Shown: piece after piece, positions 1 to 64,000 of the stretch | How positions within the stretch are numbered: the first letter of the stretch is position 1 | Layout: each line of letters begins with the position of its first letter | DNA from: a virus | Virus record (IMG/VR): IMGVR_UViG_3300042878_001341 | Span: 1 to 64,000 of that record | Direction: 5' to 3' (one strand) | Length of the DNA: 64,000 bases | Translations under genes and position numbers: made by a program | Notes under the pieces: model-generated | Told to the model about the DNA's origin: nothing | Database searches by the model: none | Seen by the model: only the letters and a program-made list of their open reading frames with translations

Positions 1-1080
1 CTTATTTAAATTCTCAGCAATTAACGCCTCACGTTCCATTACCTTTTCAGGTTTCAATCTTGTTAGACGACCTTCAGCTCCAATTAACTCATCAATTAAT
101 TTTGTTTTTTCATCTTTGGCTTCAGTTGCCAAAGCGGCATAATCCATAGTCAAATCACCATCAGGTGATTTAAGGTTACCACTGAATTTACCTCTTACTC
201 TTGCCAATGTTTCTTTACAATATGCGATGAACCATCTTCTTACCCAAACTTGAGCCGGATTATTAAGATCCAACCAACTAATTTTATCGTAAGGTACATC
301 AGAAGGTAATTTAATAATATCAGGATTGTTTTTTAAACATGCGTCTCTATCTTCAGGACCAACATCGTAATACCAATACCAAACTCTACCTTTCATCATT
401 GTAGAATTACCAAAGTCAAATTTACCTCCAGGTGTATTCATTAAGTGAACTGCCTTTTTACCCCCCGGTAATGCGGTTACTCTATATGTTAAATCACCTG
501 AAATAATTCTTTTTTGAATATTGATCTCTTGCATTCTTAATAACATATCAAATGCTGGCATCATAAAATAACTTCCTGCCATATTACCCATTTGTGCGAA
601 TCCACCGGCTCCACCAATACCACCACCAAATTCACCAAAACCAAATCCCGCACCAAACATTGAACTGTTTAAAGTTGCCGGTGTGAACCATAATAATTCG
701 TTAAGTTCTCTGTTTTCAGGGATTTCATAAATCTGTTGGTTGGGAACTAATTGTATAAAATCTTTTTTAAGTACTGAATCGCCACCCGCTTGTAAACCTA
801 CGATCTTAGAATATGCGTAAGTGTATCGTGTTTCGTAATCTAAACTTCTTGTTGTGAACGCCTTTGATAATGATTGGGTGTCCATATTTAAATTATACAA
901 ATTAGTCCACTGAGATTCAGTTAACCAATCTTGTACGTATTGTGAATATTCGTCAATAGAAAATTCAAGAAGAGTGTCCATTTGTTCCTCTTCCAATTCT
1001 ATACTTCTAAGTGGTGCACCTAAAACGTGTTTAACTTTTTTGTATAGTTCACTTCTTTGTGGTTCGCTTATTATTGACAT
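1..1080 (-). CDS. Neck (head completion) protein, gp13-like, 3' end outside window
   Basis: The frame is open from the ATG at 1080 to the window edge (360 codons, no stop). Residues 17-60 contain a GAP...IELEEEQ...LLEFSIDEY pattern that resembles the N-terminus of T4-type gp13 neck proteins (LGAP, then an acidic Q/L segment, then a helix). The later segment around WVRRWFIAYCKETLARVRGKF fits the family's C-terminal half. In T4 this protein joins the DNA-filled head to the tail. Residues 141-170 are an unusual Gly/Phe/Met-rich stretch not expected in the family. A TATTTAT motif lies 14 nt upstream on the minus strand. Family assignment is by remembered pattern only; a generic head-tail connector is the alternative. 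Confidence 0.55.
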   Translation of the reverse strand, partial: MSIISEPQRSELYKKVKHVLGAPLRSIELEEEQMDTLLEFSIDEYSQYVQDWLTESQWTNLYNLNMDTQSLSKAFTTRSLDYETRYTYAYSKIVGLQAGGDSVLKKDFIQLVPNQQIYEIPENRELNELLWFTPATLNSSMFGAGFGFGEFGGGIGGAGGFAQMGNMAGSYFMMPAFDMLLRMQEINIQKRIISGDLTYRVTALPGGKKAVHLMNTPGGKFDFGNSTMMKGRVWYWYYDVGPEDRDACLKNNPDIIKLPSDVPYDKISWLDLNNPAQVWVRRWFIAYCKETLARVRGKFSGNLKSPDGDLTMDYAALATEAKDEKTKLIDELIGAEGRLTRLKPEKVMEREALIAENLNK

Positions 1081-1093
1081 ATGACTTTTATTA

Positions 1094-1100
1094 ATAAATA
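1094..1100 (-). promoter_or_regulatory. TATTTAT motif, neck gene
   Basis: Reads TATTTAT on the minus strand, 13 nt before ATG 1080. Confidence 0.5.
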
Positions 1101-1105
1101 TCTTA

Positions 1106-2194
1106 TTATTTTGTTCTTAACAAATATAACTCATTAACAAATTCCCAATTTACATGGTTCCAAAAGTTATTGATGTATTCGTCACGTTTGTTACGATATT
1201 TTAAATAGTATGCGTGTTCCCACACATCAAGACCTAATAACGGGTATCCACCGTCCTTAACGACATTCATTAAAGGGTTATCTTGGTTAGGTGTGGATAT
1301 AATCTTCAATCTATTGTTTTTAGTTAAAATTAACCAAGCCCATCCAGATCCAAATCTATCTTTTGCTACCTGATTAAATTCGTCCTTTAATTTTTTAATA
1401 TTTCCGTATTGTTTTGTAATTTTTTCAAACACTTCACCACTTGGTTTCTGTTTAGTTGGACTTAACATTTTCCAAAATAATGCGTGATTAAAAGCTCCAC
1501 CAGCATTATTTCTAACTTTAGTGTCGTACTTACTAATGGTTTTAATTATGTCCTCTAATTCAACATCACCTTTCTTATTAGCAAGTGCATCGTTTAATTT
1601 TTTCACATAACCTTTATAATGTTTGTTGTAATGAACATCCATAGTTTCAGGATCAACAAATTGTTTCATTGATGAATATGAATATGGTAATTTTTCAATA
1701 CCAATTTTTTTCATCTCCATTATAAAATCTTTTTTAATGTTTTGTTTTTCAGAAATTAAAATTTGTTCGTTGATTAGATTAATTTTATTTTCTATACCTG
1801 TAAGTCCCTCAAAAACAAGTTCGTTAAATTGTGGGTATTCTTCTTCAAACATTTTAACTAATCTACCAGCATAAGCGTTTGCTTCATCTTCGTTTTGACC
1901 ACCAATGTTAGGACCTTGTTCTCTGTTAAGAACGTTTCTTTGGTAAGCATGAACCCATTCGTGAGCCAATGTTCTCATTATATCACGATTCAATCTACCA
2001 TCAGTTAAAACTTTAATACCATCTTCAGGGTGTTGACTACCTGTAGACATCCCCCCTATTTTTTGACCTACTAAATGAATAGTGATATCATTCTTTAATT
2101 GATAATTTCTTTGCAAAAATTTAATAAAGGTGTGAATTAACTCGTTATACTTAGAGTTAAGTCCTGAATTTGTACGTTTGATGCTTACTTTCAT
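1106..2194 (-). CDS. Zincin-like metallopeptidase fused to Fe/Mn superoxide dismutase
   Basis: This 362-aa protein has two parts. Residues 1-130 carry HEWVH (78-82) with a downstream Glu (E104 in NEDEANAY), the signature of an HExxH zinc peptidase. Residues 168-358 are a full Fe/Mn superoxide dismutase, converting superoxide to O2 and H2O2. Metal ligands are H188, H237, D323 and H327, with gateway Tyr Y196 and the DVWEHAYY signature. AGGAFNH and NQD (Q304) place the active-site Gln as in Mn-type enzymes. The His after the KH of KHH is Tyr here (Y193). Normal SODs are about 200 aa, so the N-terminal half is an addition. There is no signal peptide. The gene lies between a neck gene and a helicase gene, and two TATTTAT motifs sit upstream. 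SOD identity is firm; peptidase activity is inferred. Confidence 0.88.
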   Translation of the reverse strand: MKVSIKRTNSGLNSKYNELIHTFIKFLQRNYQLKNDITIHLVGQKIGGMSTGSQHPEDGIKVLTDGRLNRDIMRTLAHEWVHAYQRNVLNREQGPNIGGQNEDEANAYAGRLVKMFEEEYPQFNELVFEGLTGIENKINLINEQILISEKQNIKKDFIMEMKKIGIEKLPYSYSSMKQFVDPETMDVHYNKHYKGYVKKLNDALANKKGDVELEDIIKTISKYDTKVRNNAGGAFNHALFWKMLSPTKQKPSGEVFEKITKQYGNIKKLKDEFNQVAKDRFGSGWAWLILTKNNRLKIISTPNQDNPLMNVVKDGGYPLLGLDVWEHAYYLKYRNKRDEYINNFWNHVNWEFVNELYLLRTK

Positions 2195-2199
2195 TATTG

Positions 2200-2224
2200 A
2201 TAAATATTATCAATAACATAAATA
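2200..2224 (-). promoter_or_regulatory. Two TATTTAT motifs, zincin-SOD gene
   Basis: Minus-strand copies at 2200-2206 and 2218-2224, just upstream of ATG 2194 in the short gap after the helicase gene. Confidence 0.5.
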
Positions 2225-2225
2225 T

Positions 2226-3989
2226 TTACCTTCTCTTATTAATTAAGGTAAGGATTTCTTCCACAACATCACCAACGTTTTCAGGTTGTTGATCCCCCAT
2301 TACTGTTCTAATGATTTCCTTTTTACGATTTAGGATATCATATACCGCACCTTCTATTGTATTTTCATACAATGGGTAGTATACAAGTACGTTTGATTTT
2401 TGACCATAACGATATGCTCTATCTTCAGCCTGAGCGTGTTCTGCGGGAACAAATGATAGGTCATTCATAATAACAACCTCAGCTGCAGTTAAAGTTAAAC
2501 CTACACCTGCAGCTTTTAAGTTTCCAACAAATACTTTAATTTTATCGTTCTCTTGAAACTCATCAACCGCATTTTGACGATGAGGTTTGGAACAACTACC
2601 ATCTAAATAAACCGCCTGTTTACCAAAGTGTTGATAGATAGTTTGTAAAGTATCGGTGAAGTTAGTGAAGATTATAACTTTTTTACCTTGTTCAATGATA
2701 TTCTCAGCAAACTCAATAGTTTGGTTTGTTTTCTCATTTGCGATAACTTTTCTTACCTTCATCAATTTTGAGAACTGAACCGTAAGAGATGATGATTCAT
2801 CTTTTTTATTGTCAAACCAATCATAATATTCTCCCATCAATTCTTCATACTCTTTTGATTTCAAACGAAGATATACTGGTGAAATAATTTTATCAGGAAG
2901 ATCTAAAACATCTTCTTTTAATCTACGAAGAATTTGTTTTGATGTACGATCACGTAATTCTTCTAAGTTGGATGCACCTGTTACGTTCCAAACTTTTCTT
3001 TTACCCGCCATAAATTGGTACCCCTGACAATAACGAATGGCATAAGCCATCCAATTCTGAGCAACAGGTGATTCAATTATGTTTAATAAATTATAATAAT
3101 TCATTGGACGAGATGTCATCGGAGTTCCTGTTAATAACCAAACTCTTTTTATGTTCTTAACGTAATGATTAATAATTTTTGTTCTCTGAGCTTGTGGATT
3201 TGAGATCATATGTGCCTCATCTAAAATAACTAATTCAAATTCAGATTGATTCAATAAAGATTTACCTTTGTCTTTCATATCATGAAAGTTTTTAAGGATA
3301 TCGTAGTTAACGATAACAAAATCAGATTCAGTTGAAAATTTCTTACCTTCTGCAATATATACAGATCTATCCGTATAATTTTCAATTTCACGTTGCCAGT
3401 TAATCTTTAGTGATGCGGGACAAATTATTAATATTTTCTTCGCTCCCGTTTCTAAAGCCGCGATAATTGTTGCGGTTGTTTTACCAAGACCCATATCATC
3501 AGCAAGAATGAATCGTCTTGATCCCGCCAATTTTTCTATTGCTTCTTTTTGATGATCCAATGGTGGTCGGTGATCATATTTGGAATAATCTACTTCAACT
3601 TTTTCAACATTGTGTGTTTTTATTAATGAAGATTTTGGAACCCAAAATTCTGTTAATGGATCCTTTTCAAAAAACTTACCCCAAATATGGTATGATTTTT
3701 CTTTTTCAACTAATAATTTTTCAATGTAAATTTTATCAGGTATTTCCATCAAATATCTTTCTTCTGCAAACTTTTTTGCAAAATAAGTATCAAGGTCAAC
3801 CCACTTACGAGCAACTTTAGGTGCCGTATCATAATAATTTACGATGTAGTCCGCTTGAGTTCTTGTAGGATAAAACTTTTTACTTGTTTCTTTTTTTGTT
3901 TTTAGATACAATATATGATTATTGGCACCCGAATACGAGTCCAATAAGGATAGCGCCTTATGCTCTATTAATGATGGGGTAACTTCCAA
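2226..3989 (-). CDS. SNF2-family DNA helicase/translocase (SMARCAL1/UvsW-like role)
   Basis: Superfamily 2 ATPase with SNF2 architecture. Motif I is DDMGLGKTT (about 3475-3503), motif II is DEAH (about 3211-3231), then LLTGTPM (motif III) and a helicase C domain ending with a QAEDRAYRYGQ motif VI. The N-terminal ILYLK...W domain and the short compact core resemble SMARCAL1/HARP-type annealing helicases. In T4 the comparable role, branch migration and fork remodelling, belongs to UvsW. The frame stays open to 4046, but the first 19 codons read through an A/T-rich leader and the promoter palindrome, so I place the start at TTG 3989 (ATT 3992 is possible). Transcription is divergent from the gene at 4048. 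Function is confident; the start is uncertain. Confidence 0.88.
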   Translation of the reverse strand: MEVTPSLIEHKALSLLDSYSGANNHILYLKTKKETSKKFYPTRTQADYIVNYYDTAPKVARKWVDLDTYFAKKFAEERYLMEIPDKIYIEKLLVEKEKSYHIWGKFFEKDPLTEFWVPKSSLIKTHNVEKVEVDYSKYDHRPPLDHQKEAIEKLAGSRRFILADDMGLGKTTATIIAALETGAKKILIICPASLKINWQREIENYTDRSVYIAEGKKFSTESDFVIVNYDILKNFHDMKDKGKSLLNQSEFELVILDEAHMISNPQAQRTKIINHYVKNIKRVWLLTGTPMTSRPMNYYNLLNIIESPVAQNWMAYAIRYCQGYQFMAGKRKVWNVTGASNLEELRDRTSKQILRRLKEDVLDLPDKIISPVYLRLKSKEYEELMGEYYDWFDNKKDESSSLTVQFSKLMKVRKVIANEKTNQTIEFAENIIEQGKKVIIFTNFTDTLQTIYQHFGKQAVYLDGSCSKPHRQNAVDEFQENDKIKVFVGNLKAAGVGLTLTAAEVVIMNDLSFVPAEHAQAEDRAYRYGQKSNVLVYYPLYENTIEGAVYDILNRKKEIIRTVMGDQQPENVGDVVEEILTLINKRR

Positions 3990-4024
3990 AATTTTGTTTT
4001 TTATAAAAATAACAATAAAAAAGA

Positions 4025-4040
4025 TATTTATCAATAAATA
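4025..4040. promoter_or_regulatory. Divergent TATTTAT/ATAAATA palindrome
   Basis: TATTTATCAATAAATA places one motif on each strand, 2 nt apart, between the helicase gene (minus) and the gene at 4048 (plus). A compact bidirectional late promoter is the best reading. Confidence 0.55.
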
Positions 4041-4047
4041 CGACAAA

Positions 4048-4560
4048 ATGGCGAATAGAGTTCCTATAACAAGATTAGGTAAATTTTTTGGAGAAAACGA
4101 TTTTAACCTTGAAGTTGAGATGGGTCAAGAGTGGTTAGTTGGTGATATGAATTACACTTGTGTGCTTTATAGAGTTGATAAAACCAAAACTAAAATTGAC
4201 AACGTATATGGTGAAACAGTTAAAGATGGGATTAAATTTTTACCCCCTGTTGAGTTTAACGCATATGTTGCGATTGCCGCACCTGAGAATAAATTTTTAG
4301 GTTCTACTAAAATGGATCAGTTTGAACCAGGAAATATTACAATGTCAGTTTATTTAAAAACTTTAGAAGATTTAGAAATTGATATTCAATTTGGTGATTA
4401 TGTTGGTTATTACGATACGGAAAGTTTTGTGAGATACTATACCGTTGTTAATGATGGTCGTGTCACTTCAGATATAAAACATACTTATAAAGGGTATAAA
4501 CCTTTTTATAGAACAATAATGGGATCACCTGTTGGTCCAAATGAATTTAGAGGATTATGA
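4048..4560 (+). CDS. Neck/head-closure region virion protein (gp14-like candidate)
   Basis: 170 aa from ATG 4048, chosen because TATTTAT lies at 4025-4031 and the longer frame from 3922 reads through the opposite gene and the promoter. The sequence is mostly beta-prone, with an FLPPVEFNAYV segment and a C-terminal RYYTVVNDGRV...YKPFYRTIMGSP. Its place directly before a gp15-like gene, with a gp13-like gene on the other side of the divergent region, suggests the T4 gp14 neck slot. The sequence match to gp14 is weak, so this is mainly a positional inference. The stop overlaps the next start (ATGA), implying translational coupling. Confidence 0.4.
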   Translation: MANRVPITRLGKFFGENDFNLEVEMGQEWLVGDMNYTCVLYRVDKTKTKIDNVYGETVKDGIKFLPPVEFNAYVAIAAPENKFLGSTKMDQFEPGNITMSVYLKTLEDLEIDIQFGDYVGYYDTESFVRYYTVVNDGRVTSDIKHTYKGYKPFYRTIMGSPVGPNEFRGL

Positions 4561-4985
4561 GAATAATAATTACTGAAGAACAGGAAGAGTTGTTAAAAAA
4601 TAATATTAACGATTTAATCGGCAAAAAAGTTATGTGTTATTATGACTTACACAGACATACTTTTTCTGTCACATATAAAGGACTTGTTATGTTAAAGGCT
4701 GACTATTTAAGATTAAGTGATGTTGAATTTAGAGTAAGAAAGGGTGGTAAACAAAAAGTTAGAGATGAACAAAGAAAAAATGTACACGCATTTGTAATTG
4801 GTCATTTAGATGATTATTGTGAGTTCCCTTGTGAAGATATTCCCCAACCTGAGTCAAATGAAGTAGTAACATATAATCCTTACAAATACGATTCCTTCGT
4901 AATCAAAAGTACTGAAGAACCAATTTATAAGGCAAATGAAATTGAAATGATTAACATTAAAGATAAAATATTTTTAATAAACTAA
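4557..4985 (+). CDS. Conserved-looking hypothetical phage protein
   Basis: 142 aa; family not recognised. It begins MRIIITEEQ, a start I associate with small accessory proteins of this phage group, and contains basic (RVRKGGKQKVRDEQRK) and acidic (DDYCEFPCEDIP) patches with three cysteines. No transmembrane segment or catalytic motif is evident. It overlaps the upstream gene by 4 nt and ends one nt before the next, so it is co-expressed with neck/tail genes and may be a minor structural or assembly factor. Confidence 0.6.
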   Translation: MRIIITEEQEELLKNNINDLIGKKVMCYYDLHRHTFSVTYKGLVMLKADYLRLSDVEFRVRKGGKQKVRDEQRKNVHAFVIGHLDDYCEFPCEDIPQPESNEVVTYNPYKYDSFVIKSTEEPIYKANEIEMINIKDKIFLIN

Positions 4986-4986
4986 C

Positions 4987-6024
4987 ATGGGGTTACCTAA
5001 AAAAATTAAGAAAGACATATCGTTAATACCTAAGAAGACACTTCTTCCTAGAAGACACGAGATTGCTGATATGATTTCAGAAGATGGAACTTATTTACCC
5101 AAAAGTTTATTACACGCAGATTTAGATAGAGGGTTTTTAGATTTTGTTAAAGACGGATTAAAAACTGTTGTTGAGGGAAAAACCGTACCTATGGTTGATG
5201 TTTTAGTCACAACACAGAATTGGGCTCAGTTTGTTGAGACATGGGACTTTGAAAATATTGATAAGAATGTTGAACCACCATTTATCACGGTGATCAGAAC
5301 ACCTGAAGTGAAATATGGTAATAACCCTGCGGTTATGTACAATATTCCAAACAGAAGATTGTATTACTACGCTAAGGTACCAACATTTGATGGACAACGT
5401 CATGGTATGGATATTTACAAGATACCACAACCTGTACCTGTAGATATAAAATATACGGTCGCAATTGTTTGTAATAGAATGAGAGAATTAAATAAATTCA
5501 ACCAAATTGTATTAGAAAAATTTGCTTCAAGACAATCCTATCAAACAATAAAAGGTCACTACATTCCAATTATTAATGATGACATTTCCGATGAATCAAT
5601 TTTGGATTTGGAAAAGAGAAAAGTATACATTCAAAAATATAGTTTCACAATGATGGGATTCTTAATAGATGAAGATGAGTTTGAGGTACAACCTGCAGTT
5701 ACAAGAATATTTCAAATGTACGAAACTGAAAGTAAAATCAAAAAAAGAAAACCTAAAAAGGAAGTACCTAACTTACCCCCAACCGCAACATTTAATTATT
5801 CGGATATTGAAATAGAAAGGGAAGAAACGTTTCGTTATACCGTAAACATGAGATTCATGGATAGTGATAATGTTGAAACCTATTCTGTATTCATTAATGA
5901 TGATTATTATGGTGATGATATAAATGAAATACAAGTTAATAATGGGGACGTTATTAAAATTATAATTGATAAAAAAATCGGTGGACAACCATCGTCAATA
6001 GTATTTAACGAAGAGTTACTTTAA
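4987..6024 (+). CDS. Tail sheath stabiliser/tail terminator, gp15-like
   Basis: 345 aa. Residues about 145-250 (PVDIKYTVAIVCNRMRELNK, GHYIPIINDD, RKVYIQKYSFTMMGFL) match the layout of T4 gp15: a central Y-x-hydrophobic strand, a helix with a distal IP motif, then a charged R/K segment followed by hydrophobic strands. gp15 caps the tube and sheath and connects the tail to the neck. T4 gp15 is about 270 aa; the extra length is a C-terminal module of about 70 residues (FNYSDIEIEREET to the end) after a KKRKPKKE linker. Position just before sheath and tube supports the call. It is convergent with the small minus-strand gene, overlapping by 4 nt. Confidence 0.55.
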   Translation: MGLPKKIKKDISLIPKKTLLPRRHEIADMISEDGTYLPKSLLHADLDRGFLDFVKDGLKTVVEGKTVPMVDVLVTTQNWAQFVETWDFENIDKNVEPPFITVIRTPEVKYGNNPAVMYNIPNRRLYYYAKVPTFDGQRHGMDIYKIPQPVPVDIKYTVAIVCNRMRELNKFNQIVLEKFASRQSYQTIKGHYIPIINDDISDESILDLEKRKVYIQKYSFTMMGFLIDEDEFEVQPAVTRIFQMYETESKIKKRKPKKEVPNLPPTATFNYSDIEIEREETFRYTVNMRFMDSDNVETYSVFINDDYYGDDINEIQVNNGDVIKIIIDKKIGGQPSSIVFNEELL

Positions 6025-6185
6025 TCTTCCCCGTATATATCTTTTTTCTCCTTACATTTCTCAAAAATAAGGTTTTCCAAAAACCGATACATTTTAATAC
6101 CACGTTTATCACAATACTTCTTTAAAGCATCATGTGATTCAACTGAAATCTTCAAGTTTTTTATCTTCTTAGTATCTTTATCCAT
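6021..6185 (-). CDS. Small ribbon-helix-helix-like protein (54 aa)
   Basis: 54 aa, reading MDKDTKKIKNLKISVESH from ATG 6185 to the TAA at 6021. A short beta segment (NLKISVE) is followed by two helices (HDALKKYCDKRGI and MYRFLENLIFEKC), the layout of ribbon-helix-helix DNA-binding proteins. Lys-rich ends fit DNA or RNA contact. It is alone on the minus strand inside the plus-strand neck/sheath run. A minus-strand TATTTAT (6222-6228) lies about 37 nt upstream, and its 3' end overlaps the gp15-like gene by 4 nt. A local transcription regulator is plausible but unproven. Confidence 0.6.
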   Translation of the reverse strand: MDKDTKKIKNLKISVESHDALKKYCDKRGIKMYRFLENLIFEKCKEKKDIYGED

Positions 6186-6221
6186 AGGTAGAAAAAAGGC
6201 AGAATAAAATCATACCAAAAT

Positions 6222-6228
6222 ATAAATA
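6222..6228 (-). promoter_or_regulatory. TATTTAT motif, 54-aa gene
   Basis: Reads TATTTAT on the minus strand, 37 nt before ATG 6185; divergent from the sheath motif. Confidence 0.45.
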
Positions 6229-6264
6229 GTTTAGAATAAGTAAAGTTTTTCCCCGAATTATCAA

Positions 6265-6271
6265 TATTTAT
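6265..6271 (+). promoter_or_regulatory. Late-promoter-like TATTTAT motif, sheath gene
   Basis: TATTTAT 37 nt before ATG 6309, followed by the A-rich leader. One of at least 18 such motifs at transcription-unit starts. Confidence 0.55.
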
Positions 6272-6278
6272 ATAATAA

Positions 6279-6308
6279 ATAAAATTAAAAACAAAAATAA
6301 ACTAAATT
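6279..6308 (+). promoter_or_regulatory. A-rich translation leader
   Basis: Untranslated leader with AAAATAAACTAAA and no Shine-Dalgarno; the same string precedes tube (10641-10680) and the 301-aa gene (47636-47670). Typical of Bacteroidota-type SD-independent initiation. Confidence 0.4.
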
Positions 6309-9300
6309 ATGGCAACTAACGGTAAAGTATTCGTATCACCTGGTGTTTATACTTCTGAAGTGGATTTAAGTTTTGTAGCACAAAGTGTGGGGGTTACCAC
6401 ATTAGGTATTGCAGGTGAAACTTTAAAGGGTCCGGCTTTTGAACCGATATTCATCAAAAATTATGAGGAATTTCAAACGTATTTCGGTGGTACATCCGCT
6501 GAAAAATTTGTGAACACACAAATCCCTAAGTATGAGGCGGCTTACATCGCTAAATCATATTTACAACAATCTAATCAATTATTCGTAACAAGAATCTTAG
6601 GTCTTTCAGGTTATGATGCGGGACCATCATGGTCTATTATAACACAAGCAAATGTTGATCCTAATACGATTGACTTTTATTGTGAAGATCCACAAATCGT
6701 AGATTGTTTACCTTATTGTGATCCGGCAGATTATAAAACATTAAACTATACTGTAGAATTTACGGGATGTTCAAACTCACAAGCGTCAATTAGTTATGTA
6801 ACTAATTTCCCTGATGAAATTGAAAATCTTTTAACTGTTCCTTTTGAGCAATTCAATGGTAACACATCAACATTAGAAACCCAAATCAATAATTTGATTT
6901 CTGATGTATTAACAGATGCTAATCCATTAACCGCACAAACTAACACAATTGAATATTTTGGTTCTATATACGGTCCTGACTACGATACATTGTCAACAGT
7001 TTTCACAAATGAAACTAATGTTTATGGTGTACCTTCAGTATCAAGTACTTTGACTGATTATACGTCACCATTCAACGATCCTTGGTATTATTCATTGTTT
7101 TCTAACAATGGTAACAATAGTTATTCAGGATTCTCATTCTTTGCATATGTTGATGATTTGACTTTAATACCGGTAACTACAACAACAACAGTCGCAACAA
7201 CTCCAACTCCTACACCATCAGCGGTTAATCCATGTGCTACGGCAACACCAATGCCGTCACCAACACCTACACCAACTGCGGTTAATAACAATTGTTATAC
7301 AGGTACTATTAATGGAACAATTTATTATTACACAGGTACATCTTACACTGAGTACGATAATTTAGTTGTTGGTACATTAAGATCAAGAGGTATTGCGACA
7401 TATGAGGACTCTACAAACCCAGTATTTGAAGTAACAGACATTAATCATGTTACTATAGATATGAGTGGTCAGTATTCAGGTGTTACTAAAAACCCTTACT
7501 TACCATTTTTAATCAATGTTACAAATGATGAAGGTACTTCATTTACGTTTGAAACTTCATTCGCAACTTCAGATTCTCAATATATTTCTAAAGTATTCGG
7601 AGCAACTAACTTCCAAAAACCAAGAAAAAATGTTCCTTTATTCTTAGAGGAAAGATTCCAAGCGTTATTAAACTACGGATGGAACAAAGGATACATTAGA
7701 GGTTTGAGTTCAGAATTAATAGCGTTAGATTCAGCACAAAGTGGACAACAAGATAGTATTGGATGGTACTTAGATAGATACCAATCACCAAGTACTCCTT
7801 GGATTGTTTCTGAGTTAAGAGGTACAAAAGTATTTAACTTATTCAAGTTCTACTCAATTTCTGATGGTAATTCAGCAAACTCTGAAATTAAAGTTTCACT
7901 TTTCAATATGTCATTCTCCAATGGAACGTTTGATGTAATTGTAAGAGATTACTATGATTCAGATGCTAACCCAACAGTTTTAGAGAAATTTACAAGTTGT
8001 AGTATGGACCCAAGTCAAAATAATTTCATCGGTAAAAAAATCGGATCTTTAGACGGAGAATACGCATTGAACTCTAAATTTGTAATGGTTGAGATGAATG
8101 AAGATGCACCTGTTGATTCATTACCTTGTGGTTTTGACGGATACACATTCAGAGAGTACGATGGTGTTACACCTCCATTCCCTGTTTACAAAACTAAATA
8201 TGATTTCCCAGGTGAAGTTGTATATAACCCACCGTTCGGATTTACAAACGGTAACGATGATTCCATCAGATCAAATGGTGATAACGTTAGAAGAACTTAT
8301 TTAGGTTTCTCTAACAACATTGGATTTGATACTGACTTCTTCCAATACAAAGGAAAACGTGCTCCAATTGACTTATGTAATGTTGATGGAGTTGAATGGG
8401 GTTATCAAACAAGAGGATTCCACATGGATAAAGACGCTAGTGTTATTGAAATAGGACCGGCATTTGCAACAAGTGGAACACCTAAATACTATGTTGGTGA
8501 TGCTACATTCCAACAAGAACCTACAAGTGAAACAAGTCCATATTACAGAATTTACTCAAGAAAATTCACAACAATGTTCTATGGTGGTTTTGATGGATGG
8601 GATATCTATAGAGAATACAGAACAAACGGAGACAGATATGTTTTAGGTAGAACTGGATTCTTGAATGGAGCTTGTCCTTCACCAAGATACCCAACCGCAA
8701 CAGGATGGGGATCATTTAAACAGATCTCAATCGGTGATGGAACACAAAGTTTTGCAAATACTGACTACTACGCTTACTTATTAGGAATCCAAACATTCTC
8801 TAATCCTGAGGCGGTTAACATCAATGTATTTGTATCTCCAGGTATTGACTATGTAAACAATAGTGACTTAGTTGAATCAACAATTGATATGATTGAAAAC
8901 AACAGAGCTGACTCATTGTATATCACAACAACACCTGACTACAACTTGTTCTTACCAACAACTACAGGTGGTGATGGATTAATTTACCCACAAGAAGCGG
9001 TTGACAACTTAGAACAAACAGGAATTGACTCTAACTACACGGCAACTTACTACCCATGGGTATTAACTCGTGATAGTGTGAACAATACGCAAATCTACAT
9101 CCCAGCAACGGCTGAGGTGACAAGAAACTTGGCATTGACCGATAACATTGCATTCCCATGGTTCGCAGCAGCAGGTTACACAAGAGGTATTGTAAACTCA
9201 ATCAAAGCTCGTAAGAAGTTGACTCAAGAAGATAGAGATACTCTTTACCAAGGAAGAATCAACCCAATCGCAACCTTCTCTGATGTTGGTACGGTAATTT

Positions 9301-9650
9301 GGGGTAATAAGACTCTTCAAGTTAGAGAATCTGCACTTGATAGAATCAACGTAAGAAGATTATTATTACAAGCTCGTAAATTGATTTCAGCAGTTTCTGT
9401 GAGATTGTTGTTTGATCAAAACGACGAACAAGTAAGACAAGACTTCTTAAATGCGGTTAATCCGATCTTAGATGCTATCAGAAGAGACAGAGGTTTATAC
9501 GACTTTAGAGTTACGGTTTCAAGTGACACTGAAGACTTAGATAGAAATCAATTAGTAGGTAAAATCTATATCAAACCAACTCGTTCTTTAGAGTTCATAG
9601 ATATAACATTCTACATCACTCCAACAGGAGCATCGTTTGATAATATCTAA
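6309..9650 (+). CDS. 18: Tail sheath protein (gp18)
   Basis: 1113 aa; the contractile tail sheath subunit, assembling on the tube and contracting at injection. The N-terminus VSPGVYTSEVDLS and the C-terminus (NVRRLLLQARKLISAVSVRL, then ...GKIYIKPTRSLEFIDITFYI) are diagnostic of phage sheaths. T4 gp18 is 659 aa; much of the excess lies in the first half, where a Thr/Pro-rich linker with TTTTTVATTPTPTPSAV and PSPTPTPTAV (about residues 290-328) separates beta-rich inserted domains probably exposed on the tail surface. TATTTAT at 6265-6271 and an A-rich leader containing AAAATAAACTAAA precede the start. A strong terminator follows at 9671-9697, so it is probably a highly expressed single-gene unit. 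Confidence 0.95.
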   Translation: MATNGKVFVSPGVYTSEVDLSFVAQSVGVTTLGIAGETLKGPAFEPIFIKNYEEFQTYFGGTSAEKFVNTQIPKYEAAYIAKSYLQQSNQLFVTRILGLSGYDAGPSWSIITQANVDPNTIDFYCEDPQIVDCLPYCDPADYKTLNYTVEFTGCSNSQASISYVTNFPDEIENLLTVPFEQFNGNTSTLETQINNLISDVLTDANPLTAQTNTIEYFGSIYGPDYDTLSTVFTNETNVYGVPSVSSTLTDYTSPFNDPWYYSLFSNNGNNSYSGFSFFAYVDDLTLIPVTTTTTVATTPTPTPSAVNPCATATPMPSPTPTPTAVNNNCYTGTINGTIYYYTGTSYTEYDNLVVGTLRSRGIATYEDSTNPVFEVTDINHVTIDMSGQYSGVTKNPYLPFLINVTNDEGTSFTFETSFATSDSQYISKVFGATNFQKPRKNVPLFLEERFQALLNYGWNKGYIRGLSSELIALDSAQSGQQDSIGWYLDRYQSPSTPWIVSELRGTKVFNLFKFYSISDGNSANSEIKVSLFNMSFSNGTFDVIVRDYYDSDANPTVLEKFTSCSMDPSQNNFIGKKIGSLDGEYALNSKFVMVEMNEDAPVDSLPCGFDGYTFREYDGVTPPFPVYKTKYDFPGEVVYNPPFGFTNGNDDSIRSNGDNVRRTYLGFSNNIGFDTDFFQYKGKRAPIDLCNVDGVEWGYQTRGFHMDKDASVIEIGPAFATSGTPKYYVGDATFQQEPTSETSPYYRIYSRKFTTMFYGGFDGWDIYREYRTNGDRYVLGRTGFLNGACPSPRYPTATGWGSFKQISIGDGTQSFANTDYYAYLLGIQTFSNPEAVNINVFVSPGIDYVNNSDLVESTIDMIENNRADSLYITTTPDYNLFLPTTTGGDGLIYPQEAVDNLEQTGIDSNYTATYYPWVLTRDSVNNTQIYIPATAEVTRNLALTDNIAFPWFAAAGYTRGIVNSIKARKKLTQEDRDTLYQGRINPIATFSDVGTVIWGNKTLQVRESALDRINVRRLLLQARKLISAVSVRLLFDQNDEQVRQDFLNAVNPILDAIRRDRGLYDFRVTVSSDTEDLDRNQLVGKIYIKPTRSLEFIDITFYITPTGASFDNI

Positions 9651-9670
9651 TCAGATAATTAAATTTAATG

Positions 9671-9697
9671 AAAAGGGGAATTCGTTCCCCTTTTTTT
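9671..9697 (+). terminator. Terminator after sheath
   Basis: AAAAGGGGAA / TTCG loop / TTCCCCTTTT stem followed by T. A UUCG tetraloop makes it very stable. Confidence 0.9.
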
Positions 9698-9707
9698 ATT
9701 TTCCTAA

Positions 9708-9714
9708 TATTTAT
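9708..9714 (+). promoter_or_regulatory. TATTTAT motif, HAD gene
   Basis: Ends 6 nt before ATG 9721, right after the sheath terminator. Confidence 0.5.
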
Positions 9715-9720
9715 TAATGT

Positions 9721-10560
9721 ATGAAAAATTATCATAAAGTTATTGTCAAACAAATTATTAACGAAATTATACAGGATAATCAAACACCTGTAATGAAATA
9801 TTATGCGTTTGACTGGGATGATAATCTTATGTTTATGCCAACAAAGATATACCTTAAAGATGATAAGGGTAAAAGTGTTGGAATGTCAACTGAAGATTTT
9901 GCGGAATATAGAACTGAAATTGGTAAAGAACCTTTTGAATATGAAGGACATACCATAGTATCCTTTGATAAGGAACCTTTCAGGGATTTTGGTGTGTTGG
10001 GTGACAAACAATTTTTAAAGGACTCAATGACCGCTCCAACAGGACCGGCATGGGATGATTTTGTGGAGGCTATTAATAATGGATCAATATTTGCAATTGT
10101 AACTGCTAGAGGTCATACTCCTTCTATGTTAAAAGAAGCGGTTTACAAATTAATTAAACAGAACAAACATGGGTTGGATTCAAACCAGTTAGCAAAAAAC
10201 CTTTTAAAGTATAGAGATTTAGCTGACGAAGAAAAATTATCTAAAGATCAACTTATACGATCTTACTTAGATATGTGTCGTTTTCATCCTGTGTCTTTCG
10301 GAGAAGGTTCGGCAACTAATCCTGAACAAGGAAAAATAAATGCAATGGAAGAATTTGTTAGTTATGTGAAAAATTTATCACATTCATTACAAGAAAAGGC
10401 ATTTATGAAAAACAAGATTAGTAACTACTTTACACCATTTATTGGTTTTTCAGATGATGATGTAAGAAATATAGAAAGTATGAAGAAGCATTTTGATAAA
10501 AAAGAAGATAATATATTAAAGACTTATTTAACTGCAGGAGGACAAAAGAAATTATATTAA
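9721..10560 (+). CDS. HAD-like phosphatase
   Basis: 279 aa with the haloacid dehalogenase motif set: motif I FDWDDN (nucleophile D31, acid D33), motif II T128 in IVTARG, and an acidic motif IV GFSDDD (245-247). HAD enzymes hydrolyse phosphoesters through a phospho-Asp. The unusual Asn after DWDD is seen in several phage HAD proteins. The substrate is unknown; polynucleotide 3'-phosphatase (as in T4 PseT) is one option, but no kinase domain is present. It has its own TATTTAT at 9708-9714, follows the sheath terminator and precedes the tube gene. The N-terminal KVIVKQIINEII looks like a short added helix. Confidence 0.7.
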   Translation: MKNYHKVIVKQIINEIIQDNQTPVMKYYAFDWDDNLMFMPTKIYLKDDKGKSVGMSTEDFAEYRTEIGKEPFEYEGHTIVSFDKEPFRDFGVLGDKQFLKDSMTAPTGPAWDDFVEAINNGSIFAIVTARGHTPSMLKEAVYKLIKQNKHGLDSNQLAKNLLKYRDLADEEKLSKDQLIRSYLDMCRFHPVSFGEGSATNPEQGKINAMEEFVSYVKNLSHSLQEKAFMKNKISNYFTPFIGFSDDDVRNIESMKKHFDKKEDNILKTYLTAGGQKKLY

Positions 10561-10633
10561 CTAGTTTAACTGGTCTAGTAGAAGAATATGTCCAAAAAAA
10601 ATGTAAGTAAATAGAAAAATTTTATTATCGTGA

Positions 10634-10640
10634 TATTTAT
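10634..10640 (+). promoter_or_regulatory. TATTTAT motif, tube gene
   Basis: 40 nt before ATG 10681, followed by an A-rich leader with AAAATAAACTAAA. Confidence 0.55.
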
Positions 10641-10680
10641 AATAAAAACTAAAATAAACTAAAAATTAAAAAAAATAATT

Positions 10681-11169
10681 ATGGCTGATTTGTTAATGAA
10701 AATGCCAATTCCTTACGAACCTAAACGTGAAAACCGTTGGATTTTAAGATTCCCTTCATCACTTGGAATTAATGAGTGGTATGTGGAAAGTACTTCAAGA
10801 CCTAAGTTAAAGATTAACTCAGTTGCGATTCCTTTCTTAAACACTGAAACGTATGTTGCGGGTAGATTCAACTGGGAAGAAATTTCAGTTAAGTTTAGAG
10901 ATCCAATTGGACCTTCTGCTTCTCAAGCGGTTATGGAATGGATTCGTCTATGTGCGGAGTCTGTAACAGGTCGTATGGGTTATGCTGCGGGATACAAGAA
11001 AAATGTAGACTTGGAGATGTTAGACCCAACGGGAGTTGTTGTTGAGAAATGGATTTTAGAAGGAGCTTTCTTAACAGGATATGATGGTGGTTCATTATCA
11101 TATGACTCTGATAAGATCGCAGGAATCTCTTCAAATATTCGTATGGATCGTTGTATATTAGTATACTAA
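10681..11169 (+). CDS. 19: Tail tube protein (gp19)
   Basis: 162 aa, nearly the same length as T4 gp19 (163 aa). The family pattern is clear: an N-terminal PYEPKRENRWILRFP strand, GRFNWEEISVKFRDPIGPSASQAVMEWI, a GYKKNVDLEMLDPTG core and C-terminal ISSNIRMDRC. Hexamers stack to form the inner tube through which DNA passes. It is preceded by TATTTAT (10634-10640) and a 40-nt A-rich leader sharing AAAATAAACTAAA with the sheath gene, and followed by a terminator at 11191-11222, so it is probably a strongly expressed single-gene unit. Confidence 0.93.
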   Translation: MADLLMKMPIPYEPKRENRWILRFPSSLGINEWYVESTSRPKLKINSVAIPFLNTETYVAGRFNWEEISVKFRDPIGPSASQAVMEWIRLCAESVTGRMGYAAGYKKNVDLEMLDPTGVVVEKWILEGAFLTGYDGGSLSYDSDKIAGISSNIRMDRCILVY

Positions 11170-11190
11170 AAAAATTTACTTTTAATATTA

Positions 11191-11222
11191 ACCGTGTACA
11201 TTTATAGTGTATACGGTTTTTT
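11191..11222 (+). terminator. Terminator after tube
   Basis: 10-bp stem ACCGTGTACA / TGTATACGGT (one G-U pair), 7-nt loop, then six T. Confidence 0.8.
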
Positions 11223-11255
11223 GTGCGATAATAAATTAAAAAAAAATATAAAAAA

Positions 11256-12020
11256 ATGGATCAAGATGCGGCTGCATATGGGCAAATGGATTTTAACTTA
11301 CCACATGATGTGGTAACACTACCTTCAGGTGGTATATTCTACAAATCAAAAAAGAAAAGTGTTAAGGTTGGTTACTTAACTGCTAGTGATGAAAATATTT
11401 TAGTAAATATTGATTCTCGTAGATCAATTAATGAAAGTGTTGTATTACCTTTATTAAGAAATAAACTTTATGAAAGAGACATTAGACCTGAAGAATTGTT
11501 GGAAAGTGATATTGAGGCAATCCTTTTGTTTTTACGTAATACATCTTTCGGTCCTGAATATAGAATTGCAACAGTTGACCCTACTAACGGACAATCATTT
11601 GAGACATCTATAATGTTAGATGAGTTAAATCTTACAAAACCTAAAGTCCAACCTGATGAAGATGGAACATTTACGGTTAAACTACCACAATCAAAACAAG
11701 ATGTTAAACTTAAAATGTTGAGTTTATATGACACGATTGAAATTGCTAAAATAATTGACTCATACCCTGCAGGTTATACTGTTCCTACAATAACAACAAG
11801 ATTAAATAAAACTGTTTTAGAGGTAAACGGTAATCCTGATAGAAATGAAATAAGCGTATTTTGTCAAAATATGCCAATTGGTGATTCTAAGTTCATAAGA
11901 AATTTCCTTAAAGAAAACGAACCGAGATTGGATTTAAGGAAAACAGTTTACGCCCCATCAGGAGAAAAAGTCGATGTTGTCATCAACTTTGGGGTGGAGT
12001 TTTTTCGGCCTTTCTTCTAA
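11256..12020 (+). CDS. Baseplate hub/tail assembly chaperone (gp26-like)
   Basis: 254 aa. LPSGGIFY...VGYLTASDENIL and AILLFLRNTSFGPEYRI match the pattern of T4-superfamily gp26-type hub chaperones (LPSxGxxY, a T-x-x-DE segment, a short helix, then LRxxSYGxxY). It is immediately upstream of the tape measure, where myophages normally encode tail assembly chaperones, often with a frameshifted extension. The end of this frame overlaps a second open frame (11974-12162) that looks like the missing C-terminal half. A run of six T followed by CGG, a codon I rarely see among this window's Arg codons, sits at 12000-12008, 12 nt before the stop. Confidence 0.6.
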   Translation: MDQDAAAYGQMDFNLPHDVVTLPSGGIFYKSKKKSVKVGYLTASDENILVNIDSRRSINESVVLPLLRNKLYERDIRPEELLESDIEAILLFLRNTSFGPEYRIATVDPTNGQSFETSIMLDELNLTKPKVQPDEDGTFTVKLPQSKQDVKLKMLSLYDTIEIAKIIDSYPAGYTVPTITTRLNKTVLEVNGNPDRNEISVFCQNMPIGDSKFIRNFLKENEPRLDLRKTVYAPSGEKVDVVINFGVEFFRPFF

Positions 12021-12162
12021 TCATTCAAAATTTTTATTAGACGAATTTTATTACTTGGCTAAATTTTTAAGGACATCATATAATGAGTTCTTAAAACTCC
12101 CAACTTATATAAGGAAATATCTTTTAGATAAGATAATAGAGGAAAATACGCCCAAAACTTAA
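11974..12162 (+). CDS. Chaperone C-terminal extension, probably expressed by frameshift
   Basis: 62 aa from ATG 11974 if translated alone. The conserved-looking part is FLLDEFYYLAKFLRTSYNEFLKLPTYIRKYLLDKIIEE, the helical layout (YYL...LP...R...I) common in the second domain of phage tail chaperones. The ATG is internal to the upstream gene and has no convincing ribosome site, so I favour ribosomal frameshifting near 12000-12006. A +1 slip of tRNA-Phe from UUU to UUC before CGG, or a -2 slip on the T6 run, would fuse about 250 residues of the first frame to about 52 of this one. Independent translation remains possible. Confidence 0.5.
   Translation: MLSSTLGWSFFGLSSNHSKFLLDEFYYLAKFLRTSYNEFLKLPTYIRKYLLDKIIEENTPKT
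12000..12008 (+). promoter_or_regulatory. Candidate ribosomal frameshift site
   Basis: TTT TTT CGG in frame, ahead of the UAA at 12018. CGG is a codon I rarely see among this window's Arg codons. A slip of tRNA-Phe from UUU to UUC (+1) enters the 62-aa second frame. Inferred only. Confidence 0.4.
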
Positions 12163-12169
12163 TACTTAA

Positions 12170-12176
12170 TATTTAT
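12170..12176 (+). promoter_or_regulatory. TATTTAT motif, tape measure gene
   Basis: 14 nt before ATG 12191, in a 28-nt gap. Confidence 0.5.
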
Positions 12177-12190
12177 ATTAAAAACTATTA

Positions 12191-14143
12191 ATGGCAAAAA
12201 TTGATTTTAAAACCGCATCTAATGAAGAGATAGAAAAGTATATAACTGAACAATCTCAAAATGCTTTTGATAAAGGTAAATCTGAAGGAAGTAAATCAAG
12301 TAAGTCTGATTATAAATCTTCTCTTTCGGAGGGAAGTTTAAGTACTAATAAAGAATATATAAGTAATTTTAATGCCGATTTAAGTGAAACGGGAATCGCA
12401 TTAACGGGAATACTAACGGATTTTAAAGATGCTGCCGACCCGACTAATTTTTCTGGAGCTGATTTTTTAAGAGAGTCAGCACAAAAAATGGCTAATGAAT
12501 TTGGACTTGGTCAAGCAAGAATGTCCGAATTAAAAACTACCATTGCGGATACTTTACCTGAAATGTTAAAATTGGGTATAAGTGAAAGTGAATCATTAAA
12601 CTTAATGACAAATATACCTAAAGAATTAGGTGTTAATACAACTTTAGGGAAAGAGGCTCTTGTTGAAATGGCGGCTGCGGCTAAAGTGGCTGGTGTTGAA
12701 GGTGGTAAATTAGCAAATGACTTTAAAAATGTTGGTGTATCATTATATGATGTTGGAAATAGAATGGCAGAAGTTGCAAATTACGCAAAAAGTGTTGGTG
12801 TCAATGTTCAGGCGGTATCAGGGTTAGTTGTTGGTAATTTAAAACAATTAAATTTATTCAATTTTGATAGTGGAGTTAAAGGTTTAGCTAAGATGGCATC
12901 ACAGGCATCTATGTTAGGTTTTGACATGAGAAATACATTTAGAATAGCTGAAGATTTATTGTCACCTGAAAAGGCAATTGATTTAGCGGCATCACTACAA
13001 CGTTTAGGTGTTTCAAGTAGTGCATTATTAGATCCATTGAAAGCGATGGATTTAGCTCAAAATGATCCTGAGGCATTACAAAAAGAAATGATTAATGTTT
13101 CTAAAGAATTCACTAAGTTAAAGGCAGATGGTTCAGGTTTTGAAATTTTACCAGGAGCTAAACGTAGATTAAGAGAAGTTGCCCAAGCTTTAGGTATGGA
13201 TGCTGATGAATTAGCAAATTTGTCTATTAAAACCGCTGATTTGGATATGAAAATGTCTAAAATTAAATTCCCAAGTTTGGCAGCATCTGAGGAAGATAAG
13301 ATGTTAATTGCCAATATGTCACAAATGAAAGGTGGTGAAGCCGTTGTTCAAATTAAAAACGAGTTGACGGGTAAAATGGATGAGGTTAACGTTAAAGATT
13401 TAAGTGCGGAACAAATTGAAAAATTAAAAGAACAACAGGCAAATCAAGATAAAAAGATTGAAGATATCGCTTTAGATCAATTAGATGTGTTAGAAAGAAT
13501 TAATACATCTTTAAATGCGGGTAAAACGGCAGTAAGTCTTGGTAAAGCGACAACACCTACTATGGATAGGTTTTATAATGTGATAAGTAAAACTGCAGCA
13601 ATAACTACAACAAATTTAACAAAGGATATTACAACCGAAAATGTAAGAGGTGCAGCAACAGGAGTTGTTGGTCCATTAGAACAAGAAATGGTTAGGTTCC
13701 TTCAAGGTAAGAGTACTTGGGAAACAGTTGAATCATCGTTAACTTCGGTTAAAGATAGTCTTGTAATACTTGCTGGTGATTTTGTTAAAGGTGCCGGAAA
13801 CGCAGGATTAAAAATAGGAGCAGATGTAACAAATATGTTCACTAATGAATATAAGGCTCTTGGTGTGCAACCAACTCAAATAGTATTGGATCCAAATTCA
13901 CCATTGATAAAACAGTTAGAATCGTTTTTAACACAAGCAAAAACAGGTAGTCCTACCGAAACAAAAACACAAGTTAGTGGTGAGGTTAACCATACTCTTA
14001 CTATTAAGGGAGACGGGGGAGCATTACTTAGTAATAGTGAATTTGGTAAACAAATGGTAGAATCAATGGCAGACCCAAATATTAAATCACAATTTACTAA
14101 AACATTTATGACTCCAAACGTAGGGCTTGGAGGAAAACAATAG
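12191..14143 (+). CDS. Tail tape measure protein (gp29-like)
   Basis: 650 aa, Ala/Lys/Ser-rich and predominantly helical, with long stretches of alternating small hydrophobic residues (for example residues 100-300) and few aromatics, typical of tape measure proteins. T4 gp29 is 590 aa. It directly follows the tail chaperone pair, the classical position. Its length would set the tube length and it probably occupies the tube lumen before injection. TATTTAT at 12170-12176 is the likely promoter. Identification rests on context and composition rather than on a specific motif. Confidence 0.6.
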   Translation: MAKIDFKTASNEEIEKYITEQSQNAFDKGKSEGSKSSKSDYKSSLSEGSLSTNKEYISNFNADLSETGIALTGILTDFKDAADPTNFSGADFLRESAQKMANEFGLGQARMSELKTTIADTLPEMLKLGISESESLNLMTNIPKELGVNTTLGKEALVEMAAAAKVAGVEGGKLANDFKNVGVSLYDVGNRMAEVANYAKSVGVNVQAVSGLVVGNLKQLNLFNFDSGVKGLAKMASQASMLGFDMRNTFRIAEDLLSPEKAIDLAASLQRLGVSSSALLDPLKAMDLAQNDPEALQKEMINVSKEFTKLKADGSGFEILPGAKRRLREVAQALGMDADELANLSIKTADLDMKMSKIKFPSLAASEEDKMLIANMSQMKGGEAVVQIKNELTGKMDEVNVKDLSAEQIEKLKEQQANQDKKIEDIALDQLDVLERINTSLNAGKTAVSLGKATTPTMDRFYNVISKTAAITTTNLTKDITTENVRGAATGVVGPLEQEMVRFLQGKSTWETVESSLTSVKDSLVILAGDFVKGAGNAGLKIGADVTNMFTNEYKALGVQPTQIVLDPNSPLIKQLESFLTQAKTGSPTETKTQVSGEVNHTLTIKGDGGALLSNSEFGKQMVESMADPNIKSQFTKTFMTPNVGLGGKQ

Positions 14144-14185
14144 AAAATTCTTAAAATTATGTTTTCTATAAAAAAATTCTCAAGG

Positions 14186-14192
14186 TATTTAT
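14186..14192 (+). promoter_or_regulatory. TATTTAT motif, 1667-aa baseplate gene
   Basis: 12 nt before ATG 14205. Confidence 0.5.
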
Positions 14193-14204
14193 TAATAAAA
14201 AAGT

Positions 14205-17200
14205 ATGTCGGATAGTACATTATCATTTGCATCTTCTTCTAATTTTAGGGATATATTATTAGCCCGTAATTTACAACCATATTCGGTACCAGGATCTTAT
14301 TCACCTAGTAGTAATAGTGTTAATTACGAAACTAATTTATCTGTGAATAGTGTAATTGACTCTCCTGACTCTTTAATTTCAACAAACCAACTTGCAAATA
14401 GTTTATATTCTCTCAATGAATATGGACCTGAAGGTGGTTATGATGGAAAATACTCAGTACCTGGAGCACCATTACCTGTGGACTCAAACTCAGGACCATA
14501 CGCACCTACCGACACAGTATTAGATTTAGTTAATGAATTTTATATTGATGCAGCATATGTTCAAAACATATATGGACCTGAGGGTGGTTATAAGGATTTA
14601 GTTATTATAACTGACGTTGTTGGTAATGCAAAATTTTATTCACCATATTGGGATCCTTCAACATTTGTAACCTCATCGTATACTCCATATGAAATAATAT
14701 TTGCGGACAATCCAAATGGAACAAATGGTCCATTATCTCAAGATACTTATTTAGCAAGAATTGGAGCTGCTCAACTTAAAGGTTTATTTGAGGAAAGAAT
14801 TGCGGCTGAATTATTACAATCAACTCTTGGTCGTGTTAATTTAGATTCATTGCAAGATCCGTTTAGTGCAAGTATGATTGCGACGGGTCAACAACCCTTT
14901 TTTACAAAAAATTGGAAAATTACCGTACCTGAGAATCCTATCAGTGCGTCTGTAAGTTTAGCTAATAGATTAACGGGAACTTACTTCCCTGTATCTTTTA
15001 TTCCTGGTGATTATTTTGATGAATCGTTTATTGATAACCCACAAACTGAAGCGGCATTAAATGTTGCAAATACCCTAACGGGTGGATTCTTAGGTCCAAT
15101 ATTAAATAAGTTTAAAAATCCTTCAGAGATATTTGTTGCAAATACAGGGTTTGGTCAAAGATCGGTATTGTTCTCAAGTTTAGATTATAACAAATATAGA
15201 CCTGCTTACAATAGAGGTATTATACAAGGAGCCACAAGTGCAATTGACAGATTGTTTGATAAAGATAAGTCACAAACGGGTGGTTATTATGTTGGTAGTT
15301 CTAATTCGGAACCTTCGCAAATTGACTCTCCTGCAAATCAAGTTCCTATTGGAAAAAATGGTAGACAAGTACAAACCATTGTATATGGTCCGCAAGAACT
15401 TGGTATTTTATATGAAGGTAATGACGCTCAATTACAGTTTGGTTTAAAAGGTAAATCATATAGTGATGGTGGTGGTATTAGTGGCCAATTTGTTTGGACA
15501 TCACCAAAATATAAAGATAATGCAGGATTTAAAGTCGGACCTGGTGGGGTACCAACAAGGTTGGACAACGAGTTTGAAGCAATTAAAAGTGATTATGGTA
15601 GATACCAATCTACTGATATTGATTTCAAAGGAGACTCAATATTAGATAAGACACAAAGACTTATTGAATCTGCCGATCAAGTACAAGGTCAAGCAAGGTT
15701 AAAACACGTAGGTAATGCAATTAACCAAGTATCTAAGGTATTCAATGATGGATACAAAGAGATGACAAAGGGTTCTATGGTATTATCATATACGGATCAG
15801 ACCGATGGGTCTCAAGCGGGTATTGAGTATTGTAGAGTGTTCCAAAAGGATACTCCTTACTTTACGTATGCTGACTTACAAAAGAGTGATGGTATTACAA
15901 CTGAAGGTAGGAAATTCTCGTATTCAGTTTTGGATAAGACATATAATCTTAACATTGCTCCACTTAAGAATCCGGGATCAACAAACATTGTAGACAACAA
16001 AGTTAAAAAATATATGTTCTCTATTGAGAATTTAGCGTGGAGAACTTCAGACAGACCTGGGTTTACTTACGATGATTTACCTGTTTGTGAAAAAGGACCA
16101 AACGGTGGTAGAGTCATGTGGTTTCCGCCTTATGACATTTCATTTAGTGATGATAGCACACCTGATTTTTCGTCTACCAATTTCTTGGGTAGACCTGAAC
16201 CAATTTACACATATAAAAATACTTCAAGAAAAGGTAGTATAAGTTGGAAGATTGTTGTTGACCACCCTGCAATTATGAATACGATTATTCAGAAACAATT
16301 AGCGGGGGTTGCAAAACAAAGAGTTGATTCAATTGTTGATTCATTCTTTGCGGGATGTACAAAATATGATATGTATGAATTGGGTATTAAATTTAATACG
16401 ATACCAACAAGAGACTTATTCACATACCAACAGATTTTAAATAATCCAAGGTTAACCAACGAAGAATTGGGGCAAGTGGCGTTTGAGATACCTGCAGACG
16501 CTGGCGTAGTTACCAAAGGTAATACTGAGGGCGCTGATGGATCAAAAGATAGTGTGGGAGCAACTAGTACTACAAAAGATGGAACAACAACATTAGAAGA
16601 TTCTGATATTTTAAAAGAATTTTTAAATTATGGATTTTATTTTGAAAATGATTGTCCTGAATGTTATGGTACATATGCAACAACTTCATCAAAACCATTT
16701 GATAGTTGGTATGATTCATATATCCCTAAACAAAGTACAACATATGTAACAAAAGCACCTGCAAAAGTATATGTTGGGGATAAAGAATTTACAAAAGAAG
16801 GTGTACAAACATTTTTTAATAATGTTATTAAGGATAATTTTAATAAATTAAAAACTGATTTTTTAGCAAAGTTAAAAGAAGTGATAATAGATAAAGGTGG
16901 TACTGTTGAATTAACATTAAGAGGTTCCGCATCGGCACCTGCAACAGTAGGATATAACTTGAATTTATCTAAAAGAAGAGTTGACACTGTACAAAAATGG
17001 TTTAAAAATCAAAAACTTGGGGATAAACTTATAAGTGAATTACCTTCAGACAAATTTAAAATTACAGTTCAAACACAAGGAGAAACTGAAGTTGTAACTG
17101 TTGGTACCGCTAATGGTGGTAATGGAGAACCAATTAATTGTACTACAAATATAACTTTAACATCGGGATCCCCAATTACAAGTGGTAGTACTGCCGGAAC

Positions 17201-19208
17201 ATCAGCTAATAGTGCGGCACAATGGTGGTCAGTTCCTGCCATGGCTTGTAGAAGAGTTGCGTTATCAGAAATTAAAGTTAAAGTTCCACCTGAACCAAAA
17301 CCTGTGGATACACCACCTACTGAAATAGTAACACCACCAAATGAGAATCCTACTAACACATATATACCTGGAAATCCATCTAGTACAATCAAACCTACGC
17401 CTAATTTAAGAATTGAACAAAAAATTAAAGAAGGTATATCTAAAAAAATATTAAGATTCTTATTCTCAGAATGTGATTACTTTGAGGTTATTAAGGAAAC
17501 TGATCCTATGGTATATGATAGCATCAAACAAAAGATTAAGTACTTCAACCCTGCGTTCCACTCAACAACACCTGAGGGATTAAATGCGAGATTAACATTC
17601 TTAAATCAATGTATGAGACCGGGACAAACAATTCCTGTGATTGGACCTGATGGTAGACCAAAATATAATGATGCGTTAAACACATCATTTGGGGCACCAC
17701 CAATCTTAATTTTAAGAATGGGTGACTTTTATAATAGTAAGATTGTACCAACGTCATTAAGTATCACATATGATCCTATTACATTTGACTTAAATCCTGA
17801 AGGTATTGGTGTACAACCAATGATTGCTAAAGTAACAATGGCATTTAACTTTATTGGTGGTCATGGACTTAAAGAACCTGTTGAAGAATTACAAAACGCA
17901 TTATCGTTTAACTATTATGCGAATACTGAGATTTACGACGAAAGAGCAACGGCAACAGAAAGTACTGAGGCAAGAGACAAATACATGGTTGAGAAGATAT
18001 TATCTAACCAACCAAAGGTAACGACTGCTGATGTTGTTAATCAACAACCAAAAAGAGGTGGAGAAGCAATTGGAACAATATCAGGAGAATCGGATATAGA
18101 TTATACTAAATTTGTTAATGATTATTGGAATAGTACTAAAGAATATTTTGACGCTTATATCAATACAAATGCGGCAATTGGTAAAAATTATAACATAGGT
18201 ATTCTTGATTTATTATATACTGATAGAGATTATTCTAAAGGTACTGCCGAATTTACTCCTGAAATAGAAGTGCCAATTTATGGTAAACCAAGTAATGTTG
18301 AAGACAAGTTAGAAAAATTATTTGATAAAGTTAATGGGGATATTTCAGGTAGAAACGATCCATTTATGCAAATAGTAGTATCTAATGATCAGTCTATAAA
18401 CAATAGTGACAAAAGAGAAATTGAAAATAAATTAAAGGAATATGTAACAGGACTTAAACCCGACTTTATTACTAACGTGAGTAATAGTGTTAAGGATTTA
18501 GTTTTATTACAACAGGACTATATTCAATATATACGAAAGGCTAATTTGGTATTATCAAAAACGGATGGTATAATGAATTCAAATAATGAACCTCAGGTAT
18601 ATGATATTTCGGGGGATACTTTTACTCAATTAGAAGATTATTTGAAAAAAATAACAGACAAACATATTGAATTTAACGACGCTAAGGGTGTTGTAAAGTT
18701 TGATGAATGTTTATATTTAAACGAAGATAATTATAAAAAGTCATCTTCTACGTTTATAGATGGTAATACGTCTACCGCCGATTTGATAACGTCAAGAAAT
18801 CAGAGTGGTTTAATGGCTAATGAACCGGCTAATAGATTTTATCAAGTTATGGCAAATGTATTAAATGATGAAAATAGTAAAAATGAGTTAAAAACTTTTA
18901 TTCTTAATAGTCAAAATTATAGTAATATACAATTTGTGACTGAAGTAGTTGATAAAGCCACTACTGGTTGTTCGGATAGATTTAAATCTTATACTGAAAT
19001 AAATAAAAAGAGATATGATGGTATTAAAACTAACGAAAGATATTTAACATTAATAAAAAGTCCGATTGAGGATAATGTTAAATTTGGGTTAAAGTACGCA
19101 AAAGTTAGTGGGACATCACAACAAAAAAAGGAAATAAAAGATTTATATTCAAATGTGAATGTGAATAATAAAGAAAAAACCTTTGATGGTAAAATTAAAT
19201 TTAATTAA
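14205..19208 (+). CDS. Giant baseplate structural protein with OmpA-like and tube-initiator-like regions
   Basis: 1667 aa. The N-terminal 150 residues repeat the motif YGPEGGY twice (about 14420 and 14570). Residues about 860-960 contain LRGSASAPATVGYNLNLSKRR, the G-x-A...N...LS-x-R-R signature of the OmpA C-terminal peptidoglycan-binding fold. A Pro-rich linker (PPEPKPVDTPPTEIVTPP, about residue 1030) follows. Residues about 1190-1245 (DPITFDLNPEGIGVQPMIAKV, then FNFIGG, NALSFNYYANTEIY) resemble baseplate/tube-initiation proteins of large T4-like phages. TATTTAT lies at 14186-14192. It is followed at 3 nt by the gp53-like gene. A baseplate location is confident by context; the OmpA-like call is by pattern. 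Confidence 0.65.
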   Translation: MSDSTLSFASSSNFRDILLARNLQPYSVPGSYSPSSNSVNYETNLSVNSVIDSPDSLISTNQLANSLYSLNEYGPEGGYDGKYSVPGAPLPVDSNSGPYAPTDTVLDLVNEFYIDAAYVQNIYGPEGGYKDLVIITDVVGNAKFYSPYWDPSTFVTSSYTPYEIIFADNPNGTNGPLSQDTYLARIGAAQLKGLFEERIAAELLQSTLGRVNLDSLQDPFSASMIATGQQPFFTKNWKITVPENPISASVSLANRLTGTYFPVSFIPGDYFDESFIDNPQTEAALNVANTLTGGFLGPILNKFKNPSEIFVANTGFGQRSVLFSSLDYNKYRPAYNRGIIQGATSAIDRLFDKDKSQTGGYYVGSSNSEPSQIDSPANQVPIGKNGRQVQTIVYGPQELGILYEGNDAQLQFGLKGKSYSDGGGISGQFVWTSPKYKDNAGFKVGPGGVPTRLDNEFEAIKSDYGRYQSTDIDFKGDSILDKTQRLIESADQVQGQARLKHVGNAINQVSKVFNDGYKEMTKGSMVLSYTDQTDGSQAGIEYCRVFQKDTPYFTYADLQKSDGITTEGRKFSYSVLDKTYNLNIAPLKNPGSTNIVDNKVKKYMFSIENLAWRTSDRPGFTYDDLPVCEKGPNGGRVMWFPPYDISFSDDSTPDFSSTNFLGRPEPIYTYKNTSRKGSISWKIVVDHPAIMNTIIQKQLAGVAKQRVDSIVDSFFAGCTKYDMYELGIKFNTIPTRDLFTYQQILNNPRLTNEELGQVAFEIPADAGVVTKGNTEGADGSKDSVGATSTTKDGTTTLEDSDILKEFLNYGFYFENDCPECYGTYATTSSKPFDSWYDSYIPKQSTTYVTKAPAKVYVGDKEFTKEGVQTFFNNVIKDNFNKLKTDFLAKLKEVIIDKGGTVELTLRGSASAPATVGYNLNLSKRRVDTVQKWFKNQKLGDKLISELPSDKFKITVQTQGETEVVTVGTANGGNGEPINCTTNITLTSGSPITSGSTAGTSANSAAQWWSVPAMACRRVALSEIKVKVPPEPKPVDTPPTEIVTPPNENPTNTYIPGNPSSTIKPTPNLRIEQKIKEGISKKILRFLFSECDYFEVIKETDPMVYDSIKQKIKYFNPAFHSTTPEGLNARLTFLNQCMRPGQTIPVIGPDGRPKYNDALNTSFGAPPILILRMGDFYNSKIVPTSLSITYDPITFDLNPEGIGVQPMIAKVTMAFNFIGGHGLKEPVEELQNALSFNYYANTEIYDERATATESTEARDKYMVEKILSNQPKVTTADVVNQQPKRGGEAIGTISGESDIDYTKFVNDYWNSTKEYFDAYINTNAAIGKNYNIGILDLLYTDRDYSKGTAEFTPEIEVPIYGKPSNVEDKLEKLFDKVNGDISGRNDPFMQIVVSNDQSINNSDKREIENKLKEYVTGLKPDFITNVSNSVKDLVLLQQDYIQYIRKANLVLSKTDGIMNSNNEPQVYDISGDTFTQLEDYLKKITDKHIEFNDAKGVVKFDECLYLNEDNYKKSSSTFIDGNTSTADLITSRNQSGLMANEPANRFYQVMANVLNDENSKNELKTFILNSQNYSNIQFVTEVVDKATTGCSDRFKSYTEINKKRYDGIKTNERYLTLIKSPIEDNVKFGLKYAKVSGTSQQKKEIKDLYSNVNVNNKEKTFDGKIKFN

Positions 19209-19210
19209 AA

Positions 19211-19534
19211 ATGAATTTACAATATTATAACAGATATAATGAGTTTTTAATAAATGGACAACAAACCGTTACTCCATATATAAATTTACCTGCAAAAACA
19301 ACTGATAAGAATTTTATTTATAAAGTTGGACAATCAAGGTTGGATAAGATATCATTTCAATTCTATAACACACCTTATTTTGGGTGGTTAGTACAAATGG
19401 CAAACCCACAGTATAGTGGATTGGAATCAAACATACCCGATGGGGCAATTTTAACAATACCATTCCCCCTTGTTAAATCATTACAGGATTATAAAAACGA
19501 ATTAGATAATTATTTCTTCTATTATGGTAGATAA
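19211..19534 (+). CDS. LysM-like baseplate protein (gp53-like)
   Basis: 107 aa. The segment IYKVGQSRLDKISFQFYNTPYFGWLVQMANP, ending in IPDGAILTIPFPL, has the LysM-type layout (Y-x-V-x-x-x-D-x-L-x-x-I ... N...I-x-x-G-x-x-L-x-I-P) found in the C-terminus of T4 wedge protein gp53 and in tail X proteins. These LysM-like folds mediate packing in the baseplate. T4 gp53 is about 196 aa, so this is shorter. The gene starts 2 nt after its neighbour and overlaps the giant downstream gene by 11 nt, a tightly coupled baseplate operon. Confidence 0.6.
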   Translation: MNLQYYNRYNEFLINGQQTVTPYINLPAKTTDKNFIYKVGQSRLDKISFQFYNTPYFGWLVQMANPQYSGLESNIPDGAILTIPFPLVKSLQDYKNELDNYFFYYGR

Positions 19535-22500
19535 AGGTGAAAACATATTAGTGGAATTTGATTATGACAACATTACCTTAATAGATCCAAACAAAATTGT
19601 AGACAATGAAGGTAAAGTTAGTGATAGATTAGTTAAACATGAGAACCTTGTGTTCTATGCAAATCTTGAGTGTAACGTATTACCAAGAACTAAATTGGCG
19701 TTAGGGTCGGCATTAAACGATTCTATTAGAACAGTTTCCGTTGGTAAGATCAATTTCTTAAATCCGGGTAATAAAACCTTTTTAGATAATAGATATACCG
19801 ATGAGATTACGGGTAAAGGATCCGTACAGGGTAAAGGTGTAAACCAACCTAAATTAAATGCGGTTCAAAACCCAAACAAATCTGATGATTTTTATCTTAC
19901 ACAGAGTACATATTCAAACGGAACTCCTGGTGCGGTTGATAATGGTTTATTAGGTATAACCGATATACAGGTTGCAATTGACACAAGTTTCTTACCTACG
20001 GTGACAGTTAACTTAACCGATGTTAAGGGTAGAGCGTTGTTTGAAGGTGGTAATAATTCACCATATTCTGCGTTTTTCCAATTACCATACCCAATGTTTT
20101 ATTTAACATTAAAGGGGTATTATGGTAAGGCGGTTAGATTGCCATTAATGTTACAATCGTTTACATCAAACTTTGACAATACGACTGGTAACTTTAAGAT
20201 TGTATTGAAATTTTTTGGATACAAATATACGGTAATGTCATATGTTAATTGGGGGGCAATGATGGCGGTCCCACATATGTACAATAATTTTGTGTCAACC
20301 GTACAATCAATTACAAATACTCCGGCAGCAACAAACCTTGAGGTAGTAACTGCAAAACCTGTGAGTAGAGGATTTCAAAAAATGAAAGAATTATATTCTG
20401 AATATAAAGCCAAAGGTTTGGTTGATGATGATTTCCCTGAGATTACAATCACACAATTAAAGGCTCGTTTAGATAGATTTATAAAAAACATATTAGAAAA
20501 ATTCACTAAAGAAAATTTGGGAGTTTTAACTGAGTTGGATAATTTCCAAACACAATTAACCGAGTTTCAAAAAAAGGTATTCTTTTATGGAGATTCATGG
20601 TTTGAAACATATATGGATAAAACCAATTCATATAGTTTAAAGGATACTAAGGAGGTTGTTTACACTTTCAAAAAAGAATATTCTGATCCTAATAAACAAG
20701 CTGAGGCTCAAACCAAATTAAGTGGGATATTCACTGAATATCAAAAACTTTTTGAAAGTAATAGTGTTGCGGGTAAAAATGGTAGTTATACCGTTGGTGG
20801 TAAAACAACAAAAAGTGAGGTACCTGTAAATGCAACCGTGGAAAAATGTGAAGCAAAAATTAATCCACTTACGGATATTGATTACGCAAAAACATATGAA
20901 GAAAGAAATGGTAAACCCGCAAAAACACAAATAGAATTAGATACATTCATTGCATCTAATGGGGTTCCACCTAATACTAAATTTTTTGTATTTGAGGGTG
21001 TGGATCACTTTATTGACATTACTGAAAAATCTGCAAAAGACTCATCAACTCTTAGAAGACAAATTGAAGAAAAAATATCTGAAAATCTTAACGAACAATT
21101 AAGTAATAAAGAAACGGGTGTTGGATTTAAACCTTCAATTAGAAATATATTGGCAGTTTTCTTTGCTCAAGGAGAGGCGTTCATCCGATTAATGGATGAT
21201 GTACACTCAAAGGCTTGGGATATAAGGGAAAATAAATATAGACAACAAGCAATATTTGGAAGTAACAGTAGTGCTCAAAGTGTTGATGTTAAATCTTCCA
21301 CTCAAAATAATGAACCAATATATCCATGGCCTCAAGTCATAAGAGAAACATTAGGTGATGACAAACAAGAAAAGTTTGAAATTGTTTACCCTGGTGATAA
21401 ATCAATTGCTACTATGACAAAGGCTTATATACCTGAGATATGGCCTGAGGTTGAATTTGTGGAAGAGTTTATTAAAGGTTATGTGGATAGAGAGCCTAAA
21501 AATCCTGACTACGGTGATGAATCAAATGTATTAACAAAACCTAGTAGGTTAAGTTTAAATGCTCTTGATTTTCCTGTAACAAACGAAATATTCCAAAACA
21601 AAGAAGAGATTAAATTCTTTTATGAAATATATGAAAGAGTTATGGTTAATACCTATTACTCTAAATTAAATAGACAATCAGGGTATGATGCTAGTATATT
21701 CATGGTTGAGGCTGAGGACGAAAAAATCAATATATTAAAAAGTTTGGGTAATGATAATCCATTTTTAACTCAAAAATTAAAACAATATTTAATTGATCAA
21801 AATAATTTCTTAACATTCTTAAGACATATTTCAAATCAAGGTGAGGGTGAAAGTTGGCAAAAATTCATAAGAGGTGAGTTTACAATTAATTATATTAAGA
21901 ACAAAACCAATACACCATTTGAGTTATTTAATCAGGAAATTCTAACAAATGAAAGATCACAACCTGATGTTTCATTAACCGATGAATCTAAAATAATTGA
22001 TTATATTGGGAACCAAACATCAAGTAATGAATTTGATTTTTCCGATATGTACCCGATTACTAATTTTGATTGGTGTAAAAATTATCTTGCGGATGGAAAA
22101 GCATTACAAAATGTAAATTTGGCTTACAACACTAAAGATGTATTATCTTACAATACGACTCATAAGACTATATGTAATTTTAAAAACGACGACACTAACG
22201 ATAAGAAAAGACCTATAACTAATTTTAATTATAAAGCGGATGTGTTTAGTCAAAATATTGATACATCTAATTTCAAAACATTCTATAATAATAGAAAAAT
22301 TGAAGAACAATTTACAACTGAAGGTAATTTAAATTACTCTAACTATGATGGTTTTGTAACGGATACTCAAACGACCTCAATATTGAATACTCCTTATTTT
22401 ATAAACGCAATACAAAGTGGTGTATATAATTTTAGATATAAATCTGATGATTTAGCATCGTATAAACAGGCGGCATATCTATTCTTGAATAGTTTACCAT

Positions 22501-25500
22501 TAGCGAGTCTTAGAGAAAAATATAGGTCATACAATGAACCTAATGATTTAAGTTATATACTATCAACAATTAAGAAATTCGGGGCGGTACATAAATTACC
22601 ATACGCTTGGATTGTTAAATACGGATCAATTTGGCATAGATACAAAACTTGGAATGAAAAAGGTATTGATATGTTGGATGAGGTTTGGACTGATTTTAAT
22701 TATTTAGGTAATTATGATCCTGTTACTTCAGCGTCTACAAAGGTATATAGTTTAAACATTGAAGGATTCCAAAATAATATTGTCTTGGAAGACACGGTAA
22801 CTGCAACACCAAATTTGGTCACATATAATTCAACAACAATGAACACAGGGTTCTACCCTAAGTTGTATGATGATATGAATGTATTTCTACAAGGATTACA
22901 ACTATTTTCAGGTGTCACACAATTAAATGGTACTTGTACTATTACAGGTACAACAATGGATGTTTTAACTATTAACGATAATAATTTGGCACCTGGTTTA
23001 GTATTAGCGGGACCAAACATTGAAGTTGGAACAACAATAGTGTCACAAGTTACCGGTAATACAGGAGGTATTGGACAATATATTGTTGATATATCACAAG
23101 ATTCCCTAAGTAATGTGTTTTATGTTACCAACTCGGCAACAGGTGGGTATTCACAAACTGAAATACAAGGGTTAATTAATGATGGTAAGTTAGTGATGAC
23201 CACAAATTCATTGGGTAAGATTATTGAAATAAGTGGTTTTGATCCTAACGATAATGATAGGTCGTTAAAAATAACCCCTTGGTCAACAATTGTTAAAACA
23301 ACTGAAGGTGATAAATATTTTGTAATGCCGTCTTTTGGTTATACAAAAAATCAAACAAGAGATGAGTGTTTTAAGAATAACAAATTAAAAGTTGAGGTTT
23401 CAAGTAACCCTGCGGTGTTTAACGGATCGGTTAGATTATTTTGGGGAGCACCTAATTACGGGTATTTTGATAATACAAAAATTTCAAAACCAAATCCTGA
23501 TTCATACTTAAAAGAAATATTGTCAGATAAGAAAATACAACAGAACTTTTCATTAAATGGGGATAACACAAAATACAATAAGATATCTGAAATGTTCACA
23601 ACATTTGATACGGAAGTATTAGATTACTTTGAACAAGAGTTCTTGAATTTTAGTAGATCAATTTACGATTATAATACATTAGTTCCAAGTGATAAAGATG
23701 TTGAAACAGAATCTGAAAGATCATATAAGAACTTCCAATTGTTAATGAGAGAATTATTGGTTGTTGAAAAACCGTCAACTCTTAATTCTGAGGGGATGAT
23801 TAATTCGGTAATTGAAAAACAAAAATCAACTTTCCAAGGAATATTAACTAATTTCTTAGAGTATAATGTTGTATTAAAGATGGGTAATCCTTCTATGTTT
23901 GATAGAAGAACATTCTTAACCTTCTCAACTAAATTCTTAATTGATCCTGTATCATACCAAGGATATAATCAAGGGACAACAGGTGGTTTACCGTCAAATG
24001 GTGGGACAATTACATTGGCCCAATCAAAAAGTGAAAACCCTGAAACATGGAAAGCGTTAGAGAAATATGTAGGGTTTTCTGAAATACCAGAATTAGTGTA
24101 TTCAGACAATGGATCATATATTACTGACTTCTTTATTGATTTGAATGTTCAGTTTACTGAGAAAAATGTTAAAGATTTTGCTCCGTTGATTATGTTATAT
24201 GCAACACAAAAACTTAATAATTTTGAAATCCCAACAAATAATGTTGTTATTCCAAACCCTGTTCCGACACCTGCACCAAGTCCTCAAACACCTGGTGATT
24301 TATTAACGGTTGTAACACTTAAAGATACTAAAACAATTTCGGTATATAAATTTGGGACACAAAAATATGGTGTTTATAAAGACGCAACAGGAACAATTAT
24401 TTATACTGGGCCGACACAAAATGCGTTTCAATATCCTTTAAATAGTACAATAGTTGATCAAATTATTATAATTCAATATGATGCTTTAGCAACAACTCCT
24501 AATGATAATCAATTTATTATTAGTACTGTTAATATAACACCTTCACAAGTTACAACAACCACAACTACCCTTCCTATTGTTCAAAATTTAGGTAATAGTG
24601 TTGATGGTGTTAAGTTTTATGGTCTTATGGATCAATACCTTGATAAATCTGAAACTTATCTTAAAAATGTTATTTCTAATTTAATGACAGGTGTGAGAGC
24701 CGGATTACCAAGTATTACAATTGAAGGAGATAAAGGTAATAGAGCTCAACTTGAGGGAGAACAAACACGAGTTGAAATATGGGAAACATTTAAAGCATTC
24801 AATGACACATGGGTTGCAGGCGGAGACTTTAAATCAAAAACATTATTTGAAGATGTTCTATTATTTGATAGAGCAAGTAGAGATGTTGGTCAAAAAGTAT
24901 ATGTAGATATCTTTAAGGTTAAGGATTTAATTGAGGGATCTCTAACAAAGAATAATATGTTAGACATTATCTCAACAATACTTACGGAAAATAATTTTAC
25001 TTACTTCCCATTACCCGCTTACGCTAATTTTTATAACGCACAAGATGCCGAAAAGAATCCTGTACCAAGAAGTGAAGGGTCAACTGAGTTCGCAAATTCA
25101 TTTTGGGGAACGTTCTTAAATGTGGATTACAGAAACACATCACCTAAGTTCTTATGTTACTACGCAAACAAACCTAGTCAGTATGTGGACATGAAAGATA
25201 ATGTTGATTATAGATTTAGAGATGACGCTTTTGATCTTAGGAGAGCAAGTGACAATCCATTAGTTGAAAACCAATCAAATAAAAAGAATTGGGATAAATC
25301 AAATAAAGTGGTTGGTTTTAATATTGATATTAGTAATCAAAATCAGCAAATATTTAAAAACTTTAGTGTTGGTCAAGATGTTGGTAAACCTACTGCGGAA
25401 TCTTTGGAAATGTTAAATCAAATGGCTAACCAAAGTAGAAATAGAAGTACAGGTTCTCAAAACGTATCGTTATATAACCTTTATAGAAATAGAAGTTACG

Positions 25501-26432
25501 AATGTTCTGTTGATATGTTAGGTAATGCTTTAATACAACCAATGATGTATTTTAATGTGAGAAACATACCTATGTTCTCAGGACCATATATGATTACATC
25601 TGTAACACATCAAATTAGTGACGGAGATTTCAGTACAACATTTAAAGGTACAAGACAACCTTTTTATAGTTTACCTAAAATTGATAATTTTATTCAATCA
25701 TTAAGTTTAAATATTATTTCTAAATTACAAGAACAAATTAAATCAAATGAAGAAAAGACAAAATTATCAAGTGATAATGTGATATTCCAAAAAAACAATG
25801 TAATTTCAAATGTAACTGGTACTGATACAATAACTAAGAATCAAGATTGTTCAGATAAAATTAATAGTGGTTATGTTGGATATACACCTTTAGATAATCC
25901 GGCAATAACACAACTTTCATATAAAGATTTTAAAAAATTACTTGAGGATAGGATTGTTGCTAGTGGTATACCAAAAGAAACTACAAGTAATGGCGTAACA
26001 ACCATAAGTGATACTTTCTTAAAATTATCGGGATTTTTATTCTCGTTTATATATTTAGATTCGGCATCATCAAGTGGTTTAAAAGCGTATGAGAATAATT
26101 ATAGTACAATAAATTTAACTGAAACTTATGGGGCAATACTATCAACTACTGCTAATAAAAAATTCTATTGTGTATCAAGAGGTACTAATTTGAATATACC
26201 TGTGGTGTCATTTATATCTGCAGAAAAATTTGTGGATTTTGCTATTGCTAAATTTAAAGATAAACTATCTTTAATAAAAACGGCTAGCGATGAAGAGATT
26301 GTCCAATTATATGTTACTAAGTATCCTAACACCCAACCTGATAATGTTTATACTGAAATGACAGAACAAGATAAAAATACATTAAAAAATAAAGTAAAAC
26401 AGTCGGTAGATATATATAACTCATTAAATTAA
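19524..26432 (+). CDS. Giant baseplate hub/wedge protein (2302 aa)
   Basis: The largest gene in the window. The N-terminus (residues 140-260: AIDTSFLPTVTVNLTDVKGRALF, then PYPMFYLTLKGYYGKAVRLPL, NFKIVLKFFGYKY) and the C-terminus (about 2000-2042: NALIQPMMYFNVRNIPMFSGPYMI, SVTHQISDGDFSTTFKGTR) match hub-type baseplate proteins of large T4-like phages. Inserted modules interrupt it: a beta domain at about 1132-1200 (TCTITGTTMDVLTI...GTTIVSQVTGNTGGIGQYIV), and a module at about 1592-1677 bracketed by PNPVPTPAPSPQTP and TTTTTTLP linkers. No enzymatic lysozyme motif was seen. It overlaps the upstream gene, so it probably relies on read-through translation. The baseplate role is confident; the exact T4 equivalent is not. 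Confidence 0.65.
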   Translation: MVDKGENILVEFDYDNITLIDPNKIVDNEGKVSDRLVKHENLVFYANLECNVLPRTKLALGSALNDSIRTVSVGKINFLNPGNKTFLDNRYTDEITGKGSVQGKGVNQPKLNAVQNPNKSDDFYLTQSTYSNGTPGAVDNGLLGITDIQVAIDTSFLPTVTVNLTDVKGRALFEGGNNSPYSAFFQLPYPMFYLTLKGYYGKAVRLPLMLQSFTSNFDNTTGNFKIVLKFFGYKYTVMSYVNWGAMMAVPHMYNNFVSTVQSITNTPAATNLEVVTAKPVSRGFQKMKELYSEYKAKGLVDDDFPEITITQLKARLDRFIKNILEKFTKENLGVLTELDNFQTQLTEFQKKVFFYGDSWFETYMDKTNSYSLKDTKEVVYTFKKEYSDPNKQAEAQTKLSGIFTEYQKLFESNSVAGKNGSYTVGGKTTKSEVPVNATVEKCEAKINPLTDIDYAKTYEERNGKPAKTQIELDTFIASNGVPPNTKFFVFEGVDHFIDITEKSAKDSSTLRRQIEEKISENLNEQLSNKETGVGFKPSIRNILAVFFAQGEAFIRLMDDVHSKAWDIRENKYRQQAIFGSNSSAQSVDVKSSTQNNEPIYPWPQVIRETLGDDKQEKFEIVYPGDKSIATMTKAYIPEIWPEVEFVEEFIKGYVDREPKNPDYGDESNVLTKPSRLSLNALDFPVTNEIFQNKEEIKFFYEIYERVMVNTYYSKLNRQSGYDASIFMVEAEDEKINILKSLGNDNPFLTQKLKQYLIDQNNFLTFLRHISNQGEGESWQKFIRGEFTINYIKNKTNTPFELFNQEILTNERSQPDVSLTDESKIIDYIGNQTSSNEFDFSDMYPITNFDWCKNYLADGKALQNVNLAYNTKDVLSYNTTHKTICNFKNDDTNDKKRPITNFNYKADVFSQNIDTSNFKTFYNNRKIEEQFTTEGNLNYSNYDGFVTDTQTTSILNTPYFINAIQSGVYNFRYKSDDLASYKQAAYLFLNSLPLASLREKYRSYNEPNDLSYILSTIKKFGAVHKLPYAWIVKYGSIWHRYKTWNEKGIDMLDEVWTDFNYLGNYDPVTSASTKVYSLNIEGFQNNIVLEDTVTATPNLVTYNSTTMNTGFYPKLYDDMNVFLQGLQLFSGVTQLNGTCTITGTTMDVLTINDNNLAPGLVLAGPNIEVGTTIVSQVTGNTGGIGQYIVDISQDSLSNVFYVTNSATGGYSQTEIQGLINDGKLVMTTNSLGKIIEISGFDPNDNDRSLKITPWSTIVKTTEGDKYFVMPSFGYTKNQTRDECFKNNKLKVEVSSNPAVFNGSVRLFWGAPNYGYFDNTKISKPNPDSYLKEILSDKKIQQNFSLNGDNTKYNKISEMFTTFDTEVLDYFEQEFLNFSRSIYDYNTLVPSDKDVETESERSYKNFQLLMRELLVVEKPSTLNSEGMINSVIEKQKSTFQGILTNFLEYNVVLKMGNPSMFDRRTFLTFSTKFLIDPVSYQGYNQGTTGGLPSNGGTITLAQSKSENPETWKALEKYVGFSEIPELVYSDNGSYITDFFIDLNVQFTEKNVKDFAPLIMLYATQKLNNFEIPTNNVVIPNPVPTPAPSPQTPGDLLTVVTLKDTKTISVYKFGTQKYGVYKDATGTIIYTGPTQNAFQYPLNSTIVDQIIIIQYDALATTPNDNQFIISTVNITPSQVTTTTTTLPIVQNLGNSVDGVKFYGLMDQYLDKSETYLKNVISNLMTGVRAGLPSITIEGDKGNRAQLEGEQTRVEIWETFKAFNDTWVAGGDFKSKTLFEDVLLFDRASRDVGQKVYVDIFKVKDLIEGSLTKNNMLDIISTILTENNFTYFPLPAYANFYNAQDAEKNPVPRSEGSTEFANSFWGTFLNVDYRNTSPKFLCYYANKPSQYVDMKDNVDYRFRDDAFDLRRASDNPLVENQSNKKNWDKSNKVVGFNIDISNQNQQIFKNFSVGQDVGKPTAESLEMLNQMANQSRNRSTGSQNVSLYNLYRNRSYECSVDMLGNALIQPMMYFNVRNIPMFSGPYMITSVTHQISDGDFSTTFKGTRQPFYSLPKIDNFIQSLSLNIISKLQEQIKSNEEKTKLSSDNVIFQKNNVISNVTGTDTITKNQDCSDKINSGYVGYTPLDNPAITQLSYKDFKKLLEDRIVASGIPKETTSNGVTTISDTFLKLSGFLFSFIYLDSASSSGLKAYENNYSTINLTETYGAILSTTANKKFYCVSRGTNLNIPVVSFISAEKFVDFAIAKFKDKLSLIKTASDEEIVQLYVTKYPNTQPDNVYTEMTEQDKNTLKNKVKQSVDIYNSLN

Positions 26433-26450
26433 TTTTATTGAATAACCAGA

Positions 26451-26457
26451 TATTTAT
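26451..26457 (+). promoter_or_regulatory. TATTTAT motif, 74-aa gene
   Basis: 13 nt before ATG 26471; supports that start over the longer frame. Confidence 0.5.
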
Positions 26458-26470
26458 AAATAAAACTATT

Positions 26471-26695
26471 ATGAACACAAAATTAATATTAGACAACTAC
26501 TTGGGTAAAAACACAAGAGTGTCAGAAAAAGATAAAGGTAATGGTTACAAAGAAGTTTGTGACTTAGATACTGGAGATTGTTATACACTAAGAATAAAAG
26601 ACGGATTAATTGAAAGAGTTGATAACACTATGAACACATTCAAAAAAATCCAAGTTGAGACTAAATCAGGAATTAAACAATTATTAAACGGATAA
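26471..26695 (+). CDS. Small hypothetical protein
   Basis: 74 aa from ATG 26471. An in-frame upstream TTG gives 85 aa but would read through the TATTTAT motif at 26451-26457. Sequence: MNTKLILDNYLGKNTRVSEK, then a CDLDTGDCYTLRIKDGLIERV beta hairpin with two cysteines. Not recognised. It ends 2 nt before the next gene, so both share the promoter and may work together in tail assembly. Confidence 0.65.
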   Translation: MNTKLILDNYLGKNTRVSEKDKGNGYKEVCDLDTGDCYTLRIKDGLIERVDNTMNTFKKIQVETKSGIKQLLNG

Positions 26696-26697
26696 CC

Positions 26698-27369
26698 ATG
26701 GCTATAGATCAAAAAATTTTAAATGAAATAAGTAGATTTAATTCTATTAACAAATACATAATGGAACAAGGTGATCCAGCTTTGGACCCTACAATTGCGC
26801 CACCTGTTGACCCCGCTGCGGCACCACCTGTTGACCCTGCTGCGGCACCTGTTGATCCTGCTGCGGCACCCGCAGACCCTAATGCAGTTGCACCGATTCC
26901 ACCAGCAGCACCTATTGATATCTCAAACGATCCTGAGGTTGAAGAACTTGGTGATGAAGGTGAGGAAGAAGGAAACAAAGAGGAATTAGATGTTACTGAT
27001 TTGGTTGCAAGTCAAAAAAACATGGAACAAAAACAAGAAGAATATTTTGATAACTTGTTTAGTCAATTAAAAACTCTTGAGGAAAAATTAGGTGAGATGG
27101 ATAATTTAGTTACTACTATTAACAACTTAGAGGCTAAGTTTGATAAATTTAGACCAAAAACCCCACAAGAAAAATTAGAATTGAGAAGTTTGGACTCAGG
27201 GCCATTTAATCAAAAACTATCTGATTTCTTTGAAGATAAAGAACCTGATATGGAAAAATCAGGTAAAAATGAATATGTTTTAACAACTGATGATGCTACT
27301 AATTACTCTACAAATGATATTGAAACATCATTTAACAACTACGACGACGAGAACACAAATATGATGTAA
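26698..27369 (+). CDS. Pro/Ala-repeat and coiled-coil structural protein
   Basis: 223 aa; family not recognised. The N-terminal helix (LNEISRFNSINKYIMEQ) is followed by four near-copies of (P)PVDPAAAP (residues about 35-62) and an acidic segment (EELGDEGEEEGNKEE). A predicted coiled coil spans about 105-160 (KNMEQKQEEYFDNLFSQLKT, EEKLGEMDNLVTTINNLEAK), and the C-terminus is Asn/Asp-rich and probably disordered. The layout suits an oligomeric virion or scaffold-like component. It sits at the end of the baseplate operon and is closed by a strong terminator at 27376-27409. Confidence 0.65.
   Translation: MAIDQKILNEISRFNSINKYIMEQGDPALDPTIAPPVDPAAAPPVDPAAAPVDPAAAPADPNAVAPIPPAAPIDISNDPEVEELGDEGEEEGNKEELDVTDLVASQKNMEQKQEEYFDNLFSQLKTLEEKLGEMDNLVTTINNLEAKFDKFRPKTPQEKLELRSLDSGPFNQKLSDFFEDKEPDMEKSGKNEYVLTTDDATNYSTNDIETSFNNYDDENTNMM
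26803..26880 (+). repeat. PVDPAAAP tandem coding repeats
   Basis: Four near-copies of the 24-27 nt unit in the 223-aa protein. The nucleotide sequence is also nearly repeated, so recent slippage expansion is possible. Confidence 0.75.
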
Positions 27370-27375
27370 TACTAT

Positions 27376-27409
27376 GAGGGGGACATCTTTGTCCCTCTCT
27401 ACTTTTTTT
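27376..27409 (+). terminator. Terminator after the coiled-coil protein gene
   Basis: 10-bp stem GAGGGGGACA / TGTCCCTCTC (one G-U pair), TCTT loop, then a run of T at 27403-27409. Confidence 0.85.
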
Positions 27410-27419
27410 AAAAACCTTA

Positions 27420-27450
27420 TTGACTACACTACTTTTTATAACTATATTTT
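27420..27450 (+). promoter_or_regulatory. Host-type early/middle promoter of SSB gene
   Basis: TTG at 27420-27422, a 20-nt spacer and TATATTTT at 27443-27450. This fits the Bacteroidota layout (-33 TTG, -7 TAnnTTTG) with one mismatch; it can also be read as sigma70-like TTGACT-N17-TATATT. It lies between a terminator and the gp32-like gene. Confidence 0.5.
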
Positions 27451-27480
27451 CTACGTAAACCTTTAATAAATATATATACA

Positions 27481-28344
27481 ATGGCGACAAACAATGTTTT
27501 AGATGCGGTTTTGGCTCAGTATGAGAGTTCAAAACAAAGTGGTTCTTCTTCCACTTCAAAATTCACACAAGAAGAAAGAATGAAAAAGTATTTCGCAGCA
27601 ATTCTTAAAGATAGCGAAAAACAAGGACAAAGAAAAATCCGTATTTTACCAACCACTGATGGATCATCTCCTTTTAAGGAAGTTTGGTTCCACGAAATCA
27701 ATGTTGATGGTAAATGGCAGAAGTTCTATGATCCAGGAAAAAATGACAACGAACGTTCACCTTTAAATGAGGTATACGATGAGTTAATGTCAACAGGTCG
27801 TGAATCTGACAAACAATTGGCGACACAATATAAAGCTCGTAAGTTTTATATCGTAAAAGTAATTGACCGTGACCATGAAGAAGACGGAGTTAAGTTTTGG
27901 AGATTCAAACACAATTATAAACAAGAAGGAATCCTTGATAAAGTTATTCCAATTTGGAAGGCAAAAGGTGATGTGACTGACTCTGATAAAGGTCGTGACT
28001 TGATCCTTGAACTTACAAAGGCAAAGACACCAAAAGGTGCAACATATACGGTTATTCAAACTGTTATGTATGACGATCCAACACCTACACATGAAGACGC
28101 TGAACAGGCATCTACTTGGATCAACGATGAGTTGACTTGGGAGGACGTGTATTCTAAAAAACCTGTTGAATATCTTGAAGCGATTGCAAGAGGTGAAACT
28201 CCACGTTGGGACACTGACGCAGGAAAATACATTTACTCAAATAACCAAGAAGAAGAGATTTCTATGGGTGGAAGTGTAAAGTCTGAAAGTAAAAAATCTG
28301 ATCCTCAATCTAACGATGAGGTGGACGAAGATTTACCATTCTAA
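27481..28344 (+). CDS. 32: Single-stranded DNA-binding protein (gp32-like)
   Basis: 287 aa (T4 gp32: 301 aa). The core KIRILPTTDGSSPFKEVWFHEI, ...FYIVKVIDRDHEEDGVKFWRF and WINDELTWEDVY segments fit the gp32 OB-fold family of T4-like phages. There is no Cys anywhere, so the T4 zinc site (His-Cys3) is missing. The acidic tail ends DEVDEDLPF, closely resembling the DDDIPF tip of bacterial SSB that recruits partner proteins. It is preceded by a Bacteroidota-like promoter at 27420-27450 and no late motif, consistent with early/middle expression, and followed by a terminator at 28355-28393. Role: coats ssDNA during replication and recombination. Confidence 0.85.
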   Translation: MATNNVLDAVLAQYESSKQSGSSSTSKFTQEERMKKYFAAILKDSEKQGQRKIRILPTTDGSSPFKEVWFHEINVDGKWQKFYDPGKNDNERSPLNEVYDELMSTGRESDKQLATQYKARKFYIVKVIDRDHEEDGVKFWRFKHNYKQEGILDKVIPIWKAKGDVTDSDKGRDLILELTKAKTPKGATYTVIQTVMYDDPTPTHEDAEQASTWINDELTWEDVYSKKPVEYLEAIARGETPRWDTDAGKYIYSNNQEEEISMGGSVKSESKKSDPQSNDEVDEDLPF

Positions 28345-28354
28345 TTAAACTTTA

Positions 28355-28393
28355 ACATAGGCACTTGGTATGACTGAGTGTCTATGTTTTTTA
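28355..28393 (+). terminator. Terminator after SSB
   Basis: 10-bp stem ACATAGGCAC / GTGTCTATGT (one G-U), 13-nt loop, then T6. It would let SSB be made in excess over the downstream recombination genes. Confidence 0.75.
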
Positions 28394-28405
28394 AAATCAA
28401 AACAA

Positions 28406-28636
28406 ATGAGTAAAATTGCAGAAAAAATGTATGAGGCATTGTCCTTAAAATATCGCAGTGAAATTGCGGAATCCGAAGCAACATTGTTAATTTATTTAAC
28501 TACACCTGTTGGTATTGGTGAACACCCACAACATCTTGAAGAGATGGATAAATTAGTAGAAAAATTCGCAAATGCTCAAGATAAACTTGAGTCATTGGAA
28601 AAAATTCGTAAGTATAATTCAACAATAACACAATAA
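28406..28636 (+). CDS. Small conserved helical protein upstream of uvsX
   Basis: 76 aa from ATG 28406. The in-frame ATG at 28370 lies inside the loop of the terminator hairpin and is rejected as the start. Sequence: MSKIAEKMYEALSLKYRSEI, then a YLTTPVGIGEHPQHLEEMDKL segment and a C-terminal helix KFANAQDKLESLEKIRK. The pattern (YEALKLKY...AxxxLxxYxxxPxGIGEHP) recurs in T4-like phages next to recombination genes, with no function known to me. It ends 1 nt before uvsX, so it is translationally coupled to it; a recombination accessory role like UvsY is possible but not shown. Confidence 0.65.
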   Translation: MSKIAEKMYEALSLKYRSEIAESEATLLIYLTTPVGIGEHPQHLEEMDKLVEKFANAQDKLESLEKIRKYNSTITQ

Positions 28637-28637
28637 T

Positions 28638-29645
28638 ATGGCACTTAAAAAGAATGACTTTAGTTCAGTAAAGAAGAAATTCTCAACTTCAGCAAAGTAC
28701 AAACCACAGAGATTTTTTGATTTAGGTGAACCATTCTTAGATGCCGTTGGTCTACCTGGTCCTGCAATGGGACACATTAATATGTTCTTGGGTCACTCAG
28801 ATACGGGAAAAACAACTGCATTGGTAAAGACTGCGGTTGATGCTCAGAAAAAAGGTATTTTACCTGTGTTTATTATCACAGAACAAAAATGGTCTTTTGA
28901 TCACGCAAAACTAATGGGGTTTGAATGTGATGAGGTAGTTGATACGGAAACAGGAGAATTGGAATGGGATGGTTTTTATATCTTTAACAATAACTTTGAC
29001 TACATTGAACAAATAACTGACTATATTAATAGTTTATTAGATGCACAAGAAAAAGGTGAATTAGATTATTCATTATGTATCATGTGGGATTCAGTTGGTT
29101 CTGTTCCTTGTAAGATGACTTATGAAGGTAAAGGTGGTAAACAACACAACGCATCCGTATTGGCGGATAAAATTGGAATGGGAATAAATCAACGTATTTC
29201 AGGATCTCGTAAATCAGATTCAAAATTTGAAAATACGTTAATCATTGTTAATCAACCTTGGGTTGAGTTACCTGACAATCCATTCGGACAACCTAAGATT
29301 AAAGCAAAAGGTGGTGAGGCAATTTGGTTAAACTCTTCATTGGTATTCTTATTTGGAAACCAAAAGGGAGCGGGAACAACTAAGATCACTGCAACCAAAG
29401 ATAAGAGAACGGTTAAGTTCGCATCAAGAACAAAAGTATCCGTTATGAAAAATCACATTAATGGACTTGGGTTTGAAGATGGTAAGATTATCGTAACTCC
29501 ACATGGATTTTTACCAGGTAAAGACACAACTGAAGAGAAGGCATCTATTGAACAATACAAAAAAGAATATGCTGAGTATTGGAAAGATGTGATTGGAGTT
29601 GATGGTGAGTTTGATTTAAGAGCGGAAAGAGAAGAAGCAGAGTAA
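28638..29645 (+). CDS. uvsX: UvsX/RecA-like recombinase
   Basis: 335 aa. The RecA-fold ATPase core has Walker A GHSDTGKT (52-59) and Walker B SLCIMWDS (D151 as acidic residue), plus catalytic-site E82 in ITEQKW. IIVNQPWVELPDNPFG and KAKGGEAIWLNSSLVF are the DNA-loop and motif segments. UvsX coats ssDNA and drives strand exchange and recombination-dependent replication. The acidic C-terminus (DLRAEREEAE) matches the regulatory tail seen in RecA proteins. It lies between the 76-aa gene and the 5' nuclease, in the replication operon. Confidence 0.9.
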   Translation: MALKKNDFSSVKKKFSTSAKYKPQRFFDLGEPFLDAVGLPGPAMGHINMFLGHSDTGKTTALVKTAVDAQKKGILPVFIITEQKWSFDHAKLMGFECDEVVDTETGELEWDGFYIFNNNFDYIEQITDYINSLLDAQEKGELDYSLCIMWDSVGSVPCKMTYEGKGGKQHNASVLADKIGMGINQRISGSRKSDSKFENTLIIVNQPWVELPDNPFGQPKIKAKGGEAIWLNSSLVFLFGNQKGAGTTKITATKDKRTVKFASRTKVSVMKNHINGLGFEDGKIIVTPHGFLPGKDTTEEKASIEQYKKEYAEYWKDVIGVDGEFDLRAEREEAE

Positions 29646-29666
29646 GAACCTTTGGTAAAAAATATA

Positions 29667-30674
29667 ATGACCAAAACACTTTTAGTTGACGGTAACAACT
29701 TATTAAAAATCGGATTTCACGGAGTTAAGGACTTCTACAATAAAGGAGAACACGTAGGTGGTATTTGGCACTTTCTAAATACCCTACGTCGTTTTTTAGA
29801 GGATTCTAACTATAATAAAGTAGTTGTATTTTGGGATAGTAAAACTAGTTCATCTGAACGAAGATTATTATACCCAAAATATAAACTAAATCGTAAACCT
29901 TCGGCAACCGAACAAAAGGAAGAATCTTTCTCAACTCAAAAACAAAGGGTTAAACAATACCTTGAGGAGATGTTTGTAAGACAATTAGAGCTAGATCAGG
30001 CGGAAGCTGATGATCTTATTGCCTACTATTGTCAAATATCATTAGATGAAGAGAAAACGATATTTTCAGGTGACAGAGACCTTACACAATTAATATCTGA
30101 TAAAGTAACAATTTATTCCCCAAACACAAAACAATACTATAAGTTAGGTGATAAGATTAAGATAGATAATATTGAAATCCCACACTATAATATTAAAACT
30201 TATAAGATATTAGCCGGTGATGGTGGGGATAACATTGATGGTATCTATTATTTAGGGGAGAAGACATTTGTAAAATTATTTCCTGAAATACTTGATTCAG
30301 AGGTTTCTTTTACCGATATTTTAACAAAGGGTGAGGAATTACTAAAAGAACAAAAAGAGAATGTTGTTTTAAAAAATTTACTCAGTGGAAAGACCAAAGA
30401 AGGTATTTTCGGTGATGAATTTTTTGTGATCAATAAAAAACTCGTAGATCTATCAGAACCTTTGATTAACGAAGAAGGTAAAGAGACGGTTAGATTATAC
30501 TACTCAGAGTCAATGGACCCTGATGGTAGAGGACATAGGAATCTAATTAGGATGATGATGGACGACGGGTTTTTCAAGTATCTACCAAAAGGGGACGAAG
30601 CTTGGGTCAATTTTTTAAAACCATTCTTAAAATTATCAAGAAAAGAAAAAACAAAGTTTAGAAACAAAAAGTAA
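29667..30674 (+). CDS. rnh: FEN-family 5'-3' exonuclease / RNase H (T4 Rnh-like)
   Basis: 335 aa from ATG 29667; an upstream in-frame TTG at 29652 is unlikely. The metal-binding acidic residues of the FEN/T4 RNase H family are present: D8 (LLVDGNN), D57 (VVFWDS), E113/D115/D116 (QAEADDLIAY), D136/D138 (FSGDRDL) and D185/D188 (AGDGGDNIDG, helix-hairpin region). T4 RNase H (305 aa) removes RNA primers from Okazaki fragments and flaps. Neighbours uvsX, SSB and gp41 agree with a replication role. The Lys-rich C-terminus (SRKEKTKFRNKK) probably contacts DNA or protein partners. Confidence 0.88.
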   Translation: MTKTLLVDGNNLLKIGFHGVKDFYNKGEHVGGIWHFLNTLRRFLEDSNYNKVVVFWDSKTSSSERRLLYPKYKLNRKPSATEQKEESFSTQKQRVKQYLEEMFVRQLELDQAEADDLIAYYCQISLDEEKTIFSGDRDLTQLISDKVTIYSPNTKQYYKLGDKIKIDNIEIPHYNIKTYKILAGDGGDNIDGIYYLGEKTFVKLFPEILDSEVSFTDILTKGEELLKEQKENVVLKNLLSGKTKEGIFGDEFFVINKKLVDLSEPLINEEGKETVRLYYSESMDPDGRGHRNLIRMMMDDGFFKYLPKGDEAWVNFLKPFLKLSRKEKTKFRNKK

Positions 30675-30687
30675 AAACAAAAACAAG

Positions 30688-31137
30688 ATGAGAGATCAAG
30701 ATGTAACGAAAGTTGAATTTCTATTAATGTGTAACGATAACATTGTAGTACAACGTTTTTTTAATGTTAAGGGATTCAACAAAAACGCCCATAAATCTGA
30801 AGAGTTTTACGACCATATGAATAGTCTATGTCGTGAATTTCAATATGATTTGAAAATGCGTTCAGTAGTCTATATGTTAGACAACAAATACGAAATTTCT
30901 GAGAATCCAGAGATTTTAAACACGTCAATTACTGACGGGGAAGAGAATTTTAACATTTTTATTAAGCTTGGGGACATGACAATTTGTCATAGAAGGTTTG
31001 ATGCTAAGGTGTACCCACCAAAGGTAAGATACACCGTAGACCTACGTCCGAAGTTAAAAGGTATCCTAAACGGCCTGACTGACATTTTTTCAGGTAAAAA
31101 TTTTAATTATTTCCGTCCCGAATTTATCCAAAACTAA
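30688..31137 (+). CDS. Hypothetical protein in replication operon
   Basis: 149 aa; not recognised. Mixed alpha/beta, with basic central helices (HMNSLCREFQYDLKMRSVVY) and a C-terminal DLRPKLKGILNGLTDIFSGK. In T4, helicase loader gp59, UvsY and gp40 occupy similar neighbourhoods, but I see no specific resemblance. It starts 13 nt after the nuclease gene and has an A-rich leader without a Shine-Dalgarno sequence. A replication accessory function is inferred from position only. Confidence 0.6.
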   Translation: MRDQDVTKVEFLLMCNDNIVVQRFFNVKGFNKNAHKSEEFYDHMNSLCREFQYDLKMRSVVYMLDNKYEISENPEILNTSITDGEENFNIFIKLGDMTICHRRFDAKVYPPKVRYTVDLRPKLKGILNGLTDIFSGKNFNYFRPEFIQN

Positions 31138-31140
31138 TAG

Positions 31141-31147
31141 TATTTAT
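31141..31147 (+). promoter_or_regulatory. TATTTAT motif, helicase gene
   Basis: 22 nt before ATG 31170. It is inside the replication operon, so gp41 and nrdAB may also be expressed late. Confidence 0.45.
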
Positions 31148-31169
31148 CTTTACTAACAGAAGGAAAATT

Positions 31170-32561
31170 ATGGCGACAAACAAAAATTTTGAGTATCTAG
31201 GAAACACATTCCAATTACAATTACTTAATCAAATTATATTAGATAAAGAATTTTCACATTCAATTATTGATGTGATTGAGAACAATTATTTTGAAAACAA
31301 ATACTTCAAAATAATAATTCAAATGATAAGAGAGTATTATACAAAATACGATCACACACCATCATTTGAGACATTAGAACAGATCACTAAATCTGAACTA
31401 CAACAAGAGATTGCATCCAAAATAGTGTTGGATACAATTAAGAAAATTAAAGACGCACCTGTTGATGGCGTAGGTTTCGTACAGGAAAAAGCGTTAAAGT
31501 TCTGTAAACAACAAGAACTACAAAAGGTTATGGGTAAGGCTCAAAAAATCATTGATGGAGGTGAATTTGAGAACTATGACGCTCTTGAAGAGATGGTTAG
31601 AGGAGCATTACAAGTCGGAGCAAAAGATACAAGTGCGATGGATGTATTCTCTAACATGGATCAAGTCCTTGACGATGATTACAGACACCCTATTCCAATG
31701 GGAATACCTGGTATTGATAAACTACTAAAGGGTGGTTTGGCTAAAGGTGAAATTGGTGTTATATTAGCACCAACGGGGGTTGGTAAGTCTACAATCTTAA
31801 CTAAAATTGCTAACCACGCATTCAACTTAGGAAATAACGTACTTCAGATCTTTTTTGAGGACAATCCTAAGGTAATTCAAAGAAAACACTACACACTTTG
31901 GACTAAGATTCATCCTGACGAATTGTCAGAAAAAAGAGAAGAAGTTATTCAAAAAGTTAGGGAAATTGAGGATTCAATGCCTAACAAGTTAATTATGAAT
32001 AAATTACCGTCTGATACTGTAACCATGTCACAAATTAAGAATCAAATTAGAAAGATGGTTGCTGATGGTAATAAGATTGATATGGTATTACTTGATTACA
32101 TTGACTGTGTGGTTCCTGACAAGAATTTAGGTGATGAATGGAAGAGTGAGGGGTCTGTAATGAGAGCATTTGAGGCTATGTGTCACGAAATGGATTTAGT
32201 TGGGTGGACTGCAACACAGGGTAATAGAAACTCTATTTCTTCTGAGGTTGTAACAACTGATCAAATGGGAGGATCTATTAAAAAGGCTCAAGTTGGTCAC
32301 GTTATCATTACGGTAGCGAAAACACTACAACAAAAAGAGATGAAATTGGCGACAATCGCAATCACAAAATCAAGGGTCGGTGATGACGGAGTTGTATTTG
32401 AGAATTGTAAATTTGATAATGCAATGTTGGACATTGACACCGAGAGTTCTATGACTTTCTTAGGTATTGAAGAACAAAAAGAAGAAAGACAACGACTAAG
32501 AGTCAAAGAGTTGTTACAGAAAAGACAAGAAAGACAAAAAGAAGAAACAAACAATAATTAA
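31170..32561 (+). CDS. 41: Replicative DNA helicase, DnaB-like (gp41)
   Basis: 463 aa (T4 gp41: 475 aa). The N-terminal helical domain (residues 1-150) is followed by a RecA-like ATPase: Walker [11 protein letters not shown] (about 199-208), Walker [10 protein letters not shown] (D309) and a TATQGNRNS motif with the downstream TKSRVGDDG arginine segment. It forms the hexameric 5'-3' fork helicase that cooperates with primase. TATTTAT at 31141-31147 plus AGAAGGA before the start gives one of the few plausible Shine-Dalgarno sites in the window. The charged C-terminal tail ([18 protein letters not shown]) is disordered. Primase gp61 is not in the window. Confidence 0.92.
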
Positions 32562-32574
32562 TTTAAAAAGAAAG

Positions 32575-33522
32575 ATGGAAAAGATATTAAAGGAAAACCC
32601 TAATAGGTTTGTTATCTTCCCGATAGAGCACAACGACATTTGGGAATATTATAAAATGCATCAGGCGGCGTTTTGGACGGCTGAAGAAGTAGATTTAACT
32701 AATGACATTCGTGATTGGGAAAAATTAACAGATAATGAAAAGTTCTTTGTTAAGAACGTATTATCATTTTTTGCCGCTTCTGATGGAATTGTAAATGAAA
32801 ATTTAGCGGAAAACTTCTATCGTGAAGTACAATATCCTGAGGCTAAGTTTTTCTACGGATTTCAGTTAGCAATGGAGAATATCCACTCATTGATGTATTC
32901 GTTATTGATAGATACGTATATCAGTAATCCTAAAGAGAAAGATGAGTGTTTTAACGCTATTGAAAACTTACCAGCCGTTAAGAAAAAGGCTACTTGGGCT
33001 CTTAATTGGATTGAGAACGCATCTTTCCAAGAAAGATTAATTGCATTCGCAGCGGTTGAAGGTATATTCTTTTCAGGGTCATTCTGTTCAATCTTTTGGA
33101 TGAAATCAAGAGGTATTATGCAAGGATTATGTAACGCAAATTCATTGATCTTTAAAGATGAAAACTTACATTGTGATTTTGCAATTCACTTATTGAATAA
33201 CCATTGTCAAGAAAAACCATCTGAAAAAAGAATTAAAGAGATTTTGTTATCAGCTTTAGAGATTGAAAAAGAATTCATTACTGAGTCATTACCGGTATCA
33301 TTGATTGGAATGAACTCAAACTTGATGAAACAATATTTGGAGTTTGTTGTTGATGGTCTTTTAGTTAAATTTGGATGTAGTAAAGAATTTAACGTTGAAC
33401 AACCATTTAAATTCATGGAACAAATAGCGGTTGAAACAAAAGGTAATTTCTTTGAGTCAAGAACAATGGAATACCAAAAAGCAAAATTGAATGAAACGAT
33501 TACGTTTGAAGAAGATTTTTAA
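32575..33522 (+). CDS. nrdB: Ribonucleotide reductase class I, small subunit (R2)
   Basis: 315 aa. The radical-generating diiron subunit of class I ribonucleotide reductase, supplying dNTPs. Ligands are in place: D40 (WTAEEVDL), E101 and H104 ([10 protein letters not shown]), radical Tyr Y108, E162 (AAVEGIFF), E196 and H199 (DENLHC). The wording of these motifs ([37 protein letters not shown]) is of the eukaryotic/NrdB-Ia type, not NrdF. The C-terminus TITFEEDF is the peptide that docks on the large subunit. It is 13 nt downstream of gp41 and 13 nt upstream of nrdA. Confidence 0.95.
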
Positions 33523-33535
33523 ATATTAAAAAAAT

Positions 33536-35965
33536 ATGATGTCACTTAAAATATTAAAAAGAGATGGGGATAATGTAACGTTTAACCCACAAAAAATTTA
33601 CAATCGTGTTAAACGATCGGCAAAAGGTTTGAATGTTAATTCAGACGAGATCTTTATAAAGGTTATTACTTCAGTACCAACTGAGGGTGAAATAACGACA
33701 AAAGAATTAGATAAACTTATTTATGAAATTGCAGCATCTTATACCGGTAGTCACCACGATTACTCAAGATTAGCGTCTTCAGTAGCAATTTCTTCTTACC
33801 ATAAAGAAACTAATCCAAGTTTTTCTGAGACAATGGTGGATTTACATTCATACGGAATTATAAATGACGGGTTAATGGAAACAATTCAAAAGTATGGCGA
33901 GGATTTAATTGATGAGGTAATTAACCATGATAATGACTACAATTTTGATTACTTCGCTTGGAGATCTTTACAGGAAATGTACTTGTTAAAAAGACCTGAT
34001 GGTGTTGTTGTTGAAAGACCACAACATATGTATATGAGAGTTGCATTATGGGTTACGGATAACTTTAAAGATGCCGTTGAGTACTACAAATCACTATCAA
34101 ATCAACTTATTTCTAAGGCAACACCAATTATGATTAATGCGGGTACAAAGGTACCTCAATTGGCTTCATGTGTGTTACATTATAATAATTCAGATTCAAG
34201 AAATGGTTTATTAAATACATTAACTGATATATCAACCTATTCTTCAGACGCTGCAGGGATTGGATTATCAATGTCTAACATTAGAAGTAAGGAAAGTAGA
34301 ATTTCAAGTTCAGGTGGTTATGCAGGTGGTTTATTGAAGTATCTTAAAATCGTTAACGAATCTTTACGTTTCTTTAACCAACAAGGACGTAGACCTGGAT
34401 CTGCAGCAATTTATCTTGAACCTTGGCATAAAGATATATTTGATTTATTGGACATTAAAAAGAATACAGGAGCTGAGGAATTACGAGCACGTGATTTATT
34501 CACCGCACTTTGGATTCCTGATAATTTCATGAGAGCGGTAAAAAACAATACTGAATGGTATTTGTTCTGTCCTAATGATATTATCACTGCAGGTATTAAA
34601 CCATTACAGGAATCTTTTGGTGATGAGTATGAGGAGAATTACAATAAGGCGGTTTCTTTAGGTTTGGGTAAAAAAGTTAAAGCTCAAGACATTTGGTCAA
34701 AAATTATTGAATCACAAATTGAAACGGGGATTCCTTATTTATGTTCTAAGGATAGTGCAAACAAAAAAACAAATCACCAAAACATTGGTGTAATTAAACA
34801 ATCTAACCTTTGTAATGAGATTTATCAGTACACAGATGAAGAAACTACTGCTATATGTACGTTATCATCAATTGTTCTTAAAAACTTCATCAATGGAGGT
34901 AAGTTTGATTTTGAGTTGTTGTATAACGAAGTAAGAAAAGTTGTTAGAACTTTAAATAAAGTTGTAAACATCAATAATTACTCTACTGAAAAAGGACGTA
35001 AGGGTGGATTATATCAAAGAGCAATTGCAATTGGAACACAAGGACTAGCTGACGTATTCTATTTGATGGATTATATTTTCACGTCGGAAGAAGCTTGTAA
35101 CTTAAACAAAGAAATCTTTGAAACAATTTACTTCGCGGCGATCACCGAAAGTAATAAATTGTGTGAGGGTGGTAAGTATGAACCATATGCTTACTTTAAA
35201 GGGTCACCAATGTCACAAGGAATATTCCAGTTTGATATGTGGGGATTGAAAGAAGATGATTTATCGGGAAGATGGGATTGGAGAACACTAAAAGAAAATG
35301 TTAGTAAGTATGGAGTTTGTAACTCTTTATTCACGGCTCAAATGCCTGTAGCGTCTTCTGCAAAGATTACAGGTTCATATGAAATGACTGAACCTGCTCA
35401 CTCAGCAATCTTTAACAGACGTGTTGTAGGTGGAGAAATTATGATTGTTAACAAGTATTTGATTAGTGATTTTGAAAAGATTGGAATTTGGTCTGAAGAT
35501 TTAAAAAATGAAATTATTATGAATGACGGATCAATCCAAAATATTAATTTTAATAATTACTTAGATCCTGAAGACAAACATTATAATAAGAAAGTTAAAA
35601 GAATTGAGCATTTGATTCCTAAATACAAAACAATTTGGGAGATATCACAAAAAGAACTCATCAACATGGCGGCAGACAGAGCACCGTTTATTGACCAATC
35701 ACAATCAATGAACATTTATATGTCAAATCCATCATTATCTAAGATTACCTCGTCACACTTCCACTCTTGGGAGAAAGGATTGAAAACACTTTGTTATTAT
35801 GTAAGAACTAAAGCGATTTCAACAGGGGCAAAACACTTGGCGTTGGACATGACAAAAAAAGAACCTGTTAAAAAAGTTGAAACTCCAAAAGTAGATTTTT
35901 CTAATATGAATTTACCTTCAAAACCTGATAGTTCAGAGTTTGAATGTTTCGGATGTTCATCTTAG
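33536..35965 (+). CDS. nrdA: Ribonucleotide reductase class I, large subunit (R1)
   Basis: 809 aa. Reduces NDPs to dNDPs. Visible catalytic parts: the Cys pair C212 (LASCVL) and C441 (ICTLSS), the N424-x-C426-x-E428 active site in NLCNEI, the radical-transfer Tyr pair in CYYVRTKA, and the C-terminal redox CxxC (ECFGCSS). The N-terminus LKILKRDGDNVTFNPQKIYNRV is an ATP-cone-like allosteric domain. Two starts are adjacent (ATGATG at 33536). The gene is closed by a terminator at 35989-36015, which separates the replication/nucleotide block from the wedge genes. Confidence 0.95.
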   Translation: MMSLKILKRDGDNVTFNPQKIYNRVKRSAKGLNVNSDEIFIKVITSVPTEGEITTKELDKLIYEIAASYTGSHHDYSRLASSVAISSYHKETNPSFSETMVDLHSYGIINDGLMETIQKYGEDLIDEVINHDNDYNFDYFAWRSLQEMYLLKRPDGVVVERPQHMYMRVALWVTDNFKDAVEYYKSLSNQLISKATPIMINAGTKVPQLASCVLHYNNSDSRNGLLNTLTDISTYSSDAAGIGLSMSNIRSKESRISSSGGYAGGLLKYLKIVNESLRFFNQQGRRPGSAAIYLEPWHKDIFDLLDIKKNTGAEELRARDLFTALWIPDNFMRAVKNNTEWYLFCPNDIITAGIKPLQESFGDEYEENYNKAVSLGLGKKVKAQDIWSKIIESQIETGIPYLCSKDSANKKTNHQNIGVIKQSNLCNEIYQYTDEETTAICTLSSIVLKNFINGGKFDFELLYNEVRKVVRTLNKVVNINNYSTEKGRKGGLYQRAIAIGTQGLADVFYLMDYIFTSEEACNLNKEIFETIYFAAITESNKLCEGGKYEPYAYFKGSPMSQGIFQFDMWGLKEDDLSGRWDWRTLKENVSKYGVCNSLFTAQMPVASSAKITGSYEMTEPAHSAIFNRRVVGGEIMIVNKYLISDFEKIGIWSEDLKNEIIMNDGSIQNINFNNYLDPEDKHYNKKVKRIEHLIPKYKTIWEISQKELINMAADRAPFIDQSQSMNIYMSNPSLSKITSSHFHSWEKGLKTLCYYVRTKAISTGAKHLALDMTKKEPVKKVETPKVDFSNMNLPSKPDSSEFECFGCSS

Positions 35966-35988
35966 GATGAATCGTGTATCATGATGGG

Positions 35989-36015
35989 AAATCACGGCTT
36001 AGGTCGTGATTTTTT
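35989..36015 (+). terminator. Terminator after nrdA
   Basis: 8-bp stem AAATCACG / CGTGATTT with 8-nt loop and T run. Confidence 0.75.
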
Positions 36016-36025
36016 ATTTTATATG

Positions 36026-36058
36026 TATTTATTCAAAACACATAGATACTATATTTAT
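36026..36058 (+). promoter_or_regulatory. Two TATTTAT motifs, gp25 gene
   Basis: Copies at 36026-36032 and 36052-36058, after the nrdA terminator. Confidence 0.5.
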
Positions 36059-36063
36059 TAGAT

Positions 36064-36522
36064 ATGGCAAATGGAATAACATATGGGATAAATTTTCCTT
36101 TTAGAGAATCTTACATTGGTAAATATTTAGATGTTTCTGATAGTACTGATGAAGAAGTTAGAAGTAATTTAATTCATTTATTGTTAACTAGAAAAGGGTA
36201 TAGATATTATCTTCCTGATTTTGGAACAAGATTGTATGAGTATATTTTTGAACCTCTTGATGGTCCTACATTTAGTGAAATTGAGGGTGAAATTAGAGAC
36301 TCAGTTGAGAAATATATGCCGGGGGTACAAATAACTAATATATCAATTACCGACGCTTCTTTAGGTGAAGAAGATAAGGGTACTTTTATTAATCCTGATG
36401 GGGAAAGAGAATTTAAAGTACAAGGTATAAGTGAAAAAGAACATACCGCAAAAATTAAAATAGATTATAAGGTAACAAATCAAGCCTTTGAAAGTAGTGA
36501 TTTTGTAATTATCAATATTTAA
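36064..36522 (+). CDS. 25: Baseplate wedge protein gp25
   Basis: 152 aa (T4 gp25: 132 aa). The conserved gp25/GPW core NLIHLLLTRKGYRYYLPDFGTRLYEYIFEP (residues 36-65) is clear, with the EPR-like EPLDG after it. gp25 locks the sheath to the wedge and starts sheath assembly. TATTTAT occurs at 36052-36058, only 6 nt before ATG, with a second copy at 36026-36032. It precedes gp6 directly, as expected for the wedge module. Confidence 0.88.
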   Translation: MANGITYGINFPFRESYIGKYLDVSDSTDEEVRSNLIHLLLTRKGYRYYLPDFGTRLYEYIFEPLDGPTFSEIEGEIRDSVEKYMPGVQITNISITDASLGEEDKGTFINPDGEREFKVQGISEKEHTAKIKIDYKVTNQAFESSDFVIINI

Positions 36523-36528
36523 TAGTAT

Positions 36529-38367
36529 ATGGCTGAGAAAAAAATATCCTACACAACCAGAGATTTTCAGGGAATAAGAACTGAGTTAATAAACTTTACA
36601 CGAACTTATTATCCTGATTTGGTACAAAACTTTAACGACGCTGGGGTTTTCTCAGTAATGTTAGATCTAAATGCTGCCGTTACAGATAACCTACAATTCA
36701 ATATTGACAGAAGTATCCAAGAAACGGTATTACAATACGCTCAACAAAAATCTTCAGTATATAATATCGCTAAGACTTACGGGTTAAAAATACCGGGTCA
36801 AAGACCTTCAGTGGCATTAGTTGATTTTTCAATAACGGTACCTGCATTTGGTGATAGAGAAGATTTAAGATATTGTGGAATCCTAAGAAGAGGATCTCAA
36901 GTAAATGGTGCAGGACAACCATTTGAAACGGTTTACGACATTGATTTTGCATCTGCAATTAATGCGGAGGGAACTTTAAATAGATTAAAAACTCCTAACT
37001 TTGATGCTAATGGTAAATTATTAAACTATACTATTACAAAAAGGGAAGTTGTTGTTAATGGATTTACAAAAGTATTCAAAAGAGTTATAACTCCAAATGA
37101 TGTTAAACCATTCTTTGAATTATTTTTACCTGAAAAAAATGTTTTAGGAATTACAAGTGTTATTTTAAAAGATGGTACACAATATAACACAATACCAAAC
37201 CCACAAGAATTTTTAGGTTTAGAAAATAGATGGTATGAAGTTAAGGCACTTGCTGAAGACAGAGTATTCATTGAGGACCCAACTAAAGTTTCTGACCAAC
37301 CTGGTACAAAGGTTGGTAAATATATTTTAACCAATACTAAATTCACATCTGAATACACACCTGAAGGTTATTTGAAAATGACATTTGGTGGTGGTAATGT
37401 TTCTGCGGAAGAACAACTTAGAGATTTTGCAAGAACAGGAAAAGGATTTGATTTAAACAAATATTCAAATAACTTAGCATTAGGGGCGGCATTGAAATCA
37501 AACTCAACATTGTTCATTCAATATAGAGTTGGTGGTGGTCAAGCAACTAACTTAGGTATTAATGTTATCAATCAAATTGGAACGGTTTCATTCTTTGTTA
37601 ATGGTCCTTCAGAAAGTATTAACAGATCTGTAATCAATACGTTAAAATGTAATAATGTTACTGCGGCAATTGGAGGGGCAAACGCACCGACACTTGAAGA
37701 GGTTAGAAACTTAGTTTCATATAACTTCTCGGCACAAAACAGAGCGGTAACTATAAATGACTACGAATCTATCATTAGAACAATGCCATCTCAGTTCGGG
37801 GCACCTGCAAAAGTTGCGATTACGGAAGAGAATAATATGATTAAGATAAAAATGTTATCTTACGATACAAGTGGTAATTTAACCGACACTGTTTCTAATA
37901 CATTAAAAACTAATGTCGCAAATTACCTTTCTAACTATAGAATGATTAATGATTATATTTCAATTGAAAGTGCAAACCCAATTGACTTGGCAGTTAACGT
38001 TGATGTTGTGTTGGATGCTAGTCAAAACCAAGGCGCGATTGTATCTAAAATAATTGATATTATAACGACATACTTTAGTCCTACAACAAGACAATTAGGT
38101 CAAAATGTTGTGGTATCTGAATTAAGAAGACTAATCCAAGCTGAAAATGGGGTTGTAAGTATTTCTGATATGGAATTCTTTAATAAGGTTGGAGGTCAGT
38201 ATTCTTCAAATCAAACATCTCAAAAATATTCAGATCCGGCAACTAAACAAATCCAATTAATTGCCGATACAATTTTTGCTGAACCTACTCAAATTTATCA
38301 AATTAGATACCCAAACAAAGACATTAATGTAAGGGTTATCAATTTAAGTACGGTTAATTTCTCCTGA
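36529..38367 (+). CDS. 6: Baseplate wedge protein gp6 (baseplate J-like)
   Basis: 612 aa (T4 gp6: 660 aa). SYTTRDFQGIRTELINFTRTYYPDLVQNFNDAGVFSVMLDLNAAV at the N-terminus and APTLEEVRNLVSYNFSAQNRAVTINDYESII at about 385-420 are hallmark gp6/baseplate J motifs. gp6 forms the ring of wedge dimers that holds the baseplate together. It follows gp25 by 6 nt and has no separate promoter motif, so it is co-transcribed. Confidence 0.88.
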   Translation: MAEKKISYTTRDFQGIRTELINFTRTYYPDLVQNFNDAGVFSVMLDLNAAVTDNLQFNIDRSIQETVLQYAQQKSSVYNIAKTYGLKIPGQRPSVALVDFSITVPAFGDREDLRYCGILRRGSQVNGAGQPFETVYDIDFASAINAEGTLNRLKTPNFDANGKLLNYTITKREVVVNGFTKVFKRVITPNDVKPFFELFLPEKNVLGITSVILKDGTQYNTIPNPQEFLGLENRWYEVKALAEDRVFIEDPTKVSDQPGTKVGKYILTNTKFTSEYTPEGYLKMTFGGGNVSAEEQLRDFARTGKGFDLNKYSNNLALGAALKSNSTLFIQYRVGGGQATNLGINVINQIGTVSFFVNGPSESINRSVINTLKCNNVTAAIGGANAPTLEEVRNLVSYNFSAQNRAVTINDYESIIRTMPSQFGAPAKVAITEENNMIKIKMLSYDTSGNLTDTVSNTLKTNVANYLSNYRMINDYISIESANPIDLAVNVDVVLDASQNQGAIVSKIIDIITTYFSPTTRQLGQNVVVSELRRLIQAENGVVSISDMEFFNKVGGQYSSNQTSQKYSDPATKQIQLIADTIFAEPTQIYQIRYPNKDINVRVINLSTVNFS

Positions 38368-38417
38368 TAATTTATTTTTTTTTAATTAGAACTACTTTTT
38401 GAAAATAGGAACTAAAC

Positions 38418-38424
38418 TATTTAT
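38418..38424 (+). promoter_or_regulatory. TATTTAT motif, 1824-aa gene
   Basis: 15 nt before ATG 38440. Confidence 0.5.
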
Positions 38425-38439
38425 CAAAAAAAGACTTTA

Positions 38440-41400
38440 ATGCCAAAATCATATAGAATAAGGACACAAGTAGGTGTTGACAAATATATCAACGTAAAGT
38501 TAGATCAAGATTTTGATTTCTTAGAAATACTATCTTTAAAAATTAATCAATCAGACCTTTATACAAAGGTGTGTTCTGACTATGGAGTTGTGGTTGGTAG
38601 AGTTGTAGTTAATGGTGGATTTGGTCTACCTAATGCAAAAGTTTCAATATTCATACCTCTAACACCTGAGGATGAATTAAATCCTACTATTTCTGAGTTA
38701 TATCCTTATAAAACATTATCAGATAATAATGAGGCGGGTTATAGATATAACCTTTTACCACATGACCCGTCATATAGTGTTCATTCAGCAACAGGTACTT
38801 TCCCAAATAGAGAAGAAGTTTTAATAGATCAGACATATATTGAGGTTTACGACAAGTATTATAAGTACACGGTTAAAACCAATGATAGTGGAGATTACAT
38901 GATTTTTGGTGTTCCAATCGGAACTCAAAATGTTTTTATGGATGTTGATTTATCTGATATTGGATGTTTTTCTTTAACACCACAAGATTTGATTAATGCG
39001 GGACAAGCAACAGAAACTCAAGTTAATGGGTCAACATTTAAAAAATCAACAAATCTAAGTGAATTACCACAGATTAAGACATTAAATAAGAATGTTGATA
39101 TTTCACCACTTTGGGGTCAAGAAGACATTTGTCAAATAGGTATAACGAGAGTTGATTTTGACTTAACTAATGAAGCGAATGTGACCATTAGACCTAACGC
39201 TATATTGATGGGGTCTATAATATCCACAACAAATGAGGATGCACTTAAAACAAGTTGTAAACCAAAAAATAATACAGGTAATTTATGTGAGTTAATTGCG
39301 GGACCTGGCCAAATATTATCTATTAGACAAACAATTTATCCTGATAAAAATAATTTCCCTGTTCTTGAAGAACATAAGTTTGAACAAGATGGAAAGATTA
39401 TAGATGGGGATGGTTCATTTTTGGCGAATGTACCAATGAATTTGGATTACATAATTACTAATGAATTTGGTGAACAAGTTATATCAAATGACCCAACAAA
39501 AGGAATACCAACAAAAGGTAGATATCGTTTTAAATTCAAATGGAATAATGAAGGTGGGTTACAGAATGAGTTTCAAAGAGCAAATTTCTTAGTACCTAAT
39601 ATTAAAGAACACGGATGGGTATCAAGTTCAACGGATCCTTTTGATCCAAACTCAACTACACCGTTTTCTATTATAATGCTATCAACATTTCCCGTTAATC
39701 CACCACAATACACTGGATCAACAACGGCAGCGTCAAATGGGGGTCTTTTATTTGAGGACTCTGTTAATAGTAAAAACTTTACAATTTATATTGATGATGG
39801 TAGTGGTCCACAACCATATTATGGTGATATAAGTGTGATACCTGTAAATGCGGGTGATATTGTTTTAGCGGTTTCAGAACCAATAGATAACACTCAACAA
39901 CAAGAAGTTAATTTTACTTTTTATCCTCAGAATTATTTTGACTTATTAAGATCGTATAGTTTTAGTTTAGATTGGGATGATTATGTGGATCCTCTATCTG
40001 CAATCAATTGTGAAGATACGTTCTATGAAATGAACTACAATAAAGTTTATACGACGGCAATGTTCCTTGATAGATACAAAAATGGTGTGTCAAGGGCAAG
40101 ACATTTGGGTATTAAAGAAATTGATAACAGAACTTGTAAGTCAACGGTAAATACGTTTCCATCTAATGATATTATTAGAAATTTTGATATCATATTTTTT
40201 ATATTTAACATACTAATTAACGTTTTAACGTTTCCTTTATTAGTATTACTATTTGTTGCTCACTTCATAGCGTGGGCATGGCCTGTTTTAAAGTACTTAT
40301 TAATCGTTTTAGGGATATATTTCGCGTATGACGCAATAAGGGATATGATCGATTGGATTAACTCCTTAATTGAGGTATTTGCATTTGCACCATTAGGTGG
40401 TCCTGTAATTAATTTTGGTTTGATTTTAAGAATAGCGGCACAAGCACTATCTTTCATATTTAGATTAGCCTTATCAATCGCGTTCATTATATTTACGGTT
40501 AAATTCTTACTTAAAATTAAGAATTTTCCAAGGATAGGATTACCAATGATATCTTATCCTGAGTGTACAAGTTGTGATTGTGATTGTGGTCCTGCAACTT
40601 TAGAGGATGATATTGATGCTAATTCAGTAAATGATCAAATAGCGGCTCAACAATCAAATGATGGTGTTAATGTTTATCTTGGACAAGCGAATGGGTTTTT
40701 GGCTCCTGTTAATGTTCCTGGTTCATATGATGTTATTCATCCTAATAATCAAAATAATCCAATTGAGGATCAAGAAGATTTAAAGAAAGGTCCATTTTGG
40801 AATGGAGCTTGTCTTGATGGAGTAACCGATTCTTGTGACGGTGATTGTAAAGTACCATCATTAATTACCGCAGCAATGAATCAAGATATAACTCCTGAAG
40901 TTGCGGCAAGAGGTATAATAGACTATCAAAGGATGTTTTCAGGTTACGATATTATACAATCATCGGGAACGGTAGGTGATGATATTATTTATGGTGATGA
41001 ATTTGCGTTGTATCACGCTCCACAACCATTCCTATTTGCCGCTTGGGATGATGGGGGAAGAGACCCAAGAGACTGGGGGTTCCCAACAAAAGAGACTTTT
41101 CCTCAAAAATTAAATGAATTTAATGTAAGAAAAAAATATTTTGATGGAGTTAATAAAATTAAAACTTATGTTAACGAATCTTTAGGTAGTGAACCTTTTG
41201 AGGATCAAATTGTGGTTGTTTTAGCCAACCCAGGAACAAAAGATCAAATGCAAGTTGGAAAACCTATAAGTTTTAACAATCCTTTAACGTCAAATGGTTA
41301 TGTTAATATCACGGGTGGAACATTAAATGAATTTGGTAATAATGCAATTACAGGTACAACAACAACAGGAACAACATCAATAGTTGTTGAATGGGCTGAC

Positions 41401-43914
41401 CCATCAAACATCAATAACCCAAATCCTAACCAATCAAATGTTATTATTACTCAACCTGTGATTTCAAATGTTCCATCATCAACCGCTGGTGATGAAGTTG
41501 GATACTTACAATACCCCACAGATGTGGAATATTATCAAATGATAACGGGTATGACCGTAATCAATTTCTTGGCGTTATGTGGGTCTAGCTCAGGTACTTT
41601 CCCAACGAGTGCATTTTTAAGACATAGAATAGAATTTGTATATTGTTGTGACGGTAGTTATAATACTTATGATGCTGGACAAGCTTTAGGACAAATGACA
41701 AACTATGAAAATTTTGAAATTATTATTTTAAACAGAGGGGTTGACGTTCATACTGCACCACAAAAAATAAAATACGATTTATCAAGAATATTTGGTAAAT
41801 CATATGGTAATGTTATTACTGATGAGGGTGATTTTTATTTAAATGTACCTATACAACCAACAGGATTAAAACCTGCAACTCATAACACATCTACAAACTC
41901 GGCAACTAATCTTTATTTTCCATCATATAACTTTAACATAGGACCTGCGGATGGTTCTAACCCTAATTACACTGCTTTTACTTCGGATTATCCTTATTAT
42001 TATTTATCTACAGATGATCTTAGTGTAGTTGCCGATTACCAACCCTATACTTCATGGCAATTTATTGGGTCTTCTTCATTAACTAGTACTCCAAGAACAA
42101 TATTATCAAATAATGATTACACATTACCAAGACAACAAAGTGATTATATTGGTGGTGGGACATTTATAGCCTCTATAAGTAACGGTTCATATCCAAATTG
42201 TGATAATGATAGTCATAATGGAGTTACTCCTAATGATGGAGATGCCGCTAAAGGAGAAATAGGAGTGCCTCCACCTCAATTAAATGCGTTGTATTCTCCT
42301 GCATATTATAGATATGGTTTACCTGGAGTTAATTTTAATGATAAAACTAAGATGGTTATGAGAAGTGACCGTTTACCAACATCTACAAAAACTGAAGATG
42401 GCCCTGGATCTTATAAAACTGGTTATGCGTTACACCAAAATAATAATTTCACATTCTATACTGCTGATGGAACTGCCTCAACATCTGGAACAAATTTAGA
42501 GTCTGATTTGGCTTCAGGTAACCAACTTGATTTACCTGATAATATTGGATCAATTACATCTACGTTAACTTGTGATAATATGGTTTCGTTACAATGTTAT
42601 CAAGGTTCGGGTAATGACGTGACAGTTATACCTCCTGATCAGTGTATTGTACCTGAAAATAGAGTTAAAAAAGGATGTTATTGTTTATTAAATAAAAAGT
42701 ACCTTACAGAATATGATGAAGACGTAAAACTATTCTTAGAGTGGAAAACAAGGTTTACAATTACCTTTGCTGCTTGTCGTGGAGTGTTTGCTCAGGTCTT
42801 CCAAAACAATTGGATAAACGGAGTTTTATATATGTATGCGTTCAATAAAACATCAACATATACAATACAAGATCCTAATACTCCTACTTATAATTATTGT
42901 GATGATGTAATCATTTTTAATGAATTAAATAATGGGTTTTATTATAGATCGTCACCATGGAAAGAAAGTTCACAACAATTTATTGGTAAAAATAAACCTT
43001 TGATTAATCCAAATTGGCCATCATCAATAGTTAATGGATATCCAGGGTTAGGTTATAATGAAAAACAAATTCAATTCCCAACAACAATTGCGGATTTAGG
43101 ACCAAGAGATCAATTCATTACTGAAATATGTAATAACTCAAATTTTAATGGTTATTTGGTTGATCAAGTCAAATCAACCTCATATCAAGATACGTCTGAT
43201 TTAATACAGGTTGGATTTTTATCAAGATTACTAAATGATACGTTTAGACAGGCTATATTACCTATATCAAGTGGTGGGGGTAATACGGAAGGAAAAGGTA
43301 TAATCCAATTCTTTAATAGTGGTAGAAAAGGAGATAGAATTGATGGTGATTTTGCTCAAGCTCTATCAATAAATTCTGAATGGAAAATGAATCCGTTTAT
43401 ATTTGAAAATTACCCTAACCCAGATTCAATTTATTTTGGAAATGACAATCAGTCTCCTGCAAGACCTGTTTTTGGAATTTTATTTGAAACTCCAACCGAG
43501 GAGTATAAATATAGAAGAAGGTTTACTCCTGGTGTTGAAACATATAGTCAATCACCATTAATACAAGATTATTATGGGTATCCAAAAACTCAAGATGTAC
43601 CACATTATCAATGGATAATAGATTCATCACCAAATATATTTGGTTCTGAAAATAATAATTGGTATACGGGTGGTCCTCAATTTTTCCATAAGGGATATCA
43701 AAATTTGGATTTCAATGTTGATCCATATTTCCAATCTTCAACAACTAAATTGGGTATGATAACTAATTTTGATGTTAGTGGACAACCATTACCAACACCA
43801 CAAGTATCGTCACAAGTTATAGTTGGGGCACCATTCCATTTTTATTTTGGATTAAATAATGGTAAAACCGCAATTGATAAATTTGTTAAATTATATGTAA
43901 ATAACGAGGGATAA
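38440..43914 (+). CDS. Very large tail/baseplate protein with CarboxypepD_reg-like and transmembrane domains
   Basis: 1824 aa. Residues about 48-175 look like a carboxypeptidase-regulatory-like beta sandwich (VVVGRVVVNGGFGLPNAKVSI to SGDYMIFGVPIGTQNVFMDV). Residues about 582-690 contain long hydrophobic stretches (IIFFIFNILINVLTFPLLVL, YLLIVLGIYFAYDAI, LILRIAAQALSFIFRLALSI) suggesting three to five membrane-spanning helices. The Cys-rich CTSCDCDC (about 709-717) comes just after. The rest is beta-rich with many aromatic residues. The position after gp6 indicates a wedge/fibre-network component. TATTTAT is at 38418-38424. Hydrophobic helices in a soluble baseplate protein are unexpected; a membrane-penetrating role is a guess. 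Confidence 0.6.
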   Translation: MPKSYRIRTQVGVDKYINVKLDQDFDFLEILSLKINQSDLYTKVCSDYGVVVGRVVVNGGFGLPNAKVSIFIPLTPEDELNPTISELYPYKTLSDNNEAGYRYNLLPHDPSYSVHSATGTFPNREEVLIDQTYIEVYDKYYKYTVKTNDSGDYMIFGVPIGTQNVFMDVDLSDIGCFSLTPQDLINAGQATETQVNGSTFKKSTNLSELPQIKTLNKNVDISPLWGQEDICQIGITRVDFDLTNEANVTIRPNAILMGSIISTTNEDALKTSCKPKNNTGNLCELIAGPGQILSIRQTIYPDKNNFPVLEEHKFEQDGKIIDGDGSFLANVPMNLDYIITNEFGEQVISNDPTKGIPTKGRYRFKFKWNNEGGLQNEFQRANFLVPNIKEHGWVSSSTDPFDPNSTTPFSIIMLSTFPVNPPQYTGSTTAASNGGLLFEDSVNSKNFTIYIDDGSGPQPYYGDISVIPVNAGDIVLAVSEPIDNTQQQEVNFTFYPQNYFDLLRSYSFSLDWDDYVDPLSAINCEDTFYEMNYNKVYTTAMFLDRYKNGVSRARHLGIKEIDNRTCKSTVNTFPSNDIIRNFDIIFFIFNILINVLTFPLLVLLFVAHFIAWAWPVLKYLLIVLGIYFAYDAIRDMIDWINSLIEVFAFAPLGGPVINFGLILRIAAQALSFIFRLALSIAFIIFTVKFLLKIKNFPRIGLPMISYPECTSCDCDCGPATLEDDIDANSVNDQIAAQQSNDGVNVYLGQANGFLAPVNVPGSYDVIHPNNQNNPIEDQEDLKKGPFWNGACLDGVTDSCDGDCKVPSLITAAMNQDITPEVAARGIIDYQRMFSGYDIIQSSGTVGDDIIYGDEFALYHAPQPFLFAAWDDGGRDPRDWGFPTKETFPQKLNEFNVRKKYFDGVNKIKTYVNESLGSEPFEDQIVVVLANPGTKDQMQVGKPISFNNPLTSNGYVNITGGTLNEFGNNAITGTTTTGTTSIVVEWADPSNINNPNPNQSNVIITQPVISNVPSSTAGDEVGYLQYPTDVEYYQMITGMTVINFLALCGSSSGTFPTSAFLRHRIEFVYCCDGSYNTYDAGQALGQMTNYENFEIIILNRGVDVHTAPQKIKYDLSRIFGKSYGNVITDEGDFYLNVPIQPTGLKPATHNTSTNSATNLYFPSYNFNIGPADGSNPNYTAFTSDYPYYYLSTDDLSVVADYQPYTSWQFIGSSSLTSTPRTILSNNDYTLPRQQSDYIGGGTFIASISNGSYPNCDNDSHNGVTPNDGDAAKGEIGVPPPQLNALYSPAYYRYGLPGVNFNDKTKMVMRSDRLPTSTKTEDGPGSYKTGYALHQNNNFTFYTADGTASTSGTNLESDLASGNQLDLPDNIGSITSTLTCDNMVSLQCYQGSGNDVTVIPPDQCIVPENRVKKGCYCLLNKKYLTEYDEDVKLFLEWKTRFTITFAACRGVFAQVFQNNWINGVLYMYAFNKTSTYTIQDPNTPTYNYCDDVIIFNELNNGFYYRSSPWKESSQQFIGKNKPLINPNWPSSIVNGYPGLGYNEKQIQFPTTIADLGPRDQFITEICNNSNFNGYLVDQVKSTSYQDTSDLIQVGFLSRLLNDTFRQAILPISSGGGNTEGKGIIQFFNSGRKGDRIDGDFAQALSINSEWKMNPFIFENYPNPDSIYFGNDNQSPARPVFGILFETPTEEYKYRRRFTPGVETYSQSPLIQDYYGYPKTQDVPHYQWIIDSSPNIFGSENNNWYTGGPQFFHKGYQNLDFNVDPYFQSSTTKLGMITNFDVSGQPLPTPQVSSQVIVGAPFHFYFGLNNGKTAIDKFVKLYVNNEG

Positions 43915-43915
43915 G

Positions 43916-45649
43916 ATGATAGATAACTCAACAAATATTGTATTAGGAAGTTTAAGGTATAAGGGATCAAGTGATACTAATCTTTTTATCAACGTCCCAT
44001 TGGAACAAACGGAAAAAGAAATTGTTGAATTTGACAGAAATGTTGATTTAAGTTTACAAAAAGTTTTTGACGATGAAAGACAATTATCTACAATTTTCAG
44101 ACCTGTCACTAAATACACATTCATATTTAAAAATGAATATACGGGGTCAACAAACTATGTACCATATAGAAATAATTTATATTACACAAATGAGTTAAGT
44201 AATGCAATTTCTTACGCAACAAATCCGAATACATCTTGGGATGGTTATCCTCAGTATTGTGAATTTGATTTTATTAGAGTTGATAATGATGTGGTAGGTT
44301 ATACAAAACCACCAAATAATCATATAACATTTATTAATAAAAGTGCTTCCACATATAATTGGACACATTATATGAGTTATGGTTATAGTAACGATTATAC
44401 TAAACCATTATTTGCGATTGATAGTGAGACTAATGTATCTTGGTTTTGGTCGGCATCAGATGGTATACCATTTACAATAACATCAGGTAGTGATGATAAT
44501 GGTAATTATATTAATTTTAAATGTCCTGTGAAACATGGGTTATTAACGGGAGAGTTTGTTGAATTTCCATTTGATTACAATGGGGAGAACATTTTCCAAG
44601 TTAATGGACTTGGCGATTCAGGGTTCGGTAGTGAGGCATATATCTTTAAAATTTATAATGTTGGATTTACAGGTACCACGTTTCAAAACGGAATCACAAG
44701 TACATTTAGAAGAATAATAAATAAAAGTAATAGTGGGGAGACCAGATCAGAATATTATGTGAGGGTACATAAAATATTAACAAATTCTGATTGTGCTATA
44801 TTAATAAAGTCGGGATTTGAACAAAACATATTTGAGTCAAAATCAAAATTTGAAAAAGATGTTTTAAGTCCTAATAATGTGAATAGAACCTCAATTAAAG
44901 AAGGTAATCAATCATATACTTTATCGTTTAATTGTGATATTGATATTAGACCGTTACGTGATAATCAAAATAGACCTATATCTGAATTATTTTTTACTAC
45001 GATATGGAAAGGTTATTTTGGATGGACTAAAGGTATGAAACAAGGGTGGGGATTTAACCAACCTTTAGATAATGGGTTACCAAATTCATGGTGGGATCAA
45101 GGTAATTTCTTATCAAATACAAGTATTACTCAAGGTCAATATAATTCCAATACTTTACCACCTGTTGGACCATTTTACTATAATAATGATTTAATAACTG
45201 GTGATACAATTGATGGTGATTTTTGTGAATGGAATGATTTTGACCAAAATGAAAGAGTAATATCAAGATATGTTCACAAAATAGTTTATAACGATTTAAA
45301 GTTTAATATAGTAACGGACGCTCAACCAACAAATGAGTTTGGTTACTACTATAACCCACATAACCCAATTGTAATTAGAAGATATTCCGATTATATTGAA
45401 GAGGCGGATAGTAATTTAATTTTAGATATTCCCGATTATTCATTTTACTCTAACCTATCAAATAGTTTTAGATGGAGAGATTTATATACTTATGGTTATA
45501 TAGATAATAATGGTATTGGGGTTAATTATCCATTTATGAATGGGAAACATTACCCATTTGTCAATACGATTTTTAGATTAACTCCTGAAGGTATAGGTGT
45601 ACAAAACATAAACAATATTGCAGAACCTATAATAGATGAGTGTGAATAA
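43916..45649 (+). CDS. Baseplate/tail structural protein, unrecognised
   Basis: 577 aa, beta-rich with many aromatic and Asn residues (for example NYTTIPF-like and WWDQGNFLSN segments); family not recognised. PLEQTEKEIVEFDRNVDLSL near the N-terminus could be an anchoring segment. It starts 1 nt after the 1824-aa gene and overlaps the next by 14 nt, so it belongs to one translationally coupled wedge/fibre operon. Confidence 0.6.
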   Translation: MIDNSTNIVLGSLRYKGSSDTNLFINVPLEQTEKEIVEFDRNVDLSLQKVFDDERQLSTIFRPVTKYTFIFKNEYTGSTNYVPYRNNLYYTNELSNAISYATNPNTSWDGYPQYCEFDFIRVDNDVVGYTKPPNNHITFINKSASTYNWTHYMSYGYSNDYTKPLFAIDSETNVSWFWSASDGIPFTITSGSDDNGNYINFKCPVKHGLLTGEFVEFPFDYNGENIFQVNGLGDSGFGSEAYIFKIYNVGFTGTTFQNGITSTFRRIINKSNSGETRSEYYVRVHKILTNSDCAILIKSGFEQNIFESKSKFEKDVLSPNNVNRTSIKEGNQSYTLSFNCDIDIRPLRDNQNRPISELFFTTIWKGYFGWTKGMKQGWGFNQPLDNGLPNSWWDQGNFLSNTSITQGQYNSNTLPPVGPFYYNNDLITGDTIDGDFCEWNDFDQNERVISRYVHKIVYNDLKFNIVTDAQPTNEFGYYYNPHNPIVIRRYSDYIEEADSNLILDIPDYSFYSNLSNSFRWRDLYTYGYIDNNGIGVNYPFMNGKHYPFVNTIFRLTPEGIGVQNINNIAEPIIDECE

Positions 45650-46445
45650 AATTAAAATATTAAGACCAATTAATGATCAGTATGTAGATATTCCTATTGA
45701 AATGAAATGGGATTTTACGGGTAGAGATGATAGTATTTTGGAATATCAAGATGAGATGGTGAAAGAAATTGTGGGTTCACCAAATGATTTTGAAATAAGT
45801 CGTTTCTCAAATAATTCAGATCAAAATGGTAATACTGACATTAATTATGAATTTTATTTTTATGATAATGTATTACCTATAACTGCAAATACTGTCACTC
45901 AGTCAAATTGGGGTATATCTTATATAAATGAAGGTTTTACTAATGAGGAGGTTTATTATTACACCAAACCTTTTACCAAATCATTCTTTAAGTTGGACTT
46001 TTATGACACGACAGATGAGAAGACTCAACAGATTTATTTTACGATAATTCTACCTGTACAACAAGGTGATTTTATGAGTGTTAGTTTAAATGCTTTATTA
46101 CCAAATGTTGACATTAGAAAACCAAAATTCAAGTTGGACTATATTGGAGATAAAGAAGGGTTTTTTATCTATTGGTTAAGAGAACGAGATTTTTATGATA
46201 TTAGTGAATTTTATATGTCGGGTAAATTCTTTGATGCAAAGTTAGGTGTCTACGCGATAATGACCAATACACCACAACCAATAATCACTCCCAATAAATT
46301 TAATTTTTTACCTGAAGACTATTTTTATTACAAAGTAAACTTAGATTATAATAACAAGACATACGAGGTATCATCCACTTCAACCACATTACGTGTTGGA
46401 AATGTGTTGACACCAATAAAATGGTATGAATATGTAAACCCATAA
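45636..46445 (+). CDS. Baseplate/tail structural protein, unrecognised
   Basis: 269 aa. IKILRPINDQYVDIPIEMKWDF at the N-terminus followed by alternating beta segments suggests Ig/fibronectin-like folding; no catalytic motif. Overlaps of 14 nt upstream and 1 nt downstream (TAATG) indicate obligate co-translation with its neighbours, so the products are likely partners in one complex. Confidence 0.6.
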   Translation: MSVNKIKILRPINDQYVDIPIEMKWDFTGRDDSILEYQDEMVKEIVGSPNDFEISRFSNNSDQNGNTDINYEFYFYDNVLPITANTVTQSNWGISYINEGFTNEEVYYYTKPFTKSFFKLDFYDTTDEKTQQIYFTIILPVQQGDFMSVSLNALLPNVDIRKPKFKLDYIGDKEGFFIYWLRERDFYDISEFYMSGKFFDAKLGVYAIMTNTPQPIITPNKFNFLPEDYFYYKVNLDYNNKTYEVSSTSTTLRVGNVLTPIKWYEYVNP

Positions 46446-47623
46446 TGGAAGAACAAAAATATTACTTTAAAATATCTCCTGAAAATGTTTTCGGGGACCT
46501 TAGATTAGTTCAATATACTGGTGGTACTGATGTGTATGATACTACCGATCCTTGTTGTCCTATATTGACAGGTGAAACAACTGTCACGGGTGTTGATTAT
46601 ATCGGAGTTTATACTGGTATGTCTTATGTGTTATCAGGAGGAACAAATGGGGACTCGTTATTAACGGGATTAACAATACCTATTATGATTACTCAAACCG
46701 CAGTTGATATGGGGTATTATTCTGTATTTGACGGTGCGGTTTTACAAAAAGATGTTATTAATAATTTCTTGTTTTCAGCAACAACAGGTAGTCCATACAC
46801 TTACTATTTCTACAATACATCGGATACTGAATTAATTAAATTTTTGTCGTTGGTAACATATGTTGTGGATTGGGGAGATGGATCACCAACTGTAACATTA
46901 ACAAATACGTCACCAATATCACATAACTACCCAACATCTAATAGTGAGTATCAAATCACTATGACCGCTACATCACCATGGGGTATATCAAAAATAACAA
47001 AAACTATTACGACACCATTTGATGATGTTATAATATCAAACCCTAATGGTATTGCTACATTTACACCTGCGGGTGGTAATTGGAGTGCAACCTCATTCAA
47101 TTATGATTATATCTTTAGTGGGGATTCAAATACGGACATAAATGATTTCTTTAGTTACAATTACACTACCATACCATTCTTAATAACAGGATATACCGAA
47201 TCAACAATAAATGATTTGGCTCAGTATGGTCCAAAAAGTAATCTTTATGGTGGTAAATTTAAAATAGGTGTACAGGTAACAGGTACTACAGGTAGTGTCG
47301 GTACCGTATGGGGACCTGACCCAGATGGGTTGTATATTGCTTACACAGTAAATCAAATTGATTATTTTGATTATGAGGACTTTACTCTTTTTATGGTTTA
47401 TTCATCTGGGTTAACAGAAAATGATATTATAATGACAGGTTTAACTAAAAATGAAGCCTTAATAAATGTTATTGATCAACCTGAAGTGCAGACAGATATT
47501 TTTATTGAAAGAGGTAAAAACTCGGCGTTAGAATATATTGATAGACTTGGTGAAGTTGATAATGTTGGGGATTTGGAAAAATACGGATATGGATTTTTTA
47601 ATGTCAAAAAAGATCTTAGTTAA
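46445..47623 (+). CDS. Tail protein with PKD-like domain
   Basis: 392 aa. Residues about 132-195 contain YVVDWGDGSPTVTLTNTSP followed by HNYP and ITMTATSPWG, a PKD (beta-sandwich) signature with the WGDG turn. PKD domains in fibres usually act as spacers or bind proteins and glycans. The C-terminus QTDIFIERGKNSALEYIDRL, then EVDNVGDLEKYGYGFFNV, looks like an attachment domain. It is the last gene before a new TATTTAT at 47625-47631. Confidence 0.6.
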   Translation: MEEQKYYFKISPENVFGDLRLVQYTGGTDVYDTTDPCCPILTGETTVTGVDYIGVYTGMSYVLSGGTNGDSLLTGLTIPIMITQTAVDMGYYSVFDGAVLQKDVINNFLFSATTGSPYTYYFYNTSDTELIKFLSLVTYVVDWGDGSPTVTLTNTSPISHNYPTSNSEYQITMTATSPWGISKITKTITTPFDDVIISNPNGIATFTPAGGNWSATSFNYDYIFSGDSNTDINDFFSYNYTTIPFLITGYTESTINDLAQYGPKSNLYGGKFKIGVQVTGTTGSVGTVWGPDPDGLYIAYTVNQIDYFDYEDFTLFMVYSSGLTENDIIMTGLTKNEALINVIDQPEVQTDIFIERGKNSALEYIDRLGEVDNVGDLEKYGYGFFNVKKDLS

Positions 47624-47624
47624 G

Positions 47625-47631
47625 TATTTAT
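47625..47631 (+). promoter_or_regulatory. TATTTAT motif, 301-aa gene
   Basis: 39 nt before GTG 47671 with an A-rich leader like those of sheath and tube. Confidence 0.5.
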
Positions 47632-47670
47632 TAGATGAGTAAAAATAAACTAAAAATAAATTAAATTCTT

Positions 47671-48576
47671 GTGGCTACAGGTAATTACGGAACAATAAGA
47701 AGTGCGGACGTTAGTCCTGATGATGTAGAGATCATCTTGAATTATACGCCATCAAGGGATCAAACGGATAATTTTATTTTAACAAAATTAGATGCTAAAT
47801 CTATTTTGCGACCATATTTTCATAATTCGGCAACAGGAGGTAATGCAAATGTTGAGATTTTAGGTGGTTTATATAACCTAAAATTACCGGCAGATCAATT
47901 TAATAAATTAGGTATATACACATTGTATATTAGACCTGCTGAAATTAGAACTAAAATAACAGATTGTGGTGTTTTATCTTCATTACCTAATGTAAAAGGT
48001 ATTGTAATAGATTTGAATAATGTTCCATCACAATATAGAAATAAGTTTGTTAATCAAGGTTTAATTGGTTTTAGAGTTGAATATTTAAATTCAGATGGGA
48101 CTAAAATACCTAACTTTTTTAGAATTGTAACCTCATCATTTTATTGTGAACCAGTTGTTCAGAATTTAACAAATACATCACAAAAGGCGATTAGATATAG
48201 ATATGTTGAAAGTTCATCAAACTTACTTTTTTGTACCCTTTCACCATCTTCTTCACCTACTAACAAGCCAAATGCAACGCCTTTTATCGGTCAACCTGAT
48301 CAAAATGTTGTTATAACAAATACATTCTTTAATCCTATAACAACTGAAGTTGAGATAGTAGAACATGACATATCAACATTGGCAATTGCTCTTTATGGTA
48401 ACCAAACCAAATCTATTGATGATGGAATTTACACAATCTATGATAGTGCTAATAACATTTACAAACAATACAATTTATTTGAAGTACGTGATCAATTTAA
48501 TGAGTTATTATATGAGGTTAGACAAGATAGAAATAATAACATTGATTTTAGCAAAAGTTTTAACAATATAGTATAA
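47671..48576 (+). CDS. Tail/baseplate structural protein with GTG start
   Basis: 301 aa; GTG start at 47671 (MATGNYGTIRSADVSPDDV). The leader carries TATTTAT (47625-47631) and AAAATAAACTAAA, matching sheath and tube leaders, so abundant expression is expected. Family not recognised. VEILGGLYNLKLPADQFNKL and IYTLYIRPAEIRTKI suggest beta structure; PSSSPTNKPNATP is a short flexible linker near residue 195. It ends 2 nt before the 1005-aa gene. Confidence 0.6.
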   Translation: MATGNYGTIRSADVSPDDVEIILNYTPSRDQTDNFILTKLDAKSILRPYFHNSATGGNANVEILGGLYNLKLPADQFNKLGIYTLYIRPAEIRTKITDCGVLSSLPNVKGIVIDLNNVPSQYRNKFVNQGLIGFRVEYLNSDGTKIPNFFRIVTSSFYCEPVVQNLTNTSQKAIRYRYVESSSNLLFCTLSPSSSPTNKPNATPFIGQPDQNVVITNTFFNPITTEVEIVEHDISTLAIALYGNQTKSIDDGIYTIYDSANNIYKQYNLFEVRDQFNELLYEVRQDRNNNIDFSKSFNNIV

Positions 48577-48578
48577 CG

Positions 48579-51500
48579 ATGGCGGTAACAAAATATACGT
48601 GTCCACCCCAAACCCCAAGCGGTCAGGGAACTTTTTCGGACAACTTAGTTGGTTTACAACTTGTTGACGGGGGAGGTTTTACGCAGGCAAATTTTGAGTT
48701 TACTACATCAATAACCGAAAAACAGGATAGAAATTTTTCAATCGGAGCATTTTCTGAACCAATATCTTTAGATAGTTTAAATATCCAAAGTATTACAGAA
48801 TCAAGATTAATACAGGCTAATAATTTTAAAGTTTACCCTAATTTTGATTTATCCCAAGTAACTAATTTTACGTTATATGGGTCTTTAGTCAAAAGGATAT
48901 CAACATCTATTTCACATATAATTAATTTTTTTCCTGCGGCTTTAGAAATTACATCAACACTACCAAATTATAGTACTACTGAAACGGCATTAAACATTCA
49001 GTACGATCCTGTTGAGGATGAAACGACATTTGATGTTTTGATTAATTCATTAAGAAACCCGTTTGATATAGATTATAGTTCAAATTCAAATAGAAATTTT
49101 GAATTACTTGAAATTGAAGTTTCATCTTTAAGGAATTTCACATTAAATTACCCAAAATATTCATTATTCATTAATGGTGGTGAATATCCTTTTATATTTT
49201 ATAGTCCATCTAACAACACATCTACGACATTAAATTTTGTTGTTAAAGGTAACCCGTTCTCAGGTAATAGTATTTCTTATGATACGGTACTTATTAGACC
49301 TAATGATATGTATGTTAACAAAACATTCAATGAGGCAATGGATGAGGTTGAGCAATTTTTGTTGAACAGATCCATTACCCCGATATACACATCAACGTTT
49401 ACGGTACCAAGAGAGAATGAAGATGGTACGGTTTATTTAACGACTCAAGCGATCACATTCCCTAAGAATGGTCAATGGAATTTAGATATTACATCATTAG
49501 CGTTTGATAATTATCTTACGACTTTGAATGATTTTGCAGCTAACTTAGATTTATATCGTACTAATTTAATATCACGTTTTTTAACAACAGGAGCAATCAA
49601 AGAATTTGATACTCCTGATCAAAAAATTGAAAAAGTTTTACAAATATACGGTAGAAGTTTTGACGAAACTAAAAAGTTTATATCGGCATTATCTAACATG
49701 AATAATGTTAATTATAATGTAAAAAATGACATACCATCTCAGTTATTAAAAAATTTAGCAATGACATTAGGTTGGGATACAAACATATCTCCAATCACAA
49801 ATGACCAATTATTAGATTCTGTATTTAGTACGGGCACTAATGAGTTTAGCGGATTATCGGTGGGTATGACACCTGAAGAACTTAATTATCAATACTATAG
49901 AAACTTAATTTTAAATTCTGCTTATCTTTTTAAATCTAAAGGTACCAGAAAATCTATTGAAATATTATTAAGATTGATTGGGGCTCCTGAGGCGTTAATT
50001 GAATTTAATGAATACATATACATTGCGGATCAGAAAATTAATATTGAGGAGTTTAATGGTCAGTACGCTAATTTATCTGGGGGTACCTATACTCAGCAAT
50101 TACCAATATTAGATACTACCGATATCTACTCAATACAAGGTCAACAATTTACAGGTTTTACCACGACAAGTATTATAAGTGATGTGAATGTTTTTCCCGA
50201 AGACTATCCAATAGATAATTTTGGATATCCGACGATGCCGTCAGTGAGTGATTCATACTTTTTCCAAATTGGAGGAGGGTGGTTTGAATCAACACCACAA
50301 CATAGAATGCCAGAGCAAGTAGATAGTACTAATAGTGTATTTATTGGATCTAATCCTAATTATCAAACTACATTATTACCATTTAATTATGGTGAACAAT
50401 ATTTACAAAGATACAGAACTTTCCCTTATATGACTTTAGGGTATAAACTACGTAGAGTGGTGGATAATAAGAAAAGTTGGACCGATACTGATGATGGTTT
50501 AAGAACTAATTTTGATGGTGGGTTTAATGCGTATTATCCTGTTGGTGATGACAAATTGGTGGTTAATGTTAAGAATGTAGACATATTTATGAATCCGGCT
50601 CAAGGGTTAGTTTATGATGTATGGACAATGTCAAGACAATATAATTACCCAATTCCAAATGAAGGTTTAAATTATATTGAACCAACACGTTGTAACCCAA
50701 CTCCAAACACTCCTTATCCGGAAAGAGGTGGGATTGATTGGACTGAAATAAAACCAAAACCAAAAGAAAAAACATTCTTTGAATTTGCGCAAACTTTTTG
50801 GCATAACACAATTAATGTTAGAAATAGACAATTTATTACCGATGGTAAAACAGGTGGTTACCCAACCCTTCAATCTATATATTGGAAGTATTTGGAATCA
50901 GGTCAAGCAATCAATGTACCTAACGATAACTTTACATATCAAACAATGATTGATTATGTGAATGGTTTGGGAACTTATTGGATAAAATTAATTGAACAAA
51001 TGGTACCTGCAACCACAATATGGAATACGGGAACCAAATTAGAAAATTCAATTTTCCACAGACAAAAGTTTGTATGGAGAAGACAAATGGGTTGTCAACT
51101 TGTTCCAGTACCTTGTGATCCTTGTTATGCAATTGGTCAGTTAGTGCCTTTTGATTGTCCAATACAATCTGTTAATTGTCCTATTTACCCTTGGGGTTCT
51201 GACCCTCTTATTAACTCATTTGGGTCTGTTTTAGGACAAGTTTTAACTACATATTTAGATAATAATGGTTATGATTTGAATAACGATTGTTTGGCGAATA
51301 CTATAACATCTGAATGGTATGTTGACGTGAGATTAAATGGAACTCAAATAGTGGACTACAAATTTTTTGATGGATATGGTTATTCTGTTAGTGGAACAAG
51401 TTTTCCGACTCAAGTAAATTGGTTAAATGCACTTTATGATTCATTACCACAAATGATTAATGAAGGTTTAACATTTAATATTGATGAAACAACCAATATT

Positions 51501-51596
51501 GTGACTATATATAATAATAATTGTGTTTCTCTTAATGATGAAAACAATTTGGAATTAAATGTGGGGATAAATTTTGACATAACTTGTAATCAATAA
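48579..51596 (+). CDS. Large baseplate/tail-fibre network protein
   Basis: 1005 aa. A central segment, LNSAYLFKSKGTRKSIEILLRLIGAPEALI (about residues 443-472), is a pattern I associate with baseplate proteins of this phage type and with P2 gpI-like tail proteins. A Cys-rich patch (VPVPCDPCYAIGQLVPFDCP) lies at about residues 843-862. The C-terminal about 120 residues are an acidic beta-rich module (LNAALYDSLPQMIN-like) that also resembles the region after SprB repeats in the next gene (VTVDGENTQQ..LTELLQSYSG), suggesting a shared attachment domain. Its stop overlaps the next ATG (TAATG). Confidence 0.6.
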   Translation: MAVTKYTCPPQTPSGQGTFSDNLVGLQLVDGGGFTQANFEFTTSITEKQDRNFSIGAFSEPISLDSLNIQSITESRLIQANNFKVYPNFDLSQVTNFTLYGSLVKRISTSISHIINFFPAALEITSTLPNYSTTETALNIQYDPVEDETTFDVLINSLRNPFDIDYSSNSNRNFELLEIEVSSLRNFTLNYPKYSLFINGGEYPFIFYSPSNNTSTTLNFVVKGNPFSGNSISYDTVLIRPNDMYVNKTFNEAMDEVEQFLLNRSITPIYTSTFTVPRENEDGTVYLTTQAITFPKNGQWNLDITSLAFDNYLTTLNDFAANLDLYRTNLISRFLTTGAIKEFDTPDQKIEKVLQIYGRSFDETKKFISALSNMNNVNYNVKNDIPSQLLKNLAMTLGWDTNISPITNDQLLDSVFSTGTNEFSGLSVGMTPEELNYQYYRNLILNSAYLFKSKGTRKSIEILLRLIGAPEALIEFNEYIYIADQKINIEEFNGQYANLSGGTYTQQLPILDTTDIYSIQGQQFTGFTTTSIISDVNVFPEDYPIDNFGYPTMPSVSDSYFFQIGGGWFESTPQHRMPEQVDSTNSVFIGSNPNYQTTLLPFNYGEQYLQRYRTFPYMTLGYKLRRVVDNKKSWTDTDDGLRTNFDGGFNAYYPVGDDKLVVNVKNVDIFMNPAQGLVYDVWTMSRQYNYPIPNEGLNYIEPTRCNPTPNTPYPERGGIDWTEIKPKPKEKTFFEFAQTFWHNTINVRNRQFITDGKTGGYPTLQSIYWKYLESGQAINVPNDNFTYQTMIDYVNGLGTYWIKLIEQMVPATTIWNTGTKLENSIFHRQKFVWRRQMGCQLVPVPCDPCYAIGQLVPFDCPIQSVNCPIYPWGSDPLINSFGSVLGQVLTTYLDNNGYDLNNDCLANTITSEWYVDVRLNGTQIVDYKFFDGYGYSVSGTSFPTQVNWLNALYDSLPQMINEGLTFNIDETTNIVTIYNNNCVSLNDENNLELNVGINFDITCNQ

Positions 51597-54500
51597 TGGG
51601 GTTAATTAATATAAATGGGTTTTCCATAACTGGAGATTGTACAAACGAGGGATTAGGCGAAATTATTTTTTCGGTAACAGGAGATAGTCCTAATTGGTTA
51701 GTTACTGAAACTCCCACCGCAGATGTTAATTTACCAACATCTGCATTAACTGTATTTGATAATGTTTATTATTACTCAGGTTTAAGTGCCGGTAGTTACT
51801 TTTTAAATGTCTATGACTCAACATATACTAATTATATTGTTGTTAATTTCTATATATCTTCGGGTACCTGTGTATCAATTAATACGACAGACACTACTTG
51901 TGGATTTGATAATGGGGGTATAACTGCGACAACACAAACGGTATATGGTAACGGTGGAACCTTTACGTTATATGATATTAATGATAATTTCATCTCAAGT
52001 GGAACTTCAGTAAGTAATGAATATGTTTTCCCACCTGTACCTTCAGGAATTTACTACGTTATTGCCAATGACGGTGGTGGATGTACAGGTTGTAGTGAAT
52101 CATGTGTAGTTAGAGAGTCATTTCCATTTGATTATGGTTATTACGTTGTTAATGACGGAAGTTGTATAGGTAGTGATGGTAGTGGTAAAATATTTTTAAC
52201 GGGTTTATCAGACCCAAGTCTATATACTGTTAATTGGTTAACGAGTGTTAATGGTCAAACAGGGACTACGGTGACAGGTTTGACTGAAGGTTTATACAAC
52301 GTTCAGGTAACTAATCAGGATGGTTGTGTATCAACTAAAACAATAACAGTTACCGGGGTAGATCCGTTAGGAATTGGTGGTTTTATGACATATCCACCAA
52401 CTTGTTTCACTAATGATGGGGAAATAACCATTATTATTACGGGGGGTACTGCGCCATATTATATTGGATGTTCAAACGGTGATAGCGCGATAATTTTTAA
52501 TAATGAATATACATTTACTGATTTATTTTCGGGAACGTATAATTTTAATATTATAGATGCTGGTCTCTGTAAAGTGTCGGGAACAACATCTATTAATACG
52601 TCAAATAGTTTTCAAGTATTAAGTGTTGATACGACAAATTCAATGTGTAATGACAATTCAGGATCAGTTACAATTACGTTAATTGGATCAGGATATTATA
52701 CGTATAGTTTAACGGATTCATTACATGATACAACAAGTTTTGGTCCTACAACTAATATAGTTCAAGTATTTGATACGTTGTCTTCAGGTGATTATGATTT
52801 AGTTATTACCGATGGAGTTTGTGATTATGAAACAACAATTACAATTCATAATACTGAAAAATTTACAATCTCGGCTATAACTGAAGATACTACTTGCGGG
52901 TTAAATAATGGGTCAATACAATTATTAGCAAGTACAGGTGGAACTTTACCTTATCAATATGAAATAACAGGTTTTCCACCATCCTCAACGACTACATTTA
53001 ATAATTTAGCGTCTGGTAATTATGTTGGAACAGTTACAGATAATACGGGTTGTTCTCAAAGTTTAAATATATTTGTTAATAACTCTAATGGTGTCTTTTT
53101 TGATTTAGTTGTTGACCAACCAACAAGTGGGGATAATGGTCAAATTGAAACTATTATATATGACGGAACACCTATATTCACCTATGATTGGAGTCCTAAT
53201 GTTAATGGTCAAACAGGGACTACGGTGACAGGTTTGACTGCGGGTACCTATAGTTTAGAGGTAACAGATTCAAGTGGATGTACATTAACAAAAACTGTGA
53301 CTTTATCAGGTACTGAAAAAAAATTAAGTTATCAAACATATAATATATGTAATGATAATTTCCAAAATACTGGAATACTCGGTAAAAGAGGTATGCAACA
53401 GATGTTAACCGAAGGGTTTAAAGATTTAACATATGATGATACAGGATGTATTTTAAATACTGCAAATTTTATTGCGGATGTAACAGTTGATGGAGAAAAC
53501 ACACAACAATCATTTTATGTATCGTCAGGTTTAACTGATTATCCTTCAGATTATGTGTGGGGTGAAACATTAACTGAACTTTTACAAAGTTATAGCGGAA
53601 TTAGTAAAGTTGAAATTAATTACTCAACTAATGAGATTAAAATTTATAACAAATGTGTGGAAATAGACGGGTGTCAACCTGAAACAATTTATTATTTGTC
53701 TGATGCGAATATTGTAATTAATCTAAAATTAGAATACAATATTTCTTGTCAACAATGTATTACAACCCCAACTCCAACCCCAACTCAAACTTTAACTCAA
53801 ACTCCAACACAAACACAAACGCAAACTCCTACACAAACCCCAACTCAAACTTTGACTCAAACACCAACTCCTACGCAAACACAAACGCCAACACCAACTC
53901 AAACTTTAACTCAAACACCAACTCAAACACAAACACCTACGCTAACCCCAACTCAAACTTTGACTCAAACACCTACACCGACTCAAACAGAAACTCAAAT
54001 ACTTACACCTACACCTACGCCAACACCGACCCAAACTGAGACTCAAACGCCTACGCCAACACCAACTCAAACAGAAACTCAGACTCCTACGCCAACACCA
54101 ACCCAAACAGAAACTCAGACTCCTACGCCAACACCAACCCAAACACCAACACCAACTTATCCTGATACGGAATTTTTACAACTACAAAATATTATTGGTA
54201 CAGATCCAATGATTGTGTCTTTTAAAACCGCACCAGATAGTAGTTTTAATATAAATTGGGGGGATGGGTCATCAGAATTTGTTAATATAACTGATCCACC
54301 GTACAATCCTACTTTTAGTGCGTATACCTATACTCATAATTATGTAGGTAGTTTAAACACTGCGATTTTTGAAGACTTCCGAGTGTCATCATCATTATCA
54401 ACTGACAATATTCGTGAGATTTATTTAGCAAATGTTTCAGATATTATTGAAAATGTTTATACTTTTAGTGCATTTACTGCTTCAACTAAATTAACTTTAA

Positions 54501-55837
54501 CGGCTTGTACTTTAACTGAGTTCAATTCTAGCTTACCTAATACTCTTGTGAGATTTTACATATATAACAATTACGCACCATCAACTCAATACTTTAATTT
54601 TAATCCAACAACAAACTTAGCATTATTACCTAGTTTTGTAGAGTTAATTATTTCAAATACTGATATGTCAGGGTTTACATATGATTTTTCAGGAAGTAGT
54701 TCATTACAAACTCTTCAGTTAACTAGTAATAATAGTTTAACAAACTTGAATATGACAGTTCCGACAGGGTCATCGTTTTTTCAATTTTGGGTATTCGGTA
54801 ATACTTCGTTATCGGCATTAACAGTTAATAATAATTTATCGGATTGTATAAATCTTAATGATATACGAGTATATGGAAATACAGCATTAACAGGTTGGAC
54901 TTATATATTACCAGTGGCTGCAGATAACGTACAATTAAATTCAAATAGAATCCGTAATTTTGACATTGATTTATCGGCAAATACAAATTTAACTGATTTA
55001 AATTTAAATAGTAATCTTGTTTTAAGTTCATTCACAAATAGTATATCTGCATGTACATCATTGACAGATTTAAGATTAGATAATAACAACTTAACGACAT
55101 TACCTCCGATATTCCCAAATAGTATTCAAACATTAAGATTAGAATCAAATGATATAACGGGATACACAAGTAACTTCCCTACTAGTTGTGTTTATTTTGA
55201 TATGAGTGATTCTGTAGCGAGTTTACAGACTGTTCCCCAATGGTCGGTAGATTTAACGGGAGCAACGTCATTACAAACTTTCAATTTAAATAGTGTTGGG
55301 TTATCAGGATGGACAACACAATTCCCATCATCAATTAAAACAATAAGTTTTAGAAATAATCTTTTAACTGATTTTGATTTTAATTATACTACAGGTGCTA
55401 CATCAATAGATTTATATTTCAACCAATTAACTGGAACAACAAATTTATCGGGACACACTTCTTTAACTGGTTTAACAATAGGAAGTAATAACTTTACAGA
55501 TAGTTCTCCAATACTTGGAGGTGACTTCCCACCAACTTTAAGAACATTTGACATTGGGGGGTCACCATTATTAACAGGATGGACGACAACATTCTCAGCA
55601 ATGACCAATATGTTGTCATTAAATTTCCAAGGTACCAAACTTAAAACTGCGGCGGTAGATTACATTTTAGATGATGTTGCAACTATAGCGGTAGCAAATA
55701 ATTTATATAATAAAACACTTAATTTATCCGGTACTCCTCCAAACCAACCAGAATCCCCAACGGGAGGTGTGACTAATGCTGATTATATATTACTTACAAG
55801 TTCACCATATAATTGGACAGTAACTATAACCCCATAA
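51596..55837 (+). CDS. Adhesin: SprB-like repeats, Thr/Pro linker, PKD, leucine-rich repeats
   Basis: 1413 aa, probably a tail fibre or receptor-binding adhesin. Residues about 1-565 hold several Ig-like repeats of SprB type (DDSSGCTLT-like, TTVTGLTAGTYSLEVTDSSGC, LASGNYVGTVTDNTGC), typical of Bacteroidota gliding adhesins. Residues about 720-853 are a TPTPTQTQTP low-complexity linker. PKD-like INWGDGSSEF follows at about 885, then leucine-rich repeats at about 920-1385 (LTDLNLNSN, LTDLRLDNNNL, IQTLRLESNDITGY). A perfect 40-nt direct repeat codes for VNGQTGTTVTGLT in two repeats. No signal peptide. A glycosyltransferase gene follows. Role as host-recognition protein is inferred. Confidence 0.7.
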   Translation: MGLININGFSITGDCTNEGLGEIIFSVTGDSPNWLVTETPTADVNLPTSALTVFDNVYYYSGLSAGSYFLNVYDSTYTNYIVVNFYISSGTCVSINTTDTTCGFDNGGITATTQTVYGNGGTFTLYDINDNFISSGTSVSNEYVFPPVPSGIYYVIANDGGGCTGCSESCVVRESFPFDYGYYVVNDGSCIGSDGSGKIFLTGLSDPSLYTVNWLTSVNGQTGTTVTGLTEGLYNVQVTNQDGCVSTKTITVTGVDPLGIGGFMTYPPTCFTNDGEITIIITGGTAPYYIGCSNGDSAIIFNNEYTFTDLFSGTYNFNIIDAGLCKVSGTTSINTSNSFQVLSVDTTNSMCNDNSGSVTITLIGSGYYTYSLTDSLHDTTSFGPTTNIVQVFDTLSSGDYDLVITDGVCDYETTITIHNTEKFTISAITEDTTCGLNNGSIQLLASTGGTLPYQYEITGFPPSSTTTFNNLASGNYVGTVTDNTGCSQSLNIFVNNSNGVFFDLVVDQPTSGDNGQIETIIYDGTPIFTYDWSPNVNGQTGTTVTGLTAGTYSLEVTDSSGCTLTKTVTLSGTEKKLSYQTYNICNDNFQNTGILGKRGMQQMLTEGFKDLTYDDTGCILNTANFIADVTVDGENTQQSFYVSSGLTDYPSDYVWGETLTELLQSYSGISKVEINYSTNEIKIYNKCVEIDGCQPETIYYLSDANIVINLKLEYNISCQQCITTPTPTPTQTLTQTPTQTQTQTPTQTPTQTLTQTPTPTQTQTPTPTQTLTQTPTQTQTPTLTPTQTLTQTPTPTQTETQILTPTPTPTPTQTETQTPTPTPTQTETQTPTPTPTQTETQTPTPTPTQTPTPTYPDTEFLQLQNIIGTDPMIVSFKTAPDSSFNINWGDGSSEFVNITDPPYNPTFSAYTYTHNYVGSLNTAIFEDFRVSSSLSTDNIREIYLANVSDIIENVYTFSAFTASTKLTLTACTLTEFNSSLPNTLVRFYIYNNYAPSTQYFNFNPTTNLALLPSFVELIISNTDMSGFTYDFSGSSSLQTLQLTSNNSLTNLNMTVPTGSSFFQFWVFGNTSLSALTVNNNLSDCINLNDIRVYGNTALTGWTYILPVAADNVQLNSNRIRNFDIDLSANTNLTDLNLNSNLVLSSFTNSISACTSLTDLRLDNNNLTTLPPIFPNSIQTLRLESNDITGYTSNFPTSCVYFDMSDSVASLQTVPQWSVDLTGATSLQTFNLNSVGLSGWTTQFPSSIKTISFRNNLLTDFDFNYTTGATSIDLYFNQLTGTTNLSGHTSLTGLTIGSNNFTDSSPILGGDFPPTLRTFDIGGSPLLTGWTTTFSAMTNMLSLNFQGTKLKTAAVDYILDDVATIAVANNLYNKTLNLSGTPPNQPESPTGGVTNADYILLTSSPYNWTVTITP
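52247..53240 (+). repeat. Perfect 40-nt direct repeat in SprB-like domains
   Basis: Copies at 52247-52286 and 53201-53240 are identical while neighbouring repeats differ. They code for VNGQTGTTVTGLT in two units. Confidence 0.8.
53757..54155 (+). repeat. Thr/Pro/Gln low-complexity coding repeat
   Basis: About 400 nt of degenerate ACN CCN ACN CAR units coding for TPTPTQTQTP-type sequence inside the 1413-aa adhesin. The units vary at the third codon base, so this is a protein-level repeat, not a simple microsatellite. Confidence 0.85.
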
Positions 55838-55876
55838 TAAATTCACTTTTAGTTATTATCTAATATCTTTTACTTT

Positions 55877-56851
55877 ATGGGAGATATTCTTTTTGTTACT
55901 GCACAACCTGACGTACCTTATTTTCATTGGCAAGTAAAATTGTATACTCATAATTTTATTGAGAAGGGAATTAAACCTTGTCAGATCCATGTTATTTTTG
56001 GATTACAAAAAAAACAACAACCATCACAAGGGGCATTAGAATTATGTGATTACGGATTTAATGTTCATTTTTATGATGATGATCGTGAGAACAAATCATA
56101 CATACCAAGTATAAAACCATATCTAATTTATCAATGGTTAAAAGAATATCCTGAAAACGGTAAATTATTTTTCTTACACGATTCTGATATCATCTTCAAT
56201 AGATTACCAAATTTTGATAAATTACTTAATGATAATGTATCTTATTTATCTGACACGATAGGCTATATTGGTTACGAATACATTAAAGATTGTTGTGATA
56301 GATATGAGAAACAACATCCAACATCAAACAAAGAACAGTTACTCCAAGAGATGTCAGATACAATAGGTATTGATGTTGATCTTATAAAACAAAATCAAGA
56401 AAATTCGGGTGGAGGTCAATACCTTATCAAAAATACGGATCCACTATTATGGGGTAAGATTTATGATGATTGTACACCATTGTATAACCAAATGTTAGAT
56501 TACCAAAGAAGATTCCCCATTAATCCTGGTCAAATACAATTTTGGACTGCCGAAATGTGGTCATTATTATGGAATATGTGGAACTCAGGGTATGAAACAA
56601 AAATCACAAATGAGTTAGATTTTTCATGGGCAACTGATAGTATTGATATTTATAATCAAAAACCAATACTACATATGGCAGGTGTGACTGACCAATTAAG
56701 AACTACGAAATTTTATAAGGGAGATTTCATAAACAGAAATCCGATTGAGGATTTAAGGAATGACATTAATTTCTTTAATTATGTGGACAAAAATAGTTCT
56801 ACGATTAAATATATTGAAGTAATGAGGTCATTTTTGGAAAAAAATAAATAA
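55877..56851 (+). CDS. Glycosyltransferase (GT-A, DxD)
   Basis: 324 aa. FFLHDSDIIFNRLP provides a DxD metal/nucleotide-sugar motif (D102, D104) after a Rossmann-like N-terminus (ILFVTAQPDVPYFHWQVKLY). ENSGGGQYLIKNTDPLLW and a later FWTAEMWSLLWNMW suggest the acceptor side of a retaining GT-A enzyme; the layout reminds me of plant hydroxyproline/serine glycosyltransferases, with low certainty. No signal peptide or membrane segment, so it acts in the host cytoplasm. It is flanked by two adhesin genes with Thr/Pro/Ser-rich linkers, which makes virion-protein glycosylation the most attractive role; host-surface or DNA modification are alternatives. Confidence 0.65.
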   Translation: MGDILFVTAQPDVPYFHWQVKLYTHNFIEKGIKPCQIHVIFGLQKKQQPSQGALELCDYGFNVHFYDDDRENKSYIPSIKPYLIYQWLKEYPENGKLFFLHDSDIIFNRLPNFDKLLNDNVSYLSDTIGYIGYEYIKDCCDRYEKQHPTSNKEQLLQEMSDTIGIDVDLIKQNQENSGGGQYLIKNTDPLLWGKIYDDCTPLYNQMLDYQRRFPINPGQIQFWTAEMWSLLWNMWNSGYETKITNELDFSWATDSIDIYNQKPILHMAGVTDQLRTTKFYKGDFINRNPIEDLRNDINFFNYVDKNSSTIKYIEVMRSFLEKNK

Positions 56852-56856
56852 CTGAT

Positions 56857-56863
56857 TATTTAT
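56857..56863 (+). promoter_or_regulatory. TATTTAT motif, 442-aa adhesin
   Basis: Ends 5 nt before ATG 56869. Confidence 0.45.
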
Positions 56864-56868
56864 TAGTA

Positions 56869-58197
56869 ATGGGAACTCAACCGATATCAGTAAAACCAAT
56901 AAATGAATGTGCGATAGTTACGTTATTTCCAATGACGGCTATATGTGATAGTGTTAATCCAAGTACTCCACAATCCTATGATGGATCAGTAAGTGTTATG
57001 GTTAGTGGTGGTACTCCACCATATAATATTACTTGGGAAGAAGGTGGATTAGGACCAACAAAATCTAATCTTGGTGTTGGAGATTACCGAGCAACCATTG
57101 TTGATTTTTATGGTGATTTTACGGCAAATACAATATGTAGTTTAACCGCAGAAACAAGTACAACCACAACCTCCACATCAACAACTACATTACCTGTTTA
57201 CGAGGATTTATGTATGTACTTTACGGACAACAATGGTCCAAATTCAGAAACACATCAGTTTTTATTTAATGGATATTTAAATGGAAAACCTACTTGGATA
57301 TCTGATGATGACTTATATAATATATATTGGAGTACAGGTACTACAAATCAATGGTTAGTTGACGGGTGGAGTAATGGTATCATTTACAATTCAAATACAT
57401 CCGTACCACCATTAACGGGGTGGCAATTCTTAGGTGGTAGTTATTCAGGGACATTTACTATTACCGTTTCTGAGGGAACTTGTGTGGATAATCCTATGGT
57501 TAATATATTAATAAGTTACCAATCTCCAACCTGTGGTAGTAATGGTAGTATTATTGTGACGGCAAATGGAGGAACACCATCGTACCAATACTCAATTAAT
57601 GGAGGAACAACATACCAATCAAGTCCTGTATTTAGTAATTTATCAAGTGGTATATATAGTGTTAAGGTTAAGGATACAAATGATGTAGCAACAACACAAA
57701 GTGTTACTTTATCAGGGCCACCACCTAATCAAACTTATCAAATAGCATTACTTTTAACGGGTCCTAACTCTTTTAACATAAATGTAACTCCTACATTACC
57801 AAGTGGGGTATATATCACTTTTGATTTAAAACATAATAGTGTATTTAAATTAGCACCTTCACCAACCGTGGCGGTATATAATAATGTTGTCACGGTTAAT
57901 GTTAATGGAAATCCGATTGCGACTCCATCACCTATGTTAAGTACAACCGCAACATTTAACCCTTGTGATTCGGGGTCTATATATACTAAAACAAATATCA
58001 CTACATGGACTACGTTAACGTTTAATCCAACAAGTACCATGAGCGGTACTTTTACAAATAATATAAGTCCGATAACACCTTTAGTTAATTGTTATTCGGT
58101 TAGTGGGTCAAGTGAATTAGTTATTACAAATGCAAAATTATATAACTGTGATTGTTGTAATATAACAATAAAAAACTCTAACCCTATTAGGATTTAA
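56869..58197 (+). CDS. SprB-like repeat adhesin/tail protein
   Basis: 442 aa. Two Ig-like SprB-type units are visible: residues about 40-85 (DGSVSVMVSGGTPPYNITW) and about 225-275 (GSNGSIIVTANGGTPSYQYSINGG, then VFSNLSSGIYSVKVKD). A TTTTSTSTTTLP linker (about 99-110) follows the first. The C-terminal third (CDSGSIYTKTN.. CDCCNITIKN) is Cys-containing and beta-rich. TATTTAT at 56857-56863 is only 6 nt from ATG. A structural relative of the 1413-aa adhesin, in the same orientation and flanking the glycosyltransferase. Confidence 0.6.
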   Translation: MGTQPISVKPINECAIVTLFPMTAICDSVNPSTPQSYDGSVSVMVSGGTPPYNITWEEGGLGPTKSNLGVGDYRATIVDFYGDFTANTICSLTAETSTTTTSTSTTTLPVYEDLCMYFTDNNGPNSETHQFLFNGYLNGKPTWISDDDLYNIYWSTGTTNQWLVDGWSNGIIYNSNTSVPPLTGWQFLGGSYSGTFTITVSEGTCVDNPMVNILISYQSPTCGSNGSIIVTANGGTPSYQYSINGGTTYQSSPVFSNLSSGIYSVKVKDTNDVATTQSVTLSGPPPNQTYQIALLLTGPNSFNINVTPTLPSGVYITFDLKHNSVFKLAPSPTVAVYNNVVTVNVNGNPIATPSPMLSTTATFNPCDSGSIYTKTNITTWTTLTFNPTSTMSGTFTNNISPITPLVNCYSVSGSSELVITNAKLYNCDCCNITIKNSNPIRI

Positions 58198-58235
58198 AGT
58201 ATTGAAGTTAGAGGATAAAAAAATTATAAATAAAC

Positions 58236-58242
58236 TATTTAT
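58236..58242 (+). promoter_or_regulatory. TATTTAT motif, fibre gene
   Basis: 7 nt before ATG 58250. Confidence 0.45.
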
Positions 58243-58249
58243 TGATTAG

Positions 58250-60763
58250 ATGAGCTATATATTAAAAAATACATCAGGGTTAGTTAACACTAGAATAACT
58301 GACACAGGAAGATTAAAGTTATCACAAGGTAATTTTAACATTTCATATTTCCAAATTGGGGATAGTGAAGTGTCGTATAATGAATTACCAAACACTTACA
58401 ATCAATTTAATAGTGTAGTTTTAGAACCAAGTTTTAATAGTCAAAATAGTGCCGGATCTCCTGAATCAAACAAACAAAATATTAAATATCCATATTATGT
58501 GGATGATAATAATAGTAATACATATGGAATTCCATTTATGGATTCTGTTATTGAACCTGTTTATAATAGAGCTCCATTAAGAGGATTTTTCACAGGTAAT
58601 ACAACCGCAAGTACGGTTAATTATAGTGCGTTTACAGGATCAAAGTATGTTGTAACGTCCAATTACATTGTTGATATGTCAACATTAAATGGATCAAATC
58701 AAATAACAATAATCCAAGATATATGTGACCCAACAAACACTAATAAACCAAGTGTTGGAGATTTCATTACAATTTATTATGATGGTTTAGCGAAATATGA
58801 TTGTTCTTGTATTAATTTACCTACACCAACACCAACGGCAACAATAGGTACAACTCCTACATTAACTAATACTCCCACTGCGTCAAATACTAATTCTGAC
58901 CCATGTGCGTCTCCAACACCAACACCAACTCCATCGGCAACACCTTGTTTGACACCATCAAACAAACCTGTTTGTCCTATACCACCTGATCCGTCATGTG
59001 TTAAACCTGTTCATTCATGTTTTCCTATATTGACATATAGGATCGTTGATATTTGTGAGAATAATGTGACTTTGGATAGACCAACGCCTAATTATGTTGG
59101 ATTAAGTTCTAATTGTTTTGGTAGAGTATTGGTATACCCACCAAATATGACTACACTATATGATAGTATCACACCTCGTCCACATTGGGCGGATGATGTT
59201 ATCAATTTTGAATCTATTTGTGATATTGATCAATTTGATGTTAAAGTATGGAATATGAATATTCCTTGGACTGAGAGTCCTGCGGGATTAAGATCTACTG
59301 AGTATGAAGATTATACTTATTTTGGTTCCATTGATTATATTGGTAGTAAAGAATACTTTGGTTATAACTCAACCTCAGGTCAGACAGATACAAGTTATAC
59401 GTATTATTACAATTCATTTGATGAAATTGTTCAAGTTAAACCTGAAGAACAAAAGGCAATTGCTATAATTCATTATACAAACCAAACTATAGATTTCTTT
59501 TATGGTGAGAAATTTGCGTTAGAACCATATAACAATTCAAATCCTGATGATACGACAGGACAAGCAAGAAACTTTAAATTACATATGCCAACATTAATGT
59601 GGCATAAAAATCCTGAGTGTTGTTATGGTCAAACATTTTGGGTTGATCCTCCGGGATTTGATGGGAAAGATTTATTCCAAGTTGAATATATTAAGTCAAC
59701 TAAGAATACTGATATGAATCAACCTGGTATTCGTTATTATCACTTGTGGGACACTAATGCAAATGCAGATGGGTTACCAAGTAGAGTGGGTAAAGTATTC
59801 CCTGATAGTAAGTTAATTATTATTGATGACGAAGAAATAATCGCAGCATTATCATATAAATCAAATAGAAACTGGACATTAACGGCACCTCAAGTATCGT
59901 TAATTACTCCTAATACTTGTGGTGTAACCACCGCAACAACTGATGGTATTTTAACAGGTAGTAATGAAACAATGTATGTAACTTATATGTTGGGTAACTC
60001 TTATAATTTTACTAATTCATTACATTCTAATTATTATTCTAAAATTACCGGTAATAATAATGATTGTAATCCTGACACATCTAAAAATGTGGCGGTTAGA
60101 TTTGGTGCTGAATTTAAATGTTTAACACAACCTGGTTATAGTCCTTTAACGACAACAACAACTACACATCCATTATTAACAACAACAACTACTTATTTAC
60201 CGTTAACAACAACAACAACACTTTGCCCTACATTTTGTGATACACCTAATGGTTTCTTCGCAACTAAATTCCAAGTGATTGCACAAAAAGTAGTGACAGG
60301 ACAAAGACCTGATCCATCTAAATGGAGAGTTATTGATTATACTAGTTCATTAACCGCAACTACTATAAATGGGTATATTACTGAAGAAGGTTTAACAGGA
60401 ACTACATTTGTTATTACCCCTGATCTTTATAATAACGCACCGTATTACAATTTAAATAATTATATTCCATTAACACCACTTGGTACCACAACACCAAATC
60501 TTAATTTTGGTGACGAGTACTTTTTCTACGGAGCGTTTGAAAGTGATATTCAAGCGACAATATATGAGATGAGGTATAAAGTAAATTTAAGTTTTGCTGA
60601 ATTCCAAACCACAACAAATCCTACGTGGAAAAAAGGTGGTAATTCTTACATTACTGAAATTGCGTTACTTGATAGTAATAAAGATGTTATGGTAATTTCT
60701 AAGATGCAATCACCTGTATTAAGACAAGGTATCCAACAGTTCGTTGTTAAGTTAGATCTATAA
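58250..60763 (+). CDS. Tail fibre/collar protein with Thr/Pro linkers
   Basis: 837 aa. The N-terminus MSYILKNTSGLVNTRITDTGRL and following ISYFQIGDSEVSY look like a virion-attachment domain of fibres. The C-terminus (KKGGNSYITEIALLDSNKDV, MVISKMQSPVLRQG, QFVVKLDL) matches the tail-collar/fibre pattern of phage tail fibre N-domains (ITEIxLxDxN...VxISK). Two linkers occur: TPTPTATIGTTPTLTNTP...TPTPTPSATP (about 190-237) and TTTTTTHPLLTTTTTYLPLT (about 633-655). Cys-rich PDPSCVKPVHSC lies after the first. TATTTAT at 58236-58242. Probably a short or proximal fibre component. Confidence 0.6.
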   Translation: MSYILKNTSGLVNTRITDTGRLKLSQGNFNISYFQIGDSEVSYNELPNTYNQFNSVVLEPSFNSQNSAGSPESNKQNIKYPYYVDDNNSNTYGIPFMDSVIEPVYNRAPLRGFFTGNTTASTVNYSAFTGSKYVVTSNYIVDMSTLNGSNQITIIQDICDPTNTNKPSVGDFITIYYDGLAKYDCSCINLPTPTPTATIGTTPTLTNTPTASNTNSDPCASPTPTPTPSATPCLTPSNKPVCPIPPDPSCVKPVHSCFPILTYRIVDICENNVTLDRPTPNYVGLSSNCFGRVLVYPPNMTTLYDSITPRPHWADDVINFESICDIDQFDVKVWNMNIPWTESPAGLRSTEYEDYTYFGSIDYIGSKEYFGYNSTSGQTDTSYTYYYNSFDEIVQVKPEEQKAIAIIHYTNQTIDFFYGEKFALEPYNNSNPDDTTGQARNFKLHMPTLMWHKNPECCYGQTFWVDPPGFDGKDLFQVEYIKSTKNTDMNQPGIRYYHLWDTNANADGLPSRVGKVFPDSKLIIIDDEEIIAALSYKSNRNWTLTAPQVSLITPNTCGVTTATTDGILTGSNETMYVTYMLGNSYNFTNSLHSNYYSKITGNNNDCNPDTSKNVAVRFGAEFKCLTQPGYSPLTTTTTTHPLLTTTTTYLPLTTTTTLCPTFCDTPNGFFATKFQVIAQKVVTGQRPDPSKWRVIDYTSSLTATTINGYITEEGLTGTTFVITPDLYNNAPYYNLNNYIPLTPLGTTTPNLNFGDEYFFYGAFESDIQATIYEMRYKVNLSFAEFQTTTNPTWKKGGNSYITEIALLDSNKDVMVISKMQSPVLRQGIQQFVVKLDL

Positions 60764-60813
60764 AACTTTAGTTTTATCTTCTTGTCATTATATTATAATA
60801 AAACAATCTTTGT

Positions 60814-61422
60814 ATGAGAACACCAATTAAAAATTCGCCCAAAGTTTTGGGTTTAGATATATCAACCAAGACAATAGGGTGGGCACTTTTTGACATTCAA
60901 ACTCAAGAACTATTGGAATTAACTCATGTTTCGCCAAGACCTAAAAATAAAGATACTGAGGAGAATAAAATGTTGGAATTAATCTTAAAATCTGAGGTAT
61001 TCAAAACAAAATTAGAAGATTATAAGAAATTAGGTATTGTTAGTGTTATTATTGAAGAACCATTATTAAATTCTAATAATGTTTATACAATCCAAACATT
61101 GTTAAGATTTAATACTTTAATTTGTAAAACAATTTATGATGTTTTAGGTATTGTACCTGAATTCATATCTACTTATAACTCAAGAAAATTTGCATTTCCT
61201 GAGTTAGTTCAAGAAAACGATAAAAAGAAATACGTTTTATTTGGAGGACTCCCTAAAGACATTGATAAGAAAATGATTATATGGGAATTGGTTGCAAAAA
61301 AAGAACCTCAGATCCAATGGCAATATACAAGAAATAATACTTTGAAGAAAGAAAACTTTGACCAAACAGATGCTTATACTTGTGTTTTAGGTTACATGAG
61401 AAGTAAGGAAATTTGGAAATAA
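60814..61422 (+). CDS. RuvC-like Holliday-junction resolvase
   Basis: 202 aa. RNase H-like fold with RuvC-type acidic residues: D15 (LGLDISTKTIGWA), E81/E82 (VIIEEPLL), and D183/D186 (NFDQTDAY). RuvC-like enzymes cut four-way junctions symmetrically, needed for debranching DNA before packaging. T4 uses endonuclease VII instead, so this is a substitution. It is followed by a strong terminator (61449-61477) and faces the minus-strand adhesin gene. The A-rich region upstream gives no TATTTAT, so expression may be early/middle. Confidence 0.75.
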   Translation: MRTPIKNSPKVLGLDISTKTIGWALFDIQTQELLELTHVSPRPKNKDTEENKMLELILKSEVFKTKLEDYKKLGIVSVIIEEPLLNSNNVYTIQTLLRFNTLICKTIYDVLGIVPEFISTYNSRKFAFPELVQENDKKKYVLFGGLPKDIDKKMIIWELVAKKEPQIQWQYTRNNTLKKENFDQTDAYTCVLGYMRSKEIWK

Positions 61423-61448
61423 CCTACTTAAAAATACTGTTAATATAG

Positions 61449-61477
61449 ATATCGTCTAAAAAGACGATATTTTTTTT
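61449..61477 (+). terminator. Terminator after RuvC-like gene
   Basis: 9-bp stem ATATCGTCT / AGACGATAT, AAAA loop, then T7. Lies between the convergent genes. Confidence 0.85.
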
Positions 61478-61488
61478 ACCTAATAATT

Positions 61489-63654
61489 TTAAAGACAAAG
61501 ACCAATATTGGTGATCACAACAAATTTTGATGTGGATGTTGGTAATATTGATGAACATATTTTTAATGATGAATAACCATTAATATTTACTTCCGTTAGA
61601 GTACCGGTACTACATGGACTATATGTAAATGGTTGAGGACTAATATATGAGTTCTCAATTAAATAGGTGTAACAAGTTGGTGTGGGTTTTGTTGGGGTAG
61701 GTGTTGGAGTACTTGTCATTGTTGGTGTGGGAGTCGGAGTATTTACAAAAACACATTGTGAACACACACCTTCTGATTCAGGTCCTAATATATCTGTTAA
61801 AATTATAGTACTAACACCGGCAACATCACTAACAAACCCATCATAGGTTATACAAGTTGAAATTCCATTAACAAATGATTGATACACATAACCTTCAGAT
61901 GGAGTTTCACCAAAAGGATCTAAAACAACGTCTGTTGTATAATAAAAGAATCCTGTATTACATTCCTTAAAACGTTTACTACCATTACATCTAATATAAT
62001 CATCAAATGTGTTGAATACCACCGATCCGTCAAAATTACAATTATATTGTGGTGATGCGGTTGGCGTTGCAATCATTTTAGCATTTGTTGCGGTAGGTGT
62101 TGGTGTTAAAACATTTGCGGTAACGGATATTCCTTTACCACCACAAATTTCGGTTGACGTTGGTGTTGGTGTGGGGGTTGGTGTTGGAGTTCCTGTAACG
62201 GTTGCCGTTGGGGTTATAGGTAACTCACAATCAAACACCACATCAAAAGATATTGGTTGACAATAATCAGTTGGTGTAGGAGTTGGTGTTGGACAAGGAC
62301 CTCCATTAAAGAAATCTTCACATAAATCAGGGCACTCAGTATAACAAGGAGATGGCCCAAATAAAAGACATTCACCATCTAATGCGTCTGACAAACACCA
62401 ACGATTATCAGTTGATGAAAAATAAATAAATAATCCACTTGTTGAACCGTACCAAAATAATTGACTATTCCATGTTCCACCACTTAGATATGTATCATCA
62501 TAAGTAACATCACCTGTGTTAATACAATAGTATTCAAACGGACATGGGATTGGGGGTGGAGTTGGTGTCTGTGTTAGTGTTGGTGTTGGTGTTGGTGTAT
62601 TTGGTACTATTACAATATCTGCACATTCTGGAGCTTGTGACGCTCCAAATATTGTATTTGGTGCGTTTTGTGTAAATGTTAGGGTGTATGGTGATGATAA
62701 TGAAAAATTATATATGGCCCCATTACTATTACAAACATATAAATCACCTGATGTCATAAACATCCCCCAAGGGTTTGCTATTGTGGGACTAACTAATACA
62801 TCCACCTCAATATTTCCTGTTGTGTAGTCATGTTGGGTTATATATCTATTTGCGCCTGATCCATTATATGAACAAATTAATTTATTAGGTGGTGAATAAG
62901 TGTAAACCATATCGCCAGCAATAACTCTTCCTGATGGCATTGGAAATTTGGTGGTAAATACTGCGGTTGAAGTTGTTATATCTATTTCAATTATATTACC
63001 ACCAAGACTACTACTTACTAATGTTGTATTATCAATTACGCCTAAACCATCACCAATCGGAGACGGTAGAGTTATATTTCTACTAAACGATGCGGAAAAC
63101 GGACATAACGTTATGTCGTACTCCTTAAGTATAGTTCCACTATACATCCATAATTTTGTGGTTGTATGGGCAATATCACTAGAATTTAGAGTTGGTGTAA
63201 AATAAGATGTGATATTTCTAGTTGTATTTGTTGAAAATACATATCCATATATTAAGGTACCGGCATTAAAAATAATATCACAAGTGTCCAAACAATATGG
63301 TGATGTAGGTGTTGGTGTACTTGTTAACGTTTGTGTAGGTGTAGGTGTACTTGTTAGAGTTTGTGTAGGTGTTAAAGTTGGTGTTGGAGTTAACGTTTGT
63401 GTGAGTGTCGGTGTCGGTGTCGGTGTTGTACAAGGTGTAATAGTTAGTATTTTGTTGTTAATAAGATAAGTGTTAATACCATTAGAAAAATATAAATTAC
63501 TTACCGACAGTAGAGTTGTGCAAGATGGGTCCGTAAATATTCCTTGACCAAGATTTAAACTATCACCATATACATTAATTGTGAATGGTCCCGAACATAA
63601 CCCTGCCGGACTTGCATTCCCAGCTGTAAAAACTCCTAAAAAATTACACGCCAT
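61489..63654 (-). CDS. Multi-domain Thr/Pro-linker adhesin with propeller-like domain
   Basis: 721 aa. Alternating small Cys-containing domains and long TPTPTPTLTQTLTP-type linkers (nt about 63300-63425, 62155-62200, 61690-61745). The second domain, about residues 125-345 (LWMYSGTILKEYDI, ..GLGVIDNTTLVSSSLGGNII, ..GMFMTSGDLYVCNSNGAIY), has the repeating strand pattern of a beta-propeller. The N-terminal MACNFLGVFTAG and later Cys pairs suggest disulfide-free compact caps. The gene shares its stop/start junction with the 73-aa gene upstream. Only this cassette in the fibre region is on the minus strand. Likely a fibre tip or decoration. Confidence 0.6.
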   Translation of the reverse strand: MACNFLGVFTAGNASPAGLCSGPFTINVYGDSLNLGQGIFTDPSCTTLLSVSNLYFSNGINTYLINNKILTITPCTTPTPTPTLTQTLTPTPTLTPTQTLTSTPTPTQTLTSTPTPTSPYCLDTCDIIFNAGTLIYGYVFSTNTTRNITSYFTPTLNSSDIAHTTTKLWMYSGTILKEYDITLCPFSASFSRNITLPSPIGDGLGVIDNTTLVSSSLGGNIIEIDITTSTAVFTTKFPMPSGRVIAGDMVYTYSPPNKLICSYNGSGANRYITQHDYTTGNIEVDVLVSPTIANPWGMFMTSGDLYVCNSNGAIYNFSLSSPYTLTFTQNAPNTIFGASQAPECADIVIVPNTPTPTPTLTQTPTPPPIPCPFEYYCINTGDVTYDDTYLSGGTWNSQLFWYGSTSGLFIYFSSTDNRWCLSDALDGECLLFGPSPCYTECPDLCEDFFNGGPCPTPTPTPTDYCQPISFDVVFDCELPITPTATVTGTPTPTPTPTPTSTEICGGKGISVTANVLTPTPTATNAKMIATPTASPQYNCNFDGSVVFNTFDDYIRCNGSKRFKECNTGFFYYTTDVVLDPFGETPSEGYVYQSFVNGISTCITYDGFVSDVAGVSTIILTDILGPESEGVCSQCVFVNTPTPTPTMTSTPTPTPTKPTPTCYTYLIENSYISPQPFTYSPCSTGTLTEVNINGYSSLKICSSILPTSTSKFVVITNIGLCL
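63300..63430 (-). repeat. Thr/Pro coding repeat
   Basis: TPTPTLTQTLTPTPTLTPTQ-type linker of the 721-aa adhesin; shorter repeats at 62155-62200 and 61690-61745. Confidence 0.75.
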
Positions 63655-63875
63655 TATATATTAATATTTTCTGTTATCACACAATCATTATCATCAATCA
63701 CTTTAACCACAAAATCTGTAAATGAGGAAAAAATTGATGGAATCATAAAAGAATATGGTAAATCACCACTATTAATAGTTGACACATAAACACAAGTTGT
63801 GTATCCTGTGTCACACACGTAAACATCATAAGGTGATATTCCGGTAATAGAAGTGATTGTAATGTTTGTATCCAT
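63654..63875 (-). CDS. Small beta-sandwich virion protein
   Basis: 73 aa. TSITGISPYDVYVCDTGYTT, then CVYVSTINSGDLPYSFMIPS and FVVKVIDDNDC form a single Ig/SprB-like unit with Cys at the expected repeat ends. It may be the minimal form of the repeats seen in the adhesins. It overlaps the 721-aa gene by 1 nt and has a TATTTAT on the minus strand at 63894-63900, so both form one transcription unit. Confidence 0.55.
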   Translation of the reverse strand: MDTNITITSITGISPYDVYVCDTGYTTCVYVSTINSGDLPYSFMIPSIFSSFTDFVVKVIDDNDCVITENINI

Positions 63876-63893
63876 ATATTTTTATTCTATTGT

Positions 63894-63900
63894 ATAAATA
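63894..63900 (-). promoter_or_regulatory. TATTTAT motif, 73-aa/721-aa adhesin unit
   Basis: Reads TATTTAT on the minus strand, 18 nt before ATG 63875. Confidence 0.5.
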
Positions 63901-63925
63901 TAGTAGGAATGAAAAACTTGTGTAG

Positions 63926-63956
63926 TTGATTAAACGAAATAATTTATCTATACTTT
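63926..63956 (+). promoter_or_regulatory. Host-type promoter-like element
   Basis: TTG at 63926-63928, a 20-nt spacer and TATACTTT at 63949-63956, the same layout as before the SSB gene. It would leave almost no leader before ATG 63962. Confidence 0.3.
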
Positions 63957-63961
63957 AAAGG

Positions 63962-64000
63962 ATGGAAGAAAATGACGCGATTGTAGAATTATTAGAGGAT
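63962..64000 (+). CDS. Start of a further plus-strand gene (partial)
   Basis: ATG 63962 opens a frame of 13 codons (MEENDAIVELLED) that runs off the window. AAAGGA is adjacent to the ATG, and a TTG-N20-TATACTTT promoter-like element is just upstream. Too short to identify. Confidence 0.35.
   Translation, partial: MEENDAIVELLED

Follow-up and report, generated by a model that had tools for sequence, protein, structure and literature searches.

A Mn-type superoxide dismutase fused behind a zincin-like domain in a T4-like phage, and its possible packaging into the head

A 362-codon open reading frame of a T4-like phage joins a zincin-like domain to a Mn-type Fe/Mn superoxide dismutase (SOD), a combination for which no precedent was found: the same fusion was absent from 50,697 annotated phage records, whose SODs match the SOD half only, in a few cases with part of the linker, and from the literature searched. 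The gene lies on the minus strand (1106..2194, read from 2194 to 1106) of the stretch of viral DNA analysed here (the window; 64,000 nucleotides, positions 1 to 64,000 of IMG/VR record IMGVR_UViG_3300042878_001341), and its product comprises the zincin-like domain (aa 1-129), a linker (aa 130-160) and the SOD (aa 161-362). The fusion protein is probably the precursor of an SOD that is packaged in the head and processed by a protease, in the style of the T4 internal proteins; its virion location, cleavage and injection, and both of its enzyme activities, we infer from sequence. Phage-encoded SODs are usually regarded as enzymes produced during infection. If the packaging reading is true, the phage particle itself would carry antioxidant chemistry, as an SOD from one locus whose leader bears a prohead-protease motif.

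An initial annotation had placed HEWVH at aa 78-82, Glu104 and a complete Fe/Mn SOD within one frame at 1106-2194, leaving the strand unstated; both the coordinates and the single frame are borne out. It had also raised a frameshift between the halves, for which a check was made and none found: the frame is uninterrupted here and in every one of the 76 distinct full-length versions recovered, which rules out a frameshift or assembly artefact and confirms that the two domains occur together across phages. Since gene order is also kept wherever neighbours are within reach, the fusion is no assembly accident. A whole-protein scan of IMG/VR confirmed 153 relatives, the best 80 of which are nearly all full-length with 66-100% identity, and a scan with the N-terminal domain gave 421, among the best 80 of which only one (L144, ending at a contig end) has no SOD. 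The 76 distinct full-length fusions were aligned, and the invariance of catalytic residues was scored in a 33-sequence set. In the predicted structure of the full protein two folded parts are separated by a poorly predicted segment (130-176). The two-domain reading of the annotation therefore stands, but it had recognized neither the SOD as the conserved unit nor the third domains of relatives, nor that the linker is best read as an old SOD leader.

The SOD part (1106..1714, minus strand) is recognized by Pfam Sod_Fe_N (E 5e-20, 72.2 bits against a cut-off of 27) and Sod_Fe_C (E 1.6e-39, 134.5 bits against 20.9), which together cover aa 166-355, and it is complete, as had been claimed. All four metal ligands (H188, H237, D323 and H327) are present and invariant, as are Q304 and Y196 of the Mn type and the dimer residues Y330 and E326, the latter the dimer-bridge Glu; the roles of these residues are presumably those established for MnSOD. 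The protein is thus classed as an Fe/Mn SOD of the Mn type and would be expected to have dismutase activity. Over the structural alignment it shares about 46% identity and all ligands with the MnSOD of the bacterium Sphingobacterium sp. T2 (5a9g/6gsc), from which it differs in having NAGGAFNH for NAGGHYNH and KHY for KHH; the bacterial enzyme has no such leader and no fusion. The H-to-Y change to which the annotation had drawn attention is real (Y193, invariant in the family), but the site is the second His of K-H-H and not a metal ligand.

The zincin-like domain (1808..2194, minus strand; core conserved in A1/A3) contains the HEWVH motif (aa 78-82; 1949..1963, minus strand) and, within an ExEAN motif, Glu104 (1883..1885, minus strand), the proposed third zinc ligand. 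H78, E79, W80, H82 and E104, which comprise the HExxH and third ligand of zincin metallopeptidases, are invariant in 33 aligned relatives. Because the fold search with the full model was swamped by SOD matches, the N-terminal domain was modelled separately. This structure prediction, a course the annotation had suggested, gave a pLDDT of 86 and placed HExxH on one helix and the Glu on the next, as in small zincins; the best PDB matches, all weak, were YbeY (E 0.095) and the zincin peptidase aureolysin (E 0.58). With the first 160 aa, no curated peptidase family in Pfam or NCBIfam scored above its cut-off, and the name is for this reason kept at "zincin-like". What the annotation called zinc-peptidase-like is accordingly supported by motif, helices and a confident model, with no curated family reached, and the weakness of the structure matches makes a zincin-like fold plausible, not proven. 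The phage domain has the HExxH helix and second helix in common with YbeY and other small zincins, but its proposed third ligand is the Glu of ExEAN, and the family and structure matches are not significant. The sole match in a bacterial genome is to a Flavobacteriales MAG (L193, 1-234), in which a zincin domain of the same family, cut at the contig start, occurs without SOD. The host is likely a member of the Bacteroidota, judging from this match and from the SOD.

Between the two folds, the linker (1715..1807, minus strand; low pLDDT), which is proposed to be a head-targeting and processing segment, contains three candidate prohead-protease sites, all on the minus strand: I-N-E at aa 141-143 (1766..1774; [LIVM]xE in 70/76 fusions), I-S-E at aa 147-149 (1748..1756; 60/76) and, abutting the SOD fold, I-M-E at aa 158-160 (1715..1723; 76/76). 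The linker is variable in sequence, but E160 is invariant, always with I, L or V at P3, and E143 and E149 are kept in 70 and 64 of the 76 fusions, respectively. Linkers hold on average 3.2 L/IxE sites where 1.2 are expected (joint column permutation, p = 0.002), although so short a motif arises easily in an amphipathic helix with many Leu and Glu residues. A stricter tag pattern matches only 3/76 linkers, so that the claim is built on L/I-x-E and not on the stricter pattern. Moreover, the tag pattern was defined after inspection of the data, and independent support comes from a prediction about leaders described below.

In T4, the gp21 prohead protease cuts after L/I-x-E (PMC9026906), and a capsid-targeting sequence carries internal proteins, and foreign enzymes fused to it, into the head and then into the cell (PMC9026906; PMC5694885). 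Relatives of the window phage, single contigs of which reach 274-296 kb, carry a T4-type tail sheath, whose nearest annotated relatives include Microcystis phage Mel-JY01 and Flavobacterium phages, together with gp23 and a gp21-type protease. The protease (Peptidase_S77, E about 1e-23) is found in three relatives (G001, G002 and G006) and aligns with T4 gp21 via conserved ELNHP and SSRG blocks. In the capsid protein, SFLINE|A at about residue 60 corresponds by inspection to the T4 gp23 cleavage site SFLTE|A at residue 65, the automatic alignment placing a gap inside the stretch. Protease and capsid genes are known from the relatives; neither lies within the 64-kb window, the phage's own record being partial.

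Many accessory proteins of G002 begin with short leaders, such as MKIIITE.Q or MNLQENIQRIKQMMG..NE. With one protein counted per body family, so that the bodies are unrelated, the first 30 aa of these proteins contain 56 occurrences of [LIV][TSNQ]E against 13.9 expected (p 1.7e-17), and outside the accessory region of G002 there is no excess over expectation; these are simple pattern counts, an EM motif search having been swamped by the initial Met. From the G002 leaders, the gp21 and targeting facts for T4, and the SFLINE|A capsid site, the linker was expected to be an old SOD leader. It was predicted before the scan that zincin-less SODs exist with leaders ending in the same [LIV]xE site, and this proved to be so. 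An SOD-motif scan made independently of the zincin gave at least 107 loci, of which at least 73 are zincin-less, at least 30 are fusions and at least 4 are cut, these and the other counts being of distinct sequences rather than independent phages, as contigs overlap between samples. The zincin-less SODs have an N-terminal leader of ~30-50 aa that is homologous to the fusion linker, and [LIV]xE at the SOD start ends all 74/74 distinct readable leaders. Thus the segment stands at the N terminus in the zincin-less SODs and is internal in the window protein, and L/I-x-E before the mature domain, as in T4-type internal head proteins, is present in 76/76 fusions and 74/74 zincin-less proteins with L, I or V at P3. 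An export signal was ruled out by inspection, the leader having no hydrophobic core.

The locus, too, is common to both forms. In fusions and zincin-less SODs alike the order is helicase-SOD-gp13, the window having an SNF2/UvsW-like helicase gene (2226..4046, minus strand) upstream of the fusion and, 25 nt downstream, a gp13-like neck or head-tail adaptor gene (1..1080, minus strand, incomplete at the window edge; phrog_211, E 7e-10), which substantiates the neighbouring neck gene of the annotation. Order and strand of the helicase gene are unchanged in 150/150 loci, as are those of the gp13-like gene in all 128 loci where it was found; in zincin-less stretches, many of them short, the figures are 75/77 and 60/77. 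On sequence comparison the conserved unit is the SOD and not the fusion, and the best explanation for the linker is an old SOD leader in front of which a zincin was placed. A quick tree requires two changes in zincin presence, and therefore one gain and one loss, or two gains.

The zincin-less proteins also bear on two other accounts of the linker. If the zincin were a processing enzyme that cuts its own linker and frees the SOD, its invariant active-site residues and its direct junction to the linker would be accounted for, but the zincin-less SODs, 74/74, retain these sites as well, and we regard self-processing as very improbable. An internal translation start at Met161, giving both fusion and free SOD, draws on the invariance of this Met in 76 fusions and its position at the natural SOD start; it is slightly more improbable still, because zincin-less relatives may have Ala (L232, L262 and L312) or Gly (L228) there while the preceding [LI]xE is kept.

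A weightier alternative, though unlikely, is that the SOD is cytoplasmic, made during infection to protect replication, with the leader or linker serving as an uncut coiled-coil for oligomerization. SOD in cells works in the cytoplasm, the leader is a charged helix, and other jumbo phages (Pseudomonas phages PA5oct/MIJ3 and Vibrio phage 2.275.O) likewise encode Fe/Mn SODs, as stand-alone genes with only about 28% identity to the window SOD; that of MIJ3 is unfused among heat-shock and protease genes, including Clp. On the other hand, the fixed features before the SOD are the P1 Glu and a hydrophobic P3, many unrelated proteins bear similar leaders, and the gene adjoins a gp13-like head gene. 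On the question put by the annotation, whether the enzyme is virion-borne or cytoplasmic, the evidence favours a head-packaged, protease-processed precursor.

In the packaging mechanism proposed, the charged amphipathic segment ending in [L/I/V]xE, which in the sequences compared always stands directly before the SOD fold, would bring the protein into the prohead core, where a gp21-type protease would cut after the Glu and release the SOD from the preceding part. The mature SOD would remain in the head with the DNA, enter the host together with it, and remove superoxide in the vicinity of the genome, whether packaged or incoming. Comparison shows a zincin placed before the segment in one lineage and, in many phages, a further domain behind a second such segment, which makes the gene a multi-domain precursor; the zincin would be an active metallopeptidase and a second cargo. 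Because the SOD precursor looks built for head loading and trimming, an antioxidant enzyme may be delivered to the cell along with the phage DNA; this could benefit the phage by shielding its packaged genome in sunlit water or by countering superoxide when the phage enters the host.

The T4 internal head proteins and Alt similarly have a segment ending in L/I-x-E before the mature domain, and leaders common to unrelated proteins, with a gp21-type protease and gp23 present in the relatives studied here. The phage SODs differ in that the cargo is an SOD and the leader is longer (30-50 aa). Moreover, T4 targeting sequences are N-terminal, whereas the fusion has its segment internally, after the zincin, and there are several domains per chain. 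To our knowledge, no SOD occurs among the ejection proteins of the giant phages phiKZ and SPN3US. These proteins have propeptides of over 100 residues that are cut after Glu (PMC5694885), a likeness to the SOD precursor, but the phages belong to another lineage and the phiKZ cleavage motif is S/A-x-E (PMC9026906).

In closed frames the chain continues past the SOD in 48/85 fusions and 56/62 zincin-less SODs; the window protein has no such third domain. Most extensions form one cluster, and two further families are confined to fusions. Many members of the cluster have an E...D...QxK nuclease-like motif, an E ... D ... (Q/E)xK pattern of the PD-(D/E)xK kind being seen by eye in relatives; no Pfam match was obtained for the third domain, which by its motif is mostly nuclease-like. 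The density of [LIV][TSNQ]E per residue is 0.036 at the start of the post-SOD part and 0.0045 further on, compared with 0.038 in the linker and 0.0034 in the SOD. Paralogues of some small third domains occur as stand-alone proteins, with an N-terminal leader that can be aligned to the segment following the SOD (MKIIITENQSDKIN vs KKKNIITENQSDKIN). More tentatively, and with somewhat less than an even chance of being right, the chain could be a polyprotein head cargo, in which zincin, SOD and nuclease-like domain would be packed via shared leaders, cut in the prohead and co-injected as an antioxidant and attack kit. Frames of 700 aa in some relatives had suggested an SOD fused to the neck gene; this was rejected, as the extra part is the third domain, of three families, and gp13 is still a separate gene there. 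At four loci (L112, L105, L107 and L136) the fusion adjoins arrays of small paralogous genes, tagged and encoding about 148 aa each, and one copy appears fused to the SOD.

Dozens of unknown proteins bear similar leaders and are thereby marked as possible head cargo, which would allow candidate injected proteins of uncultured giant phages to be listed directly. At 183-284 kb of G002 (L178-L183), dozens of proteins with unrelated bodies have common N-terminal leaders ending in [LI]xE, of the forms MKIIITE.Q.., MKRIVRLTESDLTRIVRRVISEQ and MNLQENIQRIKQMMG..NE, which are possible head-cargo tags. Similar leaders occur in the window at 4557, 9721 and 26698, and in its own contig at 73495 and 75760 (L313). 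At 4557-4985 a Phage_L5_gp82-like domain (Pfam E 7e-29) lies behind the leader-like N terminus MRIIITEEQ.

The T4 late promoter TATAAATA was considered and rejected, since it is not enriched in the window (12 found vs 15.6 expected). A TATTTAT element (2200..2206, minus strand) lies upstream of the fusion start codon and is a putative promoter. Nearly all the SOD genes have it shortly before the start codon (52/53 distinct fusions, 63/64 zincin-less SODs), and in G002 it precedes 74 genes in gene orientation vs 29 when reversed, ~2.5 times as many, structural and tagged genes included. Upstream of the many genes that have it, TATTTAT tends to lie either about 11-13 or about 20-22 nt from the start codon.
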